Below, piece after piece: positions 1 to 34,331 of a DNA stretch of 34,331 nt. Both the position numbers and the translations under genes were made by a program. The number at the start of each line of letters is the position of its first letter. Positions within the stretch are counted from its first letter, which is position 1. The stretch is from an uncultured Flavobacteriaceae bacterium (GTDB lineage Bacteria > Bacteroidota > Bacteroidia > Flavobacteriales > Flavobacteriaceae): assembly GCA_937937185.1 (NCBI GenBank), contig CALDCO010000089.1:1-34331 (forward strand). The letters run 5' to 3'. Below the pieces are notes generated by a model. It was not told the origin of the DNA and did no database searches. It saw only the letters and a program-made list of their open reading frames with translations.

Positions 1-2
1 TT

Positions 3-306
3 AGTCAATGTATTTACTTGGGGTCTTATTACACGTTTTTATATGATATCCTTAGAGCAATACAACATCATATAGGCTATACCGTAATAGCAGACCTTGA
101 TCAATGATTTAGCTTTGATACGTATTATTGAACCTGCTTCAAAACTTCGCTCTATTACATTACTGAAGACGTATTTTGGTATTCAACATAGACGTCAGCG
201 TTATTATGAATCCATCAATCAAATAAACAAAAAGGAAATTACAATGTGTGTCCCTGTACCTATAGAATTGCAGAAAATCATAGCCAAATTGAACCTACCA
301 TACTAA
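3..306 (+). pseudogene. Degenerate transposase remnant (IS1634/IS4-like), frameshifted and cut by window edge
   Basis: Frame 3 from the window edge reads a peptide with LGSYYTFLYDILRAIQ and stops at 105-107. Frame 1 continues from about position 97 with NDLALIRIIEPASKLRS and a YFGIQHRRQRYYE segment. Together they resemble the N-terminal half of DDE transposases of the IS1634/IS4 type, so a frameshift lies near 94-104. The reading then jumps to a short tail ending in KIIAKLNLPY, which looks like a transposase C-terminus; this implies that the catalytic middle has been deleted. No DDE triad is visible and the 5' part lies outside the window. The family assignment is from memory of typical sequences, so it is moderate; that the gene is non-functional is fairly clear. 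Confidence 0.6.
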
Positions 307-566
307 TTCAGACAAGTTAGGAATATGATAATATAGACCTGTCAGGTTTTTAAAACCTGACAGGTCTATATTATTTAATCTCTACATCGAAAGGAAATAA
401 TAATTGCAACCTGTGTAATAGTATACCTTACTAAATGATTTAGCTTTGGAATTGCTATATGATGATTTTTTCTATATGTGAATATGGAACCTAAGACTCT
501 TTTACGACACAAAAAGTAAAATACTGCCACATGAGAGCCTATTTGGTGTTGATAACGTCTAATTAC
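307..566. other. Gene-poor stretch after transposase remnant
   Basis: Apart from the palindrome at 328-374, I see no supported gene here. The minus-strand ORF of 68 codons at 375-581 lacks a recognisable family, runs into the terminator hairpin and has no conserved neighbour relationship. The stretch may hold further decayed insertion-sequence DNA, but nothing in it can be matched with confidence. Confidence 0.5.
328..374. repeat. Long near-perfect palindrome (23-bp arms, 1-nt loop)
   Basis: The arms read ATATAGACCTGTCAGGTTTT and its exact reverse complement around a single T at 351. Pairing is complete from 328-350 to 352-374. The core CCTGTCAGGTTTT/AAAACCTGACAGG is a kind of intergenic palindrome that recurs in Flavobacteriaceae genomes. 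It lies 22 nt after the transposase remnant's stop codon, so it may be a terminator-like or REP-like element or part of the decayed insertion. Confidence 0.85.
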
Positions 567-604
567 AAAAAAGCTATTCAATTAAAAATTGAATAGCTTT
601 TTTT
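567..604 (-). terminator. Bidirectional rho-independent terminator
   Basis: An AT-flanked hairpin: AAAAAAGCTATTCAAT pairs with ATTGAATAGCTTTTTT across a short A-rich loop. Read on the minus strand, the stem is followed by a T tract, and it sits about 25 nt past the stop of the lipoprotein gene, so it should end that transcript. It would also stop plus-strand transcription from the left. Confidence 0.8.
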
Positions 605-629
605 CTATTTTATTAAATAGTGTTTTAGA

Positions 630-1514
630 CTATTTTAAAGCAGAACCACTAATAATTACATTAATATTTGTAGTAACAGCTAATGTGTTTGGACCTTGCA
701 TCCCTGTTATAGGTTTTAAGAAAAATGGTTCATTCGGATCATTTGGGAAATCTGGTTCTATAGAGATAATTACCGTTTTTCCTGTTGTATCTCCATCTAT
801 ACCGTTAGGTAAGTTTTGAACAAAATCTTCACCTGGGAAAGGCGGTACCATTTCATTGCCACTGTAAGGCGAAGAACTGTCTACTCCAGAAGCCATTGTA
901 AATTTGCCTGTAGTAAGAGGTGTACCATCAAAATCTACCCAACCTTCATATTTCCAACCAGCGGCTAAAGTTGGTAAATTAATTAATCCAGGTGTTGTAG
1001 GGTTTTGAATAAACCAAACGCCGTTCTGATCATTATTATTATCGACTCCACCAGTATTGTCTGATGGTGTTTTATTTAAAAATGATCCTGAGAAAGGATT
1101 AGCTGTATCAGCAAAATTACCTAATACATCACCAATACTAAGAGAAGCAGCTCCAGCTACAAAATTTCCACTAAGTATTTTTGTGTCAGAAGGTTCTGGG
1201 TCATCCCCTTGGGCCAATTCAATCGATAAAATGAAAGCAGTGGCAGCATTTAAATCAGATTCTAAAACGGTGAAATCCATTGTTGTTGTGGCAGCGGTTG
1301 TGTTGAATCTTCCCGTAGAAACAGGATTGCCGTTTACCATTATCCATCCTTCATAAACATAAGCCATGTCTAAAGGCTCTGTGCCATTAAGGGTTACTTT
1401 TAAAACAGCAGTTGGGGGAGGAGGTATTGGATCCTCACCACCATCATCATCATTTGAGCAGCTTATAAAAAGGAGTGTTACGAGTGCTAAAGTCAGTAAA
1501 TTTAATTTTTTCAT
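630..1514 (-). CDS. Surface-type lipoprotein with two RskA-C-like repeats
   Basis: This 294-residue protein starts with a lipoprotein signal (MKKLNLL... LLFISC); the lipidated Cys is residue 19. It is followed by SNDDDGGED, an acidic stretch resembling the lipoprotein export signals that send Bacteroidota lipoproteins to the cell surface. The mature part holds two copies of a module carrying VYEGWIMVNGNPVSTGRF and YEGWVDFDGTPLTTGKF. The YEGW...G.P...G.F pattern is known from the C-terminal domain of anti-sigma-K (RskA) proteins, but no transmembrane helix or cytoplasmic sigma-binding domain is present, so a signalling role is not implied. A TACATTCG element at 1569-1576 (minus strand) is a one-mismatch fit to the Bacteroidota -7 box. 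Its function is unknown; it is a real gene with its own terminator. Confidence 0.85.
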   Translation of the reverse strand: MKKLNLLTLALVTLLFISCSNDDDGGEDPIPPPPTAVLKVTLNGTEPLDMAYVYEGWIMVNGNPVSTGRFNTTAATTTMDFTVLESDLNAATAFILSIELAQGDDPEPSDTKILSGNFVAGAASLSIGDVLGNFADTANPFSGSFLNKTPSDNTGGVDNNNDQNGVWFIQNPTTPGLINLPTLAAGWKYEGWVDFDGTPLTTGKFTMASGVDSSSPYSGNEMVPPFPGEDFVQNLPNGIDGDTTGKTVIISIEPDFPNDPNEPFFLKPITGMQGPNTLAVTTNINVIISGSALK

Positions 1515-1632
1515 TGTTTGTTTTTTTTAATAATTGGTTTTTAGTATTTATAATTGTATTTAATAGAACGAATGTAAGCGCTTTAGATTGTGTATTTTAG
1601 AAGCTTTTTTTTTAAAAACAATTAATTTTAAA

Positions 1633-3903
1633 TTAAACAGCATTCTCTTTTTTGATAAGGTTTAAAGCTGAGCCTTCATTAAACCAATCGATTTGAGACT
1701 GATTGTAGGTGTGATTTACTTTTATGAGCGCTTTCTCTCCATTTGAGTGTACCACTTCAATTGTAAGCGGTTTTTCTGGAGCAAATTCATTTAAATCTAA
1801 AAAGTTAAAAGTGTCATCTTCTTGAATTAAATCATAATCAGTTTCATTAGAAAAGGTTAATCCTAATAGGCCTTGCTTTTTTAAATTTGTTTCATGAATA
1901 CGCGCAAACGATTTCACAATAACTGCGACTACTCCTAAATGCCTTGGCTCCATAGCGGCATGTTCTCTAGAAGAGCCTTCACCATAGTTATGGTCACCCA
2001 CAACTATCGTTTTTACACCTGCAGCCTTGTAAGCTCTTGCGGTATCAGGAACGCCTCCAAACTCACCAGTTAATTGGTTTTTAACAAAATTTGTTTTTTT
2101 ACCAAACGCATTTACAGCACCAATTAAACAGTTATTAGAAATATTATCTAAATGGCCTCTAAAACGTAACCAAGGTCCCGCCATGGAGATATGATCTGTG
2201 GTACATTTTCCAAAAGCTTTTATTAGTAATTTTGCTCCTTTTATTTCATTTCCTATGGGTTCGAAAGGTGTTAATAGTTGTAATCTTTCCGATGTAGGAC
2301 TCACGACTACATTTACACCGCTACCGTCTTTAACTGGCTCTAAATACCCATTATCTTTAACATCAAATCCGTTAGGCGGTAACTCCCATCCTGTGGGTTC
2401 ATCAAACATAACTTCTTGTCCATCTTCATTTAGTAGCTTGTCTATTAATGGGTTAAAGTCTAACCGTCCAGATATTGCTATCGCGGCGGTTAGCTCTGGA
2501 GAAGCCACAAAGGCATGTGTGTTTGGATTGCCATCTGCTCGCTTTGCAAAGTTTCTATTGAAAGAGTGTACGATGCTGTTTTTTGGTGCATTTTTAGGAT
2601 CACTATAACGAGCCCACTGCCCAATACAAGGGCCACAGGCATTAGTGAATATTTTAGCATCCAACCTTTCAAATATTCCAAGAATACCGTCCCTATCTGC
2701 AGTGTAACGTACTTTTTCTGAACCTGGATTAATTCCTAATTCGGCTTTCATTTTAATGCCTTTATCCAAGGCTTGTTGGGCTATAGATGAAGCACGAGAT
2801 AAATCTTCGTACGAAGAGTTTGTGCATGAGCCTATTAAACCCCATTCAACATTAATCGGCCAATCGTTGGCTTTCGCTTTTTCAGTCATCGAGTTGCCAA
2901 CTTCGGTAGATAAATCTGGAGTAAATGGACCGTTTAATAGCGGGCCTAGTTCAGAGAGGTTAATTTCTATAACTTGATCAAAATACACCTCAGGATTAGC
3001 ATATACTTCGTAATCAGCTGTTAAATAGTCTTTTACTTTATTGGCGGCATCAGCCACATCAGCTCTTTCAGTAGCACGTAAATAACGCTCCATCGATTCA
3101 TCGTAACCAAATGTAGAGGTTGTTGCTCCAATTTCGGCACCCATATTACATATGGTTCCTTTTCCAGTACAAGACATGGCTTTAGCACCTTCGCCAAAAT
3201 ATTCTACAATGGCTCCAGTACCGCCCTTTGCAGAAATAATTCCTGCGACTTTTAAAATCACATCTTTTGGCGCAGTCCAACCCGATAATTTACCGGTTAG
3301 TTTTACTCCAATTAGTTTAGGGAATCTCAGTTCCCAAGGCATGCCAGCCATAACGTCTACTGCGTCTGCTCCTCCAACTCCAATAGCAACCATTCCTAGG
3401 CCACCAGCATTTACAGTATGAGAATCGGTCCCAATCATCATTCCTCCTGGAAAGGCGTAATTTTCTAACACCACCTGATGAATAATACCTGCGCCTGGTT
3501 TCCAAAAACCAATACCATATTTATTGGATACCGATTCTAGAAAATTAAATACCTCGCTGCTTACATCATTTGCATTTTTTAAATCGGCAGTTGCTCCTTC
3601 TTTTGCTTGAATTAAATGATCGCAATGAACTGTTGTAGGCACTGCAACTTTATTTTTTCCAGCCTGCATAAATTGTAACAAGGCCATTTGTGCAGTGGCG
3701 TCTTGACATGCGATACGGTCTGGAGCAAAATCGACATAATCTTTACCCCTTGTAAATGATTTTGTCGCTTTCCCATCCCAAAGATGATTGTATAAAATTT
3801 TCTCTGAAAGGGTTAATGGTTTACCTACAATTTTTCGCGCCATATCTACACGCTCCGTCATTTTGTTGTAAACCTTTTTTATCATATCGATATCGAATGC
3901 CAT
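1633..3903 (-). CDS. acn: Aconitate hydratase (mitochondrial-type aconitase)
   Basis: It interconverts citrate and isocitrate in the TCA cycle in the cytoplasm, using a [4Fe-4S] cluster. The 756-residue length fits the mitochondrial-type aconitases usual in Bacteroidota rather than AcnB (about 860). Cluster ligands are visible at Cys360 ([10 protein letters not shown]) and at Cys423 and Cys426 (CGPCIGQW). Other family motifs are [11 protein letters not shown] near residue 90, GTDSHT near 158, [12 protein letters not shown] near 450, and [15 protein letters not shown] in the C-terminal swivel domain near 640, which carries the active-site serine and arginine. The start [10 protein letters not shown] is the usual family start. 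It is transcribed away from the M36 protease gene, with a -7-like box upstream. Confidence 0.97.
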
Positions 3904-3945
3904 AGAATATAATTTAAGGTGTTTTTTATTTTAATTTTTGCCTAG

Positions 3946-3953
3946 CAAAATTA
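3946..3953 (-). promoter_or_regulatory. Probable -7 element of acn promoter
   Basis: On the minus strand this reads TAATTTTG, an exact match to the Bacteroidota TAnnTTTG box, about 43 nt upstream of the acn start codon. No good TTTG -33 box is seen at the usual distance. Confidence 0.55.
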
Positions 3954-4389
3954 CAAAAAAATGAGCCATTTAAAAAAATAAACAATGATAAGATCAAAAC
4001 TCGAGTGGTATATGAAAAAACGCTATTTTAAACACTTTTTAATTATCAGATTCATAATGCTGCTTTGCTAAAAAAGCGAAATTAATAAGCCAACAAGAAT
4101 GAGATAAGTTGTACAAATTAAGAATATTTATGCTTTTTTTGAGTAAAAAGAGACCTAAAACGAGTTGGAACGCATGAGATTTTGGCATAATACGCTAATT
4201 ATTCAATTTTTTTTTAATTAAGATGATATTTACGAATTATACTAATTTTAAGTTAAAATACATGTCAATATTCATTTATTTGTACTTATAATTAGGAATT
4301 AATCAAGATATGATTTAAATTATTGATAATTAAATTAATAGTGTTTGCTCAATATAAGAAAGTCTTTTTTTTTAATATGTGAAAAAGTC
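3954..4389. other. Long AT-rich divergent intergenic region
   Basis: This region separates the divergent acn and M36 protease genes. It is very AT-rich with many homopolymer A or T runs. I found no open frame with family resemblance, no tRNA-like cloverleaf and no strong hairpin. It presumably carries the upstream control regions of both genes. Confidence 0.5.
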
Positions 4390-4397
4390 TATTTTTG
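4390..4397 (+). promoter_or_regulatory. Probable -7 element of M36 protease promoter
   Basis: TATTTTTG matches the Bacteroidota TAnnTTTG consensus and lies 45 nt before the start codon. The -33 region at about 4366-4372 is only a T run, so the assignment rests on one box. Confidence 0.5.
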
Positions 4398-4442
4398 TAA
4401 GTTCATAAAACACTCTCAATAAATAAAAATAATATAAAGACT

Positions 4443-7400
4443 ATGAAAAAACTATTAAAATTAGTTTTTGTGATGGCATTGTTACTTATCTCTCCGAGGT
4501 ATGTGTTTTCGCAAAAAACGCCAAAATTTACTGAAAATTCGTTAAGCAAATCGATTCATGCCAGTAAGGTAAAGCAGTATTTAAATGAAAACCAAGGCGA
4601 TCTTTTAAAAGAAGATCTTGAAAATTTGATCATTAGTGATGAATACTATTCTAAATCATCTGGTATTACGCACATATACGTTCAGCAAACCTATAAGGGT
4701 GTGAAAATATACAACGCGATATCTAGTTTTGCTATCAAGAATAATGAGATATTTTATGTTGGTAATGTATTTAAACCTAATATTTCAAAAAGAATAAATA
4801 CAGTAACACCTGCTATAACTGCGCAACAGGCTATTGAAAATACAGCAAATCATTTTCAATTGGGTCGTACGAGCGGTTTAAGAATGTTAAACAAAAACAA
4901 AAACAATTTTGTCTATTCTAGTGGAAACATTTCCCAGAAAGAAATCCCTGTGAATTTGGTATACACGCCACTTGCGAATGGTGATTTAAGATTGTCATGG
5001 GATTTAGAAATTTATACGCTCGATAACAAAGACATGTGGAGTGTAAGAGTTGATGCTGCAGATGGTAGTGTAATAGACCAATACAATTACGTTCTTACCT
5101 GTAATTTTGGACCTGTAGACCATGATCATGATGAAGAAGTATCTCCAGTAAACGAAAATAAAGTAAAAGAAACTGCTTCTACAAATTTTGATTTGTTCAA
5201 AACAAATGCGACTATGATGGTAGACGGTTCTTCGTACAGAGTTTACGACCTTCCTAAAGAAAGCCCTTCTCATGGTAATCTTGGATTAGTAAATGAGCCA
5301 GCAAATGTTGAGGCTTCACCTTTTGGATGGCATGACACTAATGGACGTGCAGGTGCAGAATTTACAATTACAAGAGGTAATAATGTGTATGCACAAGAAG
5401 ATGCAAACGGTAATAATGGTTTTGGATTTGCCCCAGATGGCGGTGCGAATTTAACTTTCGATTTCCCTATAGATTTAACCAAAGAACCTTCTGAATATGT
5501 AAGTGGTGCTGTAACCAATCTATTTTATGGAAACAACATGATGCACGATGTATGGTATGCTTATGGTTTTGATGAAGCAAGTGGTAACTTTCAACAGAAT
5601 AATTATGGAAAAGGAGGCGTAGGTAATGATTTCGTTATAGCCGATGCTCAAGATGGTTCTGGTTTTAATAACGCTAATTTTGGTACACCTCCAGATGGTG
5701 GTAGTGGAAGAATGCAAATGTTTTTATGGAATAGACCAAACCCAGATAGAGATGGCGATTTAGATAATGGAATCGTAGCGCACGAGTATGGTCATGGGAT
5801 ATCTATTCGTTTAGGAGGGGGACCTGCTAATTCTGGATGCTTAAGAGTGCAGGAACAACAAGGAGAAGGATGGTCTGACTGGTTTGGATTAATGATTACG
5901 ATGGAGCCTGGTGATGCTGCAGAAGATAGAAGAGGTATTGGTACTTATGCTTTAAACCAAGCACCAACAGGAAATGGAATAAGAAGGTTTCCTTATTCTA
6001 CAGATTTTTCTATTAATCCCTTTACATATGATGATATAAAAACTCAAGCAGTTCCTCATGGTGTAGGTTCTGTATGGGGTACAATACTTTGGGATTTAAC
6101 ATGGGCTTATGTAGAAAAGTATGGTTGGTCTCCCGACTTATATAACGGAACAGGTGGTAATAATAGAGTGATGCAAATCGTTTTAGATGGTTTAAAATTA
6201 CAACCTTGTGGTTCTGGCTTCGTTGATTCTAGAGATGCAATTCTAGCTGCAGATCTTGCTATGACAGGAGGTGACGACCAATGTTTAATATGGGAAGTCT
6301 TTGCTAAAAGAGGGCTTGGTGCAAGTGCCGATCAAGGAAATGCAGATTCAAGAGCTGATGGTACAGAGGCCTTTGATATACCTGATACAATTATTACAGT
6401 AGCTAAAAACGCTGACTCCTGTGGAACAGAAATGCCTGAGCTAAAAATTACAAATTTTTCTGGTGCTGATATTACCTCGTTCGATTACAATTATAGTATA
6501 GACGGCGGTCCTACTGTTAATGAAACTTTCTCAGGAAATATTGCTGCATGTAGTACAGGAACATTAACTTTAAATTTAGGTACCTTATCAAGAGGGACGC
6601 GAAGTGTAGTTTTTAATATTGTAAACCCACCTGCTACAAAAACATTTACAGTTTCAGCTAACGATTCTGGAGTTCAAAACGAGGTTAATACTTTTGAAAC
6701 GGCTGCAGATGAGTTAATTACTAATGATGTTACTACCTGGGAAAGAGGAGCTGCTGCAGGTGCATTATTAAGTGCTGCTGTTGCGGGGTCTCAAGTATAT
6801 GGTACTAACCTTGGAGGAGCACATGGAAACCAAAAAACGGCTCACTTAGTCTCGCAATGTTATGATTTATCTAATTCGGAAAACACAATGCTTAAATTTA
6901 AAATGGCATTTGATTTAGAAAACAATTTTGATATTATGTTTGTAGAATATTCTACTGACAATAAAAACTGGACAATTTTAGGAACAGCAGATGATACCGA
7001 TTGGTATAACAGTGATCGTACACCAAATAATGCGGATTGTCAAAATTGTGTAGGTGCTCAGTGGACAGGTGAAGGAGAATTAGCAAGTTCACACAGTTCT
7101 GGAGGAACTAATGCTTCTTCTATGAAAAACTACAGCTACCCCTTAAATGATTTTGATAGTACTGGTTCTGCTGAAACAAGTATGTTGTTTAGGTTTACAT
7201 TTTTGTCTGACCCTGCGGTAACACAAGAAGGTGTTATTATTGATGACTTTGTTATTGAGAGCGACGTCATATTATCAACAGACGATAATGAATTCAATAA
7301 TGGTATTACTATCTTTCCTAATCCAACTAATGGTACGGTAACGATAGATAGTGCGATCTCTATTGAAAATGCTACAATATCTGTTTATGATGTTATGGGA

Positions 7401-7544
7401 AGAGTGTTAACCAATGAAACTTCTACTAATACTATTAATGCTAATAGAATTAGTTTAGATATTAGTAAGTTTTCTTCAGGTGCTTATTTTGTAACGATAA
7501 ACAATGGTAATCGCCTTGCAACAAAAAGAATTATTAAGAACTAA
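4443..7544 (+). CDS. Secreted M36 (fungalysin) metallopeptidase with T9SS type A sorting domain
   Basis: This 1033-residue extracellular zinc protease has a signal peptide ending at about residue 24 (VFSQ). A propeptide of the FTP type follows (about 30-215, with THIYVQQTYKGVKIYN). The catalytic M36 domain spans about 260-650: HEYGHG gives the HExxH zinc site (His447, Glu448, His451), and GEGWSDW supplies the third ligand, Glu475. Residues about 650-760 look like an Ig-like or CARDB-like module (LKITNFSGADITSFDYNY). Residues about 780-940 look like a jelly-roll or MAM-like module. The C-terminus (about 955-1033: IFPNPTNGTVTI, VYDVMGRVL, FSSGAYFVTI) is a type A T9SS sorting domain, removed on export. 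It probably degrades protein substrates outside the cell. It is monocistronic, with its own promoter and terminator. Confidence 0.95.
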   Translation: MKKLLKLVFVMALLLISPRYVFSQKTPKFTENSLSKSIHASKVKQYLNENQGDLLKEDLENLIISDEYYSKSSGITHIYVQQTYKGVKIYNAISSFAIKNNEIFYVGNVFKPNISKRINTVTPAITAQQAIENTANHFQLGRTSGLRMLNKNKNNFVYSSGNISQKEIPVNLVYTPLANGDLRLSWDLEIYTLDNKDMWSVRVDAADGSVIDQYNYVLTCNFGPVDHDHDEEVSPVNENKVKETASTNFDLFKTNATMMVDGSSYRVYDLPKESPSHGNLGLVNEPANVEASPFGWHDTNGRAGAEFTITRGNNVYAQEDANGNNGFGFAPDGGANLTFDFPIDLTKEPSEYVSGAVTNLFYGNNMMHDVWYAYGFDEASGNFQQNNYGKGGVGNDFVIADAQDGSGFNNANFGTPPDGGSGRMQMFLWNRPNPDRDGDLDNGIVAHEYGHGISIRLGGGPANSGCLRVQEQQGEGWSDWFGLMITMEPGDAAEDRRGIGTYALNQAPTGNGIRRFPYSTDFSINPFTYDDIKTQAVPHGVGSVWGTILWDLTWAYVEKYGWSPDLYNGTGGNNRVMQIVLDGLKLQPCGSGFVDSRDAILAADLAMTGGDDQCLIWEVFAKRGLGASADQGNADSRADGTEAFDIPDTIITVAKNADSCGTEMPELKITNFSGADITSFDYNYSIDGGPTVNETFSGNIAACSTGTLTLNLGTLSRGTRSVVFNIVNPPATKTFTVSANDSGVQNEVNTFETAADELITNDVTTWERGAAAGALLSAAVAGSQVYGTNLGGAHGNQKTAHLVSQCYDLSNSENTMLKFKMAFDLENNFDIMFVEYSTDNKNWTILGTADDTDWYNSDRTPNNADCQNCVGAQWTGEGELASSHSSGGTNASSMKNYSYPLNDFDSTGSAETSMLFRFTFLSDPAVTQEGVIIDDFVIESDVILSTDDNEFNNGITIFPNPTNGTVTIDSAISIENATISVYDVMGRVLTNETSTNTINANRISLDISKFSSGAYFVTINNGNRLATKRIIKN

Positions 7545-7565
7545 TAGTCTTTAAATTATTATACA

Positions 7566-7598
7566 AAAAGGGAATGCGTTTAAAACGCATTCCCTTTT
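7566..7598 (+). terminator. Strong terminator after M36 protease gene
   Basis: AAAAGGGAATGCGTTT pairs perfectly with AAACGCATTCCCTTTT around a one-base loop and ends in a T run, 22 nt after the stop codon. The A/T flanks make it work in both directions, but no minus-strand gene clearly needs it. Confidence 0.9.
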
Positions 7599-7599
7599 A

Positions 7600-7937
7600 T
7601 ATTTAATTTAGAATTCATCTCGTCTTTCCTTTCCCTTATAAAGAGCAGAAACCCAAACCTTTATTATTTTTCTCTCCCGCGGTATTGCTGTAAATTTCAA
7701 GAAGTCCCGCACTGTCTATATCAAAATAAATAACACAAACATTCATAGAAAAAACTTAGATTTTTGTGTTAAGCTTCGATCTACGAAGACCGTACCTGCG
7801 TTTTTTTGCCTTAAACGCTACCTTTTTTCTTTATAAATTTTAAGTGCTATTTTACAATTGGTTTAACTGTATTTGTTCCAGTAAATAATTCTCCTGTTAC
7901 AAAATAAATGTAATTATAGGCCTAATAATTAGCTCAA
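7600..7937. other. Stretch without a confident gene; decayed coding debris on minus strand
   Basis: On the minus strand, one short frame at 7636-7746 reads MNVCVIYFDIDSAGLLEIYS and continues for 36 codons without family resemblance. Another at 7847-7921 ends in FTGTNTVKPIVK before a stop and looks like the last strand of a T9SS sorting domain. A small hairpin CTTCG-ATCTA-CGAAG lies near 7773-7787. None of these is supported as a working gene. The pattern suggests remnants of surface-protein genes next to the large T9SS gene. Confidence 0.35.
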
Positions 7938-8084
7938 CTATTTTTTCATTCCTAAATCAGTCAACACTTTTAATCCATCTATTCTTGATATTTGTTTTTT
8001 GGTGAATTTTTTTTCCGATTTCATATGATTTATGAACCATCTCATTTGTTGCTTTACCCATTTAATTCGATTTTTTTTTGTCAA
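7938..8084 (-). CDS. Possible small protein or gene remnant (48 aa, TTG start)
   Basis: This minus-strand frame is too short for the ORF track. From a TTG at 8084 it reads a basic, Trp-containing peptide (KWVKQQMRWFINHMKSEKKF, then TKKQISRIDGLKVL and a GMKK end). The composition is protein-like despite very AT-rich DNA. The W..QQ....T+.QI.RI..L pattern is faintly like helicase-associated repeats, but this is too weak to name. The frame stays open upstream to about 8137, inside the 3' end of the next gene, with a hydrophobic run (LAYLLLICALLL) but no ATG. It starts 30 nt beyond the stop of the T9SS type B gene, so it could be a coupled small gene or the tail of a lost one. Confidence 0.3.
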   Translation of the reverse strand: MTKKNRIKWVKQQMRWFINHMKSEKKFTKKQISRIDGLKVLTDLGMKK

Positions 8085-8113
8085 TAACAACGCACAAATA
8101 AGTAATAGATAAG

Positions 8114-11100
8114 CTAGCGTTTTAATGTAAAATGAGCTTTAAACTCACTTTTTACGTTTGTATTTGGTTCGGTATACTCTAAGGTAAACCAATAATCATT
8201 GGTAGGCATTAATTCGCCATTGTATTTGCCATCCCAACCTAATCCTGTAGGGCTAATTTGCTTAAGAAGTTTGCCATAACGATTGAAAATAAATACTCTG
8301 GCATCGGGTTGATTGCTTAGACCTATAATATTCCAAGTATCATGAAAACCATCTCCGTTGGGCGTAAAATATAATGGGTAGTCTAATACAATTACTGTAA
8401 CACTGGTGATCCCGCAACCGTTAATGTCTCTGGCTTCAATAACATGTTCGCCAGCACTAACATTTTCAAAGGAGTAAGTGCCATCATTTGGAGTATTATG
8501 TACCCAGTTTCCACCGTCTAAACTAAATTCATAAGCAGTAATATCATTATTTAATCCTGCTGTAGCTGGGGTAGCCCTTGCCAAAATAGTATTATTCTCT
8601 ACAAAGGCTAGAGTGACTTGACTCGCAGTGAGTATTGGCCTTGTGCTTTCATTTACTAAAGTTACCGTATTAGGGTCGCCTACTATGGTACTACAACCAG
8701 TTGCATTATCGGTTACAGTAACGCTATAAGTCCCGCCTTGAAGAGGGCTAATACTACTGTTTACTTCGCCAGGAATAACGACACCATTTAAAAACCATTC
8801 AAAGGTATAATTGGCAACATTTAATTGGGTGTCAATTATTGGAGCGGGAATCACCTCGGTGCCGTCTGTATTAATACACAAGGTGTATTCATCTAATAAA
8901 TTAAAACTAGGCATAGGATTAACTTCTAATACCATTTCATCGGTTTCATAACAAATAGAACTATCGACCGTGGTTCCTGTGCCATCATCTATCATTGTAT
9001 CGTTATCTACCCTAACAACAATAGTTTGCGGGTTTATTCTATTTACATATGGTGAGGGTAATGCATTGATTCTTAAGTCGGCATCTTCTTGATTTAGATA
9101 GTAGCTAACATTATAATTTATAGGATTTTGACCATTAAGAACAGTTGCGTTTTGGCTTTCAAGATTAAAGGCTATGGCATCATTTGTAGGGTCGCCATCA
9201 AACTCCATATTGTCATCACAAACGATAAAAGGCATTGTAGTAACTGTAGGTAAAGGCTCTACTATTAAATCTAATGCCGTAGTTATAAAGCAAATCACGC
9301 CCAGATCTTGTACTCTAACATAAACGGTTCTTGATCCAGAAAAATAAGGGCTTATTAATGGATTTACACCATTGGCAGCATCATCGGGAGTATCATGATA
9401 ACTTACTATGTGTCTGGGATTACCTTCACTTAATTCGTTATCTTTTAAGGTTAAATCGAAGAAAGCAAATGCACCAGGTGAGTCTTCGTCGCAAACAACA
9501 AGTGGTGTTGGTACGATTACTGTTGGTAGCGGTATTACGGTAACATCTCGCGTTTCTATCGCCAAACAAGGCAAGGCAATTTCGTATTGTATGGTATAGG
9601 TTGTTCCCAAATTTCCATTGGTAACCACCCCTGTTACGGGGTCTATAATAGCACCATCATTGGGTAAGGGGTTAAATGAAAATACGCCACCAGTATCTCC
9701 TGTGAGAATAGGAATCCCGCCATCGCATGTTGGTTGTACGGTAAATGACAAATCAAGCGGTGAGGCAGCGGTTAAAGGCTGGTTAGTTGTAGTAGGGCAT
9801 ATGCCATTAGTCGTATAATCTATGAAATAAGTAGTGCCTAATGTGCCACCTGTTACTGTGCCTGTTACAGGGTCTATAAGGGCATTATCTGTTGGTAAGG
9901 GGTTAAATGAAAACACACCCCCTGTTTTTCCTGTTATGGTGACGGTACCGCCATCGCAATCGGAAGAGGTTATAAAGGACGAATCATCTCTAGGGTTAAC
10001 CCTAAGATTAAATAAAGCTGTAGGGTGGACTACGAAACAACTTTCTACAGAATTTAAATCTATTCTCACAAAAATTGGCTCATTATTTATGGTGTTGGTA
10101 TATGGACTGGCTAGAGCATTTACTTTATTAGTGGCGTCGTTAAGGGATTTGTAGAACGTTACCAAAAGATCATTTTTAGGTTGGGTACCTATAATTGCAT
10201 CTATTTGAGTCTCTAAATCAAAAAGTTCACCAACACCGTCGTTAGAAAGATCGTCACAAACTTCTATATTTGGGACCGCATTTATAAATGGTTTAGACGT
10301 TAAATTTAAGGTAAAAGATTCAGTTTTGTAACAATTAGAATTTAAGTACTCCACTCTAATAAATATTTTTTGGCCAGCTGTACCGCTATAATTTCTAGGA
10401 TTTGGTATGGCGTTAGTTTCTGTTACGGCATTAGCTAAACTTTCATAGTAAGTAACATTTAAATTGGCAGCATTTGGAGCAGAGGCGATTACAACGGAGG
10501 TGTTTTTAGTTAAATCAAAAATGTAGGGTGCACCGCCGCCATTGCATACCGATAAATTTATAGGCGTGGCTGTAATAATTTCTGGTAAAACATCAACACA
10601 TACTTCTTTGGTGTATTCGCATCCAAAATCATCTATGGCACGATACGTATAGCAGTAATTACCTGAGGCAGGAGGAGTAACAGTTATTTTATTTCCTACC
10701 GTATTAGTAATAGTGGGGTCCGCATCCCAGGCTTCAGAAGTTATTGTGGGTTTAAAAGCTAGCTCAGAGGGTAATACGTCAGAATTAAACTTTAAATTCC
10801 AAGAAAAGATTGTTCCATCATCGTCTTTTAAATTATCAGTAATACGCAGGGTCCATTCTCCATTTAAAGGGCTGCCTATTAAACTGCTAAAATTACCTAT
10901 TGGTAAATAAGTGCCAGCACTGTAGGAATCGTTCTCAGGATTAATCCCAGCTTGAATTATGGGGGCATCTCGTAATAAGGTGGTTGCATTCATTGAAAAA
11001 CAATATTTTGCACCAATACCAGGAACCCCATCGTCATTTCCATTAGCTGCACCAAGATAGGTTTCTTGACCGGCTGGCTCAAACAAATGTACCATTTGCC

Positions 11101-12127
11101 CATTAGGGCTAATAATAAAGATGTCTAAATCTCCTGTAAAGGAATGTTCAATGTCCATACAAACCTCGACAATCTGATTAACGTTGGTTAATCTTAAATT
11201 TGATTCGTAGCAGTTTACGAGTGTGGAAGATTCATAGCTAATTCCTGTGCCATCTGGTAACGGGGTTAATCCTGCCACAGGAGGAGTGCAATCTGGATTA
11301 AAGCTTACGGTGTTAACAACACCACTAATTGTAGTACTGTCTCCAAAACATATTGAAGCATTTGCAGCGGAAGTACCTGTAAAATCAGGTGCAGTACTTA
11401 CTTGAATGACTTGACTTGCTAAATTAGTACTTCTACATCCCAAAGGGTTACCTGTAGTATTTGTATCTCTAACACTAAAACTAGCACGATACACTCCGGG
11501 ATTAGGATAAGAAAATGTAGCAGTTTGGCCAGCGATTTTATTTCCATTTCCTAAATCCCATTCGTATTTTGCGCCAGCAGCATCTTTAGAAAAAATACCG
11601 CTACCTTCAAGAGTAATATTTTCATTAGGGCAAACTCTTATTAACCCATTGGTATCTGGTGCTGGTAAAGTATTATCTATCTGCGCCGTAATGTCTTGGC
11701 AAGGCGTGCCACAAAAAATATTAGCCTTCCATCCCGAGGCCGTTATTGAAGCGCCAGATTTAAACCGAATCGTTAAACAACCAGAAGGGTTTGCATCTGT
11801 AGCACTAACCAGATCTGGAATGGCATCTGTACTCCCCGAAAACAATCCAAATATAGGATCGTTAACGGTCGTGCCATTAAAAATTTGCATAAAATCTAAA
11901 AAAACACGAGTGCTAAAAGCTGTAAACTCTAACATGACTTTATCGCCTGGCGTGTCTGGGCAAATGGTTAGGACTAGGTCTTCTTTTAAACCATAATTAG
12001 CAGTACTGCCGCCAGAATCTGTAAATATTCCAGAGCACCTCGTAACCGTTCCATTTTGCATCTTTAAATCTTGAGAAAAAAGAAGGTTTGAAAAAATAAC
12101 GAATATGAAAATTAAAAAGTGCTTCAT
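8114..12127 (-). CDS. Large secreted adhesin-like protein, CUB-like/PKD/P-domain, T9SS type B (CHU_C) sorting domain
   Basis: This 1337-residue protein has a signal peptide (about 1-19, NLLFSQ). Domains in order are: a CUB-like domain (about 25-140, paired Cys), a PKD domain (about 150-245, YEWDLGNGNKIAGQ), a proprotein-convertase P-like domain (about 295-450, CMDIEHSFTGDLDIFIISP), then several adhesin-type beta modules of the kind found in gliding-associated proteins. Two of these (about 720-845) are near repeats built on GGVFSFNPLP...IDPVTG...LGTTY. The last 85 residues (YFTPNGDGFHDTWNI, IFNRYGKLL, GWDGKYNG, YWFTLEY) are the CHU_C/type B sorting domain. It should be exported by the T9SS and displayed or released, probably for adhesion or binding of polymers; no catalytic domain is evident. 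It is likely co-transcribed with the small gene 13 nt upstream. Confidence 0.93.
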   Translation of the reverse strand: MKHFLIFIFVIFSNLLFSQDLKMQNGTVTRCSGIFTDSGGSTANYGLKEDLVLTICPDTPGDKVMLEFTAFSTRVFLDFMQIFNGTTVNDPIFGLFSGSTDAIPDLVSATDANPSGCLTIRFKSGASITASGWKANIFCGTPCQDITAQIDNTLPAPDTNGLIRVCPNENITLEGSGIFSKDAAGAKYEWDLGNGNKIAGQTATFSYPNPGVYRASFSVRDTNTTGNPLGCRSTNLASQVIQVSTAPDFTGTSAANASICFGDSTTISGVVNTVSFNPDCTPPVAGLTPLPDGTGISYESSTLVNCYESNLRLTNVNQIVEVCMDIEHSFTGDLDIFIISPNGQMVHLFEPAGQETYLGAANGNDDGVPGIGAKYCFSMNATTLLRDAPIIQAGINPENDSYSAGTYLPIGNFSSLIGSPLNGEWTLRITDNLKDDDGTIFSWNLKFNSDVLPSELAFKPTITSEAWDADPTITNTVGNKITVTPPASGNYCYTYRAIDDFGCEYTKEVCVDVLPEIITATPINLSVCNGGGAPYIFDLTKNTSVVIASAPNAANLNVTYYESLANAVTETNAIPNPRNYSGTAGQKIFIRVEYLNSNCYKTESFTLNLTSKPFINAVPNIEVCDDLSNDGVGELFDLETQIDAIIGTQPKNDLLVTFYKSLNDATNKVNALASPYTNTINNEPIFVRIDLNSVESCFVVHPTALFNLRVNPRDDSSFITSSDCDGGTVTITGKTGGVFSFNPLPTDNALIDPVTGTVTGGTLGTTYFIDYTTNGICPTTTNQPLTAASPLDLSFTVQPTCDGGIPILTGDTGGVFSFNPLPNDGAIIDPVTGVVTNGNLGTTYTIQYEIALPCLAIETRDVTVIPLPTVIVPTPLVVCDEDSPGAFAFFDLTLKDNELSEGNPRHIVSYHDTPDDAANGVNPLISPYFSGSRTVYVRVQDLGVICFITTALDLIVEPLPTVTTMPFIVCDDNMEFDGDPTNDAIAFNLESQNATVLNGQNPINYNVSYYLNQEDADLRINALPSPYVNRINPQTIVVRVDNDTMIDDGTGTTVDSSICYETDEMVLEVNPMPSFNLLDEYTLCINTDGTEVIPAPIIDTQLNVANYTFEWFLNGVVIPGEVNSSISPLQGGTYSVTVTDNATGCSTIVGDPNTVTLVNESTRPILTASQVTLAFVENNTILARATPATAGLNNDITAYEFSLDGGNWVHNTPNDGTYSFENVSAGEHVIEARDINGCGITSVTVIVLDYPLYFTPNGDGFHDTWNIIGLSNQPDARVFIFNRYGKLLKQISPTGLGWDGKYNGELMPTNDYWFTLEYTEPNTNVKSEFKAHFTLKR

Positions 12128-12140
12128 GGTAATTCTTAAA

Positions 12141-12620
12141 TCATCCGTGTTGTGGTTTAATGGTTATGTAATAATTGGTGTTTTCAATTTTAAATAATTG
12201 TATTTTTCTAGAAAAAAAAGGAATCTTATACTTTAACGGATTAAATAAGTTTGTATTGAAAAAAGACCCTTTTTTTAAATGGCGATCTTCATTATTTAAT
12301 GATATCGTTGGTAGGTTTTTGTATTTTTCTATCTTTTTGTATTCAGGTAGTTCTTTAATTACTATTCTATTTCTTAATAAATGTTTTAACGCCCTTGCCA
12401 AATTGGGATTATTCATAACATAACGATCAAAATCATCTTTATACACCTCTTTTAACATATTAATTTCCCGAGGTGAAAAAGGTTTATTTACATTTTCGGT
12501 ATAATTAACTAGAGGGATTGGCTGTTTTTTAATGGTTTGCGAAATACTCAAAAAAGGAAAAAACAGAATAAAGAGATATGTAAAAAAAAGTTTCAGGGTC
12601 ATATTTATCTTTTTAATCAT
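12141..12620 (-). CDS. Small secreted protein of unknown function, upstream of T9SS cargo
   Basis: I do not recognise this 159-residue protein. It has a clear Sec signal (LKLFFTYLFILFFPFLSISQ, cleavage near residue 28; ATG codon 7 is an alternative start). The mature region of about 130 residues is basic and rich in Asn, Lys and aromatic residues, with no cysteines. A central helical-looking part (SPREINMLKEVYKDDFDRYV, LARALKHLLRNRIVIKEL) is followed by a beta-like C-terminus (IQLFKIENTNYYITI). It lies 13 nt before the start of the CHU_C protein gene on the same strand, so an operon is likely. A partner or chaperone role for that exported protein is only inference. The plus-strand ORF at 12175-12423 is its shadow. 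Confidence 0.7.
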   Translation of the reverse strand: MIKKINMTLKLFFTYLFILFFPFLSISQTIKKQPIPLVNYTENVNKPFSPREINMLKEVYKDDFDRYVMNNPNLARALKHLLRNRIVIKELPEYKKIEKYKNLPTISLNNEDRHLKKGSFFNTNLFNPLKYKIPFFSRKIQLFKIENTNYYITIKPQHG

Positions 12621-12711
12621 ATAAAGTAATAAAAAATTTAACCAAATGCTACTAAAAACGTTAATTAGTTATTCTAACAGATAAAACGTAACAAAAGAAC
12701 AGGGAATTACG

Positions 12712-12719
12712 TATCTTTA
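12712..12719 (+). promoter_or_regulatory. Possible -7 element of folE promoter
   Basis: TATCTTTA matches the Bacteroidota TAnnTTTG box at all but the last base and is 24 nt upstream of the folE ATG. No convincing -33 box was seen. Confidence 0.35.
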
Positions 12720-12743
12720 TGCCCTAAATTTCACCTCTTATAA

Positions 12744-13421
12744 ATGAAAATGGATACAACGGCTAAAGATTTTGATGCTTTAGGAGAAAACCATATAGGA
12801 ACATCTACACATACGCCCCTACGAGCCGATGCTTTTAAGCTTTCTGATAATGAAAAAATAGCACTAATAAAGAAAGATATAAACCATATTATGGAAACAC
12901 TTGGGCTAGATTTAGATGATGACAGTCTTAAAGGAACTCCCAATCGTGTTGCAAAAATGTTTGTTAAAGAACTGTTTGGAGGCTTAAATCCCGATAAAAA
13001 ACCTAAAGCGTCTACCTTCGATAATAAGTACAAATACGGCGAAATGTTGGTAGAAAAAAACATTACCGTGTATTCTACTTGCGAACATCATTTATTACCT
13101 ATTGTAGGAAAAGCGCATGTGGCCTACATTTCTAATGGGACGGTAGTTGGGCTTTCTAAAATGAATAGAATTGTAGATTATTATGCAAAAAGACCTCAAG
13201 TACAAGAGCGTTTAACCATTCAAATTGTTAAAGAACTGCAATCGGTTTTAAACACCAAAGATGTGGCTTGTATTATAGATGCGAAACATTTGTGTGTAAA
13301 CTCTAGAGGCATTAAAGATATAGAAAGTAGTACCGTGACCTCAGAGTTTGGTGGGCAATTCAAAGACAAAGAAACACGCAGAGAACTCTTAGATTATATT
13401 AAATTAGAAACACAGTTTTAA
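12744..13421 (+). CDS. folE: GTP cyclohydrolase I
   Basis: It converts GTP to 7,8-dihydroneopterin triphosphate, the first step of tetrahydrofolate (and pterin) synthesis. The 225 residues fit the family. Zinc ligands are Cys113 and His116 in CEHHLLP and Cys184 in HLCVNSRG. Other signatures are VGKAHVAYI and KMNRIVDYYAKRPQVQERLT. The about 35 N-terminal residues are variable, as is usual. Starting at the first ATG gives MKMDTT; a second ATG at codon 3 is equally possible. It is followed 18 nt later by cysS, with which it probably shares a transcript. Confidence 0.97.
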   Translation: MKMDTTAKDFDALGENHIGTSTHTPLRADAFKLSDNEKIALIKKDINHIMETLGLDLDDDSLKGTPNRVAKMFVKELFGGLNPDKKPKASTFDNKYKYGEMLVEKNITVYSTCEHHLLPIVGKAHVAYISNGTVVGLSKMNRIVDYYAKRPQVQERLTIQIVKELQSVLNTKDVACIIDAKHLCVNSRGIKDIESSTVTSEFGGQFKDKETRRELLDYIKLETQF

Positions 13422-13439
13422 CCAACAATTATTGCGGTA

Positions 13440-14924
13440 ATGAAGTTATTTCAAGAACAAGAAATAAAAATATACAATTCCCTATCCGGACAAAAAGAAA
13501 CCTTCAAATCGATTATTGAAGGCTATGTTGGTATGTATGTATGTGGTCCCACAGTGTACAGTAATGTGCATCTGGGGAATGTGAGAACCTTTATGTCTTT
13601 CGATACGATTTATCGTTACTTAAAACATCTTGGTTACAAAGTGCGCTATGTTAGAAATATTACCGATGCTGGACATCTTGAAAATGATGCAGACGTAGGC
13701 GAAGACCGTATTGCTAAAAAAGCGCGTTTAGAAGAAATTGAACCTATGGAAGTGGTACAACGCTACACGGTCGATTTTCATAACATACTAAACACCTTTA
13801 ACTTTTTACCACCAAGCATAGAACCAACGGCTACAGGCCATATTATTGAACAAATTGAACTCATTAAAACGATTCTTGAAAACGGATTTGCTTACGAGGT
13901 GAATGGTTCTGTTTATTTTGATGTTCATAAATTTGATAAAACCAATAATTATGGGGTTTTAAGCAAGCGAAAATTAGAGGATTTAATTCATAATACCCGG
14001 GAGCTAGATGGGCAAAGCGATAAGAAAAATCCGCAAGATTTTGCGCTTTGGAAGAAGGCAGAACCGCAACATATTATGCGTTGGCCTTCACCATGGAGCG
14101 ACGGTTTCCCTGGCTGGCATTTAGAGTGCACGGCGATGAGTACTAAATATTTAGGCGATCATTTCGACATCCATGGTGGCGGAATGGATTTAAAATTCCC
14201 TCATCATGAATGTGAAATCGCCCAAAATGAAGCGGCCAAAGGAAAAACGCCTGTAAATTTTTGGATGCATGCCAATATGCTGATTATGAATGGAAAGAAA
14301 ATGGCGAAATCTACAGGAAATTTTATTTTACCCACCGAGATTTTTACAGGAGATAACAAGCACATTACCAAATCGTTTTCGCCAAGTGTGGCGCGCTTCT
14401 TTATGTTACAAGCGCATTACAGAAGTATTTTAGATTTTACAAACAATGGGTTATTAGCCAGTGAAAAAGGATTTAACCGTTTAATGGATGCGGTTAAAGA
14501 ATTAGATAGCCTTCAATTAGCAGAAACGACCTCTTTTAATGTGTTAGAATGGAAACAGAAGTGTTATGATGCGATGAATGACGACTTTAATTCTCCAATC
14601 TTGATTGCCAATTTATTTGAAGCCGTTAAATACATAAATCAAATTAAAGAAGGGAATGCGACGATTTCTGCTAAAGATTTCGAAGTCTTTAAAAGCACGA
14701 TACATACTTTTGTTTTTGATGTATTAGGCCTAAAAGATGCTGCTAAAAAAGTCGATTCTGGAACCAATAAACTATCGGGAGCTGTTGAATTGCTTATAAA
14801 ACTACGTCAAGAAGCGAGAGCAAATAAAGATTTTGCTTTAAGTGATAAAATTCGTGATGAGTTGGCAGAAATAGGCATTCAATTAAAAGACGGTAAAGAA
14901 GGGACTTCTTTTTCTACGACTTAG
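13440..14924 (+). CDS. cysS: Cysteinyl-tRNA synthetase
   Basis: This class I aminoacyl-tRNA synthetase of 494 residues charges tRNA-Cys. The N-terminal [16 protein letters not shown] carries the zinc ligand Cys35 and the HIGH signature as HLGN (from His44). WHLECTAMS and the [10 protein letters not shown] segment supply the other zinc ligands. The KMSKS loop near residue 286 reads KMAKSTGN, a serine-to-alanine variant. The DALR anticodon-binding domain follows at about 370-490. It sits between folE and yidD on one strand with short gaps, so co-transcription is likely. Confidence 0.97.
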
Positions 14925-14964
14925 TTCCTTTATTAAAATGGTGCATGTCTAAAGAATTTTGATC

Positions 14965-15204
14965 ATGAAACGAATTTTAATCGCCCCTTTATTATTGCTT
15001 ATAAAATTCTATCAGAATTTTATATCACCTTTTACGCCTGCAACTTGTCGGTACCAACCTACTTGCTCACATTATACAAAAGAAGCACTTGAAAAACACG
15101 GGCCTTATAAAGGCGGCATATTAGCAATTAAACGCGTGTTTAGCTGTCATCCATGGGGTGGCAAAGGGTTTGATCCTGTGCCTGAAAGAAAAGAAAGGCA
15201 GTAG
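14965..15204 (+). CDS. yidD: Membrane protein insertion efficiency factor YidD
   Basis: YidD is a small inner-membrane-associated protein thought to help YidC insert membrane proteins. The 79-residue length and signatures ([44 protein letters not shown]) are those of the family, including the three conserved cysteines. I chose the ATG at 14965 (MKRILIAPL); the ORF track start is a TTG two codons upstream. It follows cysS by about 40 nt. In many bacteria yidD sits beside rnpA and yidC; that is not the case here. Confidence 0.95.
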
Positions 15205-15215
15205 TTCTAAGCTAA

Positions 15216-15243
15216 GAGTTACGAGTTAGGAGTTAGGAGTTTA
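15216..15243. repeat. Four tandem copies of a GAGTTAG heptamer
   Basis: The units are GAGTTAC, GAGTTAG, GAGTTAG and GAGTTTA, directly after yidD. Heptamer runs of this kind occur in flavobacterial intergenic DNA. No function is evident. Confidence 0.7.
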
Positions 15244-15408
15244 ATAGCCTGACACCTAAAAAAACAAGGCCAGTTAAAAAACGGAACATGTAATTAACTG
15301 CTAACAACTACAAACGAACTACCGTTTGGAAAAACTATTAAATCTATCTAAATACAAAGGTTATATTTAAGTATAATACTATATTTACAGTCGAAATCGT
15401 TTATTTAT

Positions 15409-16341
15409 ATGTACTTACTTCAGTTTGATTGGAATCCTATAACAGGCATCGATATTTATGGAAACTTTAAGATCCATTTTTACAGCTTAATGTGGGTCAC
15501 CGCCTTTGTTTTAGGATGGAACATCATGAAACGTATTTTTATTAAAGACAAAATAAATATTGAGTATCTAGATCCGTTATTTATCTATACTGTTTTAGCG
15601 ACAATGTTAGGGGCACGTTTGGGGCACGTTATTTTTTACCAAGCAGAATTAATAACTCAAGATTTTTTCAGCATCTTTTTACCTTTTCGTTTTAAACCAG
15701 AATTTGAATTTACAGGCTTTCAGGGTTTAGCGAGTCACGGGGCCGCAATTGGCATTATTGTTAGTATGTATTTATACAGAAAAAAATACAACTATAAATC
15801 GGTAATGTGGATTTTAGACCGTGTGGTTATTCCTGTGGCTTCTGGTGCGGTTTTTATTCGTATAGGAAATTTTATTAATTCTGAAATTATAGGAAAAATA
15901 ACAGATTCATCCTTTGGTGTTCGTTTTGTGCAAGAATTTTACAGCAAAAATGAAGCGATAAGGTTAACAGGAATAAAAAACTATAAAAAAGCCTATGCAG
16001 CCCTAACCGATAATCCTCAATTTAGTGAACTGCTCGAAAAAGTACCCATACGGCATCCAGCGCAACTCTATGAAGCCTTTTGTTATATTTTTGTTTTTCT
16101 TATTCTATGGTATGTGTATACAAAAACAAAAAAAGCAGATCAAACGGGGTTTTTATTTGGTCTCTTTTTAGTACTACTTTGGACGGTACGGTTCTTTGTT
16201 GAGTTTGTAAAAGAAGCACAAGTAGAAGGGCGAGAAGACTATGTTTCTTTTATGAATACAGGGCAGTTACTAAGTATTCCGTTTATTATTGTAGGGCTCT
16301 ATTTTATGTTCATGTACCAACCTAAAACCAAAGTAGAATAA
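15409..16341 (+). CDS. lgt: Prolipoprotein diacylglyceryl transferase
   Basis: Lgt moves diacylglycerol from phosphatidylglycerol to the lipobox cysteine of prolipoproteins in the inner membrane, the first step of lipoprotein maturation. The 310-residue protein is strongly hydrophobic with about seven membrane segments. Family motifs are GARLGHVIFYQ (about 64-74), GLASHGAAIGI (about 106), the Lgt signature RIGNFINSEIIG (about 148) and RHPAQLYEAF (about 222). An insertion between the signature and the RHPAQLYE motif (KNYKKAYAALTDNP) is lineage-specific in appearance. The next gene, a lipoprotein, begins one nucleotide after the stop, so the two are co-transcribed. Confidence 0.97.
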   Translation: MYLLQFDWNPITGIDIYGNFKIHFYSLMWVTAFVLGWNIMKRIFIKDKINIEYLDPLFIYTVLATMLGARLGHVIFYQAELITQDFFSIFLPFRFKPEFEFTGFQGLASHGAAIGIIVSMYLYRKKYNYKSVMWILDRVVIPVASGAVFIRIGNFINSEIIGKITDSSFGVRFVQEFYSKNEAIRLTGIKNYKKAYAALTDNPQFSELLEKVPIRHPAQLYEAFCYIFVFLILWYVYTKTKKADQTGFLFGLFLVLLWTVRFFVEFVKEAQVEGREDYVSFMNTGQLLSIPFIIVGLYFMFMYQPKTKVE

Positions 16342-16342
16342 C

Positions 16343-16849
16343 ATGTTTTTTCGTAATACTATTAGAATAGGGATTATCGTCGTACTCCTTATGTTTTCAA
16401 CAAGCTGTAAAGACAACGCCCCCGTTACAGTTAAACCTACGGAAATTACTTTTCAAAAAGAAGGCGAGCTCACCCTATACAAAGGGACGAATGATAGTTT
16501 AATTACTAAGCTTGATATAGAAATTGCTAAATCTGAATATGACATTCAAACGGGATTAATGTATCGCAATAGTATGAAAGAAAATCAAGGCATGCTCTTT
16601 GTTTTTAAGGAAGTAACACAGCGTTCTTTCTATATGAAAAATACGCGAATTCCTTTAGATTTAATTTTTTTAGACCATAATAAAACCATTGTTAGTTTTC
16701 AAGAAAATGCAAAGCCATTAGATGAAACCTCGTTACCATCGAATGCCATGGCGCAATTTGTTTTAGAAATAAACGCAGGCTTATCTGAAAAATGGGGTTT
16801 AGATGTTGGGGATAAAATGGATTATTTTGAATATAAAATTGTGGAGTGA
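16343..16849 (+). CDS. DUF192 family lipoprotein
   Basis: This 168-residue protein has a lipoprotein signal with lipobox STSC (Cys22). A DUF192 domain fills the rest (about 55-165), with GLMYRNSMKENQGMLFVF and FYMKNTRIPLDLIFLD, the family's characteristic segments. DUF192 proteins are small beta-barrel-like domains of unclear function found in bacteria and archaea. Its tight coupling to lgt, the enzyme that would lipidate it, is a common arrangement in Flavobacteriaceae, to my knowledge. Confidence 0.92.
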   Translation: MFFRNTIRIGIIVVLLMFSTSCKDNAPVTVKPTEITFQKEGELTLYKGTNDSLITKLDIEIAKSEYDIQTGLMYRNSMKENQGMLFVFKEVTQRSFYMKNTRIPLDLIFLDHNKTIVSFQENAKPLDETSLPSNAMAQFVLEINAGLSEKWGLDVGDKMDYFEYKIVE

Positions 16850-17019
16850 GGCATAAATTTATGGTGGCATGTTTTTTTTGATTTGCAAAATCTCATTATC
16901 TCATTACCACAATGCAAAAAGACTAATATGAAGAGTGAAATATTAATTTTAAAAATGGTGAAGGGTCAAAAGCTACAGTATAAATTCTTAAAATAATACA
17001 GTATTCAAGGGAGTATTAT

Positions 17020-17027
17020 TACATTTG
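17020..17027 (+). promoter_or_regulatory. Probable -7 element of maeB promoter
   Basis: TACATTTG matches TAnnTTTG exactly, 27 nt before the maeB ATG. It sits in a small inverted repeat ATTAC-ATTT-GTAAT. The same 11-mer TACATTTGTAA recurs upstream of gcvH. Confidence 0.6.
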
Positions 17028-17054
17028 TAATTCACTCTAATTTCAAAATTAAGA

Positions 17055-19376
17055 ATGGGTAAAGAAAGTAAGCAAAGAGAAGATGCGTTACGATATCATG
17101 CTAAGCCAACACCAGGAAAAATAAAAATAGTTCCAACAAAAAAATACGCCACTCAGCGCGATTTATCACTAGCGTATTCTCCAGGCGTAGCAGAGCCTTG
17201 TTTAGAAATAGAGAAAGATAAAAACAATAGCTATAAATATACAGCTAAAGGAAATCTAGTGGCTGTAATTTCTAATGGAACAGCTGTTTTAGGTTTAGGA
17301 AATATTGGTCCAGAAGCTTCAAAGCCTGTGATGGAAGGGAAAGGGCTATTGTTTAAGATTTTTGCAGATATAGATGTTTTTGATATTGAAGTAGATACCG
17401 AAAATGTGGAAGAATTCATCCAAACGGTTAAAATGATAGCACCAACATTTGGTGGGATAAATTTGGAAGACATTAAAGCCCCAGAAGCATTTGAAATAGA
17501 AAAGCGGCTTAAGGAAGAATTAGACATTCCTGTAATGCATGACGACCAACACGGGACTGCTATAATTTCTGCAGCAGCATTATTAAATGCGATAGAGCTT
17601 TCAGAAAAAAAAATAGAGGATGTGACCATTGTGATAAGTGGCGCAGGGGCTGCAGCAATTTCATGTACACGGTTATACATTACTTTTGGCGCTAAAAGAG
17701 AAAATATTGTGATGCTCGACAGCAAAGGCGTCATTAGAAATGATCGAAAAAACTTAAGCTCACAAAAAGCCGAATTTGCTACCCATCGCAAAATAAATAC
17801 CATAGATGAAGCAATGATGGACGCCGATGTGTTTATTGGATTATCAACTTCAGATATTTTAACACCAGAAATGCTTAAAACAATGGCTGTGAATCCCATT
17901 GTTTTTGCTATGGCAAATCCAAAACCTGAAATTGGTTACGATCTTGCAGTAGCCACTCGAGACGATATTATTATGGCCACAGGAAGGAGCGATCATCCCA
18001 ACCAAGTAAACAATGTGTTAGGATTTCCATTTATTTTTCGCGGTGCAATAGATGTAAGAGCAACGGCCATAAATGAAGCCATGAAAATTGCTGCAGTGAA
18101 AGCCTTAGCCAATTTAGCTAAAGAATCGGTGCCAGAACAAGTAAATATTGCATACGGAGAAACACGATTAACTTTTGGGAAAGAGTACATTATTCCAAAA
18201 CCTTTCGATCCTCGTTTAATCGCAGTAGTACCACCCGCTGTAGCAAAAGCGGCCATAGAAAGTGGCGTTGCTAAAGCACCTATAGACGATTGGCAGCGTT
18301 ATGAAGATTCACTTTTAGAACGTTTAGGTCCAGATAGTAAAATTGTTCGTTTGTTACATGATAGAGCACGAATTAACCCCAAAAAAGTGGTCTTTGCAGA
18401 AGCCGATCAATTAAACGTGCTAAAAGCAGCACAAATTGTTTATGAAGAAGGCATTGCAACACCTGTTTTACTTGGCGATAAAGCTGTTATTAGACGCTTG
18501 AAAAAGGAAATAGGATTTGAGGCAAATGTGTCGATTATAGACCCTAAAACAGACGAGCAAGAACAACAAAGAAATACTTATGCTAAAGAATATTGGAAAC
18601 AGCGAGAGCGCAAAGGCGTGAGACTATTTTCTGCAAAAAAATTAATGAGAGAACGCAATTATTTTGCGGCAATGATGGTAAATGAAGGCGATGCAGATGC
18701 ATTAATTTCGGGGTATTCTAGAAGTTATCCTGTAGTGTTAAAACCCATGTTAGAACTCATAGGCTTAGCGCCAGATGCTAAGCGTGCGGCGACCACTAAT
18801 TTAATGATTACAGAACGCGGACCGTTATTTTTAAGTGACACCTCAATTAATATTAATCCCAATGCAAACGATTTGGCTAAGATTGCTCAAATGACTTCAG
18901 AAACGGTTCAGCTATTAGGTTTAACTCCGGTAATAGCGATGACTTCGTATTCTAATTTTGGGTCTTCTAAAAACAGTCAGGCGACCAAGGTGAGTGAAGC
19001 CGTAGAATATTTACATAACAGGCACCCGGAACTTATAGTAGATGGGGAGTTACAAGTCGATTTTGCATTGAATGGCAGTATGCTTAAAGATAAATTTCCG
19101 TTTTCTAAATTAGTAGGACGAAAAGTAAACACACTTATTTTTCCAAATTTAGAATCGGCAAACATTACCTATAAATTATTGAAAGAATTAAATAAAGTAG
19201 ACTCCATAGGGCCAATTATGATGGGAATGAGAAAACCAGTACATATTCTTCAGTTAGATGCAAGTGTAGATGAAATTGTAAACATGACCGCTATTGCGGT
19301 TATAGATGCACAGCAAAAAGAGAAAGATAAAAAAGGAAAGGATAAAGGAGTTTCCAGTAAATTTTATACGGTATAA
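17055..19376 (+). CDS. maeB: NADP-dependent malic enzyme with phosphotransacetylase-like domain
   Basis: It decarboxylates malate to pyruvate with reduction of NADP, linking the TCA cycle to NADPH and pyruvate supply. The 773 residues show the MaeB two-part design: a malic enzyme half (about 1-425) and a phosphotransacetylase-like half (about 426-765). The latter is generally regarded as regulatory, responding to acetyl-CoA, rather than catalytic. Motifs are SPGVAEPC (about 42), MHDDQHGTA (about 160, metal and substrate site), the Rossmann SGAGAAAISC (about 194) and MANPKPEI (about 280). The C-terminal half begins around KIVRLLHDRARINPKKVVFA. The long Lys-rich tail (KEKDKKGKDKG) is unremarkable. 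It is transcribed alone or read through into ruvA 102 nt on. Confidence 0.96.
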   Translation: MGKESKQREDALRYHAKPTPGKIKIVPTKKYATQRDLSLAYSPGVAEPCLEIEKDKNNSYKYTAKGNLVAVISNGTAVLGLGNIGPEASKPVMEGKGLLFKIFADIDVFDIEVDTENVEEFIQTVKMIAPTFGGINLEDIKAPEAFEIEKRLKEELDIPVMHDDQHGTAIISAAALLNAIELSEKKIEDVTIVISGAGAAAISCTRLYITFGAKRENIVMLDSKGVIRNDRKNLSSQKAEFATHRKINTIDEAMMDADVFIGLSTSDILTPEMLKTMAVNPIVFAMANPKPEIGYDLAVATRDDIIMATGRSDHPNQVNNVLGFPFIFRGAIDVRATAINEAMKIAAVKALANLAKESVPEQVNIAYGETRLTFGKEYIIPKPFDPRLIAVVPPAVAKAAIESGVAKAPIDDWQRYEDSLLERLGPDSKIVRLLHDRARINPKKVVFAEADQLNVLKAAQIVYEEGIATPVLLGDKAVIRRLKKEIGFEANVSIIDPKTDEQEQQRNTYAKEYWKQRERKGVRLFSAKKLMRERNYFAAMMVNEGDADALISGYSRSYPVVLKPMLELIGLAPDAKRAATTNLMITERGPLFLSDTSININPNANDLAKIAQMTSETVQLLGLTPVIAMTSYSNFGSSKNSQATKVSEAVEYLHNRHPELIVDGELQVDFALNGSMLKDKFPFSKLVGRKVNTLIFPNLESANITYKLLKELNKVDSIGPIMMGMRKPVHILQLDASVDEIVNMTAIAVIDAQQKEKDKKGKDKGVSSKFYTV

Positions 19377-19450
19377 TAAAGAATTAAAAAAGTTAAATGA
19401 CTGTTTGTCAATTGGATAGTTTTTTGAAGTTTATAGTCAAAAAAAATACG

Positions 19451-19458
19451 TAATTTTG
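19451..19458 (+). promoter_or_regulatory. Probable -7 element for ruvA-sprA
   Basis: TAATTTTG fits TAnnTTTG exactly, 20 nt before the ruvA ATG. A TTTG at 19423-19426 could be the -33 box, though the 24-nt spacing is longer than usual. Confidence 0.5.
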
Positions 19459-19478
19459 ATAGGTTAATGAAATTTTAA

Positions 19479-20060
19479 ATGATAGCACATATACAGGGGA
19501 AATTAGTAGAAAAGAATCCTACTGATGTTATAATTGACAGTAATGGTGTAGGTTATTTGCTAAACATCTCATTGCATACTTTTTCTCAAATTCCAGACAA
19601 TGAGTATTTAAAACTTTATACTCATCTTCAAGTTAGGGAAGATGCACATAGCTTATATGGCTTTTCTTCAAAAGCAGAGCGAGATATTTTTAGACTTCTT
19701 ATTTCCGTTAGTGGAATAGGAACTAATACGGCTCGCACTATGCTTTCTTCTTTAACGCCCAAACAAGTACGAGAAGGCATTGCTGTTGGTGATGTGGCAT
19801 TAATACAATCTATAAAAGGTATTGGTGCAAAAACAGCGCAACGTGTAATTATTGATTTAAAAGATAAAATACTAAAAATTTATGATATTGATGAAGTTTC
19901 TGTAAGCGAAAACAATACCAACAAAGAAGAAGCGTTATCTGCTTTAGAAGTCTTAGGTTATAATAAAAAACAGGCAGAACGAGTAGTAGATAAAATAGTT
20001 GTACTTAATGCAGAATCTACGGTCGAAACGATTATTAAACAAGCTTTAAAAAATTTATAA
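19479..20060 (+). CDS. ruvA: Holliday junction branch migration protein RuvA
   Basis: RuvA binds four-way DNA junctions and loads the RuvB helicase for branch migration in recombinational repair. The 193 residues comprise an N-terminal OB fold (about 1-62, MIAHIQGKL), two helix-hairpin-helix motifs (ISVSGIGTNTARTML at about 75-89; QSIKGIGAKTAQRVI at about 110-124), a flexible acidic linker and the C-terminal RuvB-contacting domain (about 148-193). The stop codon is only 6 nt before the sprA start; the ruvA-sprA-gcvH order is known from Flavobacterium johnsoniae and relatives. Confidence 0.97.
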   Translation: MIAHIQGKLVEKNPTDVIIDSNGVGYLLNISLHTFSQIPDNEYLKLYTHLQVREDAHSLYGFSSKAERDIFRLLISVSGIGTNTARTMLSSLTPKQVREGIAVGDVALIQSIKGIGAKTAQRVIIDLKDKILKIYDIDEVSVSENNTNKEEALSALEVLGYNKKQAERVVDKIVVLNAESTVETIIKQALKNL

Positions 20061-20066
20061 TAAATT

Positions 20067-23000
20067 TTGGATACAGAAATTTCTAGTGTATATAAATCTA
20101 TTACCCAATACAGTGTACTAATTATCCTTTTATTAGTTTCCTTTACTGTTTTTGGGCAAGATCCAGACAATGACGATCCTACAAATACAGCTTTTAGTTT
20201 GGGTAAACTAGAAATGCCTAACCCTAATAGTATAGAATCTAAATACAGTTACGACCCATTTTCAGACCGTTATATATACACTGAAAGTGTTGGCGATTTT
20301 AATATTAATTATCCTGTAATATTAACGCCTGAAGAGTATCAAGACCTAGTTCTAAAAGAGAATTTAAAATCCTATTACAAAGATAAAATTGATGCCACTA
20401 ATGACAAGAAAGGCGATGGCGAAGAAAAACAAAAAAACCTCTTACCAGATTTTTATGTTGATTCTGATTTCTTTGAAAGTATCTTTGGCGAAGGGCCTAT
20501 AAATATTGTTCCGCAAGGTTCTATTGAAATGGACTTAGGATTATTGTATACAAAACAAGATAACCCTTCTTTTTCACCTCGAAATAGAAGTAATATTTCT
20601 TTCGATTTTCAACAGCGTATCAGTTTAAGTTTACTAGGAAAAGTAGGATCGCGCTTGCAAGTTACAGCAAACTATGATACACAATCTACTTTTGATTTTC
20701 AAACCCTAGTGAAATTAGAATATACCCCTACCGAGGACGATATTATCCAGAAAATAGAAGTTGGTAATGTAAACATGCCTTTAAATAGCTCACTTATTAC
20801 AGGGGCACAAAGTTTATTTGGGGTAAAAACGCAGCTTAAGTTTGGTAAAACAACTGTAACTGGGGTGTTTTCCGAACAGCGATCAGACACCCGAACAGTG
20901 GTTGCTCAAGGTGGTGGAACTCTAGAAGAATTTGATTTTTTTATTAGAGATTACGACGAGAATAGACACTTTTTCCTAGCACAATATTTTAGAGAAAACT
21001 ATGATGAAGCACTATCTAACTATCCATTTATAAATACAAACATTCAAATTACTAGAGCAGAAGTTTGGGTAACCAATAGAAGTAATCGTACAGAGAATGT
21101 TAGGAATATTGTCGCTTTTCAAGATATTGGGGAATCTGATCGATTTGGAAACCCTGCAGTGATCTCTATTTCAGGTCCTGGCGCTTTTCCAGATAATGGA
21201 AATAACCAGTTAGATCCTACTAATATTGGTATGGCAGGTTCTCAATTAACAGAAGCCGTTAGAGATATTGCAACGGTTCAAGCTGGGGTTTTAGTGCCTG
21301 GAGCCAATGAAGGTTTCGATTTTGCTAAACTGGAAAATACTAGAAAATTAACCGAAGGACAGGAATATACATTAAACCCGCAATTGGGATACATTTCTTT
21401 AAACCAGCGATTAAATAATGATGAGGTTCTTGCAGTTGCATTCCAATATACGGTTGGTGGCGAGGTCTTTCAAGTTGGAGAATTTGCTAATGATGGTGTA
21501 AACTCTACCGATGTCGATACGGGTTCGGAAGGCGAAGTTGTTACCGTTTCTAATAATGCATTAATTCTTAAATTATTAAAAAGTAGTATTACAAGCACCT
21601 CACAGCCGGTATGGGATTTAATGATGAAAAACATATACAATACTGGTGCTTATCAATTAAGTCAGGAAGATTTTAAACTTAATATATTTTATAACGAATC
21701 CACACCTTTAAATTTTATCACGCCAGTTGGTGCTAGTTTTGGAATGGAATTTAATGGCAATCCCATTCAAGAAACCACTTTATTAAAACTGTTTAATTTA
21801 GACCGTTTAAATTTTAATAACGATCCGCAAACTAATGGCGACGGATTTTTCGACTTTGTACCTGGCCTTACGGTGATTCCTCAAAATGGAAAAATAGTCT
21901 TTACAAAAGTAGAACCCTTTGGACGTTATCTTTTTGATGTTTTAGTAGATCCTGCAACGCCTACTAATTATGATGATGAAGTTTACTTGAATGAAAACCA
22001 AGAAAAGTACGTCTATGATTTAATGTATAAGCAAACTAAAACTCAAGCATTAGACGAAATCGAAAAAAATAAATTTCAAATAAAAGGCCGTTATAAATCT
22101 GAAGGTGGCGAGGGCATTCCTATAGGTGGTTTCAATGTCCCTCGAGGTTCTGTAAGAGTTACCGCTGGGGGAAGACTTTTAGTAGAGGGCGTAGATTATA
22201 CCGTAAATTACCAATTAGGAAGGGTTCAAATTTTAGATGAAGCCTTAAGAGCATCAAATACACCAATAGAGGTATCTACCGAAAACAACTCCATTTTTGG
22301 GCAACAATCAAAGCGTTTTACAGGATTAAATGTCGAGCATCAGTTTAACAGAGATTTCTTAATAGGCGCTACTTTTTTAAATTTAAAAGAACGACCAATT
22401 ACTCAAAAGGCAGATTTTAACCAAGAACCTATCAACAATACGATTTTTGGGATAAATGGGAACTATTCTTCAGAAGTTCCCTTTTTAACGCGTTTAGCAA
22501 ATAAACTACCAAATATAGATACCGATGCACCTTCAAATTTTTCCTTTCGAGGAGAATTTGCCTATTTATTGCCTGGCTCTCCTAATGGGACTGACTTTAA
22601 TGGCGAGGCAACGTCGTATATCGATGATTTTGAAGGGACTCAAAATGGTATTGATTTAAAATCGGTATTGCCCTGGACGCTATCCAGTAGGCCGTTAAAT
22701 GTTAATGGTACTAATATGTTTGACGTTAGTGGTATTACCAATGGCTACGGAAGAGCTTTATTAAACTGGTACACCATAGATCAAACCTTTTTTAGTAACC
22801 GAAGACCAGACGATATAAGTGACGACGACATTTCAAGTGTGTATACCTCTCGTGTTTTTATAGACGAATTATTTCCGCAGCAAGACATTGCGCAAGGACA
22901 AACCACCGTATTAAACACATTAGATTTGGTGTATTATCCAGAAGAACGTGGCCCTTATAATTTTGATGAGGCGAATACCAATGGCGATGTGATTACTAAC

Positions 23001-26000
23001 CCTAGTGAATCTTGGGCTGGGATTACAAGAGAAATAACAGCAACAGATTTTGAGCAAGCAAATGTGGAGTATATCGACTTTTGGCTGCAAGATCCGTTTT
23101 TAGAAAATCCCGCGAATACAGGGGGAAAACTAGTTTTTAATTTAGGAAGCATTTCCGAAGACATCCTTAGAGATGGGCGCAAGCAATATGAAAATGGACT
23201 GCCTGCCGATGGTAATGCGTCATTATTACCAACAACAGATTATGGTACCGTAGTTCCACAAAACCAATCTTTAATTTACACGTTTGATACCACTGGAGAC
23301 GAAAGAACGAATCAAGACGTTGGTTTTGACGGTTATAACAATGCAGAGGAAGCCGCTGCTTTTCCGGCATTTAGTACTTTACCAGATCCTGCAAGAGACG
23401 ATTATCGTTTTTTCTTAAATGGCGAAGGCGGTGTTCTAGAACGTTACAGAGAATACAATGGTACCGAGGGAAATTCCCCAGACGCGTTTTCTGATACCGA
23501 TAGGGGGGCAACAACGCAACCTGATGTAGAAGATGTAAATCGAGATAATACCATGAATACTATTGATAGTTATTTTCAATACGAATTAGAAATTACTCGT
23601 CAGAATTTACCATTAAATAGTTTAGATGAGATCACGCCAACTAATCCTATAGGCGAGTTCTTAAATGATTTTAAGATTAGAACACGGGTTTTAGAAAATG
23701 GTGACGCAGAAACAGTGCGATGGTATCAATTTAGAGTTCCAGTAAAAGGCGATCATGTAGAAGCGGTTAATGGCATAACCGATTTAAGATCCATTCGTTT
23801 TGTTAGAATGTTTTTAAATGGCTTTTCAGATCCTACAATATTACGATTTGGTACTTTAGAACTCGTACGTAGCGATTGGAGACGTTATACTTTGGCATTA
23901 GATGAAGGCGATGCGACACCAGACGATCCGCAAACAGATTTTGCTGTGGGTGCAGTGAGCACACAAGATAATGATGGGAGTTATGCTTCTCCACCTGGTG
24001 TAGATCCTGAGCAACAAAATAACAACAACACCGTAGTACGTTTAAATGAACAAGCTTTAGTGGTAAACGTTTGTAATTTAGAAGCTGAAGATTCCAGAGC
24101 AGTTTATAAAAATATAGATGTAGACATGCGTCAATTTAAGCGCTTAAGAATGTTTATGCATGCTGGTGAAGGCGATAAGCCAGGGCTTGATACTGACGAG
24201 CTAGTTGGTTTTATTAGAATAGGAAATGATTTAACACAAAATTACTATCAAGTAGAAGTGCCTTTAACGGTCTCAACTGGCACCTCTCGTGAAGAACTAT
24301 GGCCTTCACAGAATGAAATCGATTTAAGATTAGAATTATTGCAGCAAATAAAATCTTTAGGAATTGATAATGGAACACTAGCAAACCCCGTACCTACATT
24401 TTATGATGTTGATGATAATGGCTCATTAAGCGATGCTCCAGTGCCTGAATTTTCAGATTATGAAGGGGTTAGTCAGCGTATTGCCATTAAAGGAAACCCT
24501 AATTTTGGGGCTATAAGAACCTTAATGGTTGGGGTTAAAAATAGAACACCAGATGATAATGGCTTATGTGGTGAGATTTGGTTTAATGAATTACGTTTGT
24601 CTGACATGGATAACGAAGGCGGTTGGGCAGCTGTAGCGGCTTTAGATACGAATTTAGCCGATTTTGCTAATGTAAGTGCCACAGGGCGTATGAGTACTTC
24701 TGGATTTGGCTCTATAGAGCAAGGGCCTAATGAAAGAAGCCGAGAAGATGTTCAGCAATACGATGTGGTTACTAATGTAAATGTAGGGCAATTGCTACCA
24801 AAAAAATGGGGCATACAAATTCCATTTAATTATGGTCGTGGGGTCGAGTTAATTACACCTGAATACGACCAGCAGTTTAAGGATATCGAATTAGATACAC
24901 GGCTGGAAACCGCTGAAAATAATGAACAAAGAGATATAATTAAAGAGCAATCTGAAGATTTTACTAGGCGGCAAAGTATCAACTTTATTGGCGTGCGTAA
25001 AAATAGAACGGGAGAGAGCAAGCCTCATTTTTACGATGTCGAAAATTTTACTGCTAACTATTCGTACAATAAGGTAGACCATCGCGATTTTGAAATTGAA
25101 AACTCTACAGATAAACAAGTCACTGCTGGACTTAATTATGCCTATAATTTTGATCCTAAATCCATAGAACCTTTTAAGAAAAACGACTCCTTATTTACAG
25201 GAAAATATTGGAAACTTTTAAAGGATTTTAATTTTAATCCGTTGCCTGCAAGTTTTTCGTTAAGTTCTAATCTTAATAGGCAATTTAACAAACAGAAGTT
25301 TAGAGATATCGATCTTGGCGGAGACAATATTGCGATTGAAGAGCTGTTTAGAAGAAACTATACATTCGATTTCCAATATAATTTTAATTGGAACTTAACA
25401 AGCGCCCTTCAACTTAATTATTCTGCAGCTAATAATAACATTGTACGAAACTATTTTATAGACGATCAACTTAATGGTCTACAAGATCCTACATTAGACG
25501 TATGGGATGGGTTTTTCGATTTTGGTGATCCCAATAGGCAGTATCAACAATTGGGTGTTAATTATGAATTGCCATTAAATAAAATACCTATTTTAAACTT
25601 TTTAAAAGCAACGTACTCTTATTCTGGGGAGTTTCAGTGGCAAAAAGGCTCAGATTTATTTGGAAATATAGATGGTTTTAATCTTGGTAATTCCGTTTCA
25701 AATGGCAATACGCAAGCCTTAAATACAACCCTAGATATGAATAAGTTTTATAAGATAATAGGACTTAAAAAGAAAAGGGGAAATGCCAGAGTAGCAAGTA
25801 GGCCAGTAGGAAGAGGTACCCCACCAGATGCCAAAGCAGATAAAAAGAAAGCCAAGCCAAAGAAAAAAGGAAAAGGTTCTAAATTAGGAAATACGGCTGT
25901 TGGAATTTTAACCATGGTAAAGCGTATTCAAGCTAACTACACAGAAAATAATGGCACATTTTTACCTGGTTATCTCAACACACCAGGCTTTATAGGAACT

Positions 26001-27272
26001 TTAAAACCCACACTAGGCTATACTTTTGGAAGCCAGAGAGATGTTAGGCAACTGGCGGCCCGAAATGGTTGGTTAACCTTATTTCCTGAATTTAATCAAC
26101 AATATACCTCTAATTTAACACGTCAGTTAGATGTTTCGGCAAGTATAGAACCGTTAAAAGATTTAAAAATAGACGTTATTGGTTTTAGAACTTATGCCGA
26201 AAACTTTACAGAAAACTATAGAGTCGATAATAATGCTGGAGATTTAGAATACGTGCCATTAACCCCTAATACTTTTGGTAATTATGGCATTTCTACCTTT
26301 ACATTGCCTACAGCTTTTAGTAGAAGTGATGAAACAAGATCTGAAACATTTGAAACATTTAGTGATAACCGTTTAATTATTGCAAGGCGCTTAGCCTTCC
26401 AAAATGGAGTAGATTTTACCAACCCTAATAATTTTGATGCCGATGGTTATCCAAAAGGATTTGGCAGAACTAGCCAAGCCGTACTATTACCAGCTTTTAC
26501 TAGTGCGTATTCAGGGCAAAAAGCAAATCGAATAAACTTAGATGTTATAAAGGACATTCCTATCCCAAATTGGGATTTAAAATACTCGGGTTTTATGAAG
26601 TTAAAATGGTTTAAAAAGCGATTTAAGCGATTCTCTTTAACCCATGGGTATCGTTCAAGTTACACCATTAACCAATTTAGAACCAATTTAGATTTCCAGT
26701 CTATCGATTTTAGTAGAGATTATTTTTCGCAACCTGCAGACGCTCTAGATCAAGCTGGAAATTATAAAAACGAAGAGCTCTATAGTAATGTTAATTTAGC
26801 TGAAATGTTTTCGCCATTGGCTCGAATAGATTTTGAAATGAAAAATTCGGTTAAGATACTTACAGAAATCAAGAAAGACCGTTTGTTGTCTTTAAGTTTC
26901 GATAATAATTTACTTACAGAAGTTCAAGGTTTAGAATACAGAATTGGTGTAGGCTATCGTTTTAAAGATGTGCGGATAAGGACAAAATTAGCAGGGCCTA
27001 AAAAATCGGTTGTTAGTGATTTATTAATGGAGTTAGACGGTTCTGTAAGAGACAATAAAACCATTATTCGTTATTTAGACATAGAGAATAACCAAATTAC
27101 TAACGGGCAAACAATTTATGGGCTAAATTATAAAGCCAACTATTCATTTAGTAAAGCCCTAACTGGTATTTTCTATTTTGATTATTCCTTCTCAGAATAC
27201 GCGATATCAACGGCATTTCCTCAAACAACAATACGGTCTGGAATTACTTTAAAATATAACTTCGGAAACTAG
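20067..27272 (+). CDS. sprA: T9SS outer-membrane translocon / gliding motility protein SprA (Sov)
   Basis: SprA forms the giant (36-strand) outer-membrane beta-barrel through which T9SS cargo leaves the cell; it is needed for secretion and gliding. The 2401-residue length fits. A TTG start is the only plausible one: the frame is closed by a stop 6 nt upstream (TTG then codes MDTEISS), and the signal peptide follows at once (SVLIILLLVSFTVFGQ, cleavage near residue 31). Family segments include DLGLLYTKQDNPSFSPRNR, SLLGKVGSRLQVTANYDTQS and the C-terminal strands ending ITLKYNFGN. A Lys/Pro/Gly-rich stretch at about 1900-1940 (KADKKKAKPKKKGKG) falls where I recall a similar basic insert in other SprA proteins. 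It is translationally coupled to ruvA; gcvH downstream has its own promoter. Confidence 0.97.
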   Translation: MDTEISSVYKSITQYSVLIILLLVSFTVFGQDPDNDDPTNTAFSLGKLEMPNPNSIESKYSYDPFSDRYIYTESVGDFNINYPVILTPEEYQDLVLKENLKSYYKDKIDATNDKKGDGEEKQKNLLPDFYVDSDFFESIFGEGPINIVPQGSIEMDLGLLYTKQDNPSFSPRNRSNISFDFQQRISLSLLGKVGSRLQVTANYDTQSTFDFQTLVKLEYTPTEDDIIQKIEVGNVNMPLNSSLITGAQSLFGVKTQLKFGKTTVTGVFSEQRSDTRTVVAQGGGTLEEFDFFIRDYDENRHFFLAQYFRENYDEALSNYPFINTNIQITRAEVWVTNRSNRTENVRNIVAFQDIGESDRFGNPAVISISGPGAFPDNGNNQLDPTNIGMAGSQLTEAVRDIATVQAGVLVPGANEGFDFAKLENTRKLTEGQEYTLNPQLGYISLNQRLNNDEVLAVAFQYTVGGEVFQVGEFANDGVNSTDVDTGSEGEVVTVSNNALILKLLKSSITSTSQPVWDLMMKNIYNTGAYQLSQEDFKLNIFYNESTPLNFITPVGASFGMEFNGNPIQETTLLKLFNLDRLNFNNDPQTNGDGFFDFVPGLTVIPQNGKIVFTKVEPFGRYLFDVLVDPATPTNYDDEVYLNENQEKYVYDLMYKQTKTQALDEIEKNKFQIKGRYKSEGGEGIPIGGFNVPRGSVRVTAGGRLLVEGVDYTVNYQLGRVQILDEALRASNTPIEVSTENNSIFGQQSKRFTGLNVEHQFNRDFLIGATFLNLKERPITQKADFNQEPINNTIFGINGNYSSEVPFLTRLANKLPNIDTDAPSNFSFRGEFAYLLPGSPNGTDFNGEATSYIDDFEGTQNGIDLKSVLPWTLSSRPLNVNGTNMFDVSGITNGYGRALLNWYTIDQTFFSNRRPDDISDDDISSVYTSRVFIDELFPQQDIAQGQTTVLNTLDLVYYPEERGPYNFDEANTNGDVITNPSESWAGITREITATDFEQANVEYIDFWLQDPFLENPANTGGKLVFNLGSISEDILRDGRKQYENGLPADGNASLLPTTDYGTVVPQNQSLIYTFDTTGDERTNQDVGFDGYNNAEEAAAFPAFSTLPDPARDDYRFFLNGEGGVLERYREYNGTEGNSPDAFSDTDRGATTQPDVEDVNRDNTMNTIDSYFQYELEITRQNLPLNSLDEITPTNPIGEFLNDFKIRTRVLENGDAETVRWYQFRVPVKGDHVEAVNGITDLRSIRFVRMFLNGFSDPTILRFGTLELVRSDWRRYTLALDEGDATPDDPQTDFAVGAVSTQDNDGSYASPPGVDPEQQNNNNTVVRLNEQALVVNVCNLEAEDSRAVYKNIDVDMRQFKRLRMFMHAGEGDKPGLDTDELVGFIRIGNDLTQNYYQVEVPLTVSTGTSREELWPSQNEIDLRLELLQQIKSLGIDNGTLANPVPTFYDVDDNGSLSDAPVPEFSDYEGVSQRIAIKGNPNFGAIRTLMVGVKNRTPDDNGLCGEIWFNELRLSDMDNEGGWAAVAALDTNLADFANVSATGRMSTSGFGSIEQGPNERSREDVQQYDVVTNVNVGQLLPKKWGIQIPFNYGRGVELITPEYDQQFKDIELDTRLETAENNEQRDIIKEQSEDFTRRQSINFIGVRKNRTGESKPHFYDVENFTANYSYNKVDHRDFEIENSTDKQVTAGLNYAYNFDPKSIEPFKKNDSLFTGKYWKLLKDFNFNPLPASFSLSSNLNRQFNKQKFRDIDLGGDNIAIEELFRRNYTFDFQYNFNWNLTSALQLNYSAANNNIVRNYFIDDQLNGLQDPTLDVWDGFFDFGDPNRQYQQLGVNYELPLNKIPILNFLKATYSYSGEFQWQKGSDLFGNIDGFNLGNSVSNGNTQALNTTLDMNKFYKIIGLKKKRGNARVASRPVGRGTPPDAKADKKKAKPKKKGKGSKLGNTAVGILTMVKRIQANYTENNGTFLPGYLNTPGFIGTLKPTLGYTFGSQRDVRQLAARNGWLTLFPEFNQQYTSNLTRQLDVSASIEPLKDLKIDVIGFRTYAENFTENYRVDNNAGDLEYVPLTPNTFGNYGISTFTLPTAFSRSDETRSETFETFSDNRLIIARRLAFQNGVDFTNPNNFDADGYPKGFGRTSQAVLLPAFTSAYSGQKANRINLDVIKDIPIPNWDLKYSGFMKLKWFKKRFKRFSLTHGYRSSYTINQFRTNLDFQSIDFSRDYFSQPADALDQAGNYKNEELYSNVNLAEMFSPLARIDFEMKNSVKILTEIKKDRLLSLSFDNNLLTEVQGLEYRIGVGYRFKDVRIRTKLAGPKKSVVSDLLMELDGSVRDNKTIIRYLDIENNQITNGQTIYGLNYKANYSFSKALTGIFYFDYSFSEYAISTAFPQTTIRSGITLKYNFGN

Positions 27273-27283
27273 CAACTATTGGG

Positions 27284-27314
27284 TTTGAATTTACCAATGG
27301 ATTAAATACATTTG
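27284..27314 (+). promoter_or_regulatory. Promoter of gcvH (TTTG-N19-TACATTTG)
   Basis: TTTG at 27284-27287 and TACATTTG at 27307-27314 are separated by 19 nt. This is the best full match in the window to the Bacteroidota primary-sigma consensus. It lies 24 nt before the gcvH ATG, just after the sprA stop. Confidence 0.75.
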
Positions 27315-27337
27315 TAAAAATATTATACGATAAGACA

Positions 27338-27718
27338 ATGAATATTCCTTCAGAATTAAAATACACTAAAGACCACGAATGGGTTAGAATAAATGGCGAA
27401 GAACTCACCGTTGGTATTACCGATTTTGCCCAAAGTGAACTGGGAGATATCGTTTACGTAGAAGTAGAAACACTAGATGAAACCTTAAATGCAGATGAGG
27501 TTTTTGGAACTGTAGAAGCGGTAAAAACAGTATCTGATTTGTTTTTACCTGTTTCAGGAGAGATCATTGCTTTTAATGAGTTGCTTGAAGACGAACCCGA
27601 AAAAGTAAATACTGATCCCTATGGCGACGGATGGATGATAAAAATTAAAGCTTCAGACCTGTCTGAATTTGATAATTTACTTTCTGCCAATGATTATAAA
27701 GCCTTAATTAGTGCTTAA
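27338..27718 (+). CDS. gcvH: Glycine cleavage system H protein
   Basis: GcvH is the lipoyl-carrying shuttle of the glycine cleavage complex, passing the aminomethyl group between the P and T proteins. The 126-residue length is normal. The lipoylation site is Lys63 in FGTVEAVKTVSDLF. Other signatures are YTKDHEWVR near the N-terminus and NTDPYGDGWMIKI (about 91-103). It has its own promoter and overlaps the next gene by 8 nt, so translation of the two is coupled. The position directly after sprA is conserved in flavobacteria. Confidence 0.98.
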   Translation: MNIPSELKYTKDHEWVRINGEELTVGITDFAQSELGDIVYVEVETLDETLNADEVFGTVEAVKTVSDLFLPVSGEIIAFNELLEDEPEKVNTDPYGDGWMIKIKASDLSEFDNLLSANDYKALISA

Positions 27719-28079
27719 AAAAGGACTAGTAGTTGTTAGTAGCTTTTATAGTTTAGCATTAGCAATTTTAAGTTTAATAAATATTAATGGTAAACTTCCA
27801 CCAATAAAAAACAGTGATAAGTTATATCATGCCATCGCCTATTTTATTTTTACAGGCTTATGGTATTTTACTTTTTATTTTACATTTGAATTTAAAAAAA
27901 ATAAAGCATTAGCATTTGCTTTTATTGCTTCAGCTTCCTTTGGAATTATAATAGAAATTCTTCAAGGTATTCTCACTGAAAACAGAGAAAGTGATGTGTA
28001 TGATGTTATTGCCAATACGGTTGGAACCATTTTGGCATTATTAATGATGATTATAATAAAAAAAAGAGACGTTAAATAG
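27711..28079 (+). CDS. VanZ-like membrane protein
   Basis: This 122-residue integral membrane protein has about four hydrophobic segments (residues about 5-22, 42-60, 67-88 and 98-117). The NSDKLYHAIAYFIFTGL and FGIIIEILQGILTENRESDVYDVIANTVGT segments match VanZ-like proteins. The name comes from a teicoplanin-resistance gene; most family members, including this one, have no shown role in resistance. It starts with GTG inside the last codons of gcvH (8-nt overlap), where the upstream coding sequence leaves little room for another start. It is followed by tonB after 69 nt. Confidence 0.88.
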   Translation: MLKKGLVVVSSFYSLALAILSLININGKLPPIKNSDKLYHAIAYFIFTGLWYFTFYFTFEFKKNKALAFAFIASASFGIIIEILQGILTENRESDVYDVIANTVGTILALLMMIIIKKRDVK

Positions 28080-28088
28080 TAATAACAC

Positions 28089-28120
28089 TTGTTAAATTCA
28101 CTAAAAAATAGTTATTTTAG
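28089..28120 (+). promoter_or_regulatory. Possible promoter for first tonB gene
   Basis: TTG at 28089-28091 and TATTTTAG at 28113-28120 (7 of 8 to the TAnnTTTG pattern in register) are 21 nt apart and end 28 nt before the start codon. This is a partial match only. Confidence 0.35.
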
Positions 28121-28148
28121 CGAATCAAGTAAATAAAATTTTCGAGAT

Positions 28149-28871
28149 ATGGAGCCAAAGAAGAATCCCAAATCAAATGTAGGACGGAACAGTTCTTTAT
28201 ATTTTGCTGTAGGTTTAGCATTAATGTTGTTTTTAACTTATTATGCTATAAATTATAAAACCTACGACAAACAAGCGATCGATATAGGGCAACTTAATTT
28301 AGATGATGAGTTGGAGGAAGAAGTGCCAATTACTGAGCAATTAGTAACACCGCCACCACCGCCACCGCCACCACCTGCAGCTCCAGAAATTATTGAAGTT
28401 GTTGAAGATGAAGAAGAGGTTGAAGAAACAGTAATAGAATCTACAGAAACGACGCAAGAAGAAGAAATTGTTGAGGTTGAAGAGGTTGAAGTAGAGGAAG
28501 TGGAAGAAGATGTTGAAGTTGCTTTCGCGGTTATTGAAAACGTACCTGTTTTTCCAGGTTGTGAAGGCGGCGATAATAATGCCAAGAAAAAATGTATGAA
28601 CAACAAAATCAAGAAATTTGTTGGTAAAAAATTTAACACAGATTTGGCCTCAGATTTAGGTTTATCGGGGGTACAAAAAATTAGTGTCTTCTTCAAAATA
28701 GATAAAACAGGAGATATTGTAGATATTAAAGCCAGAGCGCCGCACCCAAGATTAGAGGCAGAAGCAAAACGTATTACAAACCTGTTACCAAAAATGAAAC
28801 CAGGTAGACAACGTGGAAAAGCGGTAAGAGTACCTTATTACTTACCTATTAAATTCCAAGTACAAGACTAA
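28149..28871 (+). CDS. tonB: Energy transducer TonB (acidic linker)
   Basis: TonB links the inner-membrane ExbBD motor to outer-membrane receptors. The 240 residues show a short cytoplasmic N-terminus, one membrane anchor (about 17-34), a nine-proline run near 68-76, an extremely acidic linker (about 83-124, almost all Glu/Val/Asp) and a C-terminal TonB domain (about 130-240). That domain opens with the flavobacterial PVFPGCE motif; Cys138 and Cys149 could form a disulfide. The segment VFFKIDKTGDIVDIKARAPH is the beta-alpha core and FQVQD the last strand. No exbB or exbD gene lies nearby. A strong terminator follows. It is a paralogue of the next gene. Confidence 0.93.
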   Translation: MEPKKNPKSNVGRNSSLYFAVGLALMLFLTYYAINYKTYDKQAIDIGQLNLDDELEEEVPITEQLVTPPPPPPPPPAAPEIIEVVEDEEEVEETVIESTETTQEEEIVEVEEVEVEEVEEDVEVAFAVIENVPVFPGCEGGDNNAKKKCMNNKIKKFVGKKFNTDLASDLGLSGVQKISVFFKIDKTGDIVDIKARAPHPRLEAEAKRITNLLPKMKPGRQRGKAVRVPYYLPIKFQVQD

Positions 28872-28896
28872 ATTGTAAGACATTCATAATATAATT

Positions 28897-28928
28897 AAAA
28901 CCCCGTTGTAAACTTACAGCGGGGTTTT
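28897..28928 (+). terminator. Terminator after first tonB gene
   Basis: AAAACCCCGTTGTAA pairs with TTACAGCGGGGTTTT with a single G-U wobble and a short loop, then a T run. It is 25 nt past the stop codon, so the second tonB gene is probably transcribed separately. Confidence 0.9.
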
Positions 28929-28987
28929 TGGTTTTGGTATGCTTATTGTTATTTCTTCATAACATTAACATTTAAACATAAATTATT

Positions 28988-29794
28988 ATGAAACATTCAA
29001 ACGAAAGTCGCCATCTCGTTCGCCAAAACGAGACTGTTGCGCAAAAATCACAAAAGCACGATGTAAATTTACAAAAAAACTCAACACTGTATTTTCAGGT
29101 TGGGTTAATCGTATGTCTATTAGCCAGCTATGCGGGCTTAGAAATGCGTTTTGAAAAAACGATAGCTACTTATACAGATGATACTGTAATGCTAGAGGAA
29201 GATGCCGAGTTTGCTATGGGAACTTTTAAAGTTTATAAAGACCCAGAAGTAGAGGTAAAGCCTAGGGTTAAAAAACGAACGGCCATTATTAAGAACAAAA
29301 TTAAAGTTGTTGAAAACGATTATAAAGAATTAGATAATGCTTTAAAACTTGTTACAGAGGTGCCAACAGTAACTACTAAAACAATATTAAAAGAAGATGA
29401 TAAAGTTTTGGATATAGAGAAACCAGAAGTACCAGTGAGTATATTGGTGGTTCAAAAAGTACCAGTATATCCTGGTTGCGAGAGCGCAAAAAATAATGAT
29501 GAAAGAAGAAAATGCATGTCGCGTAAATTAACGAAGCATATTCAAAGAAAATTTGACTCAGATTTGGGCTCAGAACTAGGTTTATCTGGCGGTAAACACC
29601 AAATTTATGTTAGTTTTAAAATTAATAAACAAGGAGAAGTAGAAGTTTTAAGAACAAGAGCGCCGCACCCTCAATTAGAAAAAGAAGCGCATCGTGTCAT
29701 TTCAAAAGTACCAAAAATGCAACCTGGAATAAATGATAAAAAAGCAGTAGATGTATTATATACCGTGCCTATTAAATTTCAGGTAAACGATTAA
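28988..29794 (+). CDS. Energy transducer TonB paralogue (basic linker)
   Basis: This 268-residue paralogue of the preceding gene has a longer basic N-terminal tail (about 1-32), one membrane anchor (about 33-50), a linker and a TonB C-terminal domain (about 152-268). The linker lacks a proline run and contains a basic block (KPRVKKRTAIIKNKIKV, about 91-107), opposite in charge to that of its neighbour. The C-terminal domain aligns closely with the first TonB: PVYPGCE, then SDLGSELGLSG, VSFKINKQGEVEVL, RAPHPQLE and PIKFQVND. Cys164 and Cys176 match the neighbour's pair. Terminators on both sides point to its own transcript. A duplication followed by linker divergence is the simplest origin. 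Confidence 0.92.
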   Translation: MKHSNESRHLVRQNETVAQKSQKHDVNLQKNSTLYFQVGLIVCLLASYAGLEMRFEKTIATYTDDTVMLEEDAEFAMGTFKVYKDPEVEVKPRVKKRTAIIKNKIKVVENDYKELDNALKLVTEVPTVTTKTILKEDDKVLDIEKPEVPVSILVVQKVPVYPGCESAKNNDERRKCMSRKLTKHIQRKFDSDLGSELGLSGGKHQIYVSFKINKQGEVEVLRTRAPHPQLEKEAHRVISKVPKMQPGINDKKAVDVLYTVPIKFQVND

Positions 29795-29821
29795 GTATAT
29801 TATCGTATTCTAAAACAAAGA

Positions 29822-29849
29822 AAAGCCAGTATCGAATGATACTGGCTTT
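29822..29849 (+). terminator. Terminator after second tonB gene
   Basis: AAAGCCAGTATC pairs perfectly with GATACTGGCTTT around a GAAT loop, with A and T flanks, 28 nt past the stop codon. Confidence 0.9.
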
Positions 29850-29940
29850 GTATATTTCAGTAATAATAAAATTAAATGTATATTAGATTAGGTTTACGCC
29901 ATTTTAAATTAAAAACCAATGTTCGGTATAAGGATTTAGT

Positions 29941-30110
29941 TTGAAAAAGCCGTCAAATTGAGTGATTTTTCACAGTAAAACGAAGAAAAATCGTATAGAA
30001 ATTAGGCTTTTTATTTAAAATTTATTGGTCTTCGATACCATTTTCTATCGAATATCATTTAGATTGCTGGAAATTTTCTTATGTCGAACTCGCATTAAAA
30101 AAGTATCATA
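29941..30110. repeat. Probable degenerate dispersed intergenic repeat
   Basis: The stretch contains CCGTCAAATTGAGTGATTTT, then GATTTTTC/GAAAAATC arms (29964-29971, 29985-29992), TTCGATA/TATCGAA arms (30031-30037, 30046-30052) and a GTCGAACTCGCATTA end. This combination resembles a repeat often seen between genes in marine Flavobacteriaceae. It fills most of the gap before remB, where no gene is visible. The identification is from memory. Confidence 0.4.
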
Positions 30111-30125
30111 AAAAATACAACATTT

Positions 30126-32261
30126 ATGAGGTACTACATTTTAGGGATTTTACTTTGTTTTTTACAGCCAGCCTTGGCTCAAGAGACCAACCAATACGAG
30201 AAAAGTCCTATTTTTGAAGCCTGTGAAAATGAACCCCTTAAAACCCTTCAAAATTGTTTTTATAAAGAAGTTTATGCGTTGTTATTTAGTGAGTTTAAAA
30301 TGCCTCAAAGACTAATTGAGGAAAATTATAAAGGGATAATGGATGTGCTCTTTGAAGTGAATACAGAAGGTGAATTTAAAGAGATTTATACAGATACTAA
30401 TTATGAGGAGATAAAAACCGAAGTAAAGCGAGTCTTTAAAACCTTCCCTAAGGTAAAACCAGCCACTTATAATGGACAAAAAACATTTAAACAATATACT
30501 ATAAAACTGAGGTTGCCCTTACAAGAAATATGGCCTTCAACAGAAAACTTACCCGAGGTGAATAGTGATGATGAAAAGACGAAATCTAAAATTGAAATAG
30601 AATTAACGCAGCTTGAAAAAAATGCAAAAAAAGAATTCGATAAGGTTCAAAAAGGAATAAAACCCTATACTAACAAGGCTTTTAATAGTACATTAAACAT
30701 TCCTTTTACCCATGCCGATTATGCAAAATTCGACCGCTCTTTAAATGTAGTGGGCACTAATAGCCATACGGCTTCTAAACCATTCTTATACGAAGACATT
30801 TCTAATTATTATGATTTTAATGCCGTGAAAGAGGCCTTAATTAAAGACGCTGGAACTTGGGTAGAGAAAAAATTATGGAACGAACACTTAGTACAAATAG
30901 AAAGTAAAGATTACTGGTTTACGTTAGACCCTATTCTCGATTTGCAAGTAGGAAGGGACACCGATGCCGATTTTCGATTAACCTTTAATAATACTAGAGG
31001 GGTATATATACAAGGAGGTTTAGGGAAACAATTAAGCTTTTCTACTTCAATATACGAAAGTCAGGGGCGTTTTGCAGATTATTACAATCGCTATGCAGAA
31101 ACTCTAGCGCCTGCCGATTTTAGCCCGGCCATTATTCCTGGTAGAGGGATTGCAAAACGATTTAAAGAAAACGCGTTTGATTATCCGGTTGCAGAAGCAT
31201 ATTTATCCTACTCGCCAGCAAAATATTTAAATGTACAATTTGGGCATGGAAAGAATTTTATAGGCGACGGATACCGCTCTTTATTATTAAGCGATGTTGC
31301 CAGTCCGTCCCCATTCTTAAAACTAAATACAAAATTCTGGAAAATAAAATATACCAATACCTGGATGTGGCTAAAAGATGTAAGGCCAGAAGTTATAGAA
31401 GACGGAGCTTTTTTAACAAAATACATAGCCAATCATTATTTGAGCTGGAATGTAAACAAACGATTAAATATTGGTTTATTCGAATCTGTGATATGGCAAA
31501 ACAGTAACGATCGCGGGTTTGATATTAATTATTTAAACCCTATTATTTTCTATAGAGCTATTGAGTTTGAAACCGGTCAAGATGCTGGTAATGCTATTAT
31601 AGGCTTGTCTTCAAAATATAAGTATAATGACAATATTAACATATACGGGCAGTTTATTATTGACGAATTTTCACTTTCGGACATTACAGGAGGAGAAAAA
31701 AGTTGGAAGAATAAATTAGGGTTTCAGTTAGGCGCAAAATACTTTAATGCGTTTAAGGTGAAAGACCTTCAATTGCAAATGGAATATAATCAAGTTAGAC
31801 CGTATACCTATTCCCATAATACGATTGTACTTAACTATGCCCACAATAACCAATCGTTAGCCCATCTCTGGGGCGCAAATTTTAGAGAGTTGCTTTTAAT
31901 AGGGCGTTATAATTACAAGCGTTGGTTTGGAGAAGCTAAATTTATTACAGGGATTAGAGGGTTCGATTTTAATACGGATACCGATTCGTTTAGTTACGGC
32001 GGAGATGTTTTTGCCAGTGAACGCGATAGGCCATTTGAAACCGGTGTAGAAATTGGACAGGGGATAAAAACCAATACCTTTAATGCTACGCTTCAAGCGG
32101 GGTATTTAGTTAATCCAGCTTCTAATTTAAAAGTATTTACAAATATTAATTATCGCAATTTCGACCCAGAGGCTACCACAATCTCTACTTTTGTAAACAG
32201 TTCGATTTGGTTTAATTTTGGTGTAAGAACCGATTTGTTTAATTGGTATTTTGATTTGTGA
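30126..32261 (+). CDS. remB: RemB-like gliding protein: TonB-CTD-like N-terminus plus Wzi-type outer-membrane barrel
   Basis: This 711-residue outer-membrane protein has a signal peptide (about 1-18, CFLQPALA). Residues about 26-132 look like the TonB C-terminal domain of the two genes before it: SPIFEACE, a second Cys 11 residues on (Cys33, Cys44), then VLFEVNTEGEFKEIY, EVKRVFKTFPKVKPATYNG and a last strand ending in RLPL. A Lys/Glu-rich linker (about 145-175) follows. From about 185 to the end is a beta-barrel related to Wzi/capsule-assembly proteins (LNVQFGHGKNFIGDGYRSLL, YLNPIIFYRAIEFETG), ending FGVRTDLFNWYFDL. The overall layout fits proteins annotated as gliding motility protein RemB in flavobacteria. 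The exact role is unknown; the symbol rests on resemblance only. Confidence 0.75.
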   Translation: MRYYILGILLCFLQPALAQETNQYEKSPIFEACENEPLKTLQNCFYKEVYALLFSEFKMPQRLIEENYKGIMDVLFEVNTEGEFKEIYTDTNYEEIKTEVKRVFKTFPKVKPATYNGQKTFKQYTIKLRLPLQEIWPSTENLPEVNSDDEKTKSKIEIELTQLEKNAKKEFDKVQKGIKPYTNKAFNSTLNIPFTHADYAKFDRSLNVVGTNSHTASKPFLYEDISNYYDFNAVKEALIKDAGTWVEKKLWNEHLVQIESKDYWFTLDPILDLQVGRDTDADFRLTFNNTRGVYIQGGLGKQLSFSTSIYESQGRFADYYNRYAETLAPADFSPAIIPGRGIAKRFKENAFDYPVAEAYLSYSPAKYLNVQFGHGKNFIGDGYRSLLLSDVASPSPFLKLNTKFWKIKYTNTWMWLKDVRPEVIEDGAFLTKYIANHYLSWNVNKRLNIGLFESVIWQNSNDRGFDINYLNPIIFYRAIEFETGQDAGNAIIGLSSKYKYNDNINIYGQFIIDEFSLSDITGGEKSWKNKLGFQLGAKYFNAFKVKDLQLQMEYNQVRPYTYSHNTIVLNYAHNNQSLAHLWGANFRELLLIGRYNYKRWFGEAKFITGIRGFDFNTDTDSFSYGGDVFASERDRPFETGVEIGQGIKTNTFNATLQAGYLVNPASNLKVFTNINYRNFDPEATTISTFVNSSIWFNFGVRTDLFNWYFDL

Positions 32262-32297
32262 AAAAGTTTCATAAGCCTGTTTTGTGAAGTTTCACCA

Positions 32298-32332
32298 GAT
32301 AGCGCGGATTTGCACCTTAAATCCGCGCTATC
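32298..32332. repeat. Perfect GC-rich hairpin (14-bp stem) after remB
   Basis: GATAGCGCGGATTT pairs exactly with AAATCCGCGCTATC around a 7-nt loop. It is much richer in GC than its surroundings and has no T run after it, so it looks more like a REP-type element than a classical terminator, although it could still protect or end the remB transcript. Confidence 0.8.
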
Positions 32333-32378
32333 GTGGTAGTCATATAAAACTTAAAATATAAAGAAAAAATTAAGGCTA

Positions 32379-32399
32379 GCGCTCGTCTTTGACGAGTGC
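32379..32399. repeat. REP-like hairpin (GCGCTCGTC-TTT-GACGAGTGC)
   Basis: Nine-base arms pair with one G-U wobble around TTT, followed by AGTACGAGCAAGTTTGC. The style is that of short palindromes spread by RAYT-type REP transposases in Bacteroidota; no such transposase gene is in this window. Confidence 0.6.
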
Positions 32400-32509
32400 A
32401 GTACGAGCAAGTTTGCGTAACAAATTGAAAAAGAAAAGCTTTTACATATAGTAATAAAGAAGCTTTTTTAATATTTATAATGAAAGTTATGTTCTTACAC
32501 TTACCGCCC

Positions 32510-32528
32510 CACTCGTTGCAAACGAGTG
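32510..32528. repeat. REP-like hairpin (CACTCGTT-GCA-AACGAGTG)
   Basis: Perfect 8-bp arms around GCA, sharing the CTCGT/ACGAG core with the hairpin 110 nt upstream. The duplicated remB segment begins 11 nt after it. Confidence 0.6.
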
Positions 32529-32538
32529 ATAGCGAGGG

Positions 32539-32587
32539 GGTACTACATTTTGGGGATTTTACTTTGTTTTTTACAGCCAGCCTTGGC
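32539..32587 (+). repeat. 49-bp partial copy of remB 5' coding sequence
   Basis: Positions 32539-32587 match 30130-30178 at 48 of 49 bases (A to G at 32552), in the same orientation. The source encodes YYILGILLCFLQPALA, the RemB signal peptide. In the copy this frame can begin at a GTG (32526) and runs only to about 41 codons. The plus-strand ORF track entry at 32480-32683 reads the copy in another frame and is not a gene. Confidence 0.92.
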
Positions 32588-32694
32588 GCGAAGCTTGTTT
32601 ATATCGCTTCTAGGATCGTCTATATTACTAAAAATAGACTTTTATCCCTAAAACCTAGGTGGAAAAGTGTGAGTTTGCCCTGAAGTAATAACCT

Positions 32695-34331
32695 CTATTT
32701 TTTTATTAAACGTTTATTCACTTCTCTATCGCTTATTTTTATCTTAATAAAATAAATACCCTTATTATAATTCTCGAAATTGATTTGTTTTAAATTATTT
32801 TTCTTATTGAGTAATAATTGACCAGTTACATTAAATAAAGATACACTTTCAATTGCTGCATTATTTTCTGTTTTAATAGTTAAAATATTTCTAACAGGAT
32901 TTGGATATAAAACAACTGTTTGATTAAGTAAATTATGTTCGGTAATATCCAATGTATTTACTATTTCTGTCTCTACACTATTGGTTACTATTGCTGCATT
33001 GAAATCGAAATAGATATTAGCTGAATTACCATTTATTATGTCTCCTATCCCAACTCCGCTTTTAGGTTTAATTTTAAAGGCTATAAAGCCAATACTACCA
33101 GCATCATCATCTTGCATAGCTGGAAGATTGATACCTTCAAAAGAAAATTCTAAAAAATCACCATTAATAGATCTAAAACTGTAAGGATGACTAGAAGAAA
33201 CAGGTCGCAATGTTCCCCAGTCTAAATTATTAGTTAAATTATCTGTAATTACCACATTTATGGCACTAGCCGTTCCTGTATTTTGAAAACGTATAATATA
33301 GTCTAAATAGTTTCCTGCCTCTTCTAATCTAATTTCATCGCCTTGTAACACAAGTTTATCATTAGGATCGTAAGAATTTACTACTATTTGCTCTAAATTA
33401 AATATATTATCGTTAGGATATGCATCTCCAACGGTTGGATTTATAACTGCTGTAAAATTTAAAACGTCATCGCTATTTACTATTGGTGGTGGAAACGTAT
33501 TCATCTCAATATTAATCGTTTTAATTTCAAAAGGCTGTAAATTAGTGTAATTAAAGATTATTGTATTTGATGAGCTACTAGTCTCATTAGGTACAGCATT
33601 TACAAAATTTTGAAAAGCACTATCAAATGTAAGTGTAATATCTCCACTTACTGGCAGTACACCTCTATTTTCATAAACCAATTGGTAGTTAGTATTAAAA
33701 CCAGGACGCGCTTCTCTTAATGGTAGTAAAGTAATATTTACATCGTTAATATTTTGATTAGGATTAATACAAAAATCTGCTGTTTCTGTATTACCAAAAC
33801 TTGTAAAAGTATCTATAATTGAAGCTGGATTAGTTGTTATATAACTTGGCATATTTTGGATTGAAGTTTCATAAGTATTCTCTACAACATCCATAGCATA
33901 AAAACCGGAACTATTCGTAAATGTTCCAAATTCGTTAGTCCCATCTGTAGTTTTTACAAGTTGGTTAGCCAAAATAATATCGCTTGGATCGCAACCGTTA
34001 CTTTCGTCGTCGTAAGTTAATGTTCCCTGAAGAGTGTTGTAGTTAACATTTGTTACACTACAATCTTCTGTAAAAACTATTTGTGGATCTATCTCTTTAA
34101 AATTCACAATAGCATAATCTACATTGTCTACACATATAGTTTCAAGGTTTGGATTATTTTTAATTTCAAAAATAGGAAATAACCCAAACTCATCTCCAGA
34201 ATTAGTAACAACCAGAATAGATGACTCATTGAATATAGTATTATTAGTATTTTTTAAATTAACACTTTCAAGATGAATATTATCTTTAATATTTATCTGA
34301 AAGAGATATTGATTATTTATAAGATTTATAT
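32695..34331 (-). CDS. T9SS type A cargo protein, DUF7619-like, 5' end outside window
   Basis: The ORF track begins at an internal GTG (34107), but the frame stays open to the window edge and reads LRR-like sequence (LETICVDNVDYAIVNF), so the gene is partial and starts beyond 34331. The order in the visible part is: tail of leucine-rich-like repeats; a carboxypeptidase-regulatory-like module (about 24-115 of the tracked ORF: GTFTNSSGFYAMDV); beta modules; a DUF11/DUF7619-like domain (NSYDPNDKLVLQGDEI, YLDYIIRFQNTGTASAINVV, NGNSANIYFDFNAAIVTN); and a type A T9SS sorting domain (YPNPVRNILTI, LFNVTGQLL, YNKGIYFIKI). It is therefore exported by the T9SS to the cell surface, probably as an adhesin or binding protein. 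No terminator with a T run is seen in the 430 nt beyond its stop. Confidence 0.9.
   Translation of the reverse strand, partial: INLINNQYLFQINIKDNIHLESVNLKNTNNTIFNESSILVVTNSGDEFGLFPIFEIKNNPNLETICVDNVDYAIVNFKEIDPQIVFTEDCSVTNVNYNTLQGTLTYDDESNGCDPSDIILANQLVKTTDGTNEFGTFTNSSGFYAMDVVENTYETSIQNMPSYITTNPASIIDTFTSFGNTETADFCINPNQNINDVNITLLPLREARPGFNTNYQLVYENRGVLPVSGDITLTFDSAFQNFVNAVPNETSSSSNTIIFNYTNLQPFEIKTINIEMNTFPPPIVNSDDVLNFTAVINPTVGDAYPNDNIFNLEQIVVNSYDPNDKLVLQGDEIRLEEAGNYLDYIIRFQNTGTASAINVVITDNLTNNLDWGTLRPVSSSHPYSFRSINGDFLEFSFEGINLPAMQDDDAGSIGFIAFKIKPKSGVGIGDIINGNSANIYFDFNAAIVTNSVETEIVNTLDITEHNLLNQTVVLYPNPVRNILTIKTENNAAIESVSLFNVTGQLLLNKKNNLKQINFENYNKGIYFIKIKISDREVNKRLIKK

Follow-up and report, generated by a model that had tools for sequence, protein, structure and literature searches.

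The stretch of DNA analyzed here (the window; 34,331 nucleotides from an uncultured Flavobacteriaceae bacterium) raises the question of why remB, a gene for an outer-membrane barrel protein that lies next to two tonB genes, should itself encode a domain resembling the C-terminal domain (CTD) of TonB (Table 1). A first-pass annotation of the sequence had proposed that the three neighboring genes share a Cys-paired TonB-CTD-like domain, placed in RemB directly behind the signal peptide and joined to the barrel, and had suggested that a barrel equipped in this way could pair with the adjacent TonB proteins, imitate them or be plugged by its own domain.

Table 1. Features of the sprA-tonB-remB region of the window
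Feature	Coordinates	Strand	Description
sprA/sov	20067..27272	+	T9SS outer-membrane translocon, conserved upstream neighbor; TIGR04189 E 0
gcvH	27338..27718	+	Conserved neighbor; PF01597
vanZ-like gene	27711..28079	+	Conserved neighbor; PF04892
tonB1	28149..28871	+	240 aa; membrane anchor at the N terminus, spacer rich in Pro/Glu, TonB_C at the C terminus
TonB_C domain of TonB1	28530..28868	+	Cys pair
tonB2	28988..29794	+	268 aa; membrane anchor at the N terminus, TonB_C at the C terminus
TonB_C domain of TonB2	29438..29791	+	Cys pair
remB	30126..32261	+	711 aa; outer-membrane barrel protein, N-terminal TonB_C-like domain
RemB signal peptide	30126..30179	+	Residues 1-18, read from sequence
RemB TonB_C-like domain	30198..30524	+	Residues 25-133
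RemB Cys33	30222-30224	+	
RemB Cys44	30255-30257	+	
RemB variable linker	30525..30686	+	Residues 134-187; 36-56 aa in orthologs
RemB periplasmic helical region	30687..30890	+	Residues 188-255; common to domain-less homologs
RemB barrel	30891..32258	+	Residues 256-711; about 18 predicted strands

All the motifs quoted in support of this proposal were found in the three sequences. TonB1 contains PVFPGCE with a second Cys 11 residues later, VFFKIDKTG and PKMKPG; TonB2 contains PVYPGCE with the second Cys at +12, VSFKINKQG and PKMQPG; and RemB contains PIFEACE, which includes Cys33, then Cys44 (+11), VLFEVNTEG and PKVKPA. BLASTP aligned RemB residues 25-134 with TonB1 (E 2e-5) and TonB2 (E 3e-5), and when RemB was used to query 121 genomes of the family, other TonB_C proteins were matched through residues ~25-134 with E values down to 1e-10. 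Pfam searches matched both TonB proteins to PF03544 (E 1.2e-6 for TonB1 and 7.3e-9 for TonB2). The window RemB scored 14.4 bits against this family (E 0.055), which is only suggestive given the curated cut-off of 24.6 and would fit a mere coincidence of short motifs. Among 51 RemB orthologs, 36 were matched by PF03544 at E<=1, the best of them at 3e-7. An HMM of TonB CTDs retrieved all 76 recognized RemBs (E 1e-20 to 4e-8) and gave no decoy match among 5,718 ORFs, half of which were reversed decoys. Using hhalign, the N-terminal region of RemB was aligned with TonB CTD profiles over 109 columns at a probability of 99.2 (E 3.3e-19), and the controls, consisting of reversed profiles and five barrel segments, reached only 0.1 to 8.7% probability. 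A PDB sequence search with the RemB domain profile returned unrelated proteins only, and no relative turned up when the full RemB profile was used. Identity between the RemB domain and TonB CTDs is only about 19 to 20%. Both Cys33 and Cys44 are invariant in 51/51 RemBs from many genera, and those neighboring TonB CTDs that have the first Cys always have the second as well; we infer a disulfide between Cys33 and Cys44. We conclude that RemB residues 25 to 133 form a TonB_C (PF03544) domain in which the Cys pair is invariant.

A structural model led to the same assignment. AlphaFold2, supplied with the 51-sequence alignment, predicted RemB residues 19 to 138 with a pLDDT of 92.6 and a pTM of 0.84, and the predicted structure follows the alpha-beta-beta-alpha-beta pattern of TonB CTDs. 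When this model was compared with the PDB using Foldseek, the best 15 matches were all TonB CTDs (several from structures of receptor complexes), and the top match was 6i97_D, TonB bound to FoxA (E 3.5e-4; target TM 0.72). Structure prediction of the RemB N terminus, which the first-pass annotation had named as a check, thus returned a TonB CTD fold and not an unrelated one. Profile, fold and decoy-controlled HMM results (with reversed-profile, barrel-segment and reversed-ORF controls) exclude a chance likeness of motifs, to which we assign a negligible probability. The proposal that the two TonB proteins and RemB share a TonB-CTD-like domain was confirmed by BLASTP, HMM, hhalign and the predicted fold.

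The model of full-length RemB was only moderate in quality (pLDDT 71). It arranges the protein in the order signal peptide, domain, linker, helices 162 to 251 and about 18 strands, with pLDDT values of ~80 to 90 in the domain and under 50 in linker residues 136 to 159. This supports the placement of the domain directly behind the signal peptide and its connection to an outer-membrane barrel; signal peptide and barrel topology together would put the domain in the periplasm. The barrel model resembles OccD, AlgE and Wzi. Among the matches listed, Wzi (2ynk) had the highest TM-scores (0.40/0.60), and those of AlgE were also high. No Pfam family, Wzi included, was matched by the sequence of the barrel, which is predicted from the model to be an ~18-strand member of a Wzi/AlgE-like family. 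RemB matched no plug, TonB-dependent receptor or peptidoglycan-binding family in Pfam, and neither TIGR04183 nor TIGR04131 (T9SS sorting domain), for which other proteins of the window do give matches.

The pattern of conservation suggests that the domain is maintained. It is 109 residues long in 49 of the 51 RemBs, while the linker ranges from 36 to 56 residues, and Gln19, the residue right after the signal peptide, is invariant in 51/51. Measured against the nearest relative (L035), the domain has a dN/dS of 0.18, compared with 0.62 in the linker and 0.034 in the barrel, rough values given that synonymous sites are near saturation. By this rough estimate of ~0.18, the domain is under purifying selection. 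Its conservation score is 0.65, compared with 0.81 for the barrel, and this lower conservation is what would be expected of a relic, now functionless and left over from a fusion with the upstream tonB. The low dN/dS, the fixed length, a Cys pair kept in every RemB across many genera, and a tree that gives no support to a copy of the neighboring tonB all argue against a relic, which we hold to be hardly probable at all.

Barrel homologs from outside the family showed where the domain is missing. In 295 genomes of the class, matches outside Flavobacteriaceae started at model position ~150 to 190 or later, and the corresponding ORFs were mostly 530 to 580 aa long; homologs from other families of the order likewise began past the domain and had the same lengths. 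In these domain-less homologs, the signal peptide runs directly into the motif that starts near residue 190 in RemB. This domain-less state outside the family is new and goes beyond what the first-pass annotation had seen. Of 20 loci inspected, 4 have the domain-less homolog immediately ahead of cyoE-cox, where remB itself is found, which argues for positional orthology. A WecA-type glycosyltransferase gene (PF00953) was found nearby in 10 of the 20, and other loci contained CapD-like, sugar transferase, UDP-sugar dehydrogenase and epimerase genes. In a phylogenetic tree the RemB domains formed a single clade (support 100/100), and a grouping of RemB with TonB, as expected if the domain were a recent copy of the neighboring tonB, was rejected (p-AU 9e-5). 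The sequences compared suggest that the TonB_C domain of this barrel is specific to Flavobacteriaceae, where it appears to have been gained, probably once, on a Wzi/AlgE-like barrel. Many losses could formally give the same distribution, but one gain is far simpler.

The domain-less homologs also bear on the suggestion that the domain folds back to plug or gate its own barrel. Although its N-terminal place is like that of the plug of TonB-dependent receptors, members of the barrel family that lack the domain still have their periplasmic helices and barrel, and the linker differs in length among orthologs, is poorly conserved and is modeled with very low pLDDT. Plugging of the barrel is therefore disfavored and in our judgment very improbable.

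To see how remB is embedded in other genomes, as the first-pass annotation had asked, we surveyed 80 named loci, 72 of which had more than 3 kb of sequence upstream of remB (a tally that takes in L106, L108 and L110). Two Cys-type tonB genes preceded remB in 61 of these 72 loci, one in 8 and three in 1, so the tonB-tonB-remB arrangement recurs across Flavobacteriaceae. The commonest gene order was sprA-gcvH-vanZ-tonB1-tonB2-remB, and sprA was found upstream of remB in nearly all loci with enough sequence, those of Flavobacterium included. Downstream, cyoE-coxIII lay within about 6 kb of remB in 71/77 loci. The remaining 2 of the 72 loci, both from Flavobacterium, had no tonB upstream of remB: deoC, identified by eye from the sequence, stands in its place, and the RemB domain is kept.

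Across the 121 genomes of the family, RemB was present in 79 and absent from 42, while sprA was found in 119 and gldJ in 116; given this distribution relative to sprA, RemB is not a core part of the T9SS. In genomes without RemB, sprA-gcvH-vanZ-tonB was kept in 9 of 10 informative loci, with cyoE next (L226 was left out, as the region fetched lay on the wrong side of sprA). The linkage of tonB to sprA is thus independent of remB. RemB itself matched the Cys-type profile best in some genomes (G221, for example), although Cys-less TonBs remain there. The adjacent TonB proteins are consequently a weaker candidate for the partner of RemB than the gene order suggests, since the tonB-sprA link outlives the loss of remB and the RemB domain occurs where no tonB adjoins.

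Sequence comparison or prediction establishes the homology, predicted fold, architecture, restricted distribution and constraint of the domain. As to its task, we give about an even chance to the domain acting as a docking module, tethered in the periplasm, through which the barrel is coupled to a putative Ton-type or T9SS/gliding partner. The CTDs of TolA and TonB bind their targets through beta-strand addition (PMC12204202), which makes a docking module the natural reading. A protein from a class-wide, polysaccharide-associated Wzi/AlgE-like barrel family would have acquired, behind its signal peptide and ahead of the barrel, a Cys-paired TonB_C domain; the domain would hang in the periplasm on a flexible linker, stabilized by the Cys33-Cys44 disulfide, and might contact a periplasm-spanning partner by beta-strand addition or CTD to CTD. 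Candidate partners would be a TonB-family transducer or a T9SS/gliding component from the same locus, and the cell wall would be a further one. The result would be a surface barrel, probably polysaccharide-binding, that is tied to force transmission or positioning during gliding.

Two other readings use the same domain without such coupling to a partner of the barrel. As a mimic, it would be a decoy or regulator that competes with TonB1 and TonB2 for receptor TonB boxes, and it does have the fold and Cys pair of the neighboring CTDs. Its low identity to TonB CTDs and its separate clade speak against this, and a membrane-tethered decoy at one barrel would presumably be inefficient, so that we regard mimicry as improbable. 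As a passive anchor, the domain would fasten the barrel to peptidoglycan or to some periplasmic scaffold and would transmit no force. The CTD of E. coli TonB reportedly binds peptidoglycan, wall anchors also have an N-terminal domain on a linker of variable length, as in RemB, and the domain is kept where no tonB adjoins remB. However, no peptidoglycan-binding Pfam family was matched, and the structures most like the domain are those of TonB CTDs, several in complex with receptors, and such CTDs bind protein strands. We consider a passive anchor possible but unlikely.

A parallel to the docking arrangement was found at a second type of locus. In a sample of Flavobacteriaceae loci that was picked from RemB-domain matches and is not random, M56 (BlaR1-type) peptidases carry C-terminal Cys-paired TonB_C domains. 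Near them, on the same strand, is a solitary TonB_C protein of ~160 aa, usually with a recognizable lipobox and usually placed after one secreted protein of ~380 aa. These loci thus combine a Cys-paired TonB_C domain on an inner-membrane protein with another on a predicted lipoprotein, which resembles the layout of tonB and RemB, but the solitary protein is predicted to be lipid-anchored and not barrel-anchored, its locus is a different one, and its task is presumably different too. A special kinship between the RemB domain and the M56-locus lipoproteins is not claimed: tree support for the relevant split was 95/96, falling to 81/93 after trimming, and because the tree is unrooted and consists of three compact groups, the 95/96 value shows only that TonB and M56 domains cluster. 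Nor did profile scores give the RemB domain any preference for these lipoproteins.

Because the M56 loci would repeat the layout of one TonB_C domain at the inner and one at the outer membrane, it is conceivable that in Flavobacteriaceae such domains work from both sides of the periplasm, with an inner-membrane driver (TonB or M56) and a putative outer-membrane receiver from a neighboring gene (RemB or the predicted lipoprotein), and that a CTD-CTD contact rather than a TonB box carries force or signal to the outer membrane. We put this forward tentatively and think it quite unlikely to hold; if it were true, CTD-CTD contact would energize or position a polysaccharide-binding gliding barrel. 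The TonB-type domain of RemB belongs to the receiving membrane, whereas such domains usually have their place on the inner-membrane side. The domain also offers a reason for remB to lie with tonB genes at the sprA locus, and it re-types RemB, listed as adhesin-like and without a mechanism in the papers found, as an outer-membrane barrel that bears a lineage-specific TonB_C domain.

RemB is reportedly needed for gliding in F. johnsoniae. Its gene, remB (Fjoh_1657), is listed among the gliding genes of that species, four locus tags from sprA (Fjoh_1653), in a gene table that describes the product as adhesin-like and places its secretion with the Por system (PMC4572689). Judged by these locus tags, it occupies the same position as remB of the window, and two Flavobacterium RemBs in our set (L111 and L114) share 54 to 55% identity and the same domain order with the window protein. 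Two non-gliding Flavobacterium species with T9SS genes lack remA, remB and sprB (PMC6801697). In contrast to the adhesin-like label, the window RemB is modeled as an integral barrel to which a periplasmic TonB_C domain is attached, and no T9SS sorting domain was found in it. No description of this domain was found in the literature searched, which lay outside most subscription journals and mentions RemB only in gene lists.

The closest parallels each match RemB in part. In Wzi, a lectin with 18 strands, the periplasmic end is plugged by a bundle of helices (PMC3791409). RemB, in a model of moderate quality, resembles Wzi (2ynk) in having about 18 strands behind periplasmic helices, and its domain-less homologs are found in polysaccharide loci; unlike Wzi, RemB has no sequence-family match and carries a TonB_C domain. 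With TonB energy transducers RemB shares the CTD fold, the Cys pair of the flavobacterial subtype and the core motifs, but it has a signal peptide, no membrane anchor and no proline-rich spacer, and its domain is N-terminal of a barrel. TonB-dependent receptors, with their plug and CarboxypepD_reg extensions, resemble RemB in having a periplasmic N-terminal domain on an outer-membrane barrel. Their barrel, however, has 22 strands, compared with about 18 predicted for RemB, and what the receptors carry is the target of TonB, while RemB, with no match to a plug or receptor family, has the TonB-type domain.

Besides the domain of RemB, only three Cys-type TonB domains were found in the window's own genome. 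The gene for the third Cys-type TonB, a protein with a very long Ala/Glu/Lys spacer, is directly preceded by exbD. In G221, G341, and G185, genomes of the Flavobacteriaceae genus g122, full-length Cys-type TonB domains were few or absent; the best match to the Cys-type TonB profile in G221 was RemB, and Cys-less TonBs were present in this genome.

Cys-paired TonB_C domains were also observed at the C terminus of BlaR1-type M56 peptidases, which bear one to three of them at loci L235 to L247. At these loci, the peptidase is followed by a solitary TonB_C protein of ~160 aa, usually with a secreted protein of ~380 aa between the two, and most of the solitary proteins carry a lipobox.

Features in the window and in fetched loci
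Locus	Position	Strand	Feature
L117 (window's own genome, contig C33)	252-1848		exbD and, directly behind it, the gene for a 398-aa Cys-type TonB, third of the genome
L217	1084-3276	-	731-aa M56 peptidase, three TonB_C domains in tandem
L100 (Lacinutrix himadriensis assembly)	9953-12087		remB broken across two frames near the TonB_C-like domain
Window	32539-32587		49-bp, 98% copy of 30130-30178 (remB signal-peptide region)
Window	32695-34329	-	T9SS type A sorting-domain protein, truncated at contig end

The split of remB in L100 is a frameshift or an assembly error. Downstream of remB, the window holds a 49-bp copy of the start of this gene, and no such copy was seen in the surroundings of remB in the nearest relative (L035). 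The T9SS type A sorting-domain protein also lies downstream of remB, whereas in the loci of relatives its place is usually occupied by cyoE.
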